From: Salinimicrobium sediminis
GTDB taxonomy: Bacteria > Bacteroidota > Bacteroidia > Flavobacteriales > Flavobacteriaceae
Assembly: GCF_900215295.1 (NCBI RefSeq)
Contig: NZ_OCMF01000003.1
Span: 248,001 to 312,000, forward strand
DNA: 64,000 nucleotides
Reading direction: 5' to 3'
Part shown: positions 1 to 64,000 of the stretch, piece by piece
How the letters are laid out: every line of letters starts with the position of its first letter
Numbering within the stretch: position 1 is the first letter of the stretch
Made by a program: the position numbers and the translations under genes
Notes under the pieces: generated by a model
What the model saw: only the letters and a program-made list of their open reading frames with translations
What the model was told of the DNA's origin: nothing
Database searches by the model: none

Positions 1-1287
1 TCCCTGACGCAGGATAAAGATGCTCTGGATACCTGGTTCTCCTCCTGGTTATGGCCTATTTCGGTATTCAACGGAATTCTGGAACCCGACAATAAAGAGA
101 TCAATTATTATTATCCCACTAATGATCTTGTAACTGCACCCGAGATCCTCTTTTTCTGGGTAGCACGTATGATCATTGCAGGCTATGAATACCGGGATCA
201 AAAACCATTTAACAACGTGTATCTCACCGGAATCGTGCGCGATAAGCAGCGCCGAAAAATGTCCAAATCTTTGGGTAATTCACCGGATCCCCTTGGTTTG
301 ATCGATGCCTATGGGGCCGATGGAGTTAGAGTGGGAATGCTTTTAAGTTCTCCTGCCGGGAATGATCTAATGTTTGACGAAGATCTTTGTAAGCAGGGAG
401 GTGCTTTTGTAAATAAGATTTGGAATTCCTTCAAGCTGGTGAATTCCTGGGAAGTTTCAGATGAGGTTTCTCAGCCGCAATCAGCTAAAATAGCCGTGGA
501 GTGGTATAAGGCTAAATTTCAGAAGACGCTGCGGGAGATCGATGATAATTATAAAAAATACCGCATAAGTGATGCCTTAATGGCAACTTATAAGCTGGTT
601 TGGGATGATTACTGCTCCTGGTTCCTTGAAATGGTGAAACCGGCTTATGGCCAGCCTATGGACCGCAAGACTTTTAACTCCGTGAATGAGATCCTGGAGG
701 AAAATTTAAAGATCCTTCATCCTTTTGTGCCATTTGTTTCTGAAGAAATCTGGCAGGCGATGAAAGCCCGAACCGAAAAGGAAGCTTTGATCATTGCTTC
801 CTGGCCCAAAATTGAAAATTTTGATGCGGCTCTTATTGAAGAATTTTCTATAGCTTCTGAAGTTATTTCGGGAATAAGAAGCATCAGGAAAGAAAAGAAC
901 ATTTCATTTAAAGACCAGATCGAACTCCAGGTTTTAAACAATGAAAATGCAGCAAATACATTTGATCCTGTAATTGAAAAGCTGGGGAATATTTCAGCAC
1001 TGTCATATACAGATCAACAGGTTCAGGGTGCTTTATCTTTCAGGGTCAAATCAAACGACTATTTTATTCCGGTTGCCGGAGCAGTTGATGTTGAAGCCGA
1101 AAAGGCAAAACTGGAGGAAGAACTTAATTATACCAAAGGTTTCCTGGCATCTGTTGAGAAGAAACTATCCAATGAACGATTTGTAAGTGGGGCCCCTGCA
1201 AAAGTTGTGGAGATCGAGCAGCAAAAGAAAGCCGATGCAGAAGCTAAAATAGAGGCAATTCAGGCAAGTCTGAAAGCACTCTCTTAA
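1..1287 (+). CDS. valS: Valine--tRNA ligase, C-terminal part (5' end outside window)
   Basis: Class I aminoacyl-tRNA synthetase that charges tRNA-Val in the cytosol. The reading frame is already open at base 1, so the N-terminus and the HIGH motif are missing. The visible part has the ValRS block DALDTWFSSWLWP near its start and the KMSKS ATP-binding loop at bases 256-270 (RRKMSKSLGNSPDP). An anticodon-binding helical domain follows. The last about 55 residues are a Lys/Glu-rich coiled coil (EKAKLEEELNYTKG), as in the tRNA-binding C-terminal arm of ValRS. A strong terminator hairpin follows the stop. Identity is very secure; only the missing 5' part is unknown. Confidence 0.97.
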   Translation, partial: SLTQDKDALDTWFSSWLWPISVFNGILEPDNKEINYYYPTNDLVTAPEILFFWVARMIIAGYEYRDQKPFNNVYLTGIVRDKQRRKMSKSLGNSPDPLGLIDAYGADGVRVGMLLSSPAGNDLMFDEDLCKQGGAFVNKIWNSFKLVNSWEVSDEVSQPQSAKIAVEWYKAKFQKTLREIDDNYKKYRISDALMATYKLVWDDYCSWFLEMVKPAYGQPMDRKTFNSVNEILEENLKILHPFVPFVSEEIWQAMKARTEKEALIIASWPKIENFDAALIEEFSIASEVISGIRSIRKEKNISFKDQIELQVLNNENAANTFDPVIEKLGNISALSYTDQQVQGALSFRVKSNDYFIPVAGAVDVEAEKAKLEEELNYTKGFLASVEKKLSNERFVSGAPAKVVEIEQQKKADAEAKIEAIQASLKALS

Positions 1288-1315
1288 AGGATAACAATAA
1301 GTTCAAAATTTTAAA

Positions 1316-1357
1316 AAGCGGGAAATTTTCAGAAATGGAGTTTCCCGCTTAATTTTT
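1316..1357. terminator. Bidirectional intrinsic terminator between valS and the ACBP gene
   Basis: A perfect 10-bp stem, AAGCGGGAAA (1316-1325) with TTTCCCGCTT (1341-1350), encloses a 15-base loop and is followed by AATTTTT. On the other strand the flank is also T-rich. It lies between two converging genes, so it probably ends both transcripts. Confidence 0.85.
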
Positions 1358-1450
1358 GAGAAACTTCGCTCCGCTATGCGAGAGGGTCAATGAAGATTGG
1401 ATTTTTGTGCTTGTAAATTGGAATGTAATTAAAACTACTGCCAGCTAACT

Positions 1451-1735
1451 TTACTCCGGAATATTCTCGTTTACCAGGTCAATATAAGCTCTTTTAGCAT
1501 CCAATACACTCATTCCTTTTACCTGTAGCAAAGCATTGAGCTTAAAGGCATTTTTGACGTCACTGTTACCCGAGGGAATGTAAGCTGCGGTATGTTCTGT
1601 TGCCTGTTTGTAATAGGCGTATAGCTTCAGCATAAGATCTGGCGGAAATCTTTCGGAAGTATTACAGGCCCTTTCATAAGCCTTTTCAAATTCTTTATCC
1701 ACTTCTTCAGGAGTCATTTTAGGAGACTTTTGCAA
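1451..1735 (-). CDS. Acyl-CoA-binding protein (ACBP)
   Basis: Small cytosolic protein of the ACBP family that binds long-chain acyl-CoA esters. Its 94 residues are close to the usual 85-90. Conserved blocks are visible: KLYAYYKQAT around residues 42-51 and KLNALLQVKGMS around 66-77. These correspond to the helix contacts for the CoA ribose and phosphate in the family. The start overlaps the 3' end of psd by 17 bases, so it is probably translated from the same message as psd and cdsA. The context suggests a role in supplying acyl chains for phospholipid synthesis. The family assignment is secure; the physiological role is inferred. Confidence 0.92.
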   Translation of the reverse strand: MQKSPKMTPEEVDKEFEKAYERACNTSERFPPDLMLKLYAYYKQATEHTAAYIPSGNSDVKNAFKLNALLQVKGMSVLDAKRAYIDLVNENIPE

Positions 1736-2372
1736 TAAGGCTGATTCCGCCTTTAACCTTTTGGTTCAGCTTCACATCAATTTCTGTTCCCAGGGGAAGA
1801 AAAACGTCCACTCTTGAACCAAATTTAATGAAACCGCTGTCGCTTCCCTGTACAACTTCCTCGCCAACTTTTGCATAATTCACGATGCGTTTTGCCAGGG
1901 CTCCGGCAATCTGTCTGTAAAGGATCTCTCCAACAACTTCGTTTTCAACTACAACAGTGGTGCGCTCATTTTCTTCACTGGCTTTGGGATGCCAGGCTAC
2001 CAGATATTTTCCCGGATGATACTTGCTGTACTTAACCACACCGCCAATTGGATGCCGGGTAACATGTACATTTATGGGAGACATAAAAACCGATACCATT
2101 AATCGCTTATCATTGAAATATTCCTTTTCAAAAACCTCTTCGATCACTACTACCTTTCCGTCTACCGGCGCTAAAATATGAGAGGTATTGATTTCTGTAT
2201 TGCGCTTTGGATTCCTAAAGAATTGTATGATGAGAAAGAAAAGGAGAACAGTGCCTATCAGGATCGCTATCTTGATCCAATAGGTGTAAATAAAAGTTTG
2301 TGCCAGCAGGTTTACAACGATCAACAGGATCACTGCAATCCCCATAATTTTATATCCTTCTTTATGAAACAT
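1719..2372 (-). CDS. psd: Phosphatidylserine decarboxylase, short proenzyme type
   Basis: Makes phosphatidylethanolamine from phosphatidylserine at the inner membrane, using a pyruvoyl group formed by self-cleavage. The 217-residue length matches the short form. Two hydrophobic segments lie at about residues 10-28 and 32-50. The conserved blocks SPINVHVTRHP (99-109) and the cleavage context KFGSRVDVFLP, with Gly185-Ser186, are visible; the Ser becomes the pyruvoyl. It sits directly after cdsA, which makes the CDP-diacylglycerol needed upstream in the pathway. The two genes overlap by about 11 bases. A phosphatidylserine synthase gene is not in this window. Confidence 0.95.
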   Translation of the reverse strand: MFHKEGYKIMGIAVILLIVVNLLAQTFIYTYWIKIAILIGTVLLFFLIIQFFRNPKRNTEINTSHILAPVDGKVVVIEEVFEKEYFNDKRLMVSVFMSPINVHVTRHPIGGVVKYSKYHPGKYLVAWHPKASEENERTTVVVENEVVGEILYRQIAGALAKRIVNYAKVGEEVVQGSDSGFIKFGSRVDVFLPLGTEIDVKLNQKVKGGISLIAKVS

Positions 2373-3165
2373 AGGTTAATATTTGTAGGTAAGCATATAC
2401 AAACGGGCTTGCAAAAATAATACTGTCTAAACGATCGAACAATCCGCCGTGACCCGGCATTAATCTTCCACTGTCTTTAACTCCCGCCTGTCTTTTAAAT
2501 TTTGATTGGATCAAGTCTCCTAAAGTGCCAAAAATACTCAATATTATCGCCATTCCCACCCAGGTGTGCAGGTTGAGTAATCCTGTAAAGTAAAATACCA
2601 GGTATCCGGCAATAGCAGTAAAAATGAGTCCGCCGAGGAATCCTTCCACGGTCTTCTTTGGAGATATCCTTTCAAAGAGTTTTTTCTTACCAAAGTTCTT
2701 TCCAACAAGATATGCAAAAGTATCGTTAATCCAAATAAGGGAAAATACTCCCACTACCAGTTCGGGTGTAAAATCTCCGGTATAGCTTGGAATAAGGGTA
2801 AGGAAGATCATTGATGCTATGAGATAGAAAATAATTATCACATACTTTTTCTTCTCAAAAAGTGGGATCTTATTGACCAGCATGAGGTCCTTTACCAGGA
2901 ATAGGTTTACAAAAATTGTAATAAGCAACAGGACCAGGGTCGCATATGGATTAAAACGGAGGTAGCTGAATAAATAAAACAGCCCTATAAGTAGGGCGTA
3001 TCCAAGGTAGCTCTTAAGGTGAAGGAGGCGCTGCAACTCCCTCAGGCAGATCAATCCAAAGAGAAGGAAAAGCGTGGTAAAGGCGAATTCAGAGAAAAAA
3101 ATGGAAACTACCAGAATAGACACATACATGATTCCCGATAATCCCCGAATAATATTTTCCTTCAT
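2362..3165 (-). CDS. cdsA: Phosphatidate cytidylyltransferase (CDP-diglyceride synthase)
   Basis: Integral membrane enzyme that makes CDP-diacylglycerol from phosphatidic acid and CTP, the branch point of phospholipid synthesis. The full CdsA signature is present near the C-terminus: SKFKR, then KDSGRLMPGHGGLFDR. About six to eight hydrophobic helices precede it. The chosen start (MKENIIRG) begins one base after the stop of the upstream LUD gene. The frame stays open 17 codons further up but that part is Cys/Trp-rich and overlaps the previous gene. The operon is rsfS-ftsH-LUD-cdsA-psd-ACBP, all leftward. Confidence 0.96.
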   Translation of the reverse strand: MKENIIRGLSGIMYVSILVVSIFFSEFAFTTLFLLFGLICLRELQRLLHLKSYLGYALLIGLFYLFSYLRFNPYATLVLLLITIFVNLFLVKDLMLVNKIPLFEKKKYVIIIFYLIASMIFLTLIPSYTGDFTPELVVGVFSLIWINDTFAYLVGKNFGKKKLFERISPKKTVEGFLGGLIFTAIAGYLVFYFTGLLNLHTWVGMAIILSIFGTLGDLIQSKFKRQAGVKDSGRLMPGHGGLFDRLDSIIFASPFVYAYLQILTYVS

Positions 3166-3166
3166 G

Positions 3167-3778
3167 TTACAGATCTTCCAGAAGCAGCAAATATAAGTTT
3201 TTTGTGCTACTTCCATAACTCATGAAGTCTCCTTCCTTATTTGTTTCGAAATTCTTTATGGTGGTAATGTTGGAAGGAATGCGATCCCTGTTCTTAAATT
3301 TTATTCCTCTAAGACCTTCTCCAATTGCGTCCACCAATTTACTTGTAGAGGCCAGGATCACAAAATCGTATGGTAATTCCCTTAATTTCTTTTCCTTGAT
3401 TTGGTTAGAAGAAATGAGAATAGAGCCGTCATTGGCAATAAGGTATTCGCAGGTTCCTAAAAAGAAAGCTGCTTCTCCGGAATTAGTGAACTCCAGGTTC
3501 TGGTCGGAAAATCTCTCTCTCAAATTTTTATCAAAGCAACAAGCCTGTTTTTCATACCAGTCGTTCTCCAACATGATATTTTCAAACGCCTCGATCAACT
3601 CCTCATTACTCTCACAATAAAGAAATTTGCCGCCGTTATTCTTGAAGTTGAGCATGAATCGCTCATCTGTGGGGAGCTTAACATCTGGCATATACTTGCT
3701 ACGGTCAGAATTTTCAACATTCTCCTGACCTTTGTCTGATTTAGATTTAGGATTTAAGAAATTTCTAAATAGACTCAT
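3167..3778 (-). CDS. LUD-domain (LutC/YkgG-like) protein
   Basis: The protein has about 203 residues with the LUD fold seen in LutC/YkgG proteins. Visible blocks include FLGTCEYLIANDGSILISSNQ and PYDFVILASTSKLVDAIGEGL, which fit the second half of the domain. LutC takes part in lactate oxidation, but no lutA or lutB partner is nearby. Here the gene stands between ftsH and cdsA, so its function should not be assumed to be lactate use. The start MSLFRNFL was chosen because the codons above it overlap a probable promoter region. The stop is two bases before the cdsA start. Confidence 0.8.
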   Translation of the reverse strand: MSLFRNFLNPKSKSDKGQENVENSDRSKYMPDVKLPTDERFMLNFKNNGGKFLYCESNEELIEAFENIMLENDWYEKQACCFDKNLRERFSDQNLEFTNSGEAAFFLGTCEYLIANDGSILISSNQIKEKKLRELPYDFVILASTSKLVDAIGEGLRGIKFKNRDRIPSNITTIKNFETNKEGDFMSYGSSTKNLYLLLLEDL

Positions 3779-3811
3779 ATAGGTTTTAATTACACTAAGT
3801 AGCATTTAAAC

Positions 3812-3819
3812 CAAAGGTA
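3812..3819 (-). promoter_or_regulatory. Candidate -7 element for the LUD-cdsA-psd-ACBP run
   Basis: The minus strand reads TACCTTTG, an exact TAnnTTTG match, ending about 33 bases before the LUD start. It touches the edge of the ftsH terminator stem. No clear -33 TTTG was found, so support is the -7 box and its position only. Confidence 0.4.
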
Positions 3820-3860
3820 AAAAATCTAAACTAACAGATTAATGAAAGTTTAGATTTTTT
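3819..3860. terminator. Intrinsic terminator after ftsH
   Basis: A 14-bp perfect stem, AAAAAATCTAAACT (3819-3832) with AGTTTAGATTTTTT (3847-3860), has a 14-base loop. Reading leftward, the stem ends in six U. It separates ftsH from the LUD-cdsA genes, so the two groups may be only partly co-transcribed. Confidence 0.75.
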
Positions 3861-3878
3861 AACGGTGGAAGATATAAT

Positions 3879-5930
3879 TTAATTTTGCCCCGGTGCAGGG
3901 TTTCCCGAAGGGGCTGAAGGGTCTGTATTTTCCGGAACGGACTTTTCTGTAACGGTTTCTTCTTCTACCTTTACTTTCCTTTCCTGGGAATTGCCGCTCA
4001 TGATCTCATCCCGGCTTTTAAAAGGTCTCTTTCCAAAAATTTCCTCCAGGTTATCTTTAAAAATAACCTCTTTTTCGAGCAGGATCTCTGCAAGTTTAGT
4101 AAGTTTATCCTTATTTTCCTCAAGAAGCTTAATCGCTCTCTGATACTGCTCTTCGATAAGATTCGAAATTTCTTTGTCAATCAATTCTGAAGTTTTCTCG
4201 CTGTAAGGTTTAGTGAAATTATATTCACTTTGCCCTGAAGAATCATGATAGGTAAGGTTCCCAACTTTCTCATTCAATCCATATACAGTTACCATGGCCC
4301 GCGCCTGTTTGGTTACTTTTTCAAGATCGCTTAATGCTCCTGTTGAGATTTTGTTGAAGATGACTTTTTCAGCTGCCCGGCCTCCCAAAGCGGCACACAT
4401 TTCATCCAGCATTTGTTCCGGCCTTACGATCAACCGCTCTTCCGGTAGATACCACGCGGCACCTAAAGACTGGCCACGGGGAACAATGGTTACTTTAACC
4501 AAAGGCGCTGCATGTTCCAAAATCCAACTCACGGTAGCGTGACCCGCTTCATGAAAGGCAATAGCCTGCTTTTCTTCCGGAGTGATGATCTTATTCTTTT
4601 TCTCAAGACCTCCCACAATTCTGTCTACAGCATCAAGGAAATCCTGCTTTCCAACTGCGGTCTTTTCTTTTCGTGCTGCAATTAAAGCAGCCTCGTTACA
4701 TACATTGGCAATATCTGCACCCGAAAATCCCGGAGTTTGTTTCGCCATGAATTCTGTATCCAGTTCATCTGCCACCTTTTTAAGGGGACGCAGATGCACC
4801 TCAAATATTTCTTTTCTTTCTCTTACATCCGGAAGGTCCACATAGATCTGCCTGTCAAACCTACCTGCACGCATTAAAGCTTTATCTAAAACGTCGGCAC
4901 GGTTTGTAGCCGCAAGTACGATCACATTGGTATTTGTGCCAAACCCGTCCATCTCTGTGAGTAACTGGTTAAGCGTGTTTTCACGTTCGTCATTAGATCC
5001 CGAAAAATTGCTTTTTCCACGCGCCCTACCAATGGCATCAATCTCATCAATAAAAATAATGGCCGGAGATTTCTCTTTTGCCTGTTTGAAAAGGTCACGC
5101 ACTCTTGAGGCTCCAACTCCCACAAACATTTCCACGAAATCTGAACCCGAAAGAGAGAAAAATGGAACTTTTGCTTCTCCTGCAACGGCTTTAGCCAAAA
5201 GCGTTTTACCTGTTCCCGGAGGTCCTACCAATAAGGCTCCTTTAGGGATCTTACCTCCAAGGTTGGTATATTTATCGGGGTTTTTGAGGAAATCTACGAT
5301 TTCCTGTACCTCTTCTTTTGCGCCTTCAAGGCCGGCGACGTCTTTAAATGAAACCTTTACATCGGTATTTTGATCAAAAAGCTTGGCTTTTGATTTTCCG
5401 ATATTGAAGATCTGTCCGCCTGCGCCACCACCTGCACCACCGCTCATACGTCGCATGATGAAGATCCATATTCCTATAATTAGCACAAACGGAAGCAGGG
5501 TCAACAGGATATCTCCCCAAACGTTCTGCTGTGTTTCATAAGAAATAGGGGTAGAAAGATTATTTTCTTCCTTGATCTCCTTTATGTTGGTTTCCAGGTT
5601 CTCCAGGCTTCCGAACTCAAAGGTATAAGCCGGAGAATCCCCACCGGGAAACATTTCCTCCTGGACTGCCTTGCTGTGGATATCCTTTTCTTTAGCTTCC
5701 TCTGTAAGGTAAACCTGCGCCTGTGCTTTATTGATAATAACTACCCTCTCTACATCTCCCTGTTCAAGATAATTCAGGAATTCTGCAGGATTGGTTTTTG
5801 CCGGCTCATTGAACCCGCTTCCACTGAAGAAATTTATTCCCAGAAAAACAAGTATGATGGCAGCATAGATCCAGTAGGCACTGAATTTAGGCTTCTTTGG
5901 TTCTTTATTTTTTGGTTGCTCTTTGGCCAT
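3879..5930 (-). CDS. ftsH: ATP-dependent zinc metalloprotease FtsH
   Basis: Membrane-anchored AAA+ protease that degrades damaged membrane proteins and some regulators. Of its 683 residues, two membrane segments (about 19-36 and 139-159) flank a periplasmic domain. The Walker A GPPGTGKT is at 236-243, Walker B IIFIDEID at 291-298, and the second region of homology includes [19 protein letters not shown]. The zinc site HEAGH is at 460-464. The C-terminal tail is Pro/Glu-rich, common in Bacteroidetes FtsH. It follows rsfS by 17 bases in the same direction and is followed by a strong terminator. Confidence 0.98.
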
Positions 5931-5947
5931 TCGTATTTTCTTAACTC

Positions 5948-6319
5948 TTAATAATTCGTTTCAATTGAAGTAGATTTTGCATCTCCCCAAAGACTCTCTA
6001 TGTCGTAAAATTCCCTGATGTGTTTCTGGAAAACATGGACCACAACGCTTACATAATCCATTAAGATCCACTCCGCATTTTCCGATCCTTCTATATGCCA
6101 GGGTTTGTCTTTTAGTGACTTACTTACGGTTTTTTGTATGGAGTTTACTATAGCGTTTACCTGCGTATTTGAAGTACCGTTGCAGATAATGAAATAATCA
6201 CAAACTGTATTCTCAATTTCCCTTAGGTCAAGAAGTTGGATGTCATTTCCTTTTACTTCTTCAATACCCTTGATTATATGTGCAATAAGTATATCGTTGT
6301 TCGCTTCTTTTTTTGTCAT
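5948..6319 (-). CDS. rsfS: Ribosomal silencing factor RsfS
   Basis: Binds ribosomal protein L14 on the large subunit and blocks subunit joining when nutrients are short. The length of 123 residues is typical. Family blocks DYFIICNGTSNTQVNAI and WHIEGSENAEWILMDYVSVVVHVF are visible. It is the first gene of the leftward run and diverges from birA, with a 95-base gap holding a -7 box and a 16-base palindrome. Confidence 0.95.
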   Translation of the reverse strand: MTKKEANNDILIAHIIKGIEEVKGNDIQLLDLREIENTVCDYFIICNGTSNTQVNAIVNSIQKTVSKSLKDKPWHIEGSENAEWILMDYVSVVVHVFQKHIREFYDIESLWGDAKSTSIETNY

Positions 6320-6338
6320 TAAATTTATTTTCTTTGCG

Positions 6339-6346
6339 CAAAGTTA
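6339..6346 (-). promoter_or_regulatory. Candidate -7 element for rsfS-ftsH
   Basis: The minus strand reads TAACTTTG, an exact TAnnTTTG match, 20 bases before the rsfS ATG. No good -33 element was found at 17-23 bases upstream. Confidence 0.45.
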
Positions 6347-6355
6347 TTACTTTTT

Positions 6356-6371
6356 AAGGTTTTAAAACCTT
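6356..6371. repeat. 16-base palindrome AAGGTTTTAAAACCTT between rsfS and birA
   Basis: A perfect palindrome lies about 10 bases upstream of the rsfS -7 box, in the gap shared with birA. It could be an operator or a small hairpin. BirA here lacks a DNA-binding domain, so BirA itself is not an obvious ligand. Confidence 0.5.
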
Positions 6372-6414
6372 CGTTTTTATAACATTTAACGCCAGCATTA
6401 TCTTATCTTCTCGT

Positions 6415-7146
6415 ATGCACCTTATCAAAGTTGATGCCATCAACTCCACCAATTCCTTTGCCAGGGAGATGTTCAGGGAAAATCCTCAAATGCCTTTGAC
6501 TTGTATAGTGGCAAAAAAGCAGTTACAGGGAAGAGGGCAGAGGGGAACAAACTGGGATTCTGAAGAAGGGAAAAACCTTACCTTTAGTGTGTTTATGCCC
6601 AATTTACGACTAAGGCCTGCCCGCCAGTTTTTGCTTAGTGCAGCCGTAGCAACTTCCCTGGTTTCTTCCCTTGAAAAATTCGATCTGCCACGGCTTAAGG
6701 TAAAATGGCCTAACGACATATTGTCAGCAAATCAAAAAATTGCCGGAATTCTCATTGAAAACATTATTTCTGAAGGGAGAGTAATAGCATCGGTTATAGG
6801 CATTGGTCTCAACGTAAATCAACTGCAATTTGAAAACCTGCCAAAAGCGTCATCCATGAAAATGGTTTCAGGAAGGGATTTTGATTCCGAAGAAGTGCTG
6901 GGATTAATTCTGATGGACCTTGAAAACAGCTTCCGAAGTTTTTCCGAAGAAAATTCTGAAGCTATTTTTAAGGCCTATGAAAAATGGCTTTTTAGAAAGG
7001 ATATGCCATCAACCTTTAAAAATCCGGATGATTCTATGTTCACCGGAATGATCACCGGCGTTTCAGCAACCGGAATGCTGCGTGTGCAAACCGATGATGA
7101 GGAAATCAGAGAATTTGATCTTAAAGAGGTGGAACTTTGCTATTAA
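6415..7146 (+). CDS. birA: Biotin--[acetyl-CoA-carboxylase] ligase, monofunctional
   Basis: Attaches biotin to the lysine of biotin carboxyl carrier domains, such as the one in pyruvate carboxylase encoded downstream in this window. The biotin/ATP loop GRGQRG is at 39-44 and KWPNDI at 97-102; LTFSVFMP follows the family pattern. The protein starts directly in the catalytic domain and lacks the N-terminal helix-turn-helix of E. coli BirA, so it is not expected to act as a repressor. Its stop overlaps the stop of the convergent SRPBCC gene by four bases. Confidence 0.95.
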   Translation: MHLIKVDAINSTNSFAREMFRENPQMPLTCIVAKKQLQGRGQRGTNWDSEEGKNLTFSVFMPNLRLRPARQFLLSAAVATSLVSSLEKFDLPRLKVKWPNDILSANQKIAGILIENIISEGRVIASVIGIGLNVNQLQFENLPKASSMKMVSGRDFDSEEVLGLILMDLENSFRSFSEENSEAIFKAYEKWLFRKDMPSTFKNPDDSMFTGMITGVSATGMLRVQTDDEEIREFDLKEVELCY

Positions 7147-7535
7147 AGCTTCGCTACATTTTCGGATAAGTTACCGATGAATTTCTTTAATGGTCCTTTG
7201 ACCATCATGGCCATCATGGTATTGAACTTTCCGTGGAAGAATAGTTGGGCCATACTTTGATTTTCGCTTACTGCCTCTATCTCCACGTCCAGGGAGAAAT
7301 CGAATTTATCTGAAGTAGATCCAAGTTTTATATATTCAGGTTCTCTGGTTTCTTTAATCTGCAAAGCAATTTCGGGCATTCCTTTAAGAGCGAAAACAAA
7401 AGTGTCCTCAGATATCACCTGGAATTTCTCTTTGCTTTCGGGCATGATCTGCTCGTAATTCTTCACGTCTGTCAGGAAATTGAATAATTCCTGCTGACTC
7501 TTTTGTACTGTTACTTTGTCACTCTGTAATTCCAT
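7143..7535 (-). CDS. SRPBCC (START/polyketide-cyclase-like) protein
   Basis: The protein has 130 residues with the pattern of the SRPBCC superfamily, a helix-grip fold that binds hydrophobic ligands. The N-terminal VQKSQQELFNFLTDVKNYEQIMP is typical of its first strand and helix, and the C-terminal helix KKFIGNLSENVAKL closes the pocket. The ligand is unknown. It lies three bases downstream of pyrE and is probably co-transcribed; this pairing is inferred only from spacing. Confidence 0.8.
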   Translation of the reverse strand: MELQSDKVTVQKSQQELFNFLTDVKNYEQIMPESKEKFQVISEDTFVFALKGMPEIALQIKETREPEYIKLGSTSDKFDFSLDVEIEAVSENQSMAQLFFHGKFNTMMAMMVKGPLKKFIGNLSENVAKL

Positions 7536-7538
7536 AGC

Positions 7539-8180
7539 TTATATTTTCCAATTTGCCGGATCCTTGCGCCACTTTTTAAGCAGGTCGCTTTCGGCTTGAT
7601 TTATATAGTTCGTTTTTAGTGCCACCTCCAGTAAATAGTCGTAGTTACTCAAAGTGTGCAGCTCGATGTTGGCTTTTTTGAAGTTTTCTGTGGCAGTTTC
7701 AAATCCGTAGGAGAAAATGGCAAGCATTCCTTTTACCTGGAGATTCTCCGCCTGTAATGCTTTTACAGCATTTAGGCTGCTGTTGCCGGTGCTTATAAGA
7801 TCCTCAATAACCACCACACGCTGGCCTTCTTCTGCTTTTCCTTCTATTTGGTTTTGGCGGCCATGGGATTTTGCTTCGGGACGCACATAGATAAACGGCA
7901 GGCTTAAATACTCTGCTACCAGCATTCCTATACCAATTGCTCCTGTTGCTACTCCTGCAATAACATCGGCTTTTCCATAAAGTTGTTCGATTTGTCTGGC
8001 CATGTGCTCCCTCACAAAATTGCGGATGGGAGGATAGGAAAGTATGATGCGGTTATCACAATAAATAGGAGAGTTCCATCCACTCGCCCATTTGAAACCT
8101 TGTTGTGCATCTAATTTTATTGCTTTAATTTGCAATAGCAGCTCAGCAGTTTTAAGTGCTGTTTCCTTGTCTAAAATCAT
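7539..8180 (-). CDS. pyrE: Orotate phosphoribosyltransferase
   Basis: Transfers phosphoribose from PRPP to orotate in pyrimidine synthesis. The PRPP motif VVVIEDLISTGNSS is clear, as are FKWASGWNSPIYCDNR near the N-terminus and IAGVATGAIGIGMLVAE. The start MILDKETALK gives 213 residues, the normal size; the frame is open further upstream but that part lies inside the NUDIX gene on the other strand. The start codon is only seven bases from the divergent NUDIX start, and a -7 box sits in that gap. Confidence 0.96.
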   Translation of the reverse strand: MILDKETALKTAELLLQIKAIKLDAQQGFKWASGWNSPIYCDNRIILSYPPIRNFVREHMARQIEQLYGKADVIAGVATGAIGIGMLVAEYLSLPFIYVRPEAKSHGRQNQIEGKAEEGQRVVVIEDLISTGNSSLNAVKALQAENLQVKGMLAIFSYGFETATENFKKANIELHTLSNYDYLLEVALKTNYINQAESDLLKKWRKDPANWKI

Positions 8181-8184
8181 ACTG

Positions 8185-8192
8185 CAAATGTA
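8185..8192 (-). promoter_or_regulatory. Candidate -7 element for pyrE (near-leaderless)
   Basis: The minus strand reads TACATTTG, an exact TAnnTTTG match, ending four bases before the pyrE ATG. It overlaps the first two codons of the NUDIX gene. If used, the transcript would start at or within a few bases of the ATG. No clear -33 element. Confidence 0.45.
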
Positions 8193-8817
8193 TAAAGTTT
8201 TTGTAAATGATATTCCTATAATTCTCTCAACAGAGCGGGATATGGGGGAAAAGTATATTTCTTTTCCGTTAAAAGAAGTTAAACTTAAGAGGATTATCAA
8301 AAAGATCAACAAAGGCAAACTGCTGTATGTCAATCTTTATCATGATAAAAAGGAAAAGCTGCTAAAACACCTTTTTAAAAAGCTGCCTGTGGTAACGGCA
8401 GGAGGAGGGATGGTTTTGAACTCTAACAACGAAGTGCTTTTTATTTATCGAAATGGCCGATGGGACCTTCCTAAAGGTAAGGTGGAGAAAAATGAAAGCA
8501 TTGAAGCTGGAGCAATAAGGGAAGTTGAAGAGGAAACAGGGGTGAAAAACCTGAAGATCTCCAAATTTCTCCAAACCACATATCACATTTTCCAGCGAAA
8601 GGGACGTTATCGCTTGAAGGTGACCTACTGGTATGAAATGACTACCGATTATACCGGGGAACTTGTGCCCGAAGAAAAAGAGGGTATTAAAAAAGTGAAA
8701 TGGAAGAATATGGAAAAGGCACAAAAAGCTCTGACCAAATCATACGCCAATATTAAACTCTTATTTCCTGAAGAAGTGCTACCGCTTCACTCTAAAGATG
8801 GGATATCTCATATGTGA
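8188..8817 (+). CDS. NUDIX hydrolase
   Basis: Pyrophosphohydrolase of the NUDIX superfamily. The box is visible as GKVEKNESIEAGAIREVEEE plus TG, close to the consensus GX5EX7REUXEEXGU. The 209-residue chain has about 70 extra residues before the catalytic domain (MYKVFVNDIPIILSTERD onward), which is usual for the Bacteroidetes form divergent from pyrE. Substrate unknown. The 3' end overlaps the convergent M14 peptidase gene by 39 bases. Confidence 0.9.
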   Translation: MYKVFVNDIPIILSTERDMGEKYISFPLKEVKLKRIIKKINKGKLLYVNLYHDKKEKLLKHLFKKLPVVTAGGGMVLNSNNEVLFIYRNGRWDLPKGKVEKNESIEAGAIREVEEETGVKNLKISKFLQTTYHIFQRKGRYRLKVTYWYEMTTDYTGELVPEEKEGIKKVKWKNMEKAQKALTKSYANIKLLFPEEVLPLHSKDGISHM

Positions 8818-10530
8818 GGCTTCATAGTACTCACTTTTTTTATGGATCCAGTCTAACTGTGCATATGCATTTTGGGCAAATTCCCTGTCTTTCTCTTTCA
8901 AAGCAAGAAATTCATCTTCCAGCTCAGGATAATCGTCCAGCAATTCTCTCGCAACATCTTCAAAAACATAAGGTGAAAAGTGCTCTTTTTGCTGCAGTAC
9001 ACTGTCAAAGAAATTCCAGCTAAAAAAAGAGTCAGGGGCTTCTGGCTCCAGCGTGGCCATGAGATATTTTGCCGCCCTTTGCTTCAAAGGTACAAATACA
9101 TCGCCTTTACGAATCTTTACCTCCTGGTTATATAATTCTACTTCCACATTAGTATGTGGGTAATGTCCTTCGTAAGGACTGCTGCTTGTCTGGTAATCCT
9201 TTATCCTGTATACCTCCACAACCATGCTGGTATCTTTTTCAAATGGAACCATTTTCACATTATTGAGTTCCAGTAGTTCCAGCACTTCCCACCATCCCTG
9301 GGGAATGATATATCCCTGTGGAATTTTTACCTCCCTGGTTGGTTTAAAGGTATTATAAAATGCTATTTCCCGTGTATAGGGTCGGGTGGTATCATATTTT
9401 AACCTTTCAAAACCTGTTACTTCGCTTTCAATACGATCTGCTTCGTAACCTTTGAAGTTGAGCGTGGAATTTTGTGTGCTGTCCACTTTGAAATCAAAAG
9501 CAAAAGTGTCTTTAGCCTGAAATTCCTGAAGATCCTGCTTTCTTAGCTTTCTAATAATCTCGAAATCTTCATCGGCAATATCGATCATGGAGCGCAACAA
9601 TTCATAAGTGCCTTTCACACGCCGGTCGTATGGCTTTAGCATGTGCGTTTCTACTATTATACCAAGTGTATTCCACAGAGAAGTATACCCGGTAGAATAA
9701 CGGGGAGTATCCAGAAACTGAGAGAATCCTTTTTCAGGTACATCCCCAAAGACATTTACATAAGGGGTGATCTCCCATTTCTTTTTTTTCAAGGCTTTTT
9801 CGAGAGCAGGTCGAAGATCGGTTTTAATGTAATTGCCGAGCGCTCCTCCCATCTGGTCGTGCTGCGTAAAAAGGTGAGTAAGCGTGTACTGGTAATCGGC
9901 ACCATTGCTCACATGAGTATCAATAAAAACATCAGGGTTTACGTGGTGGAAAATTTCGTAAAAGCCACGGGTATTTTTTGTGTCGGCTTTAATGAAGTCG
10001 CGATTGAGGTCGTAATTGCGGGCATTTCCGCGGAAACCATATTCTTTTGGGCCATTCTGGTTCGTACGCGTAAAGGAATTCCGGTTAAGGGCACCTCCAA
10101 TATTATAAATAGGGATAGTGGCGATCACTGTATTTTCCGGAAGTGTAATGGAATCCTGCGCCAGGTCCCTAAAAAGCATCATGGTAGCATCTATGCCGTC
10201 GCTCTCCCCTGGATGAATGCCGTTATTTATCAACACGATGGTATGATCTTTCCTAAGGCTTTCAAAGTCAAAGTCCTTATTGCGGCTATACACCATAAGG
10301 TGCAGGGGTTCTCCGCTATCGGTTTCACCAAGGATCTGGAGATCTACAGAGGAATAAACCGCGGCCAGGTTTTCGTAAAAATCAATGACTTCTGTATAAG
10401 TGGCCGTTTCTGTGCCGCCACTTTTCTCAAATACAGTAGTGAAATCATAGTCCTGTTCCAGGATGTAATTTGAAAAATCGCAGGAACTAAGGCTAATTCC
10501 CAGGGTTATCCACAGCAGGATCTTTTTCAT
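8779..10530 (-). CDS. M14-family zinc carboxypeptidase lipoprotein
   Basis: Probable exported metallopeptidase. The chosen start MKKILLWITLGISLSSC gives an SpII signal peptide with lipobox LSSC, so the mature protein should be lipid-anchored. The zinc-binding HPGE of M14 peptidases occurs in NNGIHPGESDG, and DTHVSNGADYQY carries the third zinc ligand His. The region IVETHMLKPY fits the C-terminal part of the catalytic domain. About 583 residues, with a long C-terminal extension. Specific substrate unknown. Divergent from a TonB receptor gene. Confidence 0.88.
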   Translation of the reverse strand: MKKILLWITLGISLSSCDFSNYILEQDYDFTTVFEKSGGTETATYTEVIDFYENLAAVYSSVDLQILGETDSGEPLHLMVYSRNKDFDFESLRKDHTIVLINNGIHPGESDGIDATMMLFRDLAQDSITLPENTVIATIPIYNIGGALNRNSFTRTNQNGPKEYGFRGNARNYDLNRDFIKADTKNTRGFYEIFHHVNPDVFIDTHVSNGADYQYTLTHLFTQHDQMGGALGNYIKTDLRPALEKALKKKKWEITPYVNVFGDVPEKGFSQFLDTPRYSTGYTSLWNTLGIIVETHMLKPYDRRVKGTYELLRSMIDIADEDFEIIRKLRKQDLQEFQAKDTFAFDFKVDSTQNSTLNFKGYEADRIESEVTGFERLKYDTTRPYTREIAFYNTFKPTREVKIPQGYIIPQGWWEVLELLELNNVKMVPFEKDTSMVVEVYRIKDYQTSSSPYEGHYPHTNVEVELYNQEVKIRKGDVFVPLKQRAAKYLMATLEPEAPDSFFSWNFFDSVLQQKEHFSPYVFEDVARELLDDYPELEDEFLALKEKDREFAQNAYAQLDWIHKKSEYYEASHMRYPIFRVKR

Positions 10531-10638
10531 CAGGATATTTTTAACGGCCTCAAACTTAAAGAAAAACTTCAAAAGCATAAAGAAGTGCAAAGGATAAAGC
10601 CAATTTTTAAATATACCTTATTTTAGCACAGGCTGTAA

Positions 10639-10646
10639 CAAAATTA
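10639..10646 (-). promoter_or_regulatory. Candidate -7 element for the M14 peptidase
   Basis: The minus strand reads TAATTTTG, an exact TAnnTTTG match about 108 bases before the start. A TTTG lies only 13 bases further up, shorter than the usual spacing. Confidence 0.3.
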
Positions 10647-10706
10647 CTGATTCACCGGTCAAAAATGGCATTTTTGGCACCCCTTACTTTTAGAAAATTC
10701 TAAGTC

Positions 10707-12995
10707 TTGAAAAAAATTTTATCCTTCATCTGCCTTTTATTGTTCTTCCAAAGTACCACTGCACAAAAAATAAGCGGAAGAATTATTGACGCTTTTACCA
10801 ACGAACCTCTTGAAAATGTAAACATTTCTGCGGAAGGCTCTCTGGAAGCCACTTTTTCTGATGCCTCCGGAAGCTTTTATTTTCCTGCTGAAAGTTTTCC
10901 GCTGAATCTCATTTTTGAAATGCCGGGATACGGCCGAAAGATCCTCTTCTTGAAAACTCCTGAAGATGATCTTCTCATCTATATGGCTCCGGCTGAAGGT
11001 TCACTCGCCGAAGTTGTTCTTCGAAGTACTATTATTCCACAGGAATTACTGGAGACTCCTGCTTCGGTTTCTGTCCTGTCATCGAGCGATCTGGAGCGAT
11101 TTGATGAAACCAATCTTATGCAGAACTTCAGTACTGTAGCCGGTGTAAATGTGCATCAGGGGGCGCTCAACACCAATAAAATGAGTATCCGGGGAGTGGG
11201 AGCGAGGTCGCAATACAGCACCAATCGAGTAAAAGCCTATTTTATGGAGATCCCCATTTCTTCTGCCGAAGGCGAAACCACCTTAGATGACCTTGATCCT
11301 GCCATGATTGGCAGAGCCGAGATCATCAAAGGACCTGTCTCCAGCGTGTATGGAGCCGGCCTGGGGGGAGTGATCACTCTTTTGCCTGCCGAAGCTGAAT
11401 CGGGAACCCATGTAGGGGCAAAGACAACTTTTGGCAGTTATGGCCTTATTAAAGGTAATTTTAAGGCCTCCCATGCTTCAGAAACCACCAATGTTGTAGC
11501 CACCTATAATCATTTGCAAAGCGATGGCTGGCGCGAGAATGGAGCTTACAACCGGGATGGTTTTACTGTTTACGGAAAGTTTTCCGGTGGGGAGAAAAAT
11601 TTAATTTCGGTTTTTGGGAATTTCGTGCGGTTAAAGGCTTTTATTCCAAGCTCTGTAAACAAGGAAACCCTTGAAAATGATCCTTCTTCGGCAGCTTTTA
11701 CCTGGGCAGCTGCACAGGGTTACGAGTCTTACGACAAAGGTCTCTTCGGGATTTCCAATACCTATCGATTCTCTCCGGCTTTTGAAAATGTTACAAGTGG
11801 ATACTTCAGGTTTAGAGATGCCTATGAACCACGACCATTTGATATTTTAAACGAGGGGCAATTTGCAACCGGGGCCCGCACAAAATTCAGCTTCGAAAAT
11901 CCTTTTTTTGAAGCCGATTCCCAATTGAGTATTGGTGCCGAGGTTTATAGGGAATGGTACGATACAGCTACTTTTGAAAATTTGTACGGGGAATTTGAAG
12001 GGCAGGGCAGCATTCCGGGCAATATCCTTAGTAACAATGAACAGGACAGGAGGTACTACAATCTTTTTGCACAGTACAATATTGAAATTCTGCCAAAGCT
12101 GCAGTTAGAGGCAGGGGTAAACTTAAACTCCACTTCATATGAACTTAATGATGTTTATGCTGAAGATGAAATAGATCAATCCGGCGACTACAGGTTTGAA
12201 ACAGTACTTTCTCCACGATTGGGAGCTGTTTATTCTTTGAAACCCGCCAAGAATTTTTATGCCTCCATCAGCCATGGATTTTCAACTCCTACAGTTGCAG
12301 AAACTTTGACTCCCGAAGGTCTAATAAACACCTCACTTCAACCTGAAACCGGCATCAATTACGAAATTGGCTTTAAAGGAAATTTCTTTAATAACAGGCT
12401 GTATGCAGAAGTTGCTGCATTTTCAATTCAGGTTGAGGATTTATTAGTATCAGAACGGGTGGCCGAAGATCAATACATTGGCCGCAACGCCGGGAGGACC
12501 GATCATAACGGACTGGAACTGCTGCTTAATTATAATTTCAAGATCACCAACAACCTTCGGGCGCGATCTTTTGTGAACGCTGCTTTTAATTCTTTTAAGT
12601 TTGATGAATTCGTAGATGAAGGAGAAGATTTTTCCGGAAACAACCTACCTGCCGTGCCTCAAAAAACCCTAAACGCCGGATTGGATTTTCTCCACACCTC
12701 CGGAATTTCGTTGCGAGCTACCTGGCAGCATGAGGGGGAGATGCCTTTGAACGATGCGAATTCCGAATTCAGGGAAGGCTACAATCTTTTAAACCTAAAA
12801 ACCTCCTGGACCTCGGAAATTTTCAGCAACTGGAGTACCGAAATCTGTGCAGGATTGAACAATGTTTTGGATGAAGCCTACGCTGCTTCGGTCATTCCAA
12901 ATGCTGTTGGTTTTGGTGGAACCGCACCCAGATATTTTTACCCGGGAATGCCGCGGAATTGGTTTGGAGGCTTAGCTATTGAATATAATTTTTAG
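10707..12995 (+). CDS. TonB-dependent outer-membrane receptor (FecA/siderophore-like)
   Basis: Outer-membrane active transporter. A signal peptide (MKKILSFICLLLFFQSTTAQ) is followed by a carboxypeptidase-regulatory-like domain (KISGRIIDAFTNEPLENVNI, about 21-100). A plug with NKMSIRGVGARSQYSTNRVKAY and AEIIKGPVSSVYGAGLGGVI comes next, then a beta barrel ending in aromatic FGGLAIEYNF. The start codon is TTG. The plug resembles iron-siderophore receptors more than SusC, but no siderophore or heme gene is nearby, so the ligand is unknown. Confidence 0.9.
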   Translation: MKKILSFICLLLFFQSTTAQKISGRIIDAFTNEPLENVNISAEGSLEATFSDASGSFYFPAESFPLNLIFEMPGYGRKILFLKTPEDDLLIYMAPAEGSLAEVVLRSTIIPQELLETPASVSVLSSSDLERFDETNLMQNFSTVAGVNVHQGALNTNKMSIRGVGARSQYSTNRVKAYFMEIPISSAEGETTLDDLDPAMIGRAEIIKGPVSSVYGAGLGGVITLLPAEAESGTHVGAKTTFGSYGLIKGNFKASHASETTNVVATYNHLQSDGWRENGAYNRDGFTVYGKFSGGEKNLISVFGNFVRLKAFIPSSVNKETLENDPSSAAFTWAAAQGYESYDKGLFGISNTYRFSPAFENVTSGYFRFRDAYEPRPFDILNEGQFATGARTKFSFENPFFEADSQLSIGAEVYREWYDTATFENLYGEFEGQGSIPGNILSNNEQDRRYYNLFAQYNIEILPKLQLEAGVNLNSTSYELNDVYAEDEIDQSGDYRFETVLSPRLGAVYSLKPAKNFYASISHGFSTPTVAETLTPEGLINTSLQPETGINYEIGFKGNFFNNRLYAEVAAFSIQVEDLLVSERVAEDQYIGRNAGRTDHNGLELLLNYNFKITNNLRARSFVNAAFNSFKFDEFVDEGEDFSGNNLPAVPQKTLNAGLDFLHTSGISLRATWQHEGEMPLNDANSEFREGYNLLNLKTSWTSEIFSNWSTEICAGLNNVLDEAYAASVIPNAVGFGGTAPRYFYPGMPRNWFGGLAIEYNF

Positions 12996-13010
12996 TGGGA
13001 TTCAAATCTG

Positions 13011-13031
13011 CAAGGTCTTTTTGAGACCTTG
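13011..13031. terminator. Hairpin between the TonB receptor and coaD
   Basis: An 8-bp stem, CAAGGTCT/AGACCTTG, with a five-base loop sits between convergent genes. The T-run is weak (TAGGTTTTA), so this could be a decayed intergenic repeat rather than a terminator. Confidence 0.5.
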
Positions 13032-13053
13032 TAGGTTTTAGAAATTTTGAATC

Positions 13054-13515
13054 TTAAATCTTGAATCCCTTTACAACATCGGGCACCATGAATTCATACT
13101 TCCCGCCGTGGCGTATCACATCTCGTACTACGGTTGAAGAAATATGACTTTTTCCGGAGGAGGTGAGGAGAAATACAGATTCAATTCCGGAGAGCTTATA
13201 ATTGGTTTGGCCAATGGTCTTTTCATATTCCAGGTCAATAGCGTTCCGCAATCCGCGTAAGATGAATCCGGCATTTTGTTCCTTGCAAAAATCTACGGTC
13301 AAACCTTTATAGGTCATTACCTTTACTTTCGGTTCATCTTTATAGGTTTCTTCCAAAAAATGTACTCGCTGTTCCAGGGTAAACATATATTTTTTATCAG
13401 AATTGGTGCCAATTGCGAGGATGATCTCGTCAAACAAAGGCAGTGCCCTGTCAATTATATCTGTATGTCCCAAAGTCACTGGATCAAAAGACCCCGGAAA
13501 AACGGCTTTTCTCAT
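13054..13515 (-). CDS. coaD: Phosphopantetheine adenylyltransferase
   Basis: Penultimate step of coenzyme A synthesis: joins AMP to 4'-phosphopantetheine. The 153-residue chain begins MRKAVFPGSFDPVTLGH, which holds the nucleotidyltransferase TxGH motif. RGLRNAIDLEYE and the C-terminal ISSTVVRDV are also conserved. It lies downstream of ddl in the same direction with a gap of about 93 bases. Confidence 0.97.
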   Translation of the reverse strand: MRKAVFPGSFDPVTLGHTDIIDRALPLFDEIILAIGTNSDKKYMFTLEQRVHFLEETYKDEPKVKVMTYKGLTVDFCKEQNAGFILRGLRNAIDLEYEKTIGQTNYKLSGIESVFLLTSSGKSHISSTVVRDVIRHGGKYEFMVPDVVKGFKI

Positions 13516-13608
13516 ACCTCAATATTTGTTCTAAATTATGAATTTCTAACGACTCGACCTTTGCAGACCTTTAAAAGCAAGTCTTGATTCCCGGCTCTTG
13601 TCTGTTGT

Positions 13609-14583
13609 TTATTTCATCGCAGCCTCAATTGCACTTCCGAATAGTTCTTCAAGTGAGATTCCTGCAGCCCTCGCCTGCTGCGGCAAAATACTGGCTTCAC
13701 TTAATCCAGGGTTGGTATTGATCTCAATAAAATGCGGCTCATTGTTATGAAAAATGAATTCAGATCTTGAGAAACCTTTCATCTTCAGCTTCCGGTAGAT
13801 GAGTTTAGCGATCTCCTGAACCTCTTTTGTTTGATCATCTGATAGTCGGGCGGGAGTGATCTCCTGGGATTTTCCGAGGTACTTGGCTTCATAGTCAAAA
13901 AACTCATTTTCAGAAACAATTTCGGTAACGGGCAGTGCGGTGATCTCTCCGTTGTGCGTGATCACACCCACAGAAACTTCGGTACCGTCAAGAAAAGATT
14001 CAATGATGATCTCATTATCTTCTTTAAAAGCAAACTTTGTCGCCTGTATAATATCATCCTTCGATTTAACCTTGGTGATCCCAAAGCTGCTTCCGGCTTT
14101 ATTTGCTTTAACAAAGCAGGGCAAGCCAACTTTTTCTACGATTTCATCAGGATCGATTTCATCTCCCTTGTCAACAAAATAGTTCACAGCAGTTTTAACT
14201 CCGTATGGCCTCAACACGCTTATCAGATCCCGTTTATTAAAAGTTAGCGCCGACTGATAAAAATCGCAGGAAGTCTGCGGAATTCCTATTAGTTCCAGGT
14301 AGGCCTGCAACAACCCATTTTCACCGGGAGTACCGTGGATGGTATTAAAAACGCAATCAAAGGTGATGAGTTTTCCCTTAATGTTGACGGTAAAGTTACT
14401 GCGGTTTAGAGGGTAGGGGGTATCATCATCGGTAACTACAAACCACTCCTTTTGTAGGATATGTACCCGGTAAGGGTTGTATTTATTGCGATCAAGATTT
14501 TTATATACCACATTTCCACTGTTGATGGAGATACGGTATTCGCTGGAAAAGCCGCCCATGGCTATGGCTATATTCTTCTTCAT
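13609..14583 (-). CDS. ddl: D-alanine--D-alanine ligase
   Basis: Makes the D-Ala-D-Ala dipeptide for peptidoglycan. An ATP-grasp enzyme of 324 residues from the start MKKNIAIAMGGFSSEY. The Ddl motifs HGTPGENGLLQAYLE, the ATP-grasp core around CFVKANKAGSSFGITKV and the C-terminal EINTNPGLSEASILPQQ are all visible. An upstream in-frame extension is rejected because it is basic and lies over the promoter. A full -33/-7 promoter precedes it. Confidence 0.96.
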   Translation of the reverse strand: MKKNIAIAMGGFSSEYRISINSGNVVYKNLDRNKYNPYRVHILQKEWFVVTDDDTPYPLNRSNFTVNIKGKLITFDCVFNTIHGTPGENGLLQAYLELIGIPQTSCDFYQSALTFNKRDLISVLRPYGVKTAVNYFVDKGDEIDPDEIVEKVGLPCFVKANKAGSSFGITKVKSKDDIIQATKFAFKEDNEIIIESFLDGTEVSVGVITHNGEITALPVTEIVSENEFFDYEAKYLGKSQEITPARLSDDQTKEVQEIAKLIYRKLKMKGFSRSEFIFHNNEPHFIEINTNPGLSEASILPQQARAAGISLEELFGSAIEAAMK

Positions 14584-14612
14584 ATTAAATAAGGCCCGGT
14601 GTTTTACGTTAA

Positions 14613-14645
14613 CAAAAGTAGGGACTATAAATGAATGTCTGCAAA
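14613..14645 (-). promoter_or_regulatory. Promoter of ddl (-33 TTTG, -7 TACTTTTG)
   Basis: On the minus strand TTTG (14645-14642) is followed after 21 bases by TACTTTTG (14620-14613), an exact TAnnTTTG. The ATG is 29 bases further. This spacing fits the Bacteroidetes primary sigma factor. Confidence 0.55.
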
Positions 14646-14659
14646 ACCACCTGATTTTA

Positions 14660-14667
14660 TATCTTTG
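14660..14667 (+). promoter_or_regulatory. Candidate -7 element for the PASTA-rluD pair
   Basis: TATCTTTG, an exact TAnnTTTG match, ends 16 bases before the PASTA gene ATG. No clear -33 element. Confidence 0.45.
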
Positions 14668-14683
14668 TTTTTTATTCTGAACT

Positions 14684-15325
14684 ATGAGTTTTTTCCGTTT
14701 TCTCTTTAGCAAAACCTTTTTAATTCAACTGGTTTTAGCCGTTTTTGCGCTCGTTTTGATCGCTTTTATTATTTTAAAATGGTTGGATTTTTCCACCAAC
14801 CAGGACCAGCGAATCACTGTTCCCAACCTGGCACGCTTATCTCTTGACAAGGTAGACGAGCAGCTCGGGGAACTTGATCTGCGAAGGGAGATCCTGGATT
14901 CAGCCAATTATAATCCTGAGTTTCCGCCATATTCTGTGATAGATCAGGTGCCGATTCCTGGGAAGCAGGTGAAGGAAAACCGAAAGATATACATCACTTT
15001 AAACCCTTCAGGATTTACCAAAGTGGAGATTCCGGAGAATTTGATCCGCAGAACAAGAAGACAGGTGGAGCCTACTTTGCGGTCCCTCGGATTCGAGATT
15101 GGTACCATTTCCTATAAACCTGATGTTGCCAAAGATGTGGTACTTGAAATGCGGCACAACGGACAGCTGGTGGAACCCGGAATGAAACTTATGAAAACTT
15201 CGAAGATCGACCTGATCCTGGGTGATGGCTCCGGAAGATACGGAATGGATGAAGAGGACGAGGCTGAAACTACAGCCGAAGAGCAAATTATAAATGACCT
15301 GGAAGAAGAAGAATATGATTTCTGA
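14684..15325 (+). CDS. PASTA-domain membrane protein
   Basis: The 213-residue protein has one N-terminal membrane helix (about 11-33), then two to three PASTA-type repeats. For example, ITVPNLARLSLDKVDEQLGEL and the following PYSVIDQVPIPGKQVKENRKIYITL match the usual V-P-(x)-L...G...P-x-G-x-x-V pattern. PASTA domains bind peptidoglycan or beta-lactams in kinases and PBPs. Here there is no kinase or transpeptidase domain. The position beside ddl fits a cell-wall role but that is inference. The C-terminus is acidic and overlaps the rluD start. Confidence 0.88.
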   Translation: MSFFRFLFSKTFLIQLVLAVFALVLIAFIILKWLDFSTNQDQRITVPNLARLSLDKVDEQLGELDLRREILDSANYNPEFPPYSVIDQVPIPGKQVKENRKIYITLNPSGFTKVEIPENLIRRTRRQVEPTLRSLGFEIGTISYKPDVAKDVVLEMRHNGQLVEPGMKLMKTSKIDLILGDGSGRYGMDEEDEAETTAEEQIINDLEEEEYDF

Positions 15326-16370
15326 AAATAACATACCCGAACCTGATGAAAATGATGATGAGCTTTACGAACATCACAGGTTTGTAGCAGATAAAGGTCA
15401 ACAGCCGCTGCGGGTCGATAAGTTTCTTATGAACTATATCGAAAAAGCCACGCGCAACAAGATCCAGACTGCAGCAAAAGAAGGAAACATTCATGTGAAT
15501 GAGGTTCCGGTAAAGTCGAACTATAAAGTAAAACCAGGAGATGTGGTGCAGGTAATGTTTGAACATCCTCCCTATGAATTCCTGCTTACCCCCGAAAATA
15601 TTCCGCTGGACATCGTTTATGAAGATGACGCTTTATTGGTGGTGAATAAACCCGCCGGTATGGTTGTGCATCCCGGCCATGGAAATTATAGCGGAACCCT
15701 GATCAATGCCCTGGTCTATCATTTCGAGAACCTGCCGCAGAATTCAGATGAAAGACCCGGACTCGTTCATAGAATAGATAAAGATACCAGCGGACTTTTA
15801 GTGGTAGCCAGGACAGAGCAGGCAATGACCAAACTCGCAAAACAATTCTTTGACAAGAGTAGTGAGCGCGAATATGTGGCGCTGGTTTGGGGAAATGTTG
15901 AGGAAGACGAAGGCACTATTGAAGGCAATATTGGTCGCCATCCAAAAAACAGGCTTCAGAATACCGTTTATTTAGGAGATGATGAAGATAAGGGGAAACC
16001 TGCGGTAACCCGATATAAGGTTCTTGAGCGGTTAGGATATGTCACTCTTGTGTCCTGTAAGCTTGAAACCGGGCGTACCCACCAGATACGTGTGCACATG
16101 AAGCACATTGGTCACACCTTATTCAATGATGAGCGTTATGGAGGGGACAAGATCCTTAAAGGAACCACTTTTACAAAATATAAGCAGTTCGTGGAAAACT
16201 GTTTCAAGGTGCTGCCAAGGCAGGCGCTGCACGCGAAAACTCTTGGTTTTAAACATCCGGTAAGCGGGGAGTGGCTGAGTTTTGATACTCCGATCCCCGA
16301 GGATATGCAGCAGTGTATCGAGCGATGGAGAAATTACGCGAAAAACCAAAAGGAATTTATTGATGAATAA
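15315..16370 (+). CDS. rluD: RluA/RluD-family 23S rRNA pseudouridine synthase
   Basis: Converts specific uridines in large-subunit rRNA to pseudouridine. An S4 RNA-binding domain occupies about the first 80 residues (VDKFLMNYIEKATRNKIQTA). The catalytic domain has HRIDKDTSGLL with the catalytic Asp and the motif LETGRTHQIRVHM. The start MISENNIPEP overlaps the PASTA gene by 11 bases; an alternative start 21 bases earlier is possible. RluD is the likely paralog, but RluA/RluC cannot be excluded by eye. Confidence 0.88.
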   Translation: MISENNIPEPDENDDELYEHHRFVADKGQQPLRVDKFLMNYIEKATRNKIQTAAKEGNIHVNEVPVKSNYKVKPGDVVQVMFEHPPYEFLLTPENIPLDIVYEDDALLVVNKPAGMVVHPGHGNYSGTLINALVYHFENLPQNSDERPGLVHRIDKDTSGLLVVARTEQAMTKLAKQFFDKSSEREYVALVWGNVEEDEGTIEGNIGRHPKNRLQNTVYLGDDEDKGKPAVTRYKVLERLGYVTLVSCKLETGRTHQIRVHMKHIGHTLFNDERYGGDKILKGTTFTKYKQFVENCFKVLPRQALHAKTLGFKHPVSGEWLSFDTPIPEDMQQCIERWRNYAKNQKEFIDE

Positions 16371-16403
16371 ACCTTTTTTATAGCAGTATCAACAGGAAAG
16401 AAC

Positions 16404-16442
16404 AATCCCGGCAGGAAAACCCTCCGGGATTTTATATTTTTG
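16404..16442 (+). terminator. Terminator after rluD
   Basis: Stem AATCCCGG (16404-16411) with CCGGGATT (16424-16431) has a three-base inner AGG/CCT stem. A T-rich tail, TTTATATTTTT, follows. The last eight bases of this tail plus G are also a perfect -7 box. Confidence 0.75.
16435..16442 (+). promoter_or_regulatory. Candidate -7 element for yaaA inside the terminator tail
   Basis: TATTTTTG is an exact TAnnTTTG match built from the U-tract of the preceding terminator, 42 bases before the yaaA ATG. No -33 element is evident. Confidence 0.35.
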
Positions 16443-16484
16443 AGTACTAATTACAAACACCTTTTTCTTCGGAAAGTCAAGTAT

Positions 16485-17246
16485 ATGAAAATAGTAGTTT
16501 CCCCCGCAAAAACATTAGATTATAAAAGTAAACTGCCCACAAATCGAGGCACTCAGCCTGCATTTTTAGACACCACTGCCACCATCAACCGGAAGCTGTC
16601 CCGTATGTCTAAAAAAGAGATTTCTAAACTCATGGACATTAGCGATAAGCTTGCCGATCTCAATCACACCCGCTATCAGGAATTTGAGGAGGAGCATAAC
16701 AAGAAAAATTCCCGTCCCGCGGCATATGCATTTGCCGGAGATGTCTATACAGGCCTTGACGCCTATACAATTCCGGTGGAAAAGATCGATTTTATGCAGG
16801 ATTCCCTGCGCATCCTTTCCGGTTACTATGGCATTCTTCGCCCCCTCGACCTTATCCAGCCATACCGCCTTGAAATGGGAACTTCTTTGGGGGTGGGCCG
16901 CAAAAAGAACCTGTATGAAGTATGGCAGGAAAAGATCACAGATTTCCTGAATAGTGAACTAAAGGAGAACGAGCTCTTCGTAAACCTGGCGAGTATGGAA
17001 TATTTCAAGGCGATAAATACAGATAAGTTGAAGACACCCGTGATCTCTCCTGTTTTTAAGGATTTTAAAAATGGTGAATTGAAGATCATTAGCTTCTTTG
17101 CCAAAAAAGCCAGGGGATCAATGGCCAGATTTATCATTGATACCGAAGCTCAAACTCTTGAAGACCTCAGGAATTTTGACTACGACGGATATAGATTTTC
17201 TGCCGAAGAAACCTTAGAAGAAAAGGAGCCGGTTTTTACCAGGTAG
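16485..17246 (+). CDS. yaaA: Peroxide stress protein YaaA (DUF328/UPF0246)
   Basis: Family that protects against oxidative DNA damage by limiting free iron in E. coli. The start [18 protein letters not shown] is the typical N-terminus; an upstream TTG would add 15 unconserved residues. Further blocks are [21 protein letters not shown] and [14 protein letters not shown]. The length of 253 residues is normal. It is transcribed alone, between two terminators. Confidence 0.93.
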
Positions 17247-17277
17247 CTTCAGCAGCAGTTTATTGTTAAAGTATTTC

Positions 17278-17306
17278 AAAAAGCGGTGCCTCACCGCTTT
17301 TTTCTT
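17278..17306 (+). terminator. Terminator after yaaA
   Basis: Perfect 11-bp stem, AAAAAGCGGTG (17278-17288) with CACCGCTTTTT (17292-17302), three-base loop, then TTCTTTTT. Confidence 0.9.
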
Positions 17307-17323
17307 TTTAATTTCTGAAAAAT

Positions 17324-17335
17324 GGAGACCTCTCC
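17324..17335. repeat. GGAGACCTCTCC inverted repeat upstream of pyruvate carboxylase
   Basis: Five-base arms GGAGA/TCTCC flank CC, about 62 bases before the pyc start. A near -7 box TAATTTTA lies at 17373-17380. A possible operator; function unproven. Confidence 0.35.
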
Positions 17336-17396
17336 AAAATGTCATTTTAGAAAGGTCTTTCCGAAGCATATTTAATTTTAAAAGCAACTTCAGAAA

Positions 17397-20300
17397 ATGA
17401 AAATTAAAAAGGTTTTAGTAGCGAATCGGGGAGAAATAGCCATTCGTATTTTTCGTGCATGTACAGAAATTGGTTTAAGGACGGTCGGAATTTATACTTT
17501 TGAAGACCGGTACTCCCTGCACCGCTACAAAGCCGATGAATCTTACCAAATTGGCGCAGACAATGATCCTTTAAAGCCTTACCTCGACATAAAGGCCATC
17601 ATTAAAGTGGCAAAACAAAATAATGTTGACGCCATTCATCCCGGATACGGCTTCCTTTCTGAAAATGCCGATTTTGCGAAGCAGTGTGAAGAAAACGGGA
17701 TCATTTTTATAGGACCAAAGGTTTCAGTTCTTAAATCCCTTGGAGATAAAGTGCGGGCTAAAGAAGTTGCTGTAAAAAATGATATTCCGGTGATACGGAG
17801 CAACGAGCAGGAGTTAACTTCCGTAGAAATTGCTTTGGAAGAAGCCGAAATGATTGGTTACCCGGTTATGCTCAAAGCGGCTTCTGGTGGTGGGGGCCGC
17901 GGAATGCGCGTGATTCGTACCAAAGAAGATCTGGAGAATGGTTTCAATGAATCGAGGCGGGAAGCTTTGAATGCTTTTGGAGATGACACTGTGTTCCTGG
18001 AGAAATTCGTGGAAGACCCAAAACATATAGAGATCCAGATCGTGGGGGATAACCATGGCAACCTGGTGCATCTTTTTGAGCGGGATTGTTCTGTGCAGCG
18101 GCGGTATCAAAAAGTCATCGAATTTGCACCTTCCCAGGATCTCGATGAGAACATTAAACAGAACCTTTATAAATATGCCGTTAAACTTTGTAAGGCGGTA
18201 GATTACAACAATATAGGAACCGTGGAATTCCTGGTAGACAAAAGTGGAGAGATCTTCTTTATTGAGGTGAACCCGAGAATCCAGGTGGAGCATACGGTGA
18301 CCGAGATCATCACGAATATTGACCTGGTGAAGGCGCAGATCTTTATAGCCGGCGGATACAAACTTTCAGATAAACAGATCAAGATTGAAAGTCAGGAATC
18401 TCTTAAGACCAATGGTTATGCGCTGCAATGTCGTATCACGACCGAAGATCCTACAAATGATTTCAAACCCGATTACGGAACGATTACGACCTATAGAAGT
18501 GCTTCTGGCTTCGGAATTCGTTTGGATGCGGGAAGTATTTACCAGGGAGTAAAGGTTTCCCCGTTCTTTGATTCCATGCTGGTGAAAGTATCTGCCAGCA
18601 GCCGTACTTTAGATGGAGCATGCCGAAAGATGAGACGGGCTTTGGCTGAGTTCAGGATCCGCGGAGTTATGACCAATATGGGATTCCTCGATAATATTCT
18701 GGCTCATCCCACCTTTAGAAAAGGAGAGGTAACGGTCAATTTCATCAAGGATCATCCTGAACTTTTTGAGATCAAGAAAACCCGCAACCGGGCAACCAAA
18801 ATGGTGAAGTTTTTGGGAGATGTGATCATTAACGGAAATGAAGATGTCAAAAATGCTGAAAAAAAGAAGGATCTTATAAAACCTACAATTCCGACCTTTC
18901 CGGAACAAAACGGGTATCCGAAAGGAACAAAAGATCTGCTGACGGAATACGGCCCGGAGAAATTTTCGAGGTGGTTGTTGCATGAAGGCAAGGTGCATTT
19001 TACCGATACTACTTTTAGAGATGCACATCAAAGCTTGTTGGCCACCCGAATGCGTACCTATGACATGATGAAAGTAGCCGAAGGTTTTGCCCGAAACCAT
19101 CCGGAGGTCTTTAGTATGGAAATATGGGGAGGTGCAACCTTTGATGTGTGTATGCGTTTTCTAAATGAAAATCCATGGGAGCGACTTCGCAGGCTCCGGG
19201 AATCCATGCCTAATATTCTTATGCAAATGCTGCTGCGGGGGTCAAATGGAGTGGGCTACACTGCCTATCCCGATAACCTTATAGAAAAATTTGTGGAACA
19301 ATCCTGGGAGAATGGAATTGATGTTTTCAGGATCTTTGACAGTTTGAACTGGATGGAATCCATAGCGCCCTGTATAGAGCATGTAAGAAACAGAACGCAA
19401 GGCCTTGCCGAAGGTACCATCTGTTACACAGGCGATATTATGGATCCTAAAGAAACAAAATATAACCTCGAATATTACGTGCAGCTTGCCAAGGATATAG
19501 AAAATGCCGGAGCCCACATTTTAGCCATCAAAGATATGGCAGGAATTCTCAAGCCCGATGCAGCTTTTGAACTTGTTTCTGCTTTAAAGTCCAGGATCAA
19601 TATTCCACTGCATCTGCATACCCATGATACTTCTTCCATACAGGCTGCCACTTACTTAAAAGCCGTGGAAGCGGGCGTAGATGTTGTTGATGTTGCCCTT
19701 GGCGGACTTTCAGGATTGACTTCGCAGCCAAACTTCAATTCCATAGTGGAAATGCTGAGGTTCCACGACCGCGGCAGACCAATCAATACAGATAAACTGA
19801 ATGAATACTCGAGATATTGGGAAGCCGTTCGCAGGTATTACTTCCCATTTGAATCCGGATTAAAGGCCGGGTCGGGAGAAGTCTATAAACACGAAATTCC
19901 CGGAGGTCAATATTCCAACCTAAAACCGCAGGCAGAAAGCCTCGGCCTTGCAGACCGCTTCCACGAGATCACCGAGATGTACAGCAAAGTAAATGACCTT
20001 TTTGGAGACATCATTAAGGTGACTCCGAGTTCTAAAGTGGTAGGCGACATGGCGCAATACCTGGTGAGTAACAATCTTTCAATTGAAGATGTGCTGGAAA
20101 AAGGGGAGGATATTTCTTTTCCGCAGTCGGTAAAGAGTTTCTTCCGTGGGGATCTTGGTCAGCCGCCCGGAGGTTTCCCCGAGAAGATCCAGAAAATCGT
20201 CCTTAAGGATGAAAAACCTTATACCGAAAGGCCGAATGCACATTTGGATCCAATAGATTTTGATAAAGAATATGCCGAGTTCCAAAGCACCTTTAGTAAA

Positions 20301-20849
20301 GGAATGGGAAGAGACCTGGAAATAACCGATTTCCTGTCTTACAAGCTGTACCCAAAAGTCTTTACTGATGCTTACAACCACCATCTGGAATATGGAAATG
20401 TCATCAACGTGCCAACCAAAAATTTCTTCTACGGAATGGAGCCCGGGGAGGAGATCATTGTGGAATTGGACAGAGGGAAAACCTTATTGATCGAGTTCCT
20501 TTCAAGAGGCGAAACCGATGAAGACGGCATGTCCAGGATCTTCTTTAAGGTAAACGGACAAACCCGGGCAGTTGAAGTCAAAGACAGATCTGTTAAGGTG
20601 GAAAAGGTAGTTCATCAAAAAGTGGACAAAAATGATAAAAAACAAATAGGTGCGCCGCTACAGGGAGCCTTGTCCAATATTCAGGTGGAAGTGGGGCAGA
20701 AAGTGGAGAAAAATCAGCCGCTCTTTGTCATTGAAGCTATGAAAATGGAAACCACTATCACTGCCAACGGATCTGGCGAGATCGATAAGATCGTACTAAA
20801 AGAAGGAGAAATGGTCTATGCAGATGATCTGGTAATTGTGCTTAAGTAG
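17397..20849 (+). CDS. pyc: Pyruvate carboxylase
   Basis: Biotin enzyme that makes oxaloacetate from pyruvate, bicarbonate and ATP, feeding the TCA cycle. At 1150 residues it is the full single-chain form. The biotin carboxylase domain (1 to about 455) has the ATP-grasp loop ASGGGGRGMRV and RDCSVQRRYQKVIE. The carboxyltransferase domain (about 530-800) has FRDAHQSLLATRMRT and LHLHTHDTSSIQ. The C-terminal carrier domain has EAMKMET with biotinyl Lys1116. BirA in this window is the expected biotin ligase. Confidence 0.97.
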   Translation: MKIKKVLVANRGEIAIRIFRACTEIGLRTVGIYTFEDRYSLHRYKADESYQIGADNDPLKPYLDIKAIIKVAKQNNVDAIHPGYGFLSENADFAKQCEENGIIFIGPKVSVLKSLGDKVRAKEVAVKNDIPVIRSNEQELTSVEIALEEAEMIGYPVMLKAASGGGGRGMRVIRTKEDLENGFNESRREALNAFGDDTVFLEKFVEDPKHIEIQIVGDNHGNLVHLFERDCSVQRRYQKVIEFAPSQDLDENIKQNLYKYAVKLCKAVDYNNIGTVEFLVDKSGEIFFIEVNPRIQVEHTVTEIITNIDLVKAQIFIAGGYKLSDKQIKIESQESLKTNGYALQCRITTEDPTNDFKPDYGTITTYRSASGFGIRLDAGSIYQGVKVSPFFDSMLVKVSASSRTLDGACRKMRRALAEFRIRGVMTNMGFLDNILAHPTFRKGEVTVNFIKDHPELFEIKKTRNRATKMVKFLGDVIINGNEDVKNAEKKKDLIKPTIPTFPEQNGYPKGTKDLLTEYGPEKFSRWLLHEGKVHFTDTTFRDAHQSLLATRMRTYDMMKVAEGFARNHPEVFSMEIWGGATFDVCMRFLNENPWERLRRLRESMPNILMQMLLRGSNGVGYTAYPDNLIEKFVEQSWENGIDVFRIFDSLNWMESIAPCIEHVRNRTQGLAEGTICYTGDIMDPKETKYNLEYYVQLAKDIENAGAHILAIKDMAGILKPDAAFELVSALKSRINIPLHLHTHDTSSIQAATYLKAVEAGVDVVDVALGGLSGLTSQPNFNSIVEMLRFHDRGRPINTDKLNEYSRYWEAVRRYYFPFESGLKAGSGEVYKHEIPGGQYSNLKPQAESLGLADRFHEITEMYSKVNDLFGDIIKVTPSSKVVGDMAQYLVSNNLSIEDVLEKGEDISFPQSVKSFFRGDLGQPPGGFPEKIQKIVLKDEKPYTERPNAHLDPIDFDKEYAEFQSTFSKGMGRDLEITDFLSYKLYPKVFTDAYNHHLEYGNVINVPTKNFFYGMEPGEEIIVELDRGKTLLIEFLSRGETDEDGMSRIFFKVNGQTRAVEVKDRSVKVEKVVHQKVDKNDKKQIGAPLQGALSNIQVEVGQKVEKNQPLFVIEAMKMETTITANGSGEIDKIVLKEGEMVYADDLVIVLK

Positions 20850-20985
20850 TATTGAGATGTGAGAAATGAGAATTGAGATAAAAAGAACCAAGAGCCAAGA
20901 ACCAGGAACCAAGACTTGGGATTTGGTGCTTGGAATTTGGAATTTATTTATAAATCTTAAATCCTGAATTTTGAATCCTGAATTA
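20850..20985. repeat. Degenerate intergenic repeat of CCAAG/CTTGG and AATCCTGAATT units
   Basis: The stretch holds repeated (A)ACCAAGA units followed by inverted CTTGG units around 20908-20920. Then come near-copies of AATC(C/T)TGAATT, two exact at 20960-20970 and 20974-20984. The pattern looks like a decayed hairpin-forming repeat. Similar fragments occur at about 13035-13070 and 22860-22890. The last copy encodes the first residues of the following gene. Confidence 0.7.
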
Positions 20986-21642
20986 TTTCATCATCAACAC
21001 CCATATGGACCTTTTATTCCCGAAAATGCGACCAGGCTTATTGTAGGGACTTTGCCACCGCCTCGCTTCACAACGGGCGAATTAAAAGAGGGGGATGTGG
21101 ATTTTTGTTACGGCAGCCGGGACGGAATGCTGTGGCAGATCATCGACAGGATCTTCGATCTGGATCTAAAATATGAAAATACAGCCGAAGCCGTTGAAGA
21201 GAGAAAAAAATTCCTGGCAAGTAAAGGCATTGGGATCTGTGATACCGTAGAAAGCTGCAGGAGAGATAAAATCGATGCTTCAGATCTTGGAATGTTGCAT
21301 GTTGAACTACGGGATTTGATCGGGATCCTCAAAAAACATGAAAAAATAGATACCCTGCTCTTCACCGGAGGCAATAGTAAGAACGGTCCCGAATTCTTTT
21401 TCCGGAAGCTTTTAAAACATCACGAGATAAAAATTAAAGTGATCTCCAATGATGTGCCACGGGTACATCAATTCCTCCTGGATGGCAGGCCCATTAACAC
21501 GGTTTCCCTTACCGCACCCTCAGGCTCGGCAAACAGGGCCATAGGCAGCATGGAATTGTATAAACACCTAAAAAAACAACACCCCGAATTCAATACAATT
21601 GATTTCAGGGTTTTGCAGTACCGTCAGTTTCTTGAGGACTAG
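20971..21642 (+). CDS. Uracil-DNA glycosylase superfamily protein
   Basis: The 223-residue protein has the UDG-superfamily layout. The N-terminal loop LIVGTLPPPRF is in the place of the catalytic water-activating motif, and SLTAPSGSANRAIG is in the place of the DNA-intercalating loop. Members of this superfamily remove uracil or mismatched bases, but this subgroup is not characterised to my knowledge, so glycosylase activity is inference. The start is TTG and lies within a degenerate intergenic repeat; conserved sequence begins at HHQHPYGPFIP. Confidence 0.78.
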   Translation: MNPELFHHQHPYGPFIPENATRLIVGTLPPPRFTTGELKEGDVDFCYGSRDGMLWQIIDRIFDLDLKYENTAEAVEERKKFLASKGIGICDTVESCRRDKIDASDLGMLHVELRDLIGILKKHEKIDTLLFTGGNSKNGPEFFFRKLLKHHEIKIKVISNDVPRVHQFLLDGRPINTVSLTAPSGSANRAIGSMELYKHLKKQHPEFNTIDFRVLQYRQFLED

Positions 21643-21666
21643 ACGGTTTCTCTTTCCAGCGGATCT

Positions 21667-21849
21667 TTAATTTGCTGCGGCTTCGTAGTGAATTTTCTTC
21701 TCAACGGTCGCAGTTTTCCGAAGGTGTTCAGGGGAGTTTTTCCTCCTTTGGTCTTCTTTTCGCTTTTTTCCACTGTTACTTGTTTTGCTGGTCCTTAATA
21801 GTCTTATCATTGATATCAAAATCGTTGGTTTCAATATCCCTTTGACCAA
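21667..21849 (-). CDS. Small basic open frame, doubtful or frameshifted
   Basis: A 60-codon frame whose C-terminal half (RRKNSPEHLRKTATVEKKIH) is charged and protein-like. Its N-terminal half overlaps, in another frame, the small ORF just upstream. The two could be halves of one small gene joined by a frameshift, or only one may be real. No family recognised. Confidence 0.3.
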   Translation of the reverse strand: MVKGILKPTILISMIRLLRTSKTSNSGKKRKEDQRRKNSPEHLRKTATVEKKIHYEAAAN

Positions 21850-21922
21850 TATTACCAGTTAAAGGATTGCTGTCTCTATCCTTTCTCTTATTTTTATTGT
21901 GCTTATCTTTTATCTGTCCCAT
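21776..21922 (-). CDS. Small hydrophilic protein, 48 residues
   Basis: ATG at 21922 and TAA at 21776-21778. The product starts MGQIKDKHNKNKRKDRDSNP and continues LTGNIGQRDIETNDFDINDK, rich in Asn, Asp and Lys and probably unstructured. No close upstream gene on this strand; trpA lies downstream of nothing here, so it would be transcribed alone. No family recognised with certainty. Confidence 0.4.
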   Translation of the reverse strand: MGQIKDKHNKNKRKDRDSNPLTGNIGQRDIETNDFDINDKTIKDQQNK

Positions 21923-21998
21923 AACATTCTATTTTAAGTTCTTTTCAAGATACGAAAAAGGCTTAATAAAGGCTATTAAAGACCTGTTAATAAGACTG

Positions 21999-22769
21999 TT
22001 AATCTCTTGCTTTTTTAATAAAATCCTGAATGTTTCCTGTGCCGTTTTCAGTGAGATGTTTAATAAACGCACTACCAATAATTGCCCCTTTTGTTTTTTC
22101 TGTAGCTGCGGAAAATGTTTCACTATCCTTGATCCCGAAACCAACAATAAGAGGATTCTTTAATCCCATTTTAGACACCCTGCTGAAGTAGTCCTTCTGA
22201 AGCTGTCCGAATCCGGCGGTGCCTCCTGTTACTGCAGCACTGCTCACCATATAGATAAAACCTTCGGAAATTTGATCGATCTGCCTGATCCTTTCTTCAG
22301 AAGTGTGGGGAGTAATAAGGAATACCGGAAGCAGGTCGTACTGCTGAAAGATATCTTTATACTGAAGCTCATATTCTTCCACCGGAAGATCGGGAATAAT
22401 AAGCCCGTCAATACCGGCTTCCTTACATTTTTGGCAGAATTTTTCCACCCCAAACTGAAGGATAGGATTAAAATAGCCCATGATCAACAAGGGAATTTGT
22501 ACGGTCTCCCGAATATGCTCCAGCTGTGCGAACAATTTATTGGTAGTCATGCCATTCTTCAGAGCAGCTTCCGAACTTCTTTGGATTACCGGGCCATCTG
22601 CTAGGGGATCGCTAAATGGAAGTCCTATTTCCACCATGTCCACCCCGCTTTTTTCAAGCTCTTGCAAAATTGGTAAGGTGTCTTCTATTTCCGGATATCC
22701 TGCCGTAAAGTAAATGGAAAGCAACTTTTTTTGAGGATCTTCCTGGAGTTTTTGTTTTATTCTGTTCAT
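21999..22769 (-). CDS. trpA: Tryptophan synthase alpha chain
   Basis: Cleaves indole-3-glycerol phosphate to indole and glyceraldehyde 3-phosphate. The indole is channelled to TrpB. Start MNRIKQKLQ; 256 residues. The active-site block VEIGLPFSDPLADGPVIQ carries the catalytic Glu and Asp, and the phosphate-binding VGFGIKD is present. Last gene of the operon, 139 bases after trpB. Confidence 0.97.
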   Translation of the reverse strand: MNRIKQKLQEDPQKKLLSIYFTAGYPEIEDTLPILQELEKSGVDMVEIGLPFSDPLADGPVIQRSSEAALKNGMTTNKLFAQLEHIRETVQIPLLIMGYFNPILQFGVEKFCQKCKEAGIDGLIIPDLPVEEYELQYKDIFQQYDLLPVFLITPHTSEERIRQIDQISEGFIYMVSSAAVTGGTAGFGQLQKDYFSRVSKMGLKNPLIVGFGIKDSETFSAATEKTKGAIIGSAFIKHLTENGTGNIQDFIKKARD

Positions 22770-22908
22770 GTTATGAGTTGTAAACCTCACAGTCCCAAAG
22801 CCTCGGGGCTGTAAGGTCATTTTAAATTTTTTAAGTCTTCAATTTTAGTTTCAGAAATGAAAAAAGTCTTGGTCCTTGGTTCTAGAAGCGCAGCGATCTT
22901 GTTTCTTT

Positions 22909-24090
22909 TTACAAATTAAAATGTTCAATATAAGTGTTGAGGTCTTTATCCCCGCGCCCGGAAAGATTTACTACCACTACATCGTCTTCCCTGAACTTAC
23001 GGGTCTCAAAAATGGCTAAAGCATGGGCTGTTTCTATAGCCGGAATAATCCCCTCCAGTTTACACAGCTCTAATCCTGCAGCCATTGCTTCCGTATCGGT
23101 GACCGAAATAAATTCGCCGCGGCCTGTCCTGAAGAGGTTGGCATGCATTGGACCCACTCCCGGATAATCTAGTCCGGCAGAGATAGAATAGGGTTCAGTG
23201 ATCTGTCCGTCGTCGGTTTGCATGAGCAGGGTTTTGCTGCCGTGAATAATGCCTTCGCGGCCAAGAGCTGAAGTGGCAGCGCTTTTCCCTGTTAATACCC
23301 CTTCTCCCGCAGCTTCTACGGCAATAATTCCCACTTTTTCCTGGTCCAGGTAGTGGTAATAGATTCCGGCGGCATTGCTTCCGCCACCCACACAGGCCAC
23401 TACAAAATCGGGGTTTTCCCGGCCTTCTTTTTCCTGCAGTTGTTTTTTTACCTCTTCAGAAATTACGCTTTGGAACCGTGCCACCATATCGGGATATGGA
23501 TGCGGTCCCACTACAGATCCTATAATATAATGGGTGTCTACCGGATTGTTAATCCAATCGCGGATAGCTTCATTGGTTGCGTCTTTGAGTGTACGGCTTC
23601 CCGAAGTTGCAGGAACAACGGTTGCTCCCAGCATTTTCATCCGGGCTACATTTGGTGCCTGTCTTTTGATGTCGATCTCGCCCATATAAACCACGCACTC
23701 AATTCCCATTAAAGCGCAAACCGTGGCGGTAGCGACCCCATGTTGTCCCGCACCGGTTTCGGCGATGATCCTGTTTTTTCCCAGGCGCTTCGCCATGAGG
23801 ATCTGACCAATTGTGTTATTAACTTTATGGGCCCCTGTATGGCAAAGATCTTCCCTTTTGAGGTAAACTTTCGTGCTGTACTTTTTGCTGAATCTTTCCG
23901 CAAAGTACAATGGTGTTGGCCTCCCCACATAGTCTTTAAGCAGCTGGCGGAATTCCTCCTGGAAACTTTCTTCCTGCATGATGTCGAGATAGCGGGACCG
24001 CAGTTCTTCCACGTTGGGGTAAAGCATTTCGGGAATGAACGCTCCACCAAAATCCCCGTAATATCCTTTTTCGTTTACTTGATAACTCAT
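22909..24090 (-). CDS. trpB: Tryptophan synthase beta chain
   Basis: PLP enzyme joining indole and serine to give tryptophan. Of 393 residues, the PLP lysine lies in [18 protein letters not shown]. The phosphate-cradle loop is [13 protein letters not shown] and the substrate loop GRPTPLY. It is the catalytic TrpB1 type paired with TrpA. It lies seven bases after trpF. Confidence 0.98.
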
Positions 24091-24097
24091 AATTCTC

Positions 24098-24754
24098 TTA
24101 TTTAAACAGCTGCTTTTTAAATGATCTTAAAGCTTCCGGATCTTTTAGGCCCGGGGCTGTTTCAAATTTGCTGTTCACATCAATTCCGTAGAACAGATGT
24201 TCTTTTTGCCTTTTTTGAAAGGTTGTATATAGTTCCTTTATTGCTTCAGTTTCTTCGGGACCTATTCCTCCGCTCAGGAAAAAGGGAGTGGAGGAGGGAT
24301 AGTCAAGGAGAACATTCCAATTAAAAGCGATTCCGTTGCCGCCCCTGTTCTTTCCTTTGGTGTCAAAGAGGTAAAGATCTGCGATGCCTTCAAAAGCTTT
24401 CAACTTCTGAAAGTCAAAATCATCTTTTATGCTGAAAACCTTTATGATCTCCACCTTTTTTCCGGCTTCTGAAAATCTGCTCTTTAGGTCTTTGCAAAAC
24501 TTCGGACTTTCCTCCCCGTGCAGCTGTACTGCTGAAAGTGCATACTTTTGGACCTTTTCAAGAATATCCTCTTCGGAAGCATTGACAAAAACTCCGGTTC
24601 TTTTGATCTCCTTATCCAATTCCTGAATTTCTCCTGAAACATGCCGCGAAGAACCCTCAAAAAAGATCAGGCCGAGGTAATCCGGTTTCAGGCCTGAAAT
24701 GGCTTTAATGTTTTCGGCTTCTCTCATGCCGCAGACTTTCAGCTTCAGGTTCAT
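24098..24754 (-). CDS. trpF: Phosphoribosylanthranilate isomerase
   Basis: Third step of tryptophan synthesis, an Amadori rearrangement in a (beta/alpha)8 barrel. The N-terminus [12 protein letters not shown] holds the catalytic Cys, and [16 protein letters not shown] the C-terminal phosphate-binding end with SGGIGPEE before it. The 218-residue length is normal. It overlaps the trpC stop by four bases, so translation is probably coupled. Confidence 0.97.
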
Positions 24755-25545
24755 TTTGATCTGCTTTTAAGTTCGTTGATAAATTCCGAAGCACTTTTGC
24801 CCGGATCTTCAGTCTTCATAAAATTCCCGCCGATAAGAAATCCCTGAAATCCGCTTTTTTGAAGCTCCAGGATAGCTGTGGTATCGCTGATGCCGCTTTC
24901 GGAGATCTTCACATATTGCCCCGGAATTTTTTCCGCAAGATCTTTGCTGGTTTGCAGGTTCACCTCGAAGGTTTTCAGGTTTCTATTATTGACACCTATC
25001 ATATCTATGGTGTCAAAAATGTTGTTTTTAAGCTCCTCTTCATTGTGCACTTCCAGGAGTACCTCGAGTCCCAGTGCTTTTGCTTTTTTAGAAAACTGTT
25101 CTACCTGCTTCGGTTTAAGCATGGCAGCGATCAAAAGGATCACATCAGCACCCATGGCTTTTGCTTCAATAAGCTGGTATTCGTCGATAATAAAGTCCTT
25201 TCGCAGCAGCGGTAATTTCACTGTTTCCCTTGCCACAGCCAGATCGTCAAGGCTGCCGCCGAAGAAATCTTCATCTGTAAGTACAGAAATTCCGCAAGCT
25301 CCCGCAGCTTCATAAGCTTTGGTCACTTCAGCAACATCTGCACCGAGATTTATTTCGGGGTGAGATGGCGAGCGCCTTTTAAATTCGGAGATAATTCCGG
25401 TTTTGGATTTTTTCAGATTCTCCTTTAGTGAAAAACATTTCCGTTTGAAATGGGGGAGCATCTGGAGCGTTTCTACCGGAACTTCTTCCTTAAGGATCTC
25501 CACTTCCTCTCTTTTCCTGGCTGCTATTTTATCGAGTATGTTCAT
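24751..25545 (-). CDS. trpC: Indole-3-glycerol-phosphate synthase
   Basis: Fourth step of tryptophan synthesis. The family start ILDKIAARKREEVEILKE, ISEFKRRSPSHPEIN and the catalytic-Lys block LPLLRKDFIIDEYQLIEA are visible, followed by GVNNRNLKTFEV and SESGIS. At 264 residues it is monofunctional, not fused to trpF as in E. coli. Four bases after trpD. Confidence 0.97.
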   Translation of the reverse strand: MNILDKIAARKREEVEILKEEVPVETLQMLPHFKRKCFSLKENLKKSKTGIISEFKRRSPSHPEINLGADVAEVTKAYEAAGACGISVLTDEDFFGGSLDDLAVARETVKLPLLRKDFIIDEYQLIEAKAMGADVILLIAAMLKPKQVEQFSKKAKALGLEVLLEVHNEEELKNNIFDTIDMIGVNNRNLKTFEVNLQTSKDLAEKIPGQYVKISESGISDTTAILELQKSGFQGFLIGGNFMKTEDPGKSASEFINELKSRSK

Positions 25546-25549
25546 CTTT

Positions 25550-26539
25550 CTAATTTAATTGCTGAAGCTTTTTAAATGCCCCCAGTGCCTTACCTGAAGC
25601 CAGACTTTCCCTGGCTGCTAAAAATGCATTTTCGGGATTTGTTTTTTGGACGGTGCTTATCGCCATAGCCGCGTTGGCACAAACCACATTCATTTGGGCC
25701 TCAGTTCCTTCATTTTGAAGCACATTCATAAAGATCTCTGCAGCAGATTCAATAGTGTTCCCTCCTGAAATCTGCGACGCCATGATAGGTTGCAGGTTCA
25801 GATCTTCGGGCTTTAGCATGCTTTCTGCGTGATTTGTAATCATTTTGGTGTTTCCGGTAAGGGATATCTCATCATAGCCGTCAAGCGCGTGTAAAATGGT
25901 AAAATTCTTATCGGTTTTCTGGTAAAGGTAAGCATACATCCTGGCAAGCTCCAGACTGTAAACGCCTACCACCTGGTTCTTCGGAAACGCGGGGTTCACC
26001 ATGGGTCCCAGCATGTTGAAAAAGGTCTTAACGCCAAGGTTTTTTCTAATGGGTGCCACATTCTTCATCGCGGGGTGAAAAAGGGCAGCGTGTAAAAAAC
26101 AGATCCCCGCTTTGTCCATACTGCGATCTAAAAAGTCCTTATCACTACTGAATTTTATCCCCAGATATTCCATCACATTCGAGCTGCCGCAACTGGAGGA
26201 AACACCATAATTTCCGTGTTTCGCCACTTTTACTCCGGCGCCGGCAGTAACGAAAGAAGCAAGAGTCGATATATTGAAAGTGTCCTTGCCGTCACCTCCT
26301 GTACCACAAAGATCCACCGGATCATATTGCTGCAGGTCTACCGAAAGGCACATCTCAAGCAAGGCATCTCTAAAGCCTTCAAGCTCTTCAAGGGTGATAC
26401 TGCGCATCATATACACGGTAAGAAAAGCAGCAATTTGGCTGTCATTAAAGCTGCCGTTGGAAATTTCTACCAATACACCTTTAGCCTCCTCGCGGGAGAT
26501 GGTTTCATGGTTGATCAACCTGTTCAAAATTTGCTTCAT
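25550..26539 (-). CDS. trpD: Anthranilate phosphoribosyltransferase
   Basis: Second step of tryptophan synthesis: adds phosphoribose to anthranilate. The PRPP loop LCGTGGDGKDTFNIS and KHGNYGVSSSCGSSNVMEYLG are typical. The 329-residue length shows it is not fused to the glutaminase. Three bases after trpG. Confidence 0.97.
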   Translation of the reverse strand: MKQILNRLINHETISREEAKGVLVEISNGSFNDSQIAAFLTVYMMRSITLEELEGFRDALLEMCLSVDLQQYDPVDLCGTGGDGKDTFNISTLASFVTAGAGVKVAKHGNYGVSSSCGSSNVMEYLGIKFSSDKDFLDRSMDKAGICFLHAALFHPAMKNVAPIRKNLGVKTFFNMLGPMVNPAFPKNQVVGVYSLELARMYAYLYQKTDKNFTILHALDGYDEISLTGNTKMITNHAESMLKPEDLNLQPIMASQISGGNTIESAAEIFMNVLQNEGTEAQMNVVCANAAMAISTVQKTNPENAFLAARESLASGKALGAFKKLQQLN

Positions 26540-26542
26540 TTT

Positions 26543-27217
26543 CTAAAAGATTTCAGGTTCCTGGGATTCATTTGCTGGTTCAGTCAATTTAACCGGACTG
26601 TTGATCCAATTGGCGATGATCTTCTTACCTTCGGGTGTAAGTACAGATTCCGGATGGAATTGCACGCCGCGCACATCGTAGATCCTGTGCCGAAGGGACA
26701 TCACCTGCCCGTTCTCATCATAAGAAGTCGCTTCAAGACAATCTGGCAAAGCTTTATCCACCACCCAGGAATGGTAGCGGCCCACTTCCATTTCGGGATC
26801 CATTTTGTCGAACAGGGGTTCATCTGTTACGCATAATTTAATTTTGGAGGAGACTCCATGAAATACTTGCTCAAGATTGATCAATTTACCGCCAAAAACT
26901 TCTCCTATAGCCTGCTGCCCAAGACACACTCCAAAAATGCTTTTTTTGGAGGCGTAGGTAGAAATCACCTGCTTTAACAATCCCGCTTCGTCGGGAATTC
27001 CCGGGCCGGGTGAAAGCAGGATCTTATCATATTTTTCGATTTCCTCGAGATCCACTTCATCATTACGTCGCACAGTCACTTTACAGTCCAGCTCCTCCAG
27101 GTAATGGACTAGATTGTAAACAAAGGAGTCGTAATTATCGATCACCAAAACTTTTAAAGCTCCCTTATCTTCGCTGAAGGGGAGGGAATCCTGATCTTTA
27201 TTTTGTTTATTCTTCAT
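26543..27217 (-). CDS. trpG: Anthranilate synthase glutaminase subunit
   Basis: Supplies ammonia from glutamine to TrpE. Class I amidotransferase with the nucleophile Cys in FGVCLGQQAIGE and the His-Glu pair in VQFHPESVLTPEG. The conserved start VLVIDNYDSFVYNLVHYLEE is preceded by about 22 Lys/Asn/Asp-rich residues from MKNKQNK; no start codon lies closer. An earlier in-frame ATG nine codons up is also possible. The acidic tail TEPANESQEPEIF is unusual. Confidence 0.95.
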   Translation of the reverse strand: MKNKQNKDQDSLPFSEDKGALKVLVIDNYDSFVYNLVHYLEELDCKVTVRRNDEVDLEEIEKYDKILLSPGPGIPDEAGLLKQVISTYASKKSIFGVCLGQQAIGEVFGGKLINLEQVFHGVSSKIKLCVTDEPLFDKMDPEMEVGRYHSWVVDKALPDCLEATSYDENGQVMSLRHRIYDVRGVQFHPESVLTPEGKKIIANWINSPVKLTEPANESQEPEIF

Positions 27218-27277
27218 AATTCGAATTTTGTTCTTGTCCTCCAATTTCTCCCCTCCTTTGAAGGGGCAGGGGGAGGC

Positions 27278-28672
27278 TTATATTTCTTCAGCCAATTCCA
27301 GGGCCTTTTTCAAAGCGCCAATTTTATTATACACTTCCTGTAACTCATTTTCTTCGGTCGATCCTGAGACTATTCCGGCGCCTGCCTGATAGTAAAGTCG
27401 GTGGTTTTTACTTAGAAAAGACCTGATGATGATCGCATGGTTGAAATTTCCGTTGAAATCCATGAACCCGATTGCGCCACCATAAAAATCCCGGTTCACA
27501 TTTTCATATTTTTCAATGAGTTGCATTGCCTTATGTTTTGGTGCTCCACTTAAGGTTCCCGCGGGAAAGGTGTCGGCCACTACCTGCATAGTGCTGGTAT
27601 TTGGATCTTTGGTGCCGGTAACTTTGCTCACCAGGTGGATGACGTGCGAGAAATATTGGATTTCTTTGTAGGTCTCCACATTTACGTGGCTGCCATGGCG
27701 ACTAAGATCGTTACGGGCGAGATCTACAAGCATCACGTGTTCTGCATTCTCCTTTTCGTCGGCAGCCAGGGCTTTTGCGCTCGCGGCATCCTGTTCATCA
27801 TTTCCGGTGCGCTTAAAGGTCCCTGCAATGGGATGGATCTCGGCCTTTCCGTCTTTCACAACCAGCTGGGCTTCAGGCGAGCTTCCGAAGATCTTGAAAT
27901 TTCCGTAGTCAAAGTAAAAGAGGTAGGGTGAAGGATTCACATTCCGCAGCGCCCGGTAAACATTAAATTCATCTCCCTTGAAGGCCTGTGAGAAACGACG
28001 GGAAAGCACTAACTGAAAAACATCTCCCCTGTGGCAATGCTGCTTGGCCTTAATAACCATTTGCCGGTAACCTTCATCGGTTTCATTAGATTGCGTTTCG
28101 CCTTCCGCAGAAAAAGGGTAGGAGGCAAAATTTTTCACTTTTAGTAACTGGCCTATCTGTTCGAGATTATTTTTAGAATCATAGCTGTGATCAAAAATAT
28201 AAGCTTCATTGTTGAAGTGATTGATCGCGATAATATTTTGGTAGACGGCGTAATAGATCTCCGGAATTTCGAGATCTCCCTGCTTTTTTGAGAGCTTCAG
28301 GTTTTCAAAATACTGCACTCCGTCATACGCGATATACCCGAAGAGTCCTTCATTGATAAAGCTGAAATCCGGGCCCGTGGTACTGAACTTTTGAGCAAAT
28401 TCCTGTATGGCTTCAGGAACATTTACCTCGGAAGTAATTTTTGTTTCGGAAATATGTCCGTCAGGAAAAACCTGCTTTAAATGTCCTTTTTCGACCTTAA
28501 CTGAAGCGATGGGATTGCAGCAAATGTAGGAGAAACTGTTCTCGTTCCCGTGGTAATCACTACTCTCCAGGAGTAAGCTGTTGGGGAAAATATCCCTTAC
28601 CCGCAGGTAAACACTCACCGGAGTAAAAGTATCTGCGAGTAATTTTTTATATGTGGTGTTAAGATTGTACAT
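27278..28672 (-). CDS. trpE: Anthranilate synthase component I
   Basis: First committed step: chorismate to anthranilate. The N-terminal LLLESSDYHGN matches the Leu-Leu-Glu-Ser tryptophan feedback site, so the enzyme is probably inhibited by Trp. The catalytic part has FQLVLSRRF, FGSSPEAQLV, HPIAGTFKRTG and TFPAGTLSGAPKHKAM. At 464 residues it is a normal length. First structural gene of trpEGDCFBA; its transcription reads through the attenuator just upstream. Confidence 0.98.
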   Translation of the reverse strand: MYNLNTTYKKLLADTFTPVSVYLRVRDIFPNSLLLESSDYHGNENSFSYICCNPIASVKVEKGHLKQVFPDGHISETKITSEVNVPEAIQEFAQKFSTTGPDFSFINEGLFGYIAYDGVQYFENLKLSKKQGDLEIPEIYYAVYQNIIAINHFNNEAYIFDHSYDSKNNLEQIGQLLKVKNFASYPFSAEGETQSNETDEGYRQMVIKAKQHCHRGDVFQLVLSRRFSQAFKGDEFNVYRALRNVNPSPYLFYFDYGNFKIFGSSPEAQLVVKDGKAEIHPIAGTFKRTGNDEQDAASAKALAADEKENAEHVMLVDLARNDLSRHGSHVNVETYKEIQYFSHVIHLVSKVTGTKDPNTSTMQVVADTFPAGTLSGAPKHKAMQLIEKYENVNRDFYGGAIGFMDFNGNFNHAIIIRSFLSKNHRLYYQAGAGIVSGSTEENELQEVYNKIGALKKALELAEEI

Positions 28673-28681
28673 GCTTCAGTT

Positions 28682-28721
28682 TTTAAAATAAAAAAAGGCT
28701 TGTCGTGATTGACAAGCCTTT
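28682..28721 (-). terminator. trp attenuator (intrinsic terminator before trpE)
   Basis: On the minus strand an 11-bp perfect stem, AAAGGCTTGTC (28721-28711) with GACAAGCCTTT (28704-28694), has a six-base loop. A long T-rich tail follows, and the trpE ATG comes about 10 bases after it. The stop codon of the leader peptide is 24 bases upstream of the stem. Confidence 0.9.
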
Positions 28722-28744
28722 GTATATGCTACAGGAGGTGTTGC

Positions 28745-28801
28745 TCACGACGATCGACGTAAGTAATTCCACCACCAGTTATTTTTAATGTTCGGGTTCA
28801 T
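28745..28801 (-). CDS. trpL: trp operon leader peptide with three tandem Trp codons
   Basis: The 18-residue peptide MNPNIKNNWWWNYLRRSS ends in TGA and lies directly before an intrinsic terminator and trpE. Codons 9-11 are TGG TGG TGG. Three adjacent Trp codons by chance in such a place are very unlikely, so this is a ribosome-stalling sensor of charged tRNA-Trp. The bases covering its last codons (28751-28745, GTCGTGA) are complementary to 28708-28702 in the terminator loop and 3' arm, a possible antiterminator contact. A longer in-frame ORF upstream lacks any support. Confidence 0.9.
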   Translation of the reverse strand: MNPNIKNNWWWNYLRRSS

Positions 28802-28809
28802 GTGAGGAG

Positions 28810-28817
28810 CAAATATA
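28810..28817 (-). promoter_or_regulatory. Candidate -7 element of the trp operon
   Basis: The minus strand reads TATATTTG, an exact TAnnTTTG match, eight bases before the leader ATG. The transcript would then have almost no 5' untranslated region. No -33 TTG at the expected distance. Confidence 0.5.
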
Positions 28818-28912
28818 AAGGGGAAATCTTTTAAAAAAAATTTATTTAAAGAAATTTTCCCGTACCTGTTGCAAACGAGGGTCTCAAAAAGGAGAAATAG
28901 AAGACCTATTCT

Positions 28913-28920
28913 TATATTTG
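28913..28920 (+). promoter_or_regulatory. Candidate -7 element of the rhodanese gene
   Basis: TATATTTG, exact TAnnTTTG, 25 bases before the ATG. No clear -33 element. Confidence 0.45.
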
Positions 28921-28945
28921 TGAACAGCAACAATAAAATTTAAAA

Positions 28946-29257
28946 ATGAAAGAGTTAAAACAGGAAGATTGGAAAGAACAATTATCTAAAGATGATAATG
29001 CAGTTATACTTGATGTACGTACAGAAGAGGAAGTAGAGGAGGGATACATTCCTAAGGCTAAAAACCTCGATATCTATAAAGGGCAGGAATTCATCGATGA
29101 AATTGATAAGCTGGATAAAGACAAGAATTATTACATTTATTGCAGATCTGGCAAGAGAAGTGCGCAGGCATGTACAATAATGGATCAAAAAGGGTTTCGG
29201 AACACCTATAATCTCATTGGGGGCTATTCAGAATGGGAAGGGGAAACTGTAGAATAA
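28946..29257 (+). CDS. Single-domain rhodanese-like protein
   Basis: Sulfurtransferase-fold protein of 103 residues. The active-site loop YCRSGKRSAQ carries the catalytic Cys, and VILDVRTEEEVEEGYIPKAKNL is the typical N-terminal block. It lacks a signal peptide, so it is cytosolic. The sulfur acceptor is unknown. It is monocistronic, between its own promoter and terminator. Confidence 0.93.
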   Translation: MKELKQEDWKEQLSKDDNAVILDVRTEEEVEEGYIPKAKNLDIYKGQEFIDEIDKLDKDKNYYIYCRSGKRSAQACTIMDQKGFRNTYNLIGGYSEWEGETVE

Positions 29258-29283
29258 TCCTACAAAAATTTTTAACATTTGGT

Positions 29284-29320
29284 AAGGCAGATTTTTTAAA
29301 AATCTGCCTTTTTTTATTTT
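29284..29320 (+). terminator. Terminator after the rhodanese gene
   Basis: Near-perfect stem AAGGCAGATTTTT/AAAAATCTGCCTT (29284-29310) followed by TTTTTATTTT. Confidence 0.9.
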
Positions 29321-29503
29321 CGGCAAGAGCAGTAGCAGCAAAGGTTTTTCGGAAAAAATTAACATTTTTGAAAGCTCCATTTTAACAGGAGTCTTCTGTT
29401 AAAATACATAAAAACATGGATGATAGGCTGTTAAAAAGTTTTAGTTATTAATTTTTTAATATAGATTCGGAAAATCTTTTAACAATAACCTAAAACTTTT
29501 TTT

Positions 29504-30727
29504 ATGTTTAAAAAAACTTACTCAAGTTGGGCAGCAGCTTTTGCTCTTGCCGCAATGGTATCATGCTCGAAAGACGAGTCGCCAAATGTTCCACAGGTAG
29601 AAGAGGCGAAAGCCACTCAAAATTATTCTGAAGCCATTCCAGGCCAGTTTATCGTGGTGTATAAGGACACCCAAAAAAGAATGGGTGAGCCCGGAATGTC
29701 TGCATTACAGGTACAACAAAAAACCGAGGAGGTGCTAAAAATGGAAGGCATTCAAGGCGCTGAAATTTTACAGGTTTATAGTTCGGCCATTTCCGGTGTC
29801 GCTGTAAAAATGTCCAAAGATGATGCTGTTAAATTGGGGGAAAGCAATGATGTTGCTTATGTTGAGCAGGATCGTATTGTTGCACTTGCCCCACCTTGCG
29901 GTACTCCAAATGGAGGTCCATGTGATGATCCCGGAAGCGGTGACGGGGGCGGAGGTACTTCCTCTCAGGAAACCCCATACGGAATTACACGTGTTAATGG
30001 CGGGGTAGCCAGTACAGGTGTAGCCTGGATCATTGATACAGGAGTAGATCTTGATCATGAAGACTTAAATGTTGATGCTTCAAGAGGTTTTAATGCCTTT
30101 ACTTCAGGAAAAGACGGTGGTTCTCTTGATGATGGCAATGGTCATGGTACTCACGTAGCTGGAACTATTGCAGCCAAAGACAACAGTGTTGGTGTGATAG
30201 GTGTTGCTGCAGGTGCTACAGTGATCCCGGTAAAAGTTCTTGACAGCCGTGGAAGCGGTTCTTATTCCGGAGTAATTGCAGGTGTTAACCACGTAGCAGC
30301 TAATGGAAGATCTGGTGAGGTTGCTAATATGAGCCTTGGAGGACCTACTTCCCAGGCACTTGATGATGCAGTTAAAGCTGCAGCGGGTAAAGGGATTAAA
30401 TTCGCTCTTGCGGCAGGAAACGAAAGCACCGATGCAAACAACTCATCCCCGGCCAGAGTAAATGGAACTAACATTTACACAATCTCTGCTGTTGACATCA
30501 ATGACAGGTTCGCATCTTTCTCTAACTACGGAAATCCTCCTGTAGATTTTGCAGCACCAGGTGTGAGCATTAAATCAACCTGGAAAGGTGGTGGTTATAA
30601 CACTATTAGTGGAACCTCAATGGCTTCTCCACACGTGGCAGGTATCCTTCTTTTAGGAAATGTGTCTTCAGGTGGATCAGCTTCCGGAGATCCTGACGGA
30701 AATGCAGATGCTATTGCAGTACATTAG
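29504..30727 (+). CDS. S8 subtilase (proteinase K-like) lipoprotein
   Basis: Secreted or surface serine protease of 407 residues. A signal peptide ends at Cys21 (AAMVSC), a plausible lipobox. An I9-type propeptide (IPGQFIVVYKD, about 45-125) should act as intramolecular chaperone. A Gly/Ser/Pro-rich linker with two Cys follows. The catalytic triad is Asp178 (WIIDTG), His214 (GNGHGTHVAG) and Ser372 (SGTSMASP), with oxyanion Asn306. The C-terminus ends soon after the Ser motif. No secretion-system sorting domain is seen. Confidence 0.94.
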   Translation: MFKKTYSSWAAAFALAAMVSCSKDESPNVPQVEEAKATQNYSEAIPGQFIVVYKDTQKRMGEPGMSALQVQQKTEEVLKMEGIQGAEILQVYSSAISGVAVKMSKDDAVKLGESNDVAYVEQDRIVALAPPCGTPNGGPCDDPGSGDGGGGTSSQETPYGITRVNGGVASTGVAWIIDTGVDLDHEDLNVDASRGFNAFTSGKDGGSLDDGNGHGTHVAGTIAAKDNSVGVIGVAAGATVIPVKVLDSRGSGSYSGVIAGVNHVAANGRSGEVANMSLGGPTSQALDDAVKAAAGKGIKFALAAGNESTDANNSSPARVNGTNIYTISAVDINDRFASFSNYGNPPVDFAAPGVSIKSTWKGGGYNTISGTSMASPHVAGILLLGNVSSGGSASGDPDGNADAIAVH

Positions 30728-30748
30728 AAATTTATTCCTATGAAAATT

Positions 30749-30776
30749 AAAAGCACTCTTCGGAGTGCTTTTTTTG
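30749..30776 (+). terminator. Terminator after the subtilase
   Basis: Ten-bp stem AAAAGCACTC/GAGTGCTTTT with a UUCG tetraloop and a T-run. Confidence 0.92.
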
Positions 30777-30850
30777 TTATAGCTGATATTAGTCACAAAA
30801 GCTACGGGTTGAAATAAGTATTTTTAATGCAAACAAATTCCGTCATGCTC

Positions 30851-31537
30851 ATGCGCACACTCGGGTTGATTGGTGGAACCTCCTGGCATTCTACAATCGT
30901 ATATTACCGGCTCATTAATGAATTGGCAGCCAAAAGAATCGGAACACATTCCAATCCGCCTTTGATCCTTTACAGCTTAAATGTGGAGCTAATGAGATCA
31001 CACGATGTGGAAAAAATAAAAACCACATATTTACATATTGCCCGAAAGCTGGAGATCGCAGGAGCATCTGCAATTGTCATATGTGCCAATACTCCCCACC
31101 TGGTCTTTGATCATGTGCAGAGCAAGATTTCTATTCCAATATTACATATTGCCGATGCCGTAGGGGTCAATGCGCTGAGTAAAGGTTTTACTAAACTTGG
31201 ATTGTTAGGCACAAGACCAACCATGCAGGGAGATTTCCTCACCAAAAGACTTAAGGAGAAATTCGGGATCCAAACCATTGTTCCCGAACTGGAATTTCAG
31301 GATGAGATACATCAATACATAGCCAAGGAGCTAACCCAGGGAAAATTCACAGAATCTGCAAAGTTATTTTTCCTTGATCATATACAGTTGCTAAAAGAAA
31401 AAGGAGCCCAGGCAGTGATCATGGGATGTACAGAACTACCGCTTTTGATAAGTGCAGAAGATTCAGATCTTCCCTTACTTCAAAGTACCAATCTACACGC
31501 TCAGATGGCGGTAGATTTCATATTTAAAAAAGATTAA
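30851..31537 (+). CDS. Aspartate/glutamate racemase family protein
   Basis: Cofactor-independent amino-acid racemase fold of 228 residues from MRTLGLIGGTSWHST. The two catalytic Cys lie in VICANTPH and IMGCTELPLL, typical of aspartate racemases. It may make D-Asp or another D-amino acid; murI-type glutamate racemase is less likely. Two in-frame ATGs lie just upstream, so the start could be up to eight codons earlier. Followed by a terminator. Confidence 0.88.
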   Translation: MRTLGLIGGTSWHSTIVYYRLINELAAKRIGTHSNPPLILYSLNVELMRSHDVEKIKTTYLHIARKLEIAGASAIVICANTPHLVFDHVQSKISIPILHIADAVGVNALSKGFTKLGLLGTRPTMQGDFLTKRLKEKFGIQTIVPELEFQDEIHQYIAKELTQGKFTESAKLFFLDHIQLLKEKGAQAVIMGCTELPLLISAEDSDLPLLQSTNLHAQMAVDFIFKKD

Positions 31538-31548
31538 AAAGGACATAA

Positions 31549-31582
31549 AAAAAGAGAGATCCCCCAATCTCTCTTTTTCTTT
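31549..31582 (+). terminator. Terminator after the racemase
   Basis: Perfect 12-bp stem AAAAAGAGAGAT/ATCTCTCTTTTT with a six-base loop, followed by CTTTTC. Confidence 0.85.
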
Positions 31583-31728
31583 TCAAAAATTTACAATTAC
31601 CTTTTATTAATTCACGTGATTAATTAATTGGTATAGTCAAAGATAATAGGGACTTACTTTTCCAACAATGGGTGAAATCCCTTATTTTTAGCTAATCCGT
31701 TTTTTATCAGGCAGATAGATGGATTAGA

Positions 31729-32517
31729 TCACTGGAACCTTCTATACTTGGCCATTAGGAACATATAAACCGCATAAGCAATAAGTCCTGCGGCAACGAG
31801 TCCCATCAACCAGGGGCCATAAGCCGACTCCTGAATGAACGAAAAGGCTTCCTGAGTAGTTTTTATTTCGGAAGGATTAGAATTGACAGCTGCCTTTACA
31901 GCAAAGAAACCAATGATCAAGAGGATAACCCCACGGGCACTAAGTCCGAATTCAGCAGTTTTTTTAACGCTTTCTCTTTTTTTCTCATCCCCGAGGGTAG
32001 CGAGACCTAATTTTTTATAGTAGTCGTTCTTGTAGGCCTTCACAAATTGAAAAATTCCGGCTATTATGATTCCTGCTCCTATAATTCCAAGGACCCACAG
32101 ACCGGTTTCACTCGCAAGGAAAGAGGATTGCTGGGCAGAACCCGATGAGCCCGAACTTCCTTTGCCAGATCCAAAAGCTTTAAGGGCTGCCATTACTGCA
32201 ATTCCCAAATACAGCAAACCGCTAAAGAAAAAGCCGGTACGTTTTGCTTTTCCTTTTTTATCATCGCCAATATGTTCGGGATCTTTAACAGCCTGTACAA
32301 ATCTCCAGGCGGCGTAGCACAAAAGTCCCAAAGCCATAAGTACAAGTAGAATGTTACCAAAGGTTTGTTTTTCCAGCCATTCCAGGACCTGCATTTGTCC
32401 TGCTTTTTGGCCTCCCATATCAAAGGCGGCTTTAAAGGTTAAAATTCCTATGATCCCGTAAACAATTCCTTTTGCAACAAAGCCGGTACGGGCCATGGTT
32501 TTAATATTCTTATCCAT
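31729..32517 (-). CDS. DUF1206 membrane protein
   Basis: The 262-residue protein has about six hydrophobic helices in three repeated pairs. The repeat signature appears as ARTGFVAKGIVYGIIGILTFKAA (opening), TGFFFSGLLYLGIAVMAALKAF and AEFGLSARGVILLIIGFFAVKAA, the DUF1206 pattern. Function unknown; the family is often found in stress-related contexts. The start codon forms the base of a 15-bp inverted repeat, which suggests control of its expression. Confidence 0.9.
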   Translation of the reverse strand: MDKNIKTMARTGFVAKGIVYGIIGILTFKAAFDMGGQKAGQMQVLEWLEKQTFGNILLVLMALGLLCYAAWRFVQAVKDPEHIGDDKKGKAKRTGFFFSGLLYLGIAVMAALKAFGSGKGSSGSSGSAQQSSFLASETGLWVLGIIGAGIIIAGIFQFVKAYKNDYYKKLGLATLGDEKKRESVKKTAEFGLSARGVILLIIGFFAVKAAVNSNPSEIKTTQEAFSFIQESAYGPWLMGLVAAGLIAYAVYMFLMAKYRRFQ

Positions 32518-32577
32518 AATTGATTGGTTTAGTTTTCTCTAAAATAGGAGAATACTCGGCCAAAACCAATCAATTAT
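32516..32577 (-). promoter_or_regulatory. 15-bp perfect inverted repeat at the DUF1206 start codon
   Basis: Arms at 32516-32530 and 32563-32577 (ATAATTGATTGGTTT and its complement) are separated by 32 bases. In the mRNA the 3' arm ends in the AU of the AUG start codon. It could be an operator or an RNA hairpin that hides the start codon. Confidence 0.7.
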
Positions 32578-32626
32578 ATTTATTTTAGGGAATGGCAGGA
32601 GGCAAGAAATAGTATTCCGGAAATTT

Positions 32627-33079
32627 CTATTTTTTTAGAAGCTGTAGTGTGGCAGGGTCCTGAGCGTAATCTAAAGCAGTGTTTCCTTTGCTGTCTCTCA
32701 TGGTTTTATCGGCTCCATTTTGTAGCAGCAAGTCCACGATCTCTTCCTGTCCAAAAGTGGCTGCAAAGATGAGAGCCGTGGCTCCCGAAGAGTTTCTGGC
32801 ATTCACATCTGCACCATTTAGAATAAGCATTTCAGCAATATCCTTGTTGCCTTTAAAACAAATTCCCATTAAAGCTGTGTTTCCGGCTGCGTCTCTGGCA
32901 TCGGTTTCTACTCCCTGTTGCAGCAAAAGCTTTGTGATCTGCGGTTGTTCATGATAGGTCGAAAGTATGAGAGGAGGAAAGCCTCTCTCGTCTTTTCTGC
33001 CCGCCAGCTCAGGATCGGCATTTAATTGTTGTTTTACTTCTTCAGCTTCTCCAAGTCTTATAGCTTCAAAAAATTCCAT
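32627..33079 (-). CDS. Ankyrin-repeat protein
   Basis: The 150-residue cytosolic protein has about four ankyrin repeats. Consensus pieces are visible: GFPPLILSTYHEQPQITKLLLQ, AAGNTALMGICFKGNKDIAEMLI and GATALIFAATFGQEEIVDLLL, then GNTALDYAQ. Start MEFFEAIRLGEAEEV. The repeats serve protein binding; the partner is unknown. It has no obvious operon partner. Confidence 0.9.
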   Translation of the reverse strand: MEFFEAIRLGEAEEVKQQLNADPELAGRKDERGFPPLILSTYHEQPQITKLLLQQGVETDARDAAGNTALMGICFKGNKDIAEMLILNGADVNARNSSGATALIFAATFGQEEIVDLLLQNGADKTMRDSKGNTALDYAQDPATLQLLKK

Positions 33080-33230
33080 GGATCTCTTTTTTAGGATGCA
33101 GAATAAATATAGCAAATGCTGCAGCAGTTTCCTTTATACTTCCTGTTTTTCTACTGCTGAAATGCCTTGCTTCTGAAAAATGGCTTTTTACGTTAATTTT
33201 TTACTGAAGTTTTTATTGTTGAAGCTCAAT

Positions 33231-35012
33231 TTATTCTGAAGCCGGATCTTCCCCTACTAAAGAAGTAGAAACCAACCGTATGAATTCTGCTCTATAGCCT
33301 TCGGGATCATTACCTCTTCCTTCTTCGGCCAGGCGTGTAACAAGATCCACCGGGGCGTTATTAGTAAATTCAGAATTCCTAAGATGCATCCCAAAAAGTG
33401 CTACAGCCGAAGCAAACTTGAAATCGGGATCCATTGCCTCTGTCCTATCTTCCACCACCCGGGTTAGCAACCTGCTTTTAGATCCCTGTGGCTCCTGATA
33501 CCTGAATTTTACCGTCAGCAGTTCGTCCGAATTTCTTTGGTTCTTCTTTTCTGTATATTTCAGATCATCAATGTCCTTTAAGAATTTACTTTTTACTCCT
33601 GTGGGAATGATCTCATAAAGCGCAGTAACAGTATGACCGCTACCAAGTTCTCCTGCATCCTTCTTGTCATCGTTAAAATCTTCATCATTAAGCAGCCTGT
33701 TTTCATAACCTATGAGCCGGTAAGCCTGCACTTTTGCAGGGTTGAATTCAACCTGGATCTTCACGTCTTTAGCAATAGTGTAAATGGTCCCGCCGAATTC
33801 TGTTCCTAAAACCCTCTTTGCTTCCTGCATTGTATCTATATAGGCATGGTTGCCGTTACCTTTTTGCGCCAGGGTCTCCAATTTGGAATCCTGGTAATTA
33901 CCCATTCCAAATCCAAGGGCGGTAAGGAAAACGCCCGATTCTCTTTTTTCTTCTATCAGGTCTTCCATTGCGCGATCGCTGCTGGCACCTACATTGAAAT
34001 CCCCATCTGTTGCAAGGATCACCCTGTTATTACCTCCTTTTATAAAATTTTCCTGGGCTATTTTATACGCCATTTCAATGCCGGCACCACCGGCAGTAGA
34101 CCCACCGGCCTCTAATTTATCAAGGGCCTCAAAAATGGCATTTTTATTATCCCCCTTTGTAGCGGGCAATACTACTCCTGCTGCCCCGGCATATACTACT
34201 ACTGCCACTTTATCCCTTTCTCTTAGTTGTCCCGTGAGTAATTTAAAAGCAGATTTCAAAAGCGGTAGTTTGTTTGGAGCATTCATTGAACCTGAAACAT
34301 CCAGCAGAAACACAAGATTAGAAGCAGGTACATCATCTAAAGGAACCGTTTTCCCCTGTAAGGCTATTTTTACCAGTTTGGTGTCTTTATTCCATGGTGT
34401 TGCTGCCAATTTAGTGTGAATTTCGAATGGATGTTCTCCTGTAGGCTGCGGATAACCATAATTAAAGTAGTTGATCATTTCTTCAATCTTTACGGCATCT
34501 TCAGGAATATTTTGACCGTTATTGATTCTCCTTCGCACATTGCTGTAGGAGGCTTTATCTACATCTATGGAAAAGGTGGAAAGTGGCGCAGTATTTACAC
34601 TTTTGAAAATATTTTCATTGATCTCCTTATATGATTCCTGCTGGGGTGGAAGGGAAGATACTCCTCTTATTCTTATTGACTTTGAAGCTCTCTCATTAAA
34701 ACCCATCACCACAATCTCCTCAAGTTCCGCATTGTCGGGGACCAGAGAGACATTGATCTCTTTTTTGTTCCCTACCTTAATGACGGTCGTTTCATATCCA
34801 ACATAACTGAATACCAGTTTGTCGCCTTTTTCAACTTTTATAGAGTATTTCCCCTCTAAATTAGTTTGTGTGGCTGTCTTTGTTCCTTCGACCAGCACAT
34901 TAACCCCGGGAAGAGGTATGGCATTTTCATCGGTAACTGTACCTGTGATGGTGGTTGCTGGAATGGTGAAATTAAGAATGGAAGAAATGATAAGCAGTAG
35001 AATAACGTTCAT
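33231..35012 (-). CDS. VWA-domain protein (YfbK-like) with carboxypeptidase-regulatory N-terminus
   Basis: Exported protein of 593 residues. After a hydrophobic N-terminus comes a carboxypeptidase-D-regulatory-like domain (TITGTVTDENAIPLPGVNVL, about 20-95). A SusC-style motif ELEEIVVMGF follows. Then come a YfbK N-terminal region and a von Willebrand A domain with MIDAS motif LLDVSGSM and TDGDFNVG. The first 110 residues look like the start of a TonB receptor, yet there is no barrel. VWA domains bind proteins through a metal ion; the partner is unknown. Confidence 0.88.
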   Translation of the reverse strand: MNVILLLIISSILNFTIPATTITGTVTDENAIPLPGVNVLVEGTKTATQTNLEGKYSIKVEKGDKLVFSYVGYETTVIKVGNKKEINVSLVPDNAELEEIVVMGFNERASKSIRIRGVSSLPPQQESYKEINENIFKSVNTAPLSTFSIDVDKASYSNVRRRINNGQNIPEDAVKIEEMINYFNYGYPQPTGEHPFEIHTKLAATPWNKDTKLVKIALQGKTVPLDDVPASNLVFLLDVSGSMNAPNKLPLLKSAFKLLTGQLRERDKVAVVVYAGAAGVVLPATKGDNKNAIFEALDKLEAGGSTAGGAGIEMAYKIAQENFIKGGNNRVILATDGDFNVGASSDRAMEDLIEEKRESGVFLTALGFGMGNYQDSKLETLAQKGNGNHAYIDTMQEAKRVLGTEFGGTIYTIAKDVKIQVEFNPAKVQAYRLIGYENRLLNDEDFNDDKKDAGELGSGHTVTALYEIIPTGVKSKFLKDIDDLKYTEKKNQRNSDELLTVKFRYQEPQGSKSRLLTRVVEDRTEAMDPDFKFASAVALFGMHLRNSEFTNNAPVDLVTRLAEEGRGNDPEGYRAEFIRLVSTSLVGEDPASE

Positions 35013-35145
35013 TTGATTATGTTTTTAAATGAATATTGAGGAATCATTTAAAATTTTAACAAATATCGGGCCACTGCAGCAGCTGAATGACAATTAATGA
35101 AAATTCTTCACCAATCCGTATTCAGAAAACATTTGGAAAAAAGCT

Positions 35146-36963
35146 TTAGAGACCTGGGATCGTGCCGGTGCCCTGGCTCTTTTGTTCGGCAGAACCTTCA
35201 GGCGGGTAGGGAATCTTGTCTTCGATCTCTTTGATGTGCTCAGGGTCAAATCTTGGGATCTGGAGTTCTCCCTTTTCTTTCCATTGTCGAACTTTTTCTT
35301 CAGCAGATTTGGTTTTTTCCTGAGAAAGCCCGGAATCTTTTCCGAAGTAAATGGTCTGAGACGGGAATGCGAAACCTGAACCACTCTCACCAACGGTATC
35401 CATGATGCGAAGCAACAGATCTTCCTTTACCTCCAAAAAGTCATCAAAAGTCGCAACTTTGATATAGGTGAAGATTTCCAGGGAAAGGGAATCCGCACCC
35501 AGATTGGTGAAGCGCACTCTTGCAGTATCTGAAGTCACCATGGGATGAGCATACAATATAGCCCGAAGTTCAACAAGAAGATATCTAATTTGATCCGGGG
35601 TGGTTTCGTATCGCAAGCCAATAGTGGGATTGAATAGAAATTTGTCACGGTGAGCATAGTTTTCGATCTCGCTGGAAGAAAAGGCTCCGTTGGGAATAGT
35701 TACGAGCGTTCTGTTGAGCGTTCTGATTCGGGTAGAGCGCATTCCTATTTTTTCGATCGTGCCCGTCGTGTTCCCCACTTTACAGAAATCTCCTACCCGA
35801 ATGGGTTGATCTGTTATTAATGTGACGCTGCCAACGAAATTCTCAATGGTTTTTTGTGCACCAAGTGCCAATGCGAGACCACCTATTCCCAGGGCGGCTA
35901 AACCTGTAGTTACGTCCACCCCAAAGGCTCCAAGTATAGCAATGACTCCAAAGACTATTATGGCGATCTTGGCCGCCCGTTTTAAAAAAAGAACTACAGA
36001 AACACCTGATATATTTCCCCGGGAACTCATTCGCCGCTGCGTAAAAGCCCCAATAAACTCTGAAAGTTTCCAAAGTAGAATGAGGAAGGCCACCAGGCCA
36101 ACCATGATAGATATTCCACTTATTCGTTGTCTTAAAATGATTGATAAACCCAACTCCCTTGTAGCTACAACAAAAAGTCCCACTGCGAGGTATAATTTCA
36201 GGGGTAGAGCAAAGGCTATCAAAATGCCCTGGGTAGGTTCTGTTCTTGCCCTTTTCCATACCAAAGGGATGAGGTATAACAAAAGTGTAATGGTGAACCA
36301 GGCGAGGGTATATGCCAGTACTGCCAAAATGATCATCACCAGCCATTGACCTATTGGTACACCTCCCCATTCATTGGTTTCCAAATAGTCCGGAAGAAAT
36401 TTGTTAATAAGCAGTCCGCCTTCATCCAGGTCAGAAAACTCCCGGATATATTCCATGGTTTGTTCGGAAATCAACCATAACGGCCCTCCATCAGGGCCTT
36501 CAATTTTTTCCAATAAGACATCAAAGGATTCTCCCGAAATATTTATGACCCCAACCTTATCGAGATAATTGGGGAGATTATCATCTGTTCTTCCCGAAGG
36601 TTCACTGCTTAACCAGGAATAGGGCATCATTCGGCCATATTGGTTAAGCATGATCTCCAGTTTTTTTGCCATTTCTGTATGTGCTGCAGTAGCGGAATCC
36701 GGTTCTCCATCTTTAAAATAGGCACCTGCGATTTCATAATTCTTTTCTGCAACTGCCGAGATAAATCCGGCCATACTGGAACGGGGAGTGCGTCGGTCCA
36801 AAGGATCATCGGGAAACTGCTGCTCTTCTGAATTCTGTTCTCCTTCAGAAGATGGGGCGCCCAATAGCTGTGCCTGTACATCGGGAACGGGCAACAGGAG
36901 GAGCATGATGAGGCTTAATCGGAATATATTGTTACTGAGGATCTTCTCAAAAGTCTTGATCAT
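35146..36963 (-). CDS. MscS-family mechanosensitive channel, large form
   Basis: The 605-residue protein has a signal peptide (ends VQAQ), a periplasmic domain of about 160 residues and at least four to five membrane helices. The MscS core follows: GIGGLALALGAQKTIENFVGSVTLITDQPIRVGDFCKVG is the pore helix and start of the beta domain. It releases solutes on osmotic downshock. The C-terminal tail is Pro/Glu-rich. It is downstream of the RND operon but 176 bases away, so probably independent. Confidence 0.92.
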   Translation of the reverse strand: MIKTFEKILSNNIFRLSLIMLLLLPVPDVQAQLLGAPSSEGEQNSEEQQFPDDPLDRRTPRSSMAGFISAVAEKNYEIAGAYFKDGEPDSATAAHTEMAKKLEIMLNQYGRMMPYSWLSSEPSGRTDDNLPNYLDKVGVINISGESFDVLLEKIEGPDGGPLWLISEQTMEYIREFSDLDEGGLLINKFLPDYLETNEWGGVPIGQWLVMIILAVLAYTLAWFTITLLLYLIPLVWKRARTEPTQGILIAFALPLKLYLAVGLFVVATRELGLSIILRQRISGISIMVGLVAFLILLWKLSEFIGAFTQRRMSSRGNISGVSVVLFLKRAAKIAIIVFGVIAILGAFGVDVTTGLAALGIGGLALALGAQKTIENFVGSVTLITDQPIRVGDFCKVGNTTGTIEKIGMRSTRIRTLNRTLVTIPNGAFSSSEIENYAHRDKFLFNPTIGLRYETTPDQIRYLLVELRAILYAHPMVTSDTARVRFTNLGADSLSLEIFTYIKVATFDDFLEVKEDLLLRIMDTVGESGSGFAFPSQTIYFGKDSGLSQEKTKSAEEKVRQWKEKGELQIPRFDPEHIKEIEDKIPYPPEGSAEQKSQGTGTIPGL

Positions 36964-37139
36964 AGGGGTATATTTTCAGCGAATCGAGAAATGAGGAACA
37001 GGGGTTCCAGAATTGATATTTTTAAGGTTTCCTTCGGAAGCCTTATGGCCGATTTAAAGATAAGAAAAATTGCAAAAGCTTTCCGGTAACTTAGAAAAGC
37101 TTTAAAATACTTCCGAAGCTATACAAAGAATACAGCTTT

Positions 37140-40100
37140 TTATGAAGCGGTTTTTCTTCCATTTATTAATTTTTCAAGATCTTCCAGGATGAGGTAGAGG
37201 CAGGGAACAATTACCAGGATAATGGAAGTGGCAAAAATGATCCCAAATCCAAGAGAAATGGCCATGGGAATTAAATGTTGTGCCTGGCTGGAGGTTTCCA
37301 GAATGATGGGAGTTAGTCCCCCAAAAGTGGTAAGAGTAGTAAGCATTATGGGTCTGAATCTTCGCAGGCCTGCTTCATGAATGGCATCATAAACAGAGAG
37401 ATCTTTTCTCTTTTTGTTAGCATAGTCGATCATAATGAGAGAATCATTCACCACCACCCCCGAAAGAGCAATAACTCCCATTAAACTAACCAGGGAGAGG
37501 TCGTAACCCAATAAAATATGACCAATAACTGCACCCACAATTCCAAAAGGAATGGCAGAAAGGACGATCAAAGGTTGGGTGTAGCTTCCAAAAGCCAAAG
37601 CGAGTAGCGCATAAATGAGCAGCATGGCAATGGCAAAACCACTCCACAGAGACTCGGTAGATTCGCGCATATCTGCCTGGCTTCCTTCAAAGCTCCAGGT
37701 GAGTCCGGGAAAATCGGCTCTTAATTGAGGGAGTACTTCTGCATTAATAGAACCCAAAACCCTGCTAACAGCGTTCGAAGGTTCCACATCCATTCCAACT
37801 GTCACTACCCGCCTTCCATCCCGGCGGTTAATGCTGGTAAAGGCCTCCTGTTGTTCAATTTGTACCACGTCCAGCAAAGGCACTTCAATACCTTCTTCGG
37901 TTAACAGCACGAAGTCCTCCAGGTTCTGGATATCTCTTCTTTCTTCCAAAGGCAATTTCACCCGCACTTCGATCTCATTGGTTCCCCGCAGCTGTCGCAT
38001 GGCAAGGGCTCCAAAAAAGGCATCCCGCACCTGCCTTCCCACTTCGTTGGAGGTAAGACCGAGATTTCGACCTTCGGGCAGGAGCTTAAAATCGTATTGC
38101 AGCTTTCCTTTGTTGTAGTTGTCACTAATGTCACGTGTATTATCAAAGGCTCCCATTCGTTCCACAAAAGCTGCACTCGCTTTTTCAAGGACATCAATAT
38201 TGGTGTGGCTAAGGTCGACACTAATGGCCTGTTGTGCCCCTCCGGGACCTCTTTCTGCTTCAAAAGTGATCTGATCCACTCCCTCAATTTCTCCAATATT
38301 ATCCCTCCAAAGTGCAATGAGTTCTCCGGCGGTCATATCCCGTTCATCTGGTGGTAGCATCACAATCTCCACGTCAATAAAATTCTGCCCCCGTACATTG
38401 GTCTTAATACCCTCTGCCACTTCATAGAGGTCATGATCCTCAAACATTCTACGAGTGGATTCGGTGATCTCTTCGGCAACTTTTGCAGCTTGTAAGGGAG
38501 TGGTTCCCACAGGCAGTCGCACTCCTGCCTCGATCTCATCGGCAGCGACTTCAGGCATCATGATCATACCCATGTGGTCGCTGTAGCCGTAACCCCCCAC
38601 GATCAATAGTAAGGCTATGGCAGCACTTAAAGTGATGTACCTGAACTTTAAACACAGATCCAGGAAAGGCCGGTAGTATTTTTCAATGACCTTATTGAAT
38701 TTTTCCGCAAAAGCTTCCTGCCAGTGCTCCAGTTTTTTGAACCAGCCTTTTTTCTTCTTTTCAGAAATATTTGCCAGGTGAGATGGCAAAATAAAGAGTG
38801 CCTCCAGGAGAGAAACCGAAAGAATTAAAATCACCACCACCGGAAGCGGCCACCAGAATTTCCCGTTTTCACCCGGCATGAAAAGAAGGGGGACGAAGGC
38901 GATAATGGTGGTAAGTATGCTAAAGATCACCGGTTTAGAAACATCTTTTGTTCCTTTAATTGCAGCATCTATTGTACTAAATCCTTTTTGACGGTATTCA
39001 TGAATGTTTTCGCCCACAACAATGGCATCATCCACGACGATTCCCAGAACTACGAGAAACCCAAACATGGAGATCATGTTGATACTAACGCCCATCAATG
39101 GCAAAAATATGATCCCGCCAATAAATGAGATTGTCATCCCCATCATTACCCAAAAAGCGAGTTTGTATTCCAGGAACAGGGTGAGGATGATCAACACAAT
39201 GACAATGGCTAAAAACCCATTTTCGGTGAGCAGGGAAAGGCGTTCGCGATAATCTTCGGCGCGATTGCTGTCTATACGGTAGCTTACTCCCGGAGGTAGC
39301 TGATAATCTTCGAGCATTTCCAGCACGATCTCCTCAATTTCCAGAGGAGACTGATCTCCCACCCGAAAGATCTCAAGACCTATGGAAGTCTGCTGATTGA
39401 ACTGTCCGTAAAAACCCACTTCCTCAAAACCATCTGTGATCGTGGCAATGTCGGCTAAGGTTACCTGGGCTCCCGAGGGGGAGGAGATAATGGTGATCTT
39501 ACCAAATTCTTCTGCCCATTGCTTTCTTTCCTGCATGCGCAACAGGATCTCTCCGGACTGTGTTTCTACTGCCCCTGCGGGAACGTCTTCGCTTGACGAT
39601 GCAATGATATCTGCCACTTCGCCCAGGGTGAGATTATACTGCCGCAGGTTATGACGTGAAATTTCCACATGTGTAATGTAATCGGGCACATAACCCAATT
39701 CCACCTGGGTGATCTGCGGATTGCTTAACATTTGGTTCCGCAGGCGCTCAGCGAGGATCCTTAAAGTCCAGAAATCCACATTCCCGTAAAGAGCAACTTC
39801 CATTACATCCCTTTGCCGAGATTGAAGATTAACACGCGGTTGCTCAATATCATCGGGGAAAGTACGTATGCGGTTCACCGCCTGATCAATATCCTGAAAA
39901 ACCTTCATCCTGTCTGCCCCACCAATGAGTTCGATGAGCACTTCCCCGGAACCTTCCCTGGCGGTGGAAACGATTTCCTTTATCCCCTGTATTCCGCGAA
40001 TGGCCTCTTCCACGGGGAGCAGGATTCCCTGTTCCACTTCTTCGGGAGCTGCTCCGGGATATTCGACATTGACTTCTACATAATCGAGCTGAAATTCAGG

Positions 40101-40244
40101 AAATACTTCTTTCTGAATCTGGAACATGGTCCAGATCCCGCCGGCCACAAGAATGATCATGAGAAGGTTTGCGGCAATAGAATTCCGCGCCATATACGCA
40201 ATGGCACCTTCTTTCCTTACTTTTTCACCTTCTTTTTCCTTCAT
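37140..40244 (-). CDS. RND-family efflux pump, inner-membrane permease
   Basis: Proton-driven exporter of 1034 residues, with 12 membrane helices and two large periplasmic loops. The proton-relay Asp pair is in [21 protein letters not shown]. The N-terminal block [31 protein letters not shown] is typical of the AcrB/MMPL-like HAE groups rather than the metal-exporting CusA type. Substrate unknown. It lies three bases after the adaptor gene in a three-gene operon. Confidence 0.95.
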
Positions 40245-40247
40245 AAA

Positions 40248-41462
40248 TTAATCTTCGGTATCAGTCTTCACCGAGTCTGTGGCCTGTGCGGGTTTTTCGC
40301 CTTTGGTCCTTAACCCGAGACCTTCGGCTACAGCGCTTAAATTGGTAGTTACCACCTGCTCACTTTCTTCCAATCCTTTGGTGATGTAGGCATATTTTGC
40401 ATCAGTAAGCAGGATCTCCACATCTCTAATAGTGAGTTTCCCATTATCATTCACCCACACCGTTTGATTTGTTCGTACAAAATCGCGGTTAAGACGAATA
40501 ACATTTTCAATAGGTTCGGCTTGAATTCGGGCTTCGACAAAAGCTCCGATCATAAGTTCGGGTTTCCCTTCATTTATAGGAGTACGAGCGAGAGGATCGG
40601 GCACTTCAACTAGTACTCTTGCGAGCCGGGTTTGTCCATCGAGAGCCCCTACCTGTTTTGCCAGATAGCCTCTTCGGAAGCTGTCTTCCGGCCAGGCACT
40701 GGTATTAATGATCTCAACCGGGGATCCTTTTTCTTCTTCAGAAGCAGGAAAACTGAGCCATCTCAACTGACCAACCGGTACAGTGAGGCTCACCCAGTAA
40801 AATTCTGTTCCCACAAGGCGGCCAAGATCATCTCCCGGAGCTACCTGTGAGCCGGCGGTTACATTTTGAGATAAGATATGCGCATCAAAAGGAGCGCGAA
40901 CAGTGGTCCTTGCAAGATCGAGTTCTGCCTGTGATACGGCAGCCTGTGCTGCCTTGAAATTTGCCCGTACCGCATTGAGCTGAGGTTGCCGCAGTACCAG
41001 AGATCTTTGTTCTGCCGAAAGCGTATCTCCTCCCACCAATGCGAGATCTTGTTCTGCTACCTGCTGCCTTCCCATTTCCACATCAAGGTTTGTCTGTGCC
41101 TGTAAAAGATCGCTCCTCCTTAACTCCAGAACATTCCGGTAATCTGAAGGGTCGATCTGCAACAAAACAGTTCCCTTTTGAACAAAGCCTCCCGGAACAA
41201 AAGCAGGGGAGCGGCGTAACACCTGCCCTCCCACGAGAGGGCTAAGCATAATATCCTCTACCGGTTCTACATTCCCATTAACGACTATTTTAGGGCTAAA
41301 GGTTCCTATTTCGGCAGGCACTGTCTCCACCAGCATGGCAGTTTTTTTGGTTGCCCCTTCAGAACTCGCTGTTGGTTCGGTCATGAAGATGAAAAGGGTC
41401 ACCACCGCAGCGGCTACCAGGATCCCCAGACTTATCAGCAATGTTTTTTTTCTGCTCATCAA
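40248..41462 (-). CDS. RND efflux periplasmic adaptor (MFP)
   Basis: Membrane-fusion protein of 404 residues linking pump and outer-membrane channel. It has an N-terminal anchor helix (about 8-27), a split lipoyl domain (LSPLVGGQVLRRSPAFVPGG and TTVRAPFDAHILSQNVTAGS) around a coiled coil (about 115-185), and a beta-barrel domain after it. The start overlaps the outer-membrane factor stop by four bases, so translation is probably coupled. Confidence 0.94.
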   Translation of the reverse strand: MMSRKKTLLISLGILVAAAVVTLFIFMTEPTASSEGATKKTAMLVETVPAEIGTFSPKIVVNGNVEPVEDIMLSPLVGGQVLRRSPAFVPGGFVQKGTVLLQIDPSDYRNVLELRRSDLLQAQTNLDVEMGRQQVAEQDLALVGGDTLSAEQRSLVLRQPQLNAVRANFKAAQAAVSQAELDLARTTVRAPFDAHILSQNVTAGSQVAPGDDLGRLVGTEFYWVSLTVPVGQLRWLSFPASEEEKGSPVEIINTSAWPEDSFRRGYLAKQVGALDGQTRLARVLVEVPDPLARTPINEGKPELMIGAFVEARIQAEPIENVIRLNRDFVRTNQTVWVNDNGKLTIRDVEILLTDAKYAYITKGLEESEQVVTTNLSAVAEGLGLRTKGEKPAQATDSVKTDTED

Positions 41463-42886
41463 CTACCTGTATTAATGTTTTCCATAGGTTCTGTTTCAAA
41501 TCCTCCGGCCAGGGCCCGGTATAATGCTATGCGGTATTCAAGTCGTTCCTGTTGCGCCTGAATCATTTCCCTTTGCAGTTGTTGTTCCTGGTCAAGAGAA
41601 AGGAGTACCTCCAGATATTCGGTCATGCCATTCAGAAACTCATTTCTTAACTGCCTGTTGGTTTTTGCAGAAAGGTCCAGCCTTCTTTCAAGGAGCTGTA
41701 TCCTTTCGTTCTGCTTTTGTTCTCGTATGAGCGCATTTTCTACTTCTTCAAAAGCGATCAACACATCCTGACCGTATTGGTAGAGGGTGCTGTTCTTTAA
41801 AGCTTCAGTACGATTTACTTCAGCATTTAATCTGCCCCCATAGAACAAGGGCGCAACCAGGTTACCCGCCAAAGTATAAGCCCAGTCCTGAAAAAGATCA
41901 TTGAAGTTGCCCCCCTGTGCCTGTCCAACCGCGTTTAAACTTATACGCGGATATTTACTCCGAATGGCCTGGGCCATTTCCCTGTCTGCAGCCAAAACCA
42001 GATTGTAAGATTGTCGAAGATCGGGACGCCTGCGAACAAGCTCCAGTGGTAATCCCGAGGCGGGGAGAGGAGGTAACTCCGGTAGTGCAGCAGTGGTAAG
42101 AACATCAACATTTTGTGGTGGTCGGCCTAATAATACCGCTAATTGATTCTTTAATACGGCGATCCTGGTTTCATAAAAGATCCTTTCATCCCGCGTACCT
42201 TCAAGTAATTGTTCCTGCCGCAAAATATCTACTGCCCTAATTTGTCCTCCTGTAAATCTTGCTCTTATGAGTCGCATGATATCTTCATTGGTCCGGATCT
42301 GTTCATCTGCCAGTTCTAATTGCTTTCTGGCGGAAAGCAATCGGTACCAGGTGATACTTATTTCTGCGGAAATCGACATTGCAGCTGCCTGATAGTCAAA
42401 AAGGGTAGCCTGCGCCCGAAATTCTTCGGCCTGAACCGCTGCCCGGATTCTGCCCCAAAGATCTAATTCATAAGATGCAGATAAGCCCACTTGCAGATCT
42501 TCATTCCGAGAGAATTCATCCCGTGGGCGGGTAACAGCGGTACCGGCTGTGGCGTCTACCTGGGGCCAAAAGAAAGAAGATTCCCTATCGACCACGGCAA
42601 GAGCAGCCTGAAATTGTTCCCAGTTACCTGCTAATTCGAGGTTTTGTTCCAGACCTTGTTCAATAAGAGAGTCCAAAACAGGATCTTCGAAATTTTCCCA
42701 CCATTTATCTGAAAGTGCGGCAGTTCCTGAAAAGCTGAAAGCTTCAGGTTGTGGAATAGGTGCATCTGCAGGGGAGAGTCGGGGAGAGCAGGAAAACAGT
42801 AACCCTATGATTATAACAGTTGTCGCCAGGCCACAAAATGGCTGCCGGAAAAAGGCATAGAAGTATATGGTTAAAATTTTCTTCAG
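41459..42886 (-). CDS. NodT-family outer-membrane factor lipoprotein; no ATG start
   Basis: TolC-like channel subunit of the RND operon. The mature part has the two OEP repeats with RRPDLRQSYNLVLAADREMAQA. Reading the frame upstream gives a convincing SpII signal: KKILTIYFYAF, then TTVIIIGLLFSC with lipobox LFSC. No ATG, GTG or TTG lies in frame before it. The best start is CTG at 42886 (then KKILT), which gives 475 residues, normal for the family. The first TTG (42676) would delete the signal peptide. A non-standard start or a mutated start codon are both possible. Confidence 0.82.
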   Translation of the reverse strand: MKKILTIYFYAFFRQPFCGLATTVIIIGLLFSCSPRLSPADAPIPQPEAFSFSGTAALSDKWWENFEDPVLDSLIEQGLEQNLELAGNWEQFQAALAVVDRESSFFWPQVDATAGTAVTRPRDEFSRNEDLQVGLSASYELDLWGRIRAAVQAEEFRAQATLFDYQAAAMSISAEISITWYRLLSARKQLELADEQIRTNEDIMRLIRARFTGGQIRAVDILRQEQLLEGTRDERIFYETRIAVLKNQLAVLLGRPPQNVDVLTTAALPELPPLPASGLPLELVRRRPDLRQSYNLVLAADREMAQAIRSKYPRISLNAVGQAQGGNFNDLFQDWAYTLAGNLVAPLFYGGRLNAEVNRTEALKNSTLYQYGQDVLIAFEEVENALIREQKQNERIQLLERRLDLSAKTNRQLRNEFLNGMTEYLEVLLSLDQEQQLQREMIQAQQERLEYRIALYRALAGGFETEPMENINTGS

Positions 42887-42950
42887 AAGTTTTGATTTTA
42901 ATTTTCCGGCTGAAATTTCCGTTGATCCATAGCTAATTAACGGATTTCTC

Positions 42951-42980
42951 TAAAGTTACAGATTTTTTGGAACTGGGCAA
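42951..42980 (-). promoter_or_regulatory. Candidate promoter of the RND operon
   Basis: On the minus strand TTG (42980-42978) is followed after 19 bases by TAACTTTA (42958-42951), one mismatch from TAnnTTTG. It lies about 65 bases before the proposed CTG start, in the gap of about 300 bases shared with the divergent patatin gene. Confidence 0.4.
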
Positions 42981-43183
42981 CGCCGGAAGAAAGGCCGTTA
43001 AAAAGCACATTTTTGAAGATGCTTTAAGAAGATGTTTTACGCCACGAATTCTTCCTCGTAGCATAGAAGGAACCTCTGGATTAATTTAAGAAATAGAGGG
43101 CAGCAAAAACCATATTTTAGGAGAACCTGCCTTCTAAAATCTTATCTTGCACCCCAAATTTCAGAAATAACAAAATCAACACA

Positions 43184-44011
43184 ATTATCGGAAAATTCAA
43201 TTTTTCAGAAATCTTTCCCTTCAGAAGAAAATTCGAACACCGCGTAGGGATTACGTTGAGTGGCGGTAGCGCCCGGGGATATGCGCATATTGGCGTTCTT
43301 AAAGCCCTGCATGAACATGGGATCGAACCTTCAATAATTTCAGGCACAAGTATGGGGGCAGTGGTGGGCGTACTTTATGCTGCAGGATATTCTCCCGGCG
43401 GCATCCAAAAGATCCTGGTGGAAGAAACTTTTTCAAGAATGACCGGCTTTTCCTGGAGAAGGACCGGACTGTATAAACTTGAGAAAATGAAACTGGCCCT
43501 GGAAAAATACATTACTAAAGATGATTTTTCTGCACTTAAAAAGCCTTTTTATCTGGGGCTTTCCAATCTTAACGATGCCTGCAAAGAGGTGAAACATGAA
43601 GGCCCACTTTTTGATTTTCTGATTGCCAGCTGTTCTGTCCCCGGAATATTTGCACCCATTGTTCTGGAGGAGGTAAATTATGTTGATGGGGGGCTAATGT
43701 GTAATCTTCCGGCTTCGGCAATTCGGGAAAAGTGCAGGTATCTTATAGGCTCCCACGTTAATTACCCGGGTAAGAAAGATCTGTTTACAGGACCCAAAAG
43801 TATTCTGGAACGTTCTATCAACCTTGGCATTACGCAAAATGCCCGTCCGGAAATGCAACTCTGCGACTTTCTTATAGACCCGCCGGAAATGCAGAAATAT
43901 ACGTTGTTTGATTTCAGTAAAATAGAAGAGATCATCAAAGCAGGGTATGATCATACCAAACGAATGATCGAAAAAGGGGAACTGCCCGTTGAAAAATTGT
44001 CAAAAAAATAG
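43184..44011 (+). CDS. Patatin-like phospholipase; no ATG start
   Basis: Ser-Asp dyad lipid acyl hydrolase. The oxyanion loop is LSGGSARGYAH (a GGSxRG variant), the nucleophile Ser lies in GTSMGAVVG and the Asp in VDGGL. The only standard start codon, TTG at 43256, would remove the first beta strand (VGITLSGG), so translation should begin earlier. The frame is open back to 43121 but holds no ATG or GTG; ATT at 43184 or the adjacent ATC are possible. The substrate is unknown. Confidence 0.8.
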   Translation: MIGKFNFSEIFPFRRKFEHRVGITLSGGSARGYAHIGVLKALHEHGIEPSIISGTSMGAVVGVLYAAGYSPGGIQKILVEETFSRMTGFSWRRTGLYKLEKMKLALEKYITKDDFSALKKPFYLGLSNLNDACKEVKHEGPLFDFLIASCSVPGIFAPIVLEEVNYVDGGLMCNLPASAIREKCRYLIGSHVNYPGKKDLFTGPKSILERSINLGITQNARPEMQLCDFLIDPPEMQKYTLFDFSKIEEIIKAGYDHTKRMIEKGELPVEKLSKK

Positions 44012-44066
44012 CTCCTGCTCAAAAGACAAGGGAATTTGACTTAATTTCAGGCCCTTATTTCTAGAG

Positions 44067-45317
44067 ATGTTACAGCAGGTTTTTCGGGCTTATATTGGAT
44101 CCTTTCGTGACCTGAGACGGGAGGTGTGGCTTTTGGCCTTTATCACTTTTGTGAACCGTGCGGGCACAATGGTGATTCCTTTTCTTTCCCTTTACCTGAC
44201 CAAAAACCGCGGCTTTTCTCTTGAGGAAGTAGGGTGGATCCTTACCTTTTTTGGATTGGGTTCGGTTGCCGGGTCATGGCTTGGAGGGAAACTTGTGGAC
44301 AGAATTGGGCACTACAGGACAATGGCTCTAAGTCTTCTCATTTCTGGGTTGTTCTTTATATTTTTACAATTTCCGACCTCTTTTTGGGGAATATGCACGG
44401 GTATTTTTTTTGTAATGCTGGTTGCAGATGCCTTTAGGCCTGCGGTTTTTGTTGCGATCAACGCCTATAGCAAACCTGAAAACAGGACCAGATCTGTCAC
44501 TCTGATTCGTCTTGCTATTAATCTTGGGTTTTCGGCAGGTCCGGCGGTTGGTGGATTGATCATTGCAGGTGCCGGTTACAGCGGACTCTTCTGGGTAGAT
44601 GGGATCACCTGTATCCTTGCAGGGTTTCTTCTGCTAAAACTTCTCCATCCCAAGAGAGCATTTGAAAATCCCAAAGAGATCCTTCTCCTTCCAAAATCTA
44701 TGATCAAAGACAAACCCTACCTGGTCTTTATAGGGGCTATGATCCTGTTTGGGTTTGTATTTCTTCAATATTTTTCTACAATGCCGCTATATTATGCAAG
44801 TGTGCACTTCCTGAGTGAATTCAATATCGGGGTTCTACTGGGACTAAATGGATTCCTGATTTTCCTTTTCGAAATGCCGCTCATTAAATATCTGGAGTCA
44901 AAAGCCCGCTCCCCACTTTTCCATATTATAACCGGGACAATACTTGTAGGGTTAAGCTTTCTTTTGATCAATCTTACGGGATGGGTGGGAATCCTGTTAG
45001 TAGCCATGATTTTTTTAACCTTAGGGGAAATGATAGCCTTCCCATTTTCAAATAGTTTTGCTCTTAAAAGAGCTGAAGGTGGAAAACAAGGTTCCTATAT
45101 GGCATTGTATAGCATAGCATTTTCCACAGGACATATTTTTGGGCATAACTCAGGGATGCAATTGATCGACAAATTTGGTTATGCAGTTACATGGAATATT
45201 ATGATCTTTCTTTCGGTAGTATCCTGTGCTCTGGTTTTTTATTCCTGGTTCCTTGTTAAGAAGGAAAGGGAGGAAGCCGCTGTGGATTTTAAGAGGAGTA
45301 AGGCCTCTTCAAAATAA
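44067..45317 (+). CDS. MFS transporter (drug-efflux-like)
   Basis: A 416-residue protein with about 12 membrane helices. The motif between helices 2 and 3 is GGKLVDRIGHYR, as in the DHA1 drug-efflux group, and the central cytoplasmic loop follows helix 6 (LHPKRAFENPKEI). Resembles MdtH-type exporters. It starts 55 bases after the patatin gene in the same direction and may be co-transcribed. Substrate unknown. Confidence 0.92.
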   Translation: MLQQVFRAYIGSFRDLRREVWLLAFITFVNRAGTMVIPFLSLYLTKNRGFSLEEVGWILTFFGLGSVAGSWLGGKLVDRIGHYRTMALSLLISGLFFIFLQFPTSFWGICTGIFFVMLVADAFRPAVFVAINAYSKPENRTRSVTLIRLAINLGFSAGPAVGGLIIAGAGYSGLFWVDGITCILAGFLLLKLLHPKRAFENPKEILLLPKSMIKDKPYLVFIGAMILFGFVFLQYFSTMPLYYASVHFLSEFNIGVLLGLNGFLIFLFEMPLIKYLESKARSPLFHIITGTILVGLSFLLINLTGWVGILLVAMIFLTLGEMIAFPFSNSFALKRAEGGKQGSYMALYSIAFSTGHIFGHNSGMQLIDKFGYAVTWNIMIFLSVVSCALVFYSWFLVKKEREEAAVDFKRSKASSK

Positions 45318-45630
45318 ATGGCCATAAAAATTTAATTACCCCCCTATTTCATAATACCGCTCCTAAACCTGTTGTGAAATAAGGAGCCTGAAAATTTGGG
45401 AGCGTGTTCAAATGATCTCTTAGCAGTTGTTAATAGAGATTCCCCGTATTTTAAAGTTCCGGAGTGAATTAATTAAGTTCTTTAGGAAGAAGGAGGTCTC
45501 CAATTGATTTCTGCCATAATATTCATTTTATTTTTGTAACTTTCTTAGGTTCAGCTTTGTGAGATTGTAATTTCCGCTGTGTGGAACTCATTCCCCCGTA
45601 GTATTTTTCAGGATTTTAAAGAGGGGGAAT
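45318..45630. other. Gene-free gap with interleaved inverted repeats and a promoter
   Basis: Two inverted repeats interleave: TATTTCA (45345) with TGAAATA (45375), and GCTCCT (45359) with AGGAGC (45382). They can form alternative or pseudoknotted structures just after the MFS gene. The right half carries the promoter of the next gene. No coding signal seen. Confidence 0.45.
45504..45536 (+). promoter_or_regulatory. Promoter of the lipoprotein pair (TTG, -7 TATTTTTG)
   Basis: TTG (45504-45506) is followed after 22 bases by TATTTTTG (45529-45536), an exact -7 match. It would leave a 5' untranslated region of about 90 bases. Confidence 0.5.
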
Positions 45631-47238
45631 ATGAAGAAAACCAGATCATATCAAAGTTTCATCTTTATCGTATTCCTGTTAGGGATAATTACCTGTACTC
45701 CCAAGCCATACTTTTTCCGTAATAATTATAAATCAGCCAACAGCCTGCTGCACGAAACTAAAAATTTGCAGGAGGATATTTTTCTTAAGGCACATCTGAA
45801 AAATGGAGAGGTCTACATTTTAAAGGATTCCTGGGAAGTTGATACTACCGAAAACAAACTTCTTGGGATAGGTATTAGTTTTGACTATAACCGAAATAAG
45901 ATCTCTGAAGGTGCCCAGTCCATTAGCCTCGACAGTGTAGCAATTTTCGAAACCAACAAAAAGTTAGGGAAAACTGAATCGAAGAGAATCAGGGCTTTGG
46001 CCATTTTAGCCGGAGTAGATGTAGCTATGGGAGGAATATGCCTTATCAATCCTAAGGCCTGTTTTGGCTCCTGTCCCACTTTTTATATGAACGAAGAAGA
46101 TGATTTTCATTTTGCAGATGCGGAGGGTTTCTCCAATGCCATTGCACCTTCCATGGAATATTTTGACATAGATGCTTTAAACAATCCTCCGGTGATGGAC
46201 AATATCTTTACCCTCACCATGAAAAATGAGGCTTTGGAGACCCATATGGTGAAAAATATTAAAATTCTCGCTTTTCCGAGAGATAAGGATCAGCGCATAT
46301 ACCAGTCTCCGGATAATAAATTTTTCAGGTGTGAAAACCATTATTTTTTAACCGGGGCAAAGGGTGCTAATGAAGATTTGACAGATCTACTAAAGCTGCA
46401 GGATAGACAGGAAAGATTCAGCCTTTCAGATCCTCAAAATCTCAGCAGTAAAGAAGAAATTTTTTTGACATTTGACAATATTACAGATCCCAAAGATCTG
46501 GGTTTACTTATCAGTTTCCGTCAAACCCTTATGACCACTTACTTTATCTACAGTGCAATGGGTTACATGGGGGATGAGGTAGGGGATATATTTGCGAAAC
46601 TTGAAACTTCTTCAGAAACAAAGAAAAAACTGGAAAACGGGATCAGGAAGGAACTGGGGAAAATAGATATCTATGTTCTGGATGAAACCACCCAAAAATG
46701 GATATTTCAGGGAGGTTTTTACGAGACCGGCCCCATTGCTTTTAACCGGCAGATCTTACTGCTCAATGTCTCTGCTGAAAACACTTCTCTTCAATTAAAA
46801 GTCGTTTTAAACAAAGGGCTGTGGCGCATTGATGATTTTGCATTGACCAATATCAGGGAAAGTGAAAAAGCCATTGAAATATTACCCTATGAGGTGCTGA
46901 ATGATGGTTTGACAGATGCCGTTGCAATAGCGGAGATCAATGCCGATGATGAGTATTTGATCTCGATGCCCGGCAGTGAGTACAAATTCAATTTCCGGTT
47001 GCCATCGAAGGGAGGTGATTACGAACTTTTTCTATACTCAAAAGGTTATTACCTGGAATGGATGCGGGAAAATTGGATAAAAGACAAGGATTTACTCAAG
47101 CTGCGGCAAATGATCGAAAATCCGAAAAGGTATTTGCGCATGGAGGCAGAATCTTTTAAGGAGTATGAACGCACTATGGAACGACAGTTTTGGGATTCCA
47201 GGATTGACACAAAAAATTTCTCATATTATGGCACGTAA
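45631..47238 (+). CDS. Uncharacterised lipoprotein with CFGSCP motif
   Basis: Not a family I can name. The 535-residue protein begins MKKTRSYQSFIFIVFLLGIITC, an SpII signal with lipobox IITC, so it is membrane-anchored outside the cytoplasm. Residues around 145-155 read KACFGSCPTFYM, a CxGxCP motif resembling that of DUF6438 proteins. A hydrophobic stretch (RALAILAGVDVAMGG) comes just before it. The rest is mixed alpha/beta with repeated short strands. It overlaps the next lipoprotein gene by 11 bases. The pair may form a surface complex. Confidence 0.75.
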   Translation: MKKTRSYQSFIFIVFLLGIITCTPKPYFFRNNYKSANSLLHETKNLQEDIFLKAHLKNGEVYILKDSWEVDTTENKLLGIGISFDYNRNKISEGAQSISLDSVAIFETNKKLGKTESKRIRALAILAGVDVAMGGICLINPKACFGSCPTFYMNEEDDFHFADAEGFSNAIAPSMEYFDIDALNNPPVMDNIFTLTMKNEALETHMVKNIKILAFPRDKDQRIYQSPDNKFFRCENHYFLTGAKGANEDLTDLLKLQDRQERFSLSDPQNLSSKEEIFLTFDNITDPKDLGLLISFRQTLMTTYFIYSAMGYMGDEVGDIFAKLETSSETKKKLENGIRKELGKIDIYVLDETTQKWIFQGGFYETGPIAFNRQILLLNVSAENTSLQLKVVLNKGLWRIDDFALTNIRESEKAIEILPYEVLNDGLTDAVAIAEINADDEYLISMPGSEYKFNFRLPSKGGDYELFLYSKGYYLEWMRENWIKDKDLLKLRQMIENPKRYLRMEAESFKEYERTMERQFWDSRIDTKNFSYYGT

Positions 47239-47728
47239 AACCGCTTTTTTAGGACTGGTCCTAATGCTTCTCCTGGGGAGTTGTAAGGCACCAGCATATC
47301 TGCCGGAATCAGAAGATATAGGTACTCATGCATTTGGATCTTATATCACCATTGATCTTAACGAAGGAAAGGATCTTGAAGGGGAGCTTATTTCAATTGA
47401 TGAAGAGGCTTTACTTGTTTTGCCACAACAGGGAGATCTTAAAATACAAAGTGTGCCTACCGAAAATATTAAAAGTTTTACTCTTATGTATGCACAGCCG
47501 AAAAACTATGGTTGGAGCATTCCGGTTTCAGTTTTGATTACCGCATCTCACGGAGTTTTTGCAGTATTTACAGCGCCTATCAATATTGTAGTTACTTCGG
47601 TAGTGACTTCCCGGGGACAAAAGGCTTTTACTTATAGGGATCAGGATATTTCTATGGAGGAGCTTAAAATGTTTGCCCGGTTTCCTCAAGGCCTGCCGCC
47701 ACAAATTGAAGTGGTTGATTTGAAATAG
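47228..47728 (+). CDS. Uncharacterised small lipoprotein
   Basis: A 166-residue protein starting MARKTAFLGLVLMLLLGSC, a clear SpII signal with lipobox LGSC. A region GSYITIDLNEGKDLEGELIS suggests a small beta barrel. A hydrophobic segment (about 105-130, SIPVSVLITASHGVFAVFT) could be a membrane helix. The start lies inside the 3' end of the previous lipoprotein gene, so the two are translationally coupled. Function unknown. Confidence 0.72.
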   Translation: MARKTAFLGLVLMLLLGSCKAPAYLPESEDIGTHAFGSYITIDLNEGKDLEGELISIDEEALLVLPQQGDLKIQSVPTENIKSFTLMYAQPKNYGWSIPVSVLITASHGVFAVFTAPINIVVTSVVTSRGQKAFTYRDQDISMEELKMFARFPQGLPPQIEVVDLK

Positions 47729-47837
47729 AAATTGTTTTTACCGCCTTTTTTGATGTGTAGTGTAGTTAAGCCCAACTGACCTTAAGGGCCTGCAATGGAG
47801 TACAAGATTATTATTTTATTTTCATTTCTGTCTTCCA

Positions 47838-48569
47838 TTAGCCCTGGCCCTGGGATTGTAAATTTGATTTTCTTCTTCGTTTATCCCAATACACGTAAAG
47901 CCCGAATAAAACTAAGCTGATTAATGATCCCCACAACAAACCATTTTTCAGTCCATCTGTACTTTTTCCAATAATTGCAATAAATAGCGTTAGCGGAGCA
48001 ATTCCCGCCAGGGTAGCGTAAATAAATTTCCAATAGCCCATCTTCAGGACTCCGGCAACAAAACTGATGGCGTCGTTAGAGAGGAAGGGATTCAGGCGGG
48101 TCACTATGACTGCCCAAAACCCGTATTCATCAATAAAATCTCCGATCTTCTTTTCAGTTTTATGCCCAATGAGTTTCTCAACTATAACAGAGCCAAAATA
48201 CCTTCCGATAAAATAGCCAACCGTAGATGCCGAAAAAACTGCTACAAATATGATACAGCTGCCCCAAACCGGACCATATGCAAGTACGGAAACGACCATT
48301 AACAGTATTGTAGGTATCACCAAAAGAAACATCTGTGCGATCATTGCCAGAACCAGCACTAATGGACCAAACCAACCAAAATCTCCCACCCAATTCCGAA
48401 TTCTGGTTTGATCATCACTTGTAAGGACATTCCACGCCTCTGTGAGCCAGCTTTCTACCCCGGGAATAAAGAAATAGGCAAGAAAAAGAGATATAATAAT
48501 TGCGGCCGAAATGTAAAGTGGGAGTTTGCTTTGCTTTACAGATGCTGTTTCTATTGTTTGTTTTTCCAT
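47838..48569 (-). CDS. TVP38/TMEM64-family (DedA-like) membrane protein
   Basis: The 243-residue inner-membrane protein has about five to six helices. The family core (SNARE-associated/VTT domain) shows in VGYFIGRYFGS and VIVTRLNPFLSNDAISFVAGVLKMG. Relatives act in lipid scrambling or membrane-potential maintenance; the role here is unknown. A short open frame lies 23 bases upstream in the same direction. Confidence 0.88.
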   Translation of the reverse strand: MEKQTIETASVKQSKLPLYISAAIIISLFLAYFFIPGVESWLTEAWNVLTSDDQTRIRNWVGDFGWFGPLVLVLAMIAQMFLLVIPTILLMVVSVLAYGPVWGSCIIFVAVFSASTVGYFIGRYFGSVIVEKLIGHKTEKKIGDFIDEYGFWAVIVTRLNPFLSNDAISFVAGVLKMGYWKFIYATLAGIAPLTLFIAIIGKSTDGLKNGLLWGSLISLVLFGLYVYWDKRRRKSNLQSQGQG

Positions 48570-48592
48570 ATAAATTTCTTGCTGTTTTTGGT

Positions 48593-48919
48593 TTAGATTC
48601 GCTGTGGATTGCGGGTAAGTAAAACTCTCAGGATATATGCGGGGGTGTTCTCCGCTTCATTTGACATGTAAAGGTCTCCTTCAGGGGTAAAGGTGAGATC
48701 TTCAGGATTTCCAAATTCCAAAAGCTCAACACGATTTATTTCCAAATCAACCTTATAGTCTTTATCAATCCGGCTGAGTTCAGCATCTGTGGCATCAGAG
48801 TATTGTGACCAATATTGATAATTAATGACAGAAGGCACTTCAGCATAAATATAATCACCCTCGTTGCACGACAGAGATACCAGGCTTTTTAAGGCTATGG
48901 AGAAGTTTCTGAAATTCAT
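48593..48919 (-). pseudogene. Short orphan frame, possible fragment of a beta-propeller protein
   Basis: The 108-codon frame has a C-terminal block EFGNPEDLTFTPEGDLYMSNE that looks like one blade of a propeller or SdiA-regulated-type protein (EDL-x-F...LY-x-SNE). Only one blade is present and the N-terminus has no signal peptide, so it may be the tail of a larger lost gene. It could also be a genuine small protein. Confidence 0.4.
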
Positions 48920-49223
48920 TTTTTTATCCTCCCGGCTAAATTGGGGGAGGAAACTGGAAAGAAATGGGAACTGTAGAAAGGGGGATCCTGTTCATTTAAC
49001 TATGAGGTGAAGGGAATTGCTGCTAAGCTTCCTAATCCAATTAAGATCTTACAGTTCCCGGAGACAACGCGGGGGTTGGTAAAAGTGCATGTGCCGTTGC
49101 TATAATTGGGAAATTTCTAAGCAAATTCCCATTTCTTTCCAAAGTCACCCATTTACTTTATTCCACGGGAAAACAAGGCCTGAAGCAATCCTGAAGGTAT
49201 TTCATTCCTCCAGTACAGTATTT
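48920..49223. other. Gene-free gap between divergent genes
   Basis: About 300 bases between the orphan frame and the PAP2 gene. No conserved frame, strong hairpin or exact TAnnTTTG was found. An open frame runs into the PAP2 gene from 49089 but its first 45 residues look non-coding. Confidence 0.4.
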
Positions 49224-49940
49224 ATGAAAAGAACTTATACCCCCAAAGAGCAGGTCAGTAAGATACCCGAACTCATCAATACCCTTGAAAACAGAAACAA
49301 GATATTACATTTCATAATGATCCTGTTTTTGATCTTCACTTCTCTGACAGCCATGGTTTATTTCTACCCACTTACTGTTTTTGATCTGAAATTCTCTCAA
49401 CAAATCCAGGAATACCAGCAATCCATTTTCATAGATTTTATGAAGTTTGTAAGTTGGTTTGGCGGTACAATAAAAGTGGTAAGCCTAACCTTTGGGACTG
49501 CTCTTTTGTTGTTTATTTACAGGTTCAAAAAAGAAGCATTTTTTGTTGGCTGCACGGTGTTGGTATCTATTTTAAACTATGGATTTAAACTTTTAATAGA
49601 ACGTCCCCGTCCCAGTAATAATCTTGTAATTGTAGTACAAGATGCTGAACATTCAAGTTTTCCAAGCGGACATACCTCTTTTTACGTGGTTTATTTTGGA
49701 TTCCTCATTTTTTTGATGGTCTATAAAAGAAAACCAAATAAGATAATGCGAATAATTGGAGTTTTAATATGTGTCTTCCTTATTGCTACCATTCCGTTAT
49801 CGAGAATCTATTTGGGGGTTCATTGGATGACGGATGTTATAGGAGGGTTCTTATTAGGATTGATAATACTCCTAATCCTAATTTATTTCTACCTGTCATC
49901 TAATTTTACAATCAGTAGAAAAAAGAAGGAAGCAAATTGA
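49224..49940 (+). CDS. PAP2-superfamily lipid phosphatase
   Basis: Integral membrane phosphatase of 238 residues from MKRTYTPKEQ. All three PAP2 motifs are present: KLLIERPRP, SFPSGHTS and SRIYLGVHWMTDVIGG, with the catalytic His residues in the last two. Five to six membrane helices surround them. Likely substrates are phosphatidate, phosphatidylglycerol phosphate or undecaprenyl pyrophosphate; which one cannot be told. A cluster of hairpins follows. Confidence 0.93.
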   Translation: MKRTYTPKEQVSKIPELINTLENRNKILHFIMILFLIFTSLTAMVYFYPLTVFDLKFSQQIQEYQQSIFIDFMKFVSWFGGTIKVVSLTFGTALLLFIYRFKKEAFFVGCTVLVSILNYGFKLLIERPRPSNNLVIVVQDAEHSSFPSGHTSFYVVYFGFLIFLMVYKRKPNKIMRIIGVLICVFLIATIPLSRIYLGVHWMTDVIGGFLLGLIILLILIYFYLSSNFTISRKKKEAN

Positions 49941-49941
49941 T

Positions 49942-50069
49942 CCTGCCGGCAGGCAAATGCAGCTAAGCTCAACTGTCCCTGCGGGACAGGCGTCTTAAAA
50001 CGAAAAAAAACCCGCTCAAGCGAAAAGGCTTGGCAGGTTTTTCCTGTTTTAATCCGCAGCTTAGCTGCG
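49942..50069. repeat. Cluster of palindromes after the PAP2 gene
   Basis: Three perfect inverted repeats lie close together: CCTGCCGGCAGG at 49942-49953, CTGTCCC-TGC-GGGACAG at 49973-49989, and CGCAGCT-T-AGCTGCG at 50055-50069. The word GCAGCTAAGCT occurs in opposite orientation at 49960 and 50058. They look like a REP-like intergenic cluster. Confidence 0.65.
50004..50042 (-). terminator. Leftward terminator-type hairpin
   Basis: AAACCCGCTCAAGC pairs, with two interruptions, with GCTTGGCAGGTTT around a GAAAAG loop; reading leftward it ends in eight T. No leftward gene now precedes it, only the tRNA-like block to its right. Confidence 0.55.
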
Positions 50070-50076
50070 CTTGATC

Positions 50077-50097
50077 GTGGAGTCGGAGGGAACGACC
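50077..50097 (-). other. tRNA/tmRNA 3'-end-like block (possible attachment-site half)
   Basis: On the minus strand the bases TTCCCTCCGACTCCA resemble the 3' T-stem half, acceptor strand and discriminator of a tRNA or tmRNA. The rest of the gene is absent, and a leftward terminator follows. This is what the distal junction of an element integrated in an RNA gene looks like. Identity of the RNA unknown. Confidence 0.4.
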
Positions 50098-50417
50098 GTT
50101 TTTCAAAATTTATAGTGTTTACAAGGTGTTTCAAAAGGTCCTAAAAAATTGGTCACCGGATTGGTCTCGCTTTAACAAAGGTTAACATTCGACAGATTAA
50201 TTTTGAATGAGATTAATGACCTTTTCCAAGAGCACTGATAACCGGTTGTGTAATTTTAATAACCTGGTAGAGGAGTAATATTAGAATTTTTATTGATATC
50301 CCGTTATTGCTGCTAAATCTTTAAAAGTAACTTTCTTTTTTAGTTAAACTCTCGGGGAGAAGGTAATAGTTTTTATTTCCCCTAATAATTTGCTGAAGTA
50401 ACCAAAACTTCTTCAAA
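50098..50417. other. Gene-free leader of the HTH operon
   Basis: About 320 AT-rich bases without a conserved frame. An exact TAATTTTG (-7 type) at 50198-50205 lies 212 bases before the HTH gene, with GATTAAT repeated on both sides. Nothing else seen. Confidence 0.35.
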
Positions 50418-50786
50418 ATGTCACAAGAAAAACAATGGATACCTACTAAAGGTATTGCGCAACACCTGAAGCAATTAAAATTTGAAATTCCTGCTTCTTC
50501 TTCCAGAAGATCCGTATCCTCTGAACCACTACATCCCTTCGTAGATCGAATCGAATCCATAGAAAACAAATTGGACTTGCTTCTCAGAATCTTCAGTGCA
50601 AATGGAGTCTATACTGCCAGGACCCTTATTCTCGACAATGCTGATTTTATCCAGTTATTCAAGATCTGTGCAAAAACAGCCCAGACTTGGAGAGATGAAG
50701 GACTTATTGAATATTCTCAGGTAAAGGGAAAAATATTCTACAGATTAGAAGACGTAGAAAAACTTCTTAACCGTAGTAGACATTAA
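50418..50786 (+). CDS. Helix-turn-helix (HTH_17/excisionase-like) protein
   Basis: The 122-residue protein has a C-terminal MerR-like winged helix: DFIQLFKICAKTAQTWRDEG, then IEYSQVKGKIFYRLEDVEKLL. This is the pattern of the short DNA-binding proteins common on Bacteroidetes conjugative and integrative elements. A coiled segment (about 40-58) may dimerise. Its stop and the next start share one base (TAATG), so the two proteins are made together. Probable role: excision or transcription control of a mobile element (inference). Confidence 0.75.
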   Translation: MSQEKQWIPTKGIAQHLKQLKFEIPASSSRRSVSSEPLHPFVDRIESIENKLDLLLRIFSANGVYTARTLILDNADFIQLFKICAKTAQTWRDEGLIEYSQVKGKIFYRLEDVEKLLNRSRH

Positions 50787-51559
50787 TGCCTCCCTCCACC
50801 GGCCTTCCTGATCAAAGACAAATAAATGTTCCACTTGAGCTCCTGGTTGATGCTCAGAAAAGGGGATACCAAAAGAAACTTCGTCTTTTCCTTCTCCTTA
50901 AACTTATGTTTCCTTCAGGGAAAACAAGATTGTCCAGGAGTGAGATGGAATTTATTTTACTGGTGGAAAAGATCGGATCCAGGAAGACATTTATTTCTTA
51001 TTTCGATTTCTTATTAGAAAGGGGATGGATCATATTTAACCAAACAACCGGATATTTCATCCTGAAATCCCTGGACAGAATAAGGGAAGAAAATTCCTGG
51101 AAAGGCCGGTTGGCCATTCCTGTGAACTTTAAAAGCTATAGGAAATTAAAAGCAGTTACAGGGGCAGTTATTTTCGGATATCTCCATAAAGACTTTCATA
51201 GAAAACTGAGGAAGAAGAAAAGCGTACTGGTAAAAGGCGGTACCTATAATTTTCAACCTGACTCATTCTTACGAATGTCTCAAACTGCCCCGGTATCTGT
51301 TTACGGAGCTGCAAACCTTTTTAATATTTCAGTGTGCACAGCAAGTAGACTAAAACTGGCTGCAGAAAAAGAAAAGTTACTAGAGGTGAAAAAGAACTTT
51401 GGTGACAGGACTTTAAATAAAAGAATGGTCGAGCTCTGTCTTAAATACAATGATATGAATAATGAAATTGTGTATAATAGGGGAGGATACCGAATTCAGT
51501 TAATTGATTCAGTTTTCCCTCTTTTTCTATTTGTAAGACGGAAAAAACTGAAACCATAA
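50786..51559 (+). CDS. Unknown protein, probable winged-helix DNA-binding
   Basis: Not recognised. The 257-residue, basic protein is translationally coupled to the HTH gene. Residues about 168-215 (SVYGAANLFNISVCTASRLK, then LAAEKEKLLEVKKNF) look like a helix-turn-helix. The N-terminal half (SRSEMEFILLVEKIGSRKTF) is helical and may be another winged helix. It could be a replication or regulation protein of an integrated element. No catalytic motif seen. Confidence 0.6.
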   Translation: MPPSTGLPDQRQINVPLELLVDAQKRGYQKKLRLFLLLKLMFPSGKTRLSRSEMEFILLVEKIGSRKTFISYFDFLLERGWIIFNQTTGYFILKSLDRIREENSWKGRLAIPVNFKSYRKLKAVTGAVIFGYLHKDFHRKLRKKKSVLVKGGTYNFQPDSFLRMSQTAPVSVYGAANLFNISVCTASRLKLAAEKEKLLEVKKNFGDRTLNKRMVELCLKYNDMNNEIVYNRGGYRIQLIDSVFPLFLFVRRKKLKP

Positions 51560-51685
51560 AGGAAAGGATGAGTGGGGAAAATTAAATAAATAAAAAAAAA
51601 ATTTTGGATAGTGGTTTTAGACGTTTTTTTTAAATGCAGGATTAAACCTGACTACAACCTTGCCCACAACTGTGTCAAATTTTGG

Positions 51686-51820
51686 TCAGAATGATTTATT
51701 TTCCGGAACCTTTAGATTTTTTACTACATCGGTCACCTCCCTAAAGGTTAGTCCGGCCTCAAGAATCTTGTCATTAAGCTTTAAAAAAGGAGCGTTTAGA
51801 AAAATTGCATCCTGTGGTGG
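51686..51820 (-). pseudogene. C-terminal gene remnant
   Basis: A 44-codon stretch between two stops with no start codon reads APFLKLNDKILEAGLTFREV, then TDVVKNLKVPENKSF. It is protein-like and resembles the last strand and helix of thioredoxin-fold or small redox-disulfide proteins (L-K-x-N-D-K-x-x-x-A-G). The rest of the gene is absent. Resemblance is by eye only. Confidence 0.45.
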
Positions 51821-51899
51821 CTATAATTAATCTCCAGTTCTTTTCAATTAAAAAAATAAGAATTTCATGTTAAAAAATCAATACCGATTAACATTTTGT

Positions 51900-51907
51900 T
51901 ATATTTG
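51900..51907 (+). promoter_or_regulatory. Candidate -7 element of the HYC_CC_PP gene
   Basis: TATATTTG, exact TAnnTTTG, six bases before the ATG, so the transcript would be nearly leaderless. No -33 element at the expected distance. Confidence 0.45.
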
Positions 51908-51913
51908 GAATTC

Positions 51914-52342
51914 ATGAAAAAAGGTGCCCTACATACTTTTTCAGTCCTAATGGCCATTTTAGTGCTGTTTTCCACGATTTCTTTTACAGTGGAAAAGCAT
52001 TTTTGTGGGAAGAGTCTAGTAGGTCATGCGGTCTTTTCTTCAGTAGAAAAATGCAAATCAGAGACTCATTCTTGTGGCGTAGAAGGAATGATGAGCGGGC
52101 ACATGAAAATGGGTAAAGATTCCTGCTGCTCAGATAAAACCGAAAAGATTACCGGCCAGGATGAACTGAATTTATATTCCATATCTTATAATTTAGTTTC
52201 CCCAACTTTTATAATTCCAAAAACCTTTATGTTGGTGGACCTCCTTCCGGAGGTATCTCCTGAAGCAATTAATTACCCTCCCTATCAACCTCCGCAACTT
52301 GTCTACGACTTTCAAGTGATGTGTCAGGTATTTATCATTTGA
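51914..52342 (+). CDS. HYC_CC_PP family cysteine-rich protein
   Basis: A 142-residue exported or membrane-anchored protein. It starts with a hydrophobic helix (LHTFSVLMAILVLFSTISF), then the family marks: KHFCGKSL, a Cys/His/Met-rich segment with CGVEGMMSGHMKMG and DSCC, and a Pro-rich end NYPPYQPP. These give the family its name. The Cys, His and Met spacing suggests metal binding, copper being plausible, but this is inference. It sits directly before the SusC gene, a common neighbour arrangement for a TonB system. Confidence 0.82.
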   Translation: MKKGALHTFSVLMAILVLFSTISFTVEKHFCGKSLVGHAVFSSVEKCKSETHSCGVEGMMSGHMKMGKDSCCSDKTEKITGQDELNLYSISYNLVSPTFIIPKTFMLVDLLPEVSPEAINYPPYQPPQLVYDFQVMCQVFII

Positions 52343-52462
52343 TTTTACTAAAAAAATCGCTTTTAACGTGATTTTTATGGATTCAGCCTTGCTTTTAAGC
52401 AGGGGCTGACATCTCCCCATATTCTCATTTTTTAAATTATCCAATTCAAAACAACCTTTTTT

Positions 52463-55400
52463 ATGAAAAATAAATTAATATTCATACTGACCCTCTGTCT
52501 TTGGTTAGTAGGGCACGCCTCTTTTGCCCAAGAAAAAAATATTACCGGCACAGTAACCGATGAGAACGGAATGCCTATTCCGGGAGTAAATGTTATAGTA
52601 AAGAATACTACCAATGGCACACAAACCAATTTCGATGGAGAATATTCCCTAAATGCAGAAGTGGGGGATGTGTTAACCTTTAGTTTTATCGGGATGAAAG
52701 TGGTGAACAGGACCATTGGATCTTCGGACGTAATTAACGTGGAACTGGAGAAGAGCGCCGAATCTCTCGATGAAGTTATGGTAGTGGCCTACGGTTCAGC
52801 CAATAAACGAAGCTTTACCGGTGCTGCTGAAACGGTTACCAATGAAGCGGTGACAAGAGGTGCTACCGCCAGTTTCGAAACTGCCTTACAGGGAAAAATC
52901 TCAGGAGTGAATATTTCCACTTCTGGCCAACCGGGTGGAAAATCAAATGTACAAATACGGGGGGTCGGGTCCATTAGTGGTTCAACTCAGCCTTTATATG
53001 TGCTTGACGGAGTTGTGATAAATACGGATTCAAACCTTCGTGCAGGAGATTACATGACCGGAAGTACCGGATACAACCCCTTATCGACAATAAATTCCGC
53101 AGACATTAAAAGCATCACTGTTCTAAAAGATGCTGCAGCGTCCTCTCTTTATGGATCAAGAGCGGCAAACGGAGTAGTGATCATAACAACTAAAAAAGGA
53201 AAACGGGGAGAAACTGAAATTGTCTTGGGAGTAGAGAGTGGCTGGAGTGAAAACTTAACCGAAGAAAACCTTATTAACAATGAGCAGTTTAAAGACTTGT
53301 GGATTGAAGGTCAAATAAATCAATACATCCAGAATGGTGAAAATGCTGAATTCAAAAGAGTTTATGCCGACAATAATCTTTTCAGTACTTATCAAAATCA
53401 GGCAATAAGCGATTATGAAGGAATTTATGGTACAACCAATGCCAATGCAGACTGGTTGGGTGCAATTTACCAAACCGGATATTTAAGAAAGTATAATTTT
53501 TCTGCCAGGGGTGGAAATGAGAAAACTTCCTTTTACGTTTCAGGTAACTATCTCGACCAGGCGGGAACGGTTATAGAAACCGGGATGAAAAGATATTCCG
53601 GTCGCCTTAACCTGGAAAATGAGGCCAAAGACTGGATTACAATCGGGGCAAATCTTTCTGTTGCTAAATCTGAAAGAGATGCAGCCAACATTGATGGTGC
53701 TTATGCTGGTGGATTGAACCCATTATACATGGCTAGAGTATTGCCTCCGGCTGCTCCAATTTATGATCCTAATGGTTATGGGGGTTATGCGAATCTTCCC
53801 AATGATATCGAAAAAAATGCAAACCCTATTGGTGTACTGAAAGTTGGAAAGTATGAAAATATCGAATTTAGGGTGAGAGGTGATGCATTTGCTAAATTCC
53901 AGATCATTGACCCTCTAAGCTTTAAAACAACCTTCGGAATAGATCAACAGGCCATTGATGAAACCTTATATGACAATAAAGAATTTGGTGCAGGTGGCGG
54001 AATATGGAATGGAGTTCTTAACCGTGTAAAAAGCGAAGTTTTCCAATACACCGTTTCTAACATCCTTAACTACAATGATACATATGGTCAACATGGATTT
54101 GATATTCTTTTGGGTCAGGAATCACAAGTATCTAAAATGAATTCCATCAACGTGTATGGATATGATGTGTTGGACAGTGAATTGCTTTCTGCAAGTAGTA
54201 TTGGATCTCTTTGGTCACATACAGGATACGCGGAAAATTATTCCCTTCTTTCTTACTTCTCACAAGTCGCCTATAATTTTAACCGAAAATATTATCTGTC
54301 ATCTAGTATAAGAAGAGACGGGTCTTCTCGATTTGGAAAGGATGCCCGTTGGGGTACTTTTTGGTCCCTCTCTGGAGCCTGGGTTGCTTCAGAAGAGGAT
54401 TTTATAGATGTAGACGGCATTGATTACTTAAAGTTTAGAGCAAGTTATGGAACTAATGGAAACCTGCCTCCACAGTATTACGCTGCATTGGCATTTTTCG
54501 AAACCGACGGAAAAGGATACGGAGGAGAATCCGGTTTATCATATGGTCAACTTCAAAATCCGGATCTTTCTTGGGAACAAAGTAAGAACTTCAATGTCGG
54601 AATGGATTTGAACCTTTTCAGCGAGTTAGACCTCTCGGTGAATTATTTCCATAAAAAAACTCAGGATTTGTTATTGAATGTTCCGGTTTCGCCTACTACC
54701 GGTTTCCTTACTCAGCTTCAGAATTATGGAGAAATGGTAAATGAAGGTTGGGAGTTTGAAATTGGTTACACTCCTTATTCCCATGATAATTTTACATGGA
54801 ACACTAGCGCTAACCTTACAATCATTGACAATGAGATTACCAAACTCAAGAATACCATTGTATCTACTTATAGTTCAAGATACGGCCAGGATCCTTTGAT
54901 TATCAAGGAAGGAGAGAGTATCTATTCATTTTACCTTAGAGATTATGCAGGTGTAGATCCCGAGACAGGAATGGCACAATATCATGTATTAGAAGATGGG
55001 AATCGAACAGGAGATCTTACTACAGATGCCCAAGCCGCAGGTTTTGGAATTTTTGGAGATGCTTTGCAGGATTTACAGGGAGGTTTTTTCAATGAATTTA
55101 ATTACAAAAGCTTTTCCCTGGATTTCCTATTCACTTTTGGAGTGGGAGGAAAAGTATATGATCGTACCGCCTTTAAACGTGATGATGACGGCTATGCTCC
55201 GCAGTACACAAACACAGTGGCACAGCTAAATCCCTGGAATCCTAATAACACAGATGCAACGGTCCCAATCAGGATCAATGGAAATCCTACTTTCTCCAAT
55301 GATGTATCAACTAGGCATCTTTATGATTCAGATTATCTAAAATTAAAAAACCTGAAATTGAGCTATAAGCTGCCGGAGATGTGGAGTATGATTAAAGGTG

Positions 55401-55543
55401 GATCTGTATATGCACAGGGGGATAACCTACTATTATTAACAGAACTTGAGGGCTATGATCCAGAAGCAGTTGTAGATGGAGTTAATTTTTTCCAAGTACC
55501 TACTGCAAGGACATTAATGCTCGGAATTCGATTACAATTTTAG
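52463..55543 (+). CDS. SusC/RagA-family TonB-linked outer-membrane protein
   Basis: Outer-membrane importer barrel of 1026 residues. A signal peptide (ends SFAQ) is followed by a carboxypeptidase-regulatory-like domain (NITGTVTDENGMPIPGVNVI) and the TonB-box-like LDEVMVVAYGSANK. The plug has NVQIRGVGSISGSTQPLYVLDG and KDAAASSLYGSRAANGVVIITTKKG. The barrel ends in LMLGIRLQF. It works with the SusD lipoprotein encoded 21 bases downstream. Substrate unknown; no glycoside hydrolase is near, so a glycan is unlikely. Confidence 0.96.
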   Translation: MKNKLIFILTLCLWLVGHASFAQEKNITGTVTDENGMPIPGVNVIVKNTTNGTQTNFDGEYSLNAEVGDVLTFSFIGMKVVNRTIGSSDVINVELEKSAESLDEVMVVAYGSANKRSFTGAAETVTNEAVTRGATASFETALQGKISGVNISTSGQPGGKSNVQIRGVGSISGSTQPLYVLDGVVINTDSNLRAGDYMTGSTGYNPLSTINSADIKSITVLKDAAASSLYGSRAANGVVIITTKKGKRGETEIVLGVESGWSENLTEENLINNEQFKDLWIEGQINQYIQNGENAEFKRVYADNNLFSTYQNQAISDYEGIYGTTNANADWLGAIYQTGYLRKYNFSARGGNEKTSFYVSGNYLDQAGTVIETGMKRYSGRLNLENEAKDWITIGANLSVAKSERDAANIDGAYAGGLNPLYMARVLPPAAPIYDPNGYGGYANLPNDIEKNANPIGVLKVGKYENIEFRVRGDAFAKFQIIDPLSFKTTFGIDQQAIDETLYDNKEFGAGGGIWNGVLNRVKSEVFQYTVSNILNYNDTYGQHGFDILLGQESQVSKMNSINVYGYDVLDSELLSASSIGSLWSHTGYAENYSLLSYFSQVAYNFNRKYYLSSSIRRDGSSRFGKDARWGTFWSLSGAWVASEEDFIDVDGIDYLKFRASYGTNGNLPPQYYAALAFFETDGKGYGGESGLSYGQLQNPDLSWEQSKNFNVGMDLNLFSELDLSVNYFHKKTQDLLLNVPVSPTTGFLTQLQNYGEMVNEGWEFEIGYTPYSHDNFTWNTSANLTIIDNEITKLKNTIVSTYSSRYGQDPLIIKEGESIYSFYLRDYAGVDPETGMAQYHVLEDGNRTGDLTTDAQAAGFGIFGDALQDLQGGFFNEFNYKSFSLDFLFTFGVGGKVYDRTAFKRDDDGYAPQYTNTVAQLNPWNPNNTDATVPIRINGNPTFSNDVSTRHLYDSDYLKLKNLKLSYKLPEMWSMIKGGSVYAQGDNLLLLTELEGYDPEAVVDGVNFFQVPTARTLMLGIRLQF

Positions 55544-55564
55544 GAATTTTTAAAAAGTAAAAAA

Positions 55565-57013
55565 ATGAAAATAATAAAACACTCAATATTGATACTTGGT
55601 TTGCTTGTTCTTCAGGGATGTAGCGAGGAGACACTCACGCAAAGACCAGACCATGTGATTTCTGAAAATCTGGTACTCAATTCTGTAGAGAAATTAGACA
55701 AATTACTAATTGGGACCTACAATGAAGTTTCCAGGAATACTTATTTGGGGAGGGTCTTGTACAAAAGAGCTGCTGTCAAAGGACCGGACTTCAGGTTTGT
55801 GAAGACAACCTTTAATCCGAGGGATTATGAATCCATAGCCTATAAATATGAAGAAAGTGCGAACAACAGTGGTTCCTGTGAGGAGCTGTGGAGACAGTCT
55901 TTTAAAGCTATAAACAACCTGAACCTAATTATCAACAACATTGAATCAGCAGAAGGTAATGAAGCTGCAAAGCAGGAAATCTTGGGAGAAGCTCTTGGAC
56001 TTCGAGGAATGGTATATTTTGATTTAGCCAGGACTTTTGCCTATCCATGGATCAAGGCAGGCGCCTCTTCTCAAGGTCTTCCGCTTAAACTTTCTTCAGA
56101 AGAGGTAGTGGTAGACAGGAGTACCCTGGGTCAAACTTATGATCAGATCCTTCTCGATCTTCATTCGGCTCATGACCTACTCGGGGAAAATACCTGGGAA
56201 CAGGGTAGTACAAAATATATTACAAAAACAGGGATTAAAGCTCTTATGGCTCGAGTTTACCTTTATAAACAAGATTGGGAGAACGCCCTTAAATATGCAA
56301 AAGAAGTAATTGCAGCCAGGGGAGAAGAATTCCTTATGGGGGTCGACTCTTACGTTTTTGACGACTTTAATTCGGAATCTCTGTTTGAATTGAGTATTAC
56401 CAGTCAAAACTCATTGGGTAGTAACGGTCTAGGGGCACAGTTTGATGTTAAAGACGGAGGGCAGGGTGACGTTATTGCTACGGAAACTTTTGTCAATCTA
56501 TTAGGCGCATATGAAAATGATCCGCGCGCCGCACTTCTTGAGGAAGATAAAGAAGGAACGCAACAGGCTTTTGTAAAATACACCAATAGAAGTGACGGTG
56601 GAGGGCTAAGTGCTCACAATATACCTGTACTAAGATTGTCCGAAATGTTCCTTATAGCAGCTGAAGCAGCCGCTCATGGTGCAGGGGGAGGAGAACCTGA
56701 AGCACAAGATTTTTTGAACACCTTGATTAAAAACAGGACTACAAATTTTGCAGCTCATCAGACGAACGAAACCGGAGAGGCTCTCAAAGAAAAGATTGCA
56801 GAAGAGAGAAGAAGAGAGTTGGCGCTGGAAGGTCACGGAGTATATGATTTCATTCGAAGGGGAAAGGATATAGTACGACCCGTAGATGAGCACATGAATA
56901 CTGGAGTGGACGCTGCCAATCTAAATATTCAAGCCTCAGATAACCGCACTATATGCCCCATACCTGCCAGTGAAATTGAAGCTTCGGGAATGCAACAGAC
57001 AGAAGGATACTAA
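55565..57013 (+). CDS. RagB/SusD-family substrate-binding lipoprotein
   Basis: Surface lipoprotein lid of the SusC channel, 482 residues. Signal MKIIKHSILILGLLVLQGC with lipobox LQGC (Cys19). The TPR-like helical core shows as EALGLRGMVYFDLARTFAYPW and GIKALMARVYLYKQDWENALKYAKEVI. The conserved C-terminal part is EERRRELALEGHGVYDFIRRGKD. SusD pairs usually import glycans or peptides. Same direction and close spacing to SusC indicate one operon. Confidence 0.95.
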   Translation: MKIIKHSILILGLLVLQGCSEETLTQRPDHVISENLVLNSVEKLDKLLIGTYNEVSRNTYLGRVLYKRAAVKGPDFRFVKTTFNPRDYESIAYKYEESANNSGSCEELWRQSFKAINNLNLIINNIESAEGNEAAKQEILGEALGLRGMVYFDLARTFAYPWIKAGASSQGLPLKLSSEEVVVDRSTLGQTYDQILLDLHSAHDLLGENTWEQGSTKYITKTGIKALMARVYLYKQDWENALKYAKEVIAARGEEFLMGVDSYVFDDFNSESLFELSITSQNSLGSNGLGAQFDVKDGGQGDVIATETFVNLLGAYENDPRAALLEEDKEGTQQAFVKYTNRSDGGGLSAHNIPVLRLSEMFLIAAEAAAHGAGGGEPEAQDFLNTLIKNRTTNFAAHQTNETGEALKEKIAEERRRELALEGHGVYDFIRRGKDIVRPVDEHMNTGVDAANLNIQASDNRTICPIPASEIEASGMQQTEGY

Positions 57014-57081
57014 AAAAATTATAACCCGGAAGACCAGGCAAGGCCAAAAATGTTTACCTGGTCTTCCACAATAAAACTACA

Positions 57082-57813
57082 ATGGTAAAAAGACAAACAG
57101 CCATGAAAATACGTCAGGCCCATAGATATTTGGGTCTATTTCTGGGACTTCAATTTATAATGTGGACCGTAAGCGGATTATATTTCAGCTGGACCGATAT
57201 TGATGAAATCCATGGAGACCAATATCGTAATACAAATATGGTGCACGCCAACTTTTCAGGACTACAAAGTCCTTCAGAATTAAATCCTGGCACTGAGATT
57301 CATGCAGTGGAATTAAAAGAAATTGCAGGGGAGCCGTATTACTGGATCAACCATGGGATTCTTCAGAATGCAAAAACAGGGGAGATCAAGCAGGAAATTT
57401 CCCAGGAAGAAGCTCTCGCAGTAGCCGACAAACACATGATGGAGGGACTCAAAATAGAAAATATCGAAAAAATTACTTCTACAGGTAAGCATCATGAGTA
57501 CCGTTCTGGACCACTTCCGGCTTATGTTATTTCCTATGACACCCCTGAAAACATCAGAGCGTATGTACATTCGATTACAGGGAGCTTCCAAACTCTTAGA
57601 CACAGGGATTGGCGCTGGTTTGATTTTCTTTGGATGACACATACTATGGATTACGAAGGCAGAGATGACTTTAATAACTTTGTTTTAAGAGCCTTCTCAC
57701 TTTTAGGTTTAATAACCGTATTGAGTGGATTTGTATTGTGGTACATATCTTCTCCAACCGTCCGTAAGGTTATAAATCCGAAGAAGAAAAAGAAAAAGAA
57801 AACCCACATTTAG
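57082..57813 (+). CDS. PepSY-domain membrane protein
   Basis: The 243-residue protein has an N-terminal membrane helix (RYLGLFLGLQFIMWTVSGLYF), a periplasmic PepSY-like region (EALAVADKHMMEGLKIENIE), and a second helix near the end (AFSLLGLITVLSGFVLWYI). It ends in a poly-Lys tail. The core HRDWRWFDFLWMTHTMDYEGRDDF has His residues as in PepSY-TM proteins tied to ferric reductase or metal uptake. A second ATG lies seven codons in. Located between SusD and hutH, so probably part of the same uptake locus. Confidence 0.8.
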   Translation: MVKRQTAMKIRQAHRYLGLFLGLQFIMWTVSGLYFSWTDIDEIHGDQYRNTNMVHANFSGLQSPSELNPGTEIHAVELKEIAGEPYYWINHGILQNAKTGEIKQEISQEEALAVADKHMMEGLKIENIEKITSTGKHHEYRSGPLPAYVISYDTPENIRAYVHSITGSFQTLRHRDWRWFDFLWMTHTMDYEGRDDFNNFVLRAFSLLGLITVLSGFVLWYISSPTVRKVINPKKKKKKKTHI

Positions 57814-57886
57814 GAAAATTAATAATCTCGGATCCCGGACATCGGAATCCTTTACGGCTCTTTAAAGTTGAAACCAGATTAGGTCA

Positions 57887-57919
57887 AAAAAAAGGCTGTC
57901 AAAGGGCAGCCTTTTTTAT
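57887..57919 (+). terminator. Terminator between the PepSY gene and hutH
   Basis: Stem AAAAAGGCTG/CAGCCTTTTT with an eight-base loop and T-run. hutH therefore likely has its own promoter. Confidence 0.85.
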
Positions 57920-58080
57920 TCAAGAGGGGAATATTCCCCGGCTTCCCTTGTCAGTAAATGTTCTAAAGTTTGGAAACTTTTTCGGGTAAAATGCTCCGTG
58001 GACTTGCCCCGGAGAAACTTAACTTACTGAAAGGGACTGCCTTGTAATTACCTACCCGGATTTCATTTTTTGAGGAGCCG

Positions 58081-58095
58081 TTTGTAATTTACAAA
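58081..58095. promoter_or_regulatory. Palindrome TTTGTAATTTACAAA just before hutH
   Basis: A perfect 7-1-7 inverted repeat ends three bases before the hutH ATG. Its arms TTGTA/TACAA resemble those of the GntR-type HutC operator in Pseudomonas, with a different spacer. No regulator gene of that type is in the window. Confidence 0.5.
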
Positions 58096-58098
58096 ACA

Positions 58099-59622
58099 AT
58101 GTCTCATCATTATATATCAAAAGATTTTCTCGACCTCGGGCAAATCAGGCAAATCATTAAGGAAGAAAAAAAACTTAGGTTAAGCGAAGAATCGAAAAGC
58201 TTAATATCAGCATGTAGGGAATACTTGGAAAACACTATAAGAAGTAATCAGGAGCCTATTTATGGAATTAATACCGGCTTCGGGTCATTGTGCAATGTTT
58301 CTATCTCTTCAGCCCGGTTGGAAGAATTGCAGGAAAATCTTGTAAGATCCCACGCATGTGGTACTGGTAAGACCGTGAGGAAGCCTATCATTAAACTAAT
58401 GCTGTTCCTGAAAATACAATCCCTTAGTTACGGCCATTCTGGAATTAGACTAAGTACTGTGGAACGGCTTATAGAAATGTATAACAGGGATGTGCTTCCG
58501 GTGATTTTCGAACAAGGTTCTCTTGGAGCCTCAGGAGATCTGGCACCGTTAGCGCATCTTTCCCTACCTTTAATCGGAGAAGGAGAGGTTTTCTACGGGG
58601 GAACTAAAAGAAATGCAGCAGAGGTGCTTGACGAATTGGGCTGGGAAAGGCTAAGACTAGGGGTGAAAGAAGGTTTAGCTCTTCTTAATGGCACTCAATT
58701 CATGACAGCTCATGGAGTTTATGCTCTGCTGGAATCGCACAGGTTGTGCTTTTTAGCTGACGTAATTGGATCCCTTTCGGTAGATGCATTTTATTGTAAT
58801 ATGGCACCTTTTGACCCATTGGTACATGATATTCGTCCACATGCCGGACAAATAAAAACCGCCACACGAATTAGAAGTCTTTTAAAAGATAGTGAGATCG
58901 CCGTTAAGAGGAAAGTTAATGTGCAGGATCCTTATTCCTTTAGATGTATTCCTCAAGTACATGGTGCTACCAGGGATACACTGGCTTTCGTTCAAAAAGT
59001 GATCTTTACAGAAGTTAATTCAGTGACTGATAATCCGAACATTTTTATTGAAGAAGATAAAATTATCTCGGGAGGAAATTTTCATGGACAACCCCTGGCC
59101 CTTGCTCTAGATTATCTTGCAATTGCTATGTCTGAATTAGGGAATATTTCTGAACGCCGAACTTTCCAGTTGATTTCAGGCGAAAGGGGTCTTCCAGCAT
59201 TTTTGGTTAAAGATCCAGGTCTTAACAGTGGTTTCATGATTACCCAATATTCCGCAGCTAGCTTAGTCAGCCAAAATAAGCAATACGCTACTCCTGCCAG
59301 TGTTGACTCAATTGTTTCTTCTAATGGTCAGGAAGATCACGTAAGTATGGGAGCAAATGCAGCAACAAAACTTTTAAAAGTAACTGCCAATGTCTTAAAT
59401 ATTATGGCAATTGAGCTTTTTAATTCTTCACAGGCCCTTTATTTTAGGCAGCCGGAAAAAACCTCTCCTATATTGGAAAAATTTCTAGATGGATTCCGTT
59501 CCCAGGTACCCATCCTGAAAAACGATGAAATAATGTATAAGCATATTGCTTCTGCTCGAAAATACATTTCTAAAGTCCACATCGGACAATTAGAGGAACA
59601 AATTAATTACAATCAAAAGTAA
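58099..59622 (+). CDS. hutH: Histidine ammonia-lyase
   Basis: Removes ammonia from histidine to give urocanate, first step of histidine degradation. The 507 residues are the normal length. The self-forming MIO cofactor site is Ala144-Ser145-Gly146 in GSLGASGDLAPLAHLSLPLIGEGEV. YGINTGFG (Tyr55) and the region VQDPYSFRCIPQVHGATRD are also conserved. It is 11 bases before hutU, forming a two-gene unit with its own palindrome upstream. Confidence 0.96.
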   Translation: MSHHYISKDFLDLGQIRQIIKEEKKLRLSEESKSLISACREYLENTIRSNQEPIYGINTGFGSLCNVSISSARLEELQENLVRSHACGTGKTVRKPIIKLMLFLKIQSLSYGHSGIRLSTVERLIEMYNRDVLPVIFEQGSLGASGDLAPLAHLSLPLIGEGEVFYGGTKRNAAEVLDELGWERLRLGVKEGLALLNGTQFMTAHGVYALLESHRLCFLADVIGSLSVDAFYCNMAPFDPLVHDIRPHAGQIKTATRIRSLLKDSEIAVKRKVNVQDPYSFRCIPQVHGATRDTLAFVQKVIFTEVNSVTDNPNIFIEEDKIISGGNFHGQPLALALDYLAIAMSELGNISERRTFQLISGERGLPAFLVKDPGLNSGFMITQYSAASLVSQNKQYATPASVDSIVSSNGQEDHVSMGANAATKLLKVTANVLNIMAIELFNSSQALYFRQPEKTSPILEKFLDGFRSQVPILKNDEIMYKHIASARKYISKVHIGQLEEQINYNQK

Positions 59623-59633
59623 CCACTCAAGAA

Positions 59634-61688
59634 ATGAATTTTAAATATAAAATTTTGGAGGGTATTCCAGATGTGCTACCTGCGGCGAATTCTTACTATT
59701 CCGATGTAAATCATGCACCCAAACGTAAAAAAATTTTAAATCCTGAGGAAAAGAAACTGGCTCTGCGCAATGCCCTGCGGTATTTTGAACCGAAGCATCA
59801 CGCAGAGTTGCTACCTGAGTTTTGCGAAGAACTGGAAACCTATGGCAGAATCTATATGTACCGCCTGCGGCCCGATTACGAGATGTATGCCAGGCCAATT
59901 TCTGAATATCCCGGGAAATGTGAACAGGCGAAAGGTATCATGCTGATGATCCAGAACAACCTGGATCCCAGAGTAGCACAGCATCCGCACGAATTGATCA
60001 CCTACGGCGGGAACGGAGCGGTTTTCCAAAACTGGGCTCAATACCGGCTGGTAATGAAATACCTGGCCGAAATGACCGAAGAACAAACCCTGGTGATGAA
60101 CTCCGGACATCCTCTTGGCCTTTTCCCTTCCCATAAAGATGCACCGCGGGTGGTGGTCACCAACGGCATGATGATTCCCAACTATTCAAAACAGGATGAC
60201 TGGGAGAAATTTAATGCTTTAGGTGTTACCCAGTACGGGCAAATGACTGCGGGAAGCTATATGTATATTGGTCCGCAGGGAATCGTTCACGGCACCACGA
60301 TCACTGTCCTGAATGCCTTGCGGAAAATTGCACAAAAATCTACATCCCCCCAAGGTACAAGTGTCAAAAAGGGCATTTTGGGAGAGGGTTCCCTGTTCGT
60401 GACATCGGGGCTCGGGGGGATGAGCGGCGCACAACCCAAGGCCGGAAATATTGCCGGTTGCATTACAGTTTGTGCCGAAGTGAATCCAAAAGCAGTTGAA
60501 ACCCGTCACTCCCAGGGATGGGTTGATGAGGTGGTAAAAGACCTTGATGACCTGGTACAAAAAGTGAAAGATGCAAAGACTGCAAAAAAGACGATTTCTT
60601 TCGCCTTTTTAGGAAATGTGGTTGATGTGTGGGAGAAGTTCGATGAAGAGAAGGTTCATATAGATTTGGGTAGCGATCAGACTTCCCTGCATAACCCTTG
60701 GGCCGGAGGCTACTATCCGGCAGGGTTAGAATTTGAAGAGGCCAATGAGATGATGAGCTCTAACCCGGAAAAATTTAAAGAAAAAGTCAGGGAAAGTCTG
60801 TGCAGGCAAACCGAAGCTATTAACCGCCACACCAAAAAAGGTACCTACTTCTTTGATTACGGAAATGCCTTTTTACTGGAAGCTTCCCGTGCCGGGGCAA
60901 AGATCTATAAAGACGAAGAGGGAAATTTTGTAAGCGGCACTTCAGCCGGAGAAGACAGGGATTTTGCTTACCCAAGTTATGTACAGGATATCATGGGACC
61001 CATGTGCTTTGATTACGGCTTTGGCCCTTTCCGCTGGGTTTGTGCTTCAGGAAAAGAAGAGGACCTGGAGAAGACCGATGCCATTGCACGAGAGGTACTT
61101 CAGAAGCTAAAAGAACAGGCACCGGAAGAAATTCAGCAGCAAATGCAGGATAATATCAAATGGATCGAAGGGGCAAGAGCTAATAAACTGGTAGTTGGTT
61201 CCCAGGCCCGGATCCTTTATGCCGATGCCGAAGGACGAATAGAAATAGCGAGAGCATTTAATAAAGCTATCAAAAAAGGAGAAATTGGAACAATAATTTT
61301 AGGAAGGGATCATCATGATGTTTCGGGGACCGATTCTCCTTACCGGGAGACCTCAAATATCTACGACGGTTCCCGCTATACCGCAGATATGGCCATTCAG
61401 AATGTGATTGGCGACAGCTTTAGAGGTGCCACCTGGGTGAGTATACATAATGGCGGCGGAGTTGGATGGGGAGAGGTCATTAACGGAGGGTTTGGTATGG
61501 TTCTTCAGGGAGACAGAGAATCTGAAAGACGTCTTAAATCTATGCTGCATTGGGATGTAAACAATGGAATTGCCCGAAGATCCTGGGCCAGAAATGAAGG
61601 AGCCTTATTTTCTATTAAACGTGCAATGGAGGCAGAACCTAATTTAAAAATTACTATTGCGAATTTGGTCGATGAGGGTCTTCTTTAG
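59634..61688 (+). CDS. hutU: Urocanate hydratase, long form
   Basis: Converts urocanate to imidazolone propionate with tightly bound NAD as catalyst. At 684 residues it is the long form found in Bacteroidetes and eukaryotes, not the about 555-residue proteobacterial form. Conserved stretches include YGGNGAVFQNWAQYRLVMKYL, GGMSGAQPKAGNIAGC with the nucleotide-binding Gly, YVQDIMGPMCFDYGFGPFRW and VSIHNGGGVGWGEVINGG. HutI and HutG/FtcD, needed for the next steps, are not downstream. A terminator follows. Confidence 0.95.
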   Translation: MNFKYKILEGIPDVLPAANSYYSDVNHAPKRKKILNPEEKKLALRNALRYFEPKHHAELLPEFCEELETYGRIYMYRLRPDYEMYARPISEYPGKCEQAKGIMLMIQNNLDPRVAQHPHELITYGGNGAVFQNWAQYRLVMKYLAEMTEEQTLVMNSGHPLGLFPSHKDAPRVVVTNGMMIPNYSKQDDWEKFNALGVTQYGQMTAGSYMYIGPQGIVHGTTITVLNALRKIAQKSTSPQGTSVKKGILGEGSLFVTSGLGGMSGAQPKAGNIAGCITVCAEVNPKAVETRHSQGWVDEVVKDLDDLVQKVKDAKTAKKTISFAFLGNVVDVWEKFDEEKVHIDLGSDQTSLHNPWAGGYYPAGLEFEEANEMMSSNPEKFKEKVRESLCRQTEAINRHTKKGTYFFDYGNAFLLEASRAGAKIYKDEEGNFVSGTSAGEDRDFAYPSYVQDIMGPMCFDYGFGPFRWVCASGKEEDLEKTDAIAREVLQKLKEQAPEEIQQQMQDNIKWIEGARANKLVVGSQARILYADAEGRIEIARAFNKAIKKGEIGTIILGRDHHDVSGTDSPYRETSNIYDGSRYTADMAIQNVIGDSFRGATWVSIHNGGGVGWGEVINGGFGMVLQGDRESERRLKSMLHWDVNNGIARRSWARNEGALFSIKRAMEAEPNLKITIANLVDEGLL

Positions 61689-61731
61689 GTATAGTAAAAT
61701 AAATCTCAGTCCAAAATCATAGAAAACAGGT

Positions 61732-61795
61732 AAGGGAGAAGAAAGCAAGAGGAGAACACGCAGAGCATGTTCTATGGTTCTTCTCCCCTTTATTT
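61732..61795 (+). terminator. Terminator after hutU
   Basis: Long hairpin: GGGAGAAGAA (61734-61743) with TTCTTCTCCC (61778-61787), inner AGAACA/TGTTCT stem, then CTTTATTT. Confidence 0.7.
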
Positions 61796-61974
61796 ACCAG
61801 GTTTTTCAAATTCTCTTAAAAAAATTAATTATTATTTTTACGAAAATTAGTATTGACGTACTATAAAGAGGAGGCTATTTATGGTCCTTTTAGTAAACCT
61901 TCGTCCCAGGGCTCTAATAAGTAAAAAGACAGAGAAAAAAGTTCATATTGTTTTCATTTAAAAACCTATTAACT

Positions 61975-62352
61975 ATGTCTCATTTTCAATCAAGCCTTAA
62001 CCTACCTTTCACTACTTTTTATTTCTATGAAAACTATGTAGTTTCAGAACCGCATGAAGGAATTGTTATTGGAGATTCAGAAATAGATCAAATTCGGGAA
62101 ATCTGTGCAACTCATTATTCCAATAAAAAGTTTGTGTACATTTCGCACAGGATAAATAACTTCAGTGTGAATCCCATGGTGTACAAAAAATTGGGAGAAA
62201 TGAAAAACATGGTTGGTTTCGGAGTTGTAAGTCAAAAAGTTTCCTCTTTAAATATGGCGGCATTCGAAAAAAATTTCTCTAAAGCTCCCTTCGAAATGTT
62301 TCTTGACCTGGAAAAGGCAAAGGGGTGGATCCAGAAAATCTTGACAAGTTAG
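61975..62352 (+). CDS. Hypothetical protein, STAS/SpoIIAA-like
   Basis: A 125-residue cytosolic protein starting MSHFQSSLNLPFTTFYFYEN. Alternating strands and helices, and the end APFEMFLDLEKAKGWIQ, resemble small SpoIIAA-like (STAS fold) proteins of Bacteroidetes; resemblance only by eye. No signal peptide. The next gene is a PAS histidine kinase in the same direction, 309 bases on. Function unknown. Confidence 0.6.
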   Translation: MSHFQSSLNLPFTTFYFYENYVVSEPHEGIVIGDSEIDQIREICATHYSNKKFVYISHRINNFSVNPMVYKKLGEMKNMVGFGVVSQKVSSLNMAAFEKNFSKAPFEMFLDLEKAKGWIQKILTS

Positions 62353-62661
62353 AACGGAGTATTCTAAAAGAGATTTGGAGTTAATGATTTGATGGAGATT
62401 GGGACTTGAAGGATTTCTTGGTTGCCTCACAACGTAGTATTAGTTCGGTAGATATGGGGCTTGCAGCACTCCGCTGCGCTGCGTTCGCTTCTAATTCCGG
62501 AGTGATTAACTTATTTCGTTCATAGTAAGAAAGCAATCCTTAGGGCTTTCATTTGGAGTGGATGGTGTTTTCCCTCCTGATTATGCGAATTGTTTATTGG
62601 TTTAAACTATTGGTTTGGATCTATTTCTTATTTTCGCTCTTTTCCCAAATTAATACCTACT
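62353..62661. other. Gene-free gap before the PAS kinase
   Basis: About 309 bases. A GC-rich stretch around 62465-62490 can form a weak GCAGC/GCTGC hairpin; the open frame from 62590 upstream of the kinase ATG has no conserved residues. No clear promoter. Confidence 0.35.
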
Positions 62662-63756
62662 ATGACGAGCCCTACTCTCGAATATCAGCCTGATCTGGAA
62701 GCGTTTTTTCGTTTGTCTCAGGATAATCTCTGTATTGCCGGATACGATGGCTACTTTAGAAAAGTAAACCCTGCCTTTCTAAAGCTTATGGGGTATAGTG
62801 AGGAAGAATTGTTTGCTGTTCCCATAAGTTCTTTCGTACACCCGGAGGATAAAAATTTAACTGCCAAGACGAGATCTGTAATTCTGGATGATAAACCCCT
62901 GCTGAATTTTGAGAACCGATACATCACTAAAGCTGGTGAAATAGTATGGCTTTCCTGGACTTCCATACCAGATCATGCTAAAGAACTTATCTATGCTGTT
63001 TCTAAAAATGTTACGCATAAGAAAAAACTGGAAGAGGATAGACAGCTGCTGATAAAGGATCTTACAGCCATAAATACTGGACTTAAACAGCTCTCTTATG
63101 CCATTTCTCATGATTTAAGATCCCCGGTAAGCAATATGATGTCGATCTTTAGTTTACTTGATCTTTCACAAATACAGGACGAAGAAAGCTTACTATATCT
63201 TGATTTACTCGAGAAATCAGTAAATGAGTTAAAGAATACCTTGGACGATCAGATGAAACTTTTAAAAGAGACCCTTTTACTTAGATCTTCCAAAGAACCT
63301 ATTCCTCTTATAGAGGTGTATCAGGCCACCACAGATTCCATTCGTAGCTTAATCAATAGTTCGGGTACTACAATTGTTATTGATTTTTCTGAAGTGGAAT
63401 TGCTATTTGGAAATAGCTTTTATCTGCATAGTATCTTTTTGAATCTCATCACCAATTCCATTAAATATGCAAAACCGGGAGTTCCTCCCGTGGTTAGCAT
63501 TACTTCCAAAAAAGCCGGAGATAATACCTCACTTCTTTTTACGGATAACGGAATAGGTTTTGACCTGGCAAAGAACGGAAGTAAAATATTCAGCCTGAAT
63601 CACGTCTTTACCGATCATAGTAATAGTCATGGCATTGGCCTTTACCTGATCAAAACTTATATGAACAGTGTGGGTGGCACTGTTGAGGTATCTAGTCAGA
63701 TAAATGAAGGATCTACCTTTTGCCTGACCTTTAAAGATCAGGATCTAAACTTGTAG
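62662..63756 (+). CDS. PAS-domain sensor histidine kinase
   Basis: Cytosolic sensor kinase of 364 residues. The PAS domain (about 8-120) has NLCIAGYDGYFRKVNPAFLKLMGYSEEEL and the PAC part. The phospho-acceptor His is in SYAISHDLRSPVSNM. The ATPase domain has N box LNLITNSIKYAKPG, G1 DNGIGFDL and G2 SHGIGLYLIKTYM. There is no membrane helix. No response regulator is adjacent, so its partner and signal are unknown. Start ATG chosen at MTSPTLEYQPDLEAF. Confidence 0.93.
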   Translation: MTSPTLEYQPDLEAFFRLSQDNLCIAGYDGYFRKVNPAFLKLMGYSEEELFAVPISSFVHPEDKNLTAKTRSVILDDKPLLNFENRYITKAGEIVWLSWTSIPDHAKELIYAVSKNVTHKKKLEEDRQLLIKDLTAINTGLKQLSYAISHDLRSPVSNMMSIFSLLDLSQIQDEESLLYLDLLEKSVNELKNTLDDQMKLLKETLLLRSSKEPIPLIEVYQATTDSIRSLINSSGTTIVIDFSEVELLFGNSFYLHSIFLNLITNSIKYAKPGVPPVVSITSKKAGDNTSLLFTDNGIGFDLAKNGSKIFSLNHVFTDHSNSHGIGLYLIKTYMNSVGGTVEVSSQINEGSTFCLTFKDQDLNL

Positions 63757-63793
63757 GTTTTTCCGCTCATTTTTATAAGCCGCGGTTAAGATT

Positions 63794-64000
63794 TTACTCT
63801 TTTATCTGCTCCTTAGAGATAATTTCTTTTTCTTTAGCTGCCAGTTTTACCCTCAATTCTTTCATATCATCACTAATTTTGCGGTCAACAATTTTAGCAT
63901 AATGCTGAGTAGTTCTAAGGTCTTTGTGGCCTAACATTTTACTTACTGATTCAATGGGAACACCATTGGTCAATGTAATAGTTGTAGCAAAAGTATGTCG
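63794..64000 (-). CDS. Tyrosine recombinase (phage-type integrase), C-terminal part
   Basis: The last 68 residues of an integrase that runs off the right edge of the window. RHTFATTITLTNGVPIESVS carries the catalytic His-x-x-Arg box (HTFA context), and MLGHKDLRTTQHYAKIVD carries the conserved LGH and the nucleophile Tyr. The Lys/Glu-rich tail fits Bacteroidetes conjugative-element integrases. Its transcription is leftward. It suggests the DNA on one side is an integrated element. Confidence 0.88.
   Translation of the reverse strand, partial: RHTFATTITLTNGVPIESVSKMLGHKDLRTTQHYAKIVDRKISDDMKELRVKLAAKEKEIISKEQIKE

Follow-up and report, generated by a model that had tools for sequence, protein, structure and literature searches.

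The trp attenuator of enteric bacteria combines Trp codons in its leader with alternative 1:2, 2:3, and 3:4 pairings, and its region 2 is aimed mainly at the 5′ arm of the terminator. In Bacteroidetes, the Bacteroid-trp RNA family was defined by Weinberg et al. in 2010 (PMC2864571) and has been compared with the E. coli trp leader and placed ahead of the F. psychrophilum trp operon (PMC6414381). Strong clues for leader peptide attenuation before the amino acid operons of F. psychrophilum have also been presented (PMC9723704). The same source locates a TAnnTTTG promoter box at −12 to −5 in this bacterium, gives leaderless messages as 5.5% of those of 890 CDSs, and reports Shine-Dalgarno sites to be absent in these bacteria. 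A trp leader RNA that begins at the leader ATG is known from S. meliloti (PMC7298713).

The window considered here is a 64,000-nucleotide stretch of Salinimicrobium sediminis DNA, and the element under study lies on its minus strand upstream of trpE. On the evidence of sequence and comparison, it is most probable (roughly 88%) that this element controls the trpEGDCFBA operon by ribosome-mediated transcription attenuation, belongs to the Bacteroid-trp family, and switches by capture of the terminator loop. As a member of a catalogued leader RNA family, the element is of a kind already known. What appears to be new is comparative support for its antiterminator, which in Flavobacteriaceae seems to be aimed at the terminator loop, together with the apparent recurrence of a very short 5′ leader.

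Organization of the trp Leader and Operon

Rereading of the minus strand bore out the arrangement given in a preliminary description of this DNA, in which an 18-residue ORF with three Trp codons is followed by a terminator and then by trpE (Table 1). Direct reading also confirmed the exact −7 box TATATTTG, which a spacer of eight bases separates from the leader ATG at position 28801. The terminator stem is formed by positions 28721-28711 and 28704-28694, enclosing the loop AATCAC (28710-28705). The complementarity described between GUCGUGA (28751-28745) and UCACGAC (28708-28702) was found to be exact.

Table 1. Positions in the window of the trp leader elements and of the genes that follow them
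Feature	Position	Strand	Basis
−7 promoter box TATATTTG, consensus TAnnTTTG	28817-28810	minus	direct reading
Predicted 4-nt 5′ untranslated leader	28802-28805	minus	predicted start site 28805, inferred from box position
Leader ORF MNPNIKNNWWWNYLRRSS*, 18 codons	28801-28745	minus	direct reading
(TGG)3, three adjacent Trp codons in leader ORF	28777-28769	minus	sequence and alignment of 51 relatives
Region 1 CUUACG, 5′ arm of small 1:2 hairpin with 28749-28744	28758-28763	minus	fold
Region 2 GUCGUGA at leader stop codon, putative antiterminator half	28751-28745	minus	hexamer conservation and co-evolution
Region 3 target UCACGAC, terminator apical loop and first 3′-arm bases	28708-28702	minus	
Intrinsic terminator hairpin, 11 bp, 6-nt loop	28721-28694	minus	folding and alignment
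Terminator U tract, seven T	28696-28690	minus	direct reading
trpE, anthranilate synthase component I, ATG at 28672	27278-28672	minus	best model TIGR00564, below curated cut-off
trpG-like glutamine amidotransferase, start codon uncertain	26543-27244	minus	TIGR00566 over cut-off
trpD	25550-26539	minus	TIGR01245 over cut-off
trpC	24751-25545	minus	NF001377 over cut-off
trpF	24098-24754	minus	best models below their cut-offs
trpB	22909-24090	minus	TIGR00263 over cut-off
trpA, start codon uncertain	21999-22820	minus	TIGR00262 over cut-off

A divergent gene with a rhodanese-like domain (28946-29257, plus strand), for which the matches fell below curated cut-offs, lies directly upstream of the trp promoter. 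The closest relatives of this locus are in Salinimicrobium, and TrpE of one locus from the same genus (L001) is 96% identical.

Conservation of the Trp-codon Leader Upstream of trpE

Upstream regions of trpE were taken from the best 80 records and 30 further genomes, giving 110 loci. Seven of these were dropped as duplicates to leave 103 distinct regions, the best-80 part of which leans to close relatives. With a loose rule (ATG, GTG, or TTG start, 8 to 45 residues, containing WW), a leader ORF was found in 102 of the 103 regions; the exception is L063, whose contig ends 527 nt before trpE with no leader in that interval. With a strict rule (ATG start, 8 to 30 residues, no more than 500 nt upstream of trpE), WW was present in 95 and WWW in 90 of the 103 regions. 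The corresponding values were 1/103 and 0/103 for reverse complements and 7/1030 and 0/1030 for shuffled sequences. Given the contrast between WWW in 90/103 regions and in none of either control, chance occurrence of the Trp ORF was ruled out.

A second set consisted of 100 more divergent regions, hand-chosen among the matches listed. The WW ORF was present in 9 of 9 regions from the same order outside Flavobacteriaceae, 23 of 26 from the class, 43 of 45 from additional Flavobacteriaceae, and 11 of 20 from the phylum, being missing from 3, 2, and 9 regions of the last three groups, respectively. The strict rule returned 9 order, 23 class, 41 family, and 8 phylum regions, with 2, 2, 3, and 2 hits when each region was shuffled ten times; these shuffled controls apply to the strict rule alone. 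Two of the three class-level misses have W-L-W instead. One of the family-level misses (L179, from G319) is an artefact of the 500-nt cut, as a covariance model of the leader (see below) places it ∼400 nt upstream. Overall, a Trp-codon leader before trpE appears to be widespread in the sampled Bacteroidota, less evenly so at the phylum level.

The two sets amount to 203 regions, of which 184 remained once 15 that lacked a WW leader and 4 with no recognized terminator had been removed. In an alignment of 139 distinct leaders from 144 Flavobacteriaceae, 1489 of 1521 terminator cells were paired, and changes on both sides were observed at several pairs. The preliminary description had made its case dependent on the Trp codons and the terminator being conserved in related genomes, and alignment of the trpE upstream regions of relatives revealed that both are.

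Some loci depart from the usual layout. The distance from the leader stop codon to trpE is 433–531 nt in L008, L009, L010, L051, L053, L067, and L072, compared with mostly 67–151 nt elsewhere, and the gap in these seven loci holds an ORF end similar to ...REKQLKKWNR.WKINLINDFNP.WEDL, as if a small gene had been inserted between the attenuator and trpE. We take this end to resemble that of a GIY-YIG family protein. Longer leader readings of 29 to 45 residues, with a start adjoining the −7 box, were found in L045, L057, L007, and L010, and the leader peptide may have been lengthened in some lineages. A single in-frame TAA interrupts one trpE match (G111:C23:16190-17575).

Promoter and Predicted 5′ End

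With the box offset known from F. psychrophilum, the 5′ leader in the window is predicted to be 4 nt in length. In 138 of the 144 Flavobacteriaceae, the leader has an in-frame start 2–25 nt downstream of a −7 box. The commonest gap was 5 nt (46 genomes), and a second group was found at 16–21 nt (36 genomes). The predicted 5′ leader was 5 nt or less in 87 of the 138, a count obtained with a rule that takes the in-frame start nearest the box and so favours short distances. As a distance control, the window provides 51 ORFs of at least 150 residues, of which 8 have a box within 100 nt and 2 have one at 9 nt or less, numbers that are too small for the purpose. A near-leaderless arrangement is predicted to be common in Flavobacteriaceae without being universal.

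The preliminary description considered the message to be leaderless and regarded this as unusual for attenuation. An extremely short 5′ leader is indeed predicted, so the first claim is retained in the modified form of a near-leaderless (4 nt) rather than a leaderless message. The second is weakened by the leaderless trp attenuator already described in S. meliloti, and the finding of this design in Bacteroidetes, also remarked on there, becomes less surprising in view of the catalogued Bacteroid-trp family.

Relationship to the Bacteroid-trp RNA Family

An Rfam scan of the whole window at gathering cut-offs returned no element, the T-box included, and offered no other known RNA element as a candidate. 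In a search by E-value threshold, the leader matched RF01692 (Bacteroid-trp) at 46.7 bits, against a gathering cut-off of 49, with an E-value of 1e-4 for 301 bases and a match over the full model length (1–131). Of 20 relatives, all with loci upstream of trpE, 14 scored at or above the RF01692 cut-off, including the same-genus L001 at 49.1 bits. Four of 20 were above it in a more divergent set, in which 3 more scored 44–47 bits, and 1 of 15 was above it in a third, partly overlapping set that included hisG and pheA loci. The other mark of the family, a Bacteroidetes leader ORF with Trp codons ahead of a trp gene, is present. RF00513 (Trp_leader) was absent among the 19 Rfam matches obtained for the window leader up to an E-value of 10; a divergent relative from the family (L151) matched RF00513 at 31.6 bits, with a cut-off of 41.

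The RF01692 structure is one long hairpin in which the Trp-codon region pairs with downstream bases, ending at AAAGGCUUGUC, which is the 5′ arm of the terminator. The 3′ half of the terminator, the U tract, and the loop-directed pairing all lie outside the model. No description of a loop-directed pairing in Bacteroid-trp was found in the open-access literature searched. The available text of PMC4833913 and PMC7366714 added nothing on the Bacteroidetes trp leader, and a term search of PMC2965389 gave no hits on the leader.

Predicted Folding of the Leader

When a ribosome was assumed to be at the Trp codons, leaving RNA available for pairing from a point 15 nt past the first nucleotide of the third Trp codon onward, the lengthening transcript of the window folded into a 17-bp interrupted antiterminator hairpin of −16.6 kcal/mol. 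Its helices are GUCGUGA:UCACGAC, ACA:UGU, CCU:AGG, and UGUA:UACA. With the ribosome at the stop codon, only the terminator formed, apart from a 3-bp hairpin. The preliminary description had given the pairing as only 7 bp, touching no more than the stem top. It is predicted to reach further, as the 17-bp hairpin also takes up bases of the terminator 5′ arm. The complete leader folded preferentially into the terminator and, therefore, antitermination would need to be kinetic.

Among the 144 Flavobacteriaceae, the terminator loop was predicted to be captured in 142 with the ribosome at the Trp codons and in 3 with the ribosome at the stop codon, compared with 170 of 720 shuffled controls. The ribosome was assumed to cover 9 or 12 nt past the last Trp codon; the counts given are for 12 nt, and those for 9 nt differ by no more than one genome. 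The folding test was weak beyond Flavobacteriaceae, with capture in 18 of 31 genomes of the order and class (control, 61/155) and 2 of 9 of the phylum (control, 17/45).

Several classical hallmarks of attenuation can be recognized at this locus. The sequence contains a short leader ORF with tandem Trp codons before a trp operon, and sequence and folding together place an intrinsic terminator between the leader and the first structural gene. Computation adds a mutually exclusive antiterminator that would be exposed by stalling and masked with the ribosome at the stop codon. The switch suggested in the preliminary description, with region 2 free when the ribosome is at the Trp codons and covered when it is at the stop codon, is thus supported computationally, by the contrast between 142/144 and 3/144 and by the co-evolution described below.

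Co-evolution of Region 2 with the Terminator Loop

The hexamer T[CT]G[TC]GA was present in 128 of the 144 Flavobacteriaceae, and in 120 it was positioned 17–19 nt past the last Trp codon. All three reading frames are represented (98, 22, and 8 genomes), and the stop codon ends the hexamer in 77 genomes, comes after it in 23, and comes before it in 28. This use of every frame and the shifting position of the stop codon imply that the hexamer is kept as RNA and not as peptide.

Co-evolution was assessed from the duplex energy of the leader segment with its own terminator loop relative to that with permuted partners (2000 permutations). For 62 Flavobacteriaceae with distinct terminators, the matched value was −9.69 kcal/mol and the permuted value −8.42 kcal/mol (z = −6.5), and none of the 2000 permutations was as good. 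Values of −8.87 and −6.51 kcal/mol (z = −7.2; again 0/2000 as good) were obtained for 40 other Bacteroidota. The terminator 3′ arm alone gave no excess, 930 and 940 of 2000 permutations being as good in Flavobacteriaceae and the others, respectively. No matched excess was seen for the 5′ arm in Flavobacteriaceae (1700/2000 as good), whereas outside this family the 5′ arm co-evolves (0/2000 for the 40 genomes and also for the 31 of the order and class), and in the 9 phylum-level genomes its matched excess was greater than that of the loop. When a single genome was drawn per family (12 families of the order and class, plus the window), 0 of 1000 permutations were as good in each of 20 draws, and relatedness is therefore insufficient to explain the co-evolution.

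Six core pairs were each retained in 129–133 of the 139 aligned Flavobacteriaceae (one pair, 129/138), whereas the seventh, 28751:28702, was paired in just 57/139. Sliding one side by 1 to 3 positions lowered the paired cells of the seven pairs from 86% to 9–49%. Given that most pairs hardly vary inside the family, it is chiefly genomes from elsewhere that provide evidence based on sequence change. Changes on both sides are found in L110 (TCGCGA with TCGCGA) and L162 (TTGTCGCAAT with ATTGCGACAA). The 1:2 hairpin, CUUACG:CGUGAG, was partly conserved (six pairs in 79 to 125 of 139), and the inner antiterminator helices were also conserved in part in this alignment. These comparisons indicate that the leader stop-codon region co-evolves with the terminator apical loop, which is the pairing that the preliminary description had put forward.

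The same data bear on a reading in which the attenuator is real and antitermination proceeds by the RF01692 hairpin and 5′-arm pairing only, the loop complementarity being a by-product. Such a reading would fit the Rfam structure, one long hairpin that stops at the 5′ arm, and the matched excess of the 5′ arm outside Flavobacteriaceae (0/2000), which in the 9 phylum-level genomes surpasses the excess for the loop. We nevertheless consider it unlikely, as in Flavobacteriaceae the 5′ arm stands at 1700/2000 against 0/2000 for the loop, and the six core pairs are retained in 129 to 133 of 139 relatives. Far harder to reconcile with the data is a constitutive terminator accompanied by an incidental small ORF, with trp control exerted elsewhere by a repressor, a TRAP-like protein, or a T-box. 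A WW leader occurs in 102 of 103 distinct relatives, no Rfam element, including the T-box, reached its gathering score in the window, and the co-evolving pairing would have no evident role, all of which renders this explanation very improbable.

A further proposal would supplement attenuation, the released short leader RNA or peptide acting in trans by analogy with rnTrpL/peTrpL of S. meliloti. The layout in that organism is similar, in that a terminator closes a small, near-leaderless mRNA (PMC7298713), and the residues flanking WWW (N-T/N-WWW..LR) are shared by many relatives. However, as these residues overlap the pairing regions, constraint on the RNA can account for them, and the stop position varies among relatives; an additional trans-acting role is judged quite unlikely here.

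Genomic Scope and Other Amino Acid Leaders

A covariance model of the trp leader was built from 51 hand-chosen leaders. In 59 of 60 family genomes it gave a match with an E-value no higher than 0.001, and in 57 of the 60 a match lay, judged by coordinates, upstream of trpE within ∼400 nt. G317 was missed by the model, yet a WWW leader is present (L151). The S. sediminis genome yielded a single match, at trpE, and occurrence of the element at many operons was rejected on this basis. A further 25 weaker rows had E-values of 7e-6 or worse. Two of them are antisense over the trp leader itself, and the five that were inspected are terminators at gene ends with no WW leader.

In the S. sediminis genome, no short ORF was found behind an exact −7 box at trpS, and there was no match to ilvD (PF00920). 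Upstream of hisG (L211, 1196-1252), a leader ORF, MKAQQLHHHHSHSFALAR, has its ATG 9 nt past a −7 box and is accompanied by a strong terminator; it is a candidate near-leaderless His attenuator. Upstream of pheA (L212, reverse complement 1352-1426), a leader ORF, MQNISWSAWYYFYFYSRDRIGSAM, with a strong terminator and no exact box is a candidate Phe/Tyr attenuator. Because the same genome carries these short-peptide leaders at hisG and pheA, this could be a more general mode of amino acid control there.

Proposed Mechanism and Comparison with Known Attenuators

Ribosome-mediated trp attenuation, as claimed in the preliminary description, is strongly supported by comparison, the leader, its Trp codons, the terminator, and the co-varying pairing all being conserved. 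For the preferred reading, attenuation by loop capture, sequence and comparison show the elements, how they are conserved, and the co-evolution of the pairing; the start site, ribosome stalling, kinetics, and a response to Trp are inferred. Transcription would start a few bases before the leader AUG, such that the ribosome would begin nearly at the 5′ end. With charged tRNA-Trp plentiful, the ribosome would reach the stop codon and cover region 2, the terminator would fold, and RNA polymerase would stop before trpE. With tRNA-Trp charging scarce, the ribosome would wait at the Trp codons, and region 2, being free, would catch the terminator apical loop as it emerges. Loop capture, together with the shorter 5′-arm pairings, would then delay terminator folding long enough for the polymerase to pass.

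A more tentative suggestion, to which we assign somewhat less than even odds, is that the trp attenuators of Flavobacteriaceae, and partly those of other Bacteroidia, constitute a distinct mechanical variant. In this variant, a near-leaderless start without a Shine-Dalgarno site would be combined with loop capture that blocks hairpin nucleation, rather than mainly with sequestration of the 5′ arm. The locus provides a compact natural test of how attenuation operates when the message has almost no 5′ leader, in bacteria reported to lack Shine-Dalgarno sites, and a fuller Rfam model should include the terminator and the bases of the loop pairing.

The closest described system, Bacteroid-trp (RF01692), resembles the locus in its Trp leader and in the AAAGGCUUGUC that lies downstream; it differs in that the window scores below the cut-off and the RF01692 model stops in the 5′ arm. 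With the enterobacterial trp attenuator (RF00513), the locus has in common the Trp codons, the 1:2, 2:3, and 3:4 logic, and a terminator before trpE, whereas its leader is predicted to be near-leaderless and its region 2 to target the terminator loop. The trpL attenuator of S. meliloti likewise has a Trp-codon leader before trpE and an RNA that starts at the leader ATG, compared with a predicted 4 nt before it in the window, but it belongs to another phylum and trans roles have been shown for it (PMC7298713). Finally, the actinobacterial trp attenuators (PMC1262725) resemble the present element in having a leader with double or triple UGG and conserved triples common to antiterminator and terminator, and they differ from it in lineage and in their GC-rich pattern, gGCC-rGCy-GGCC.
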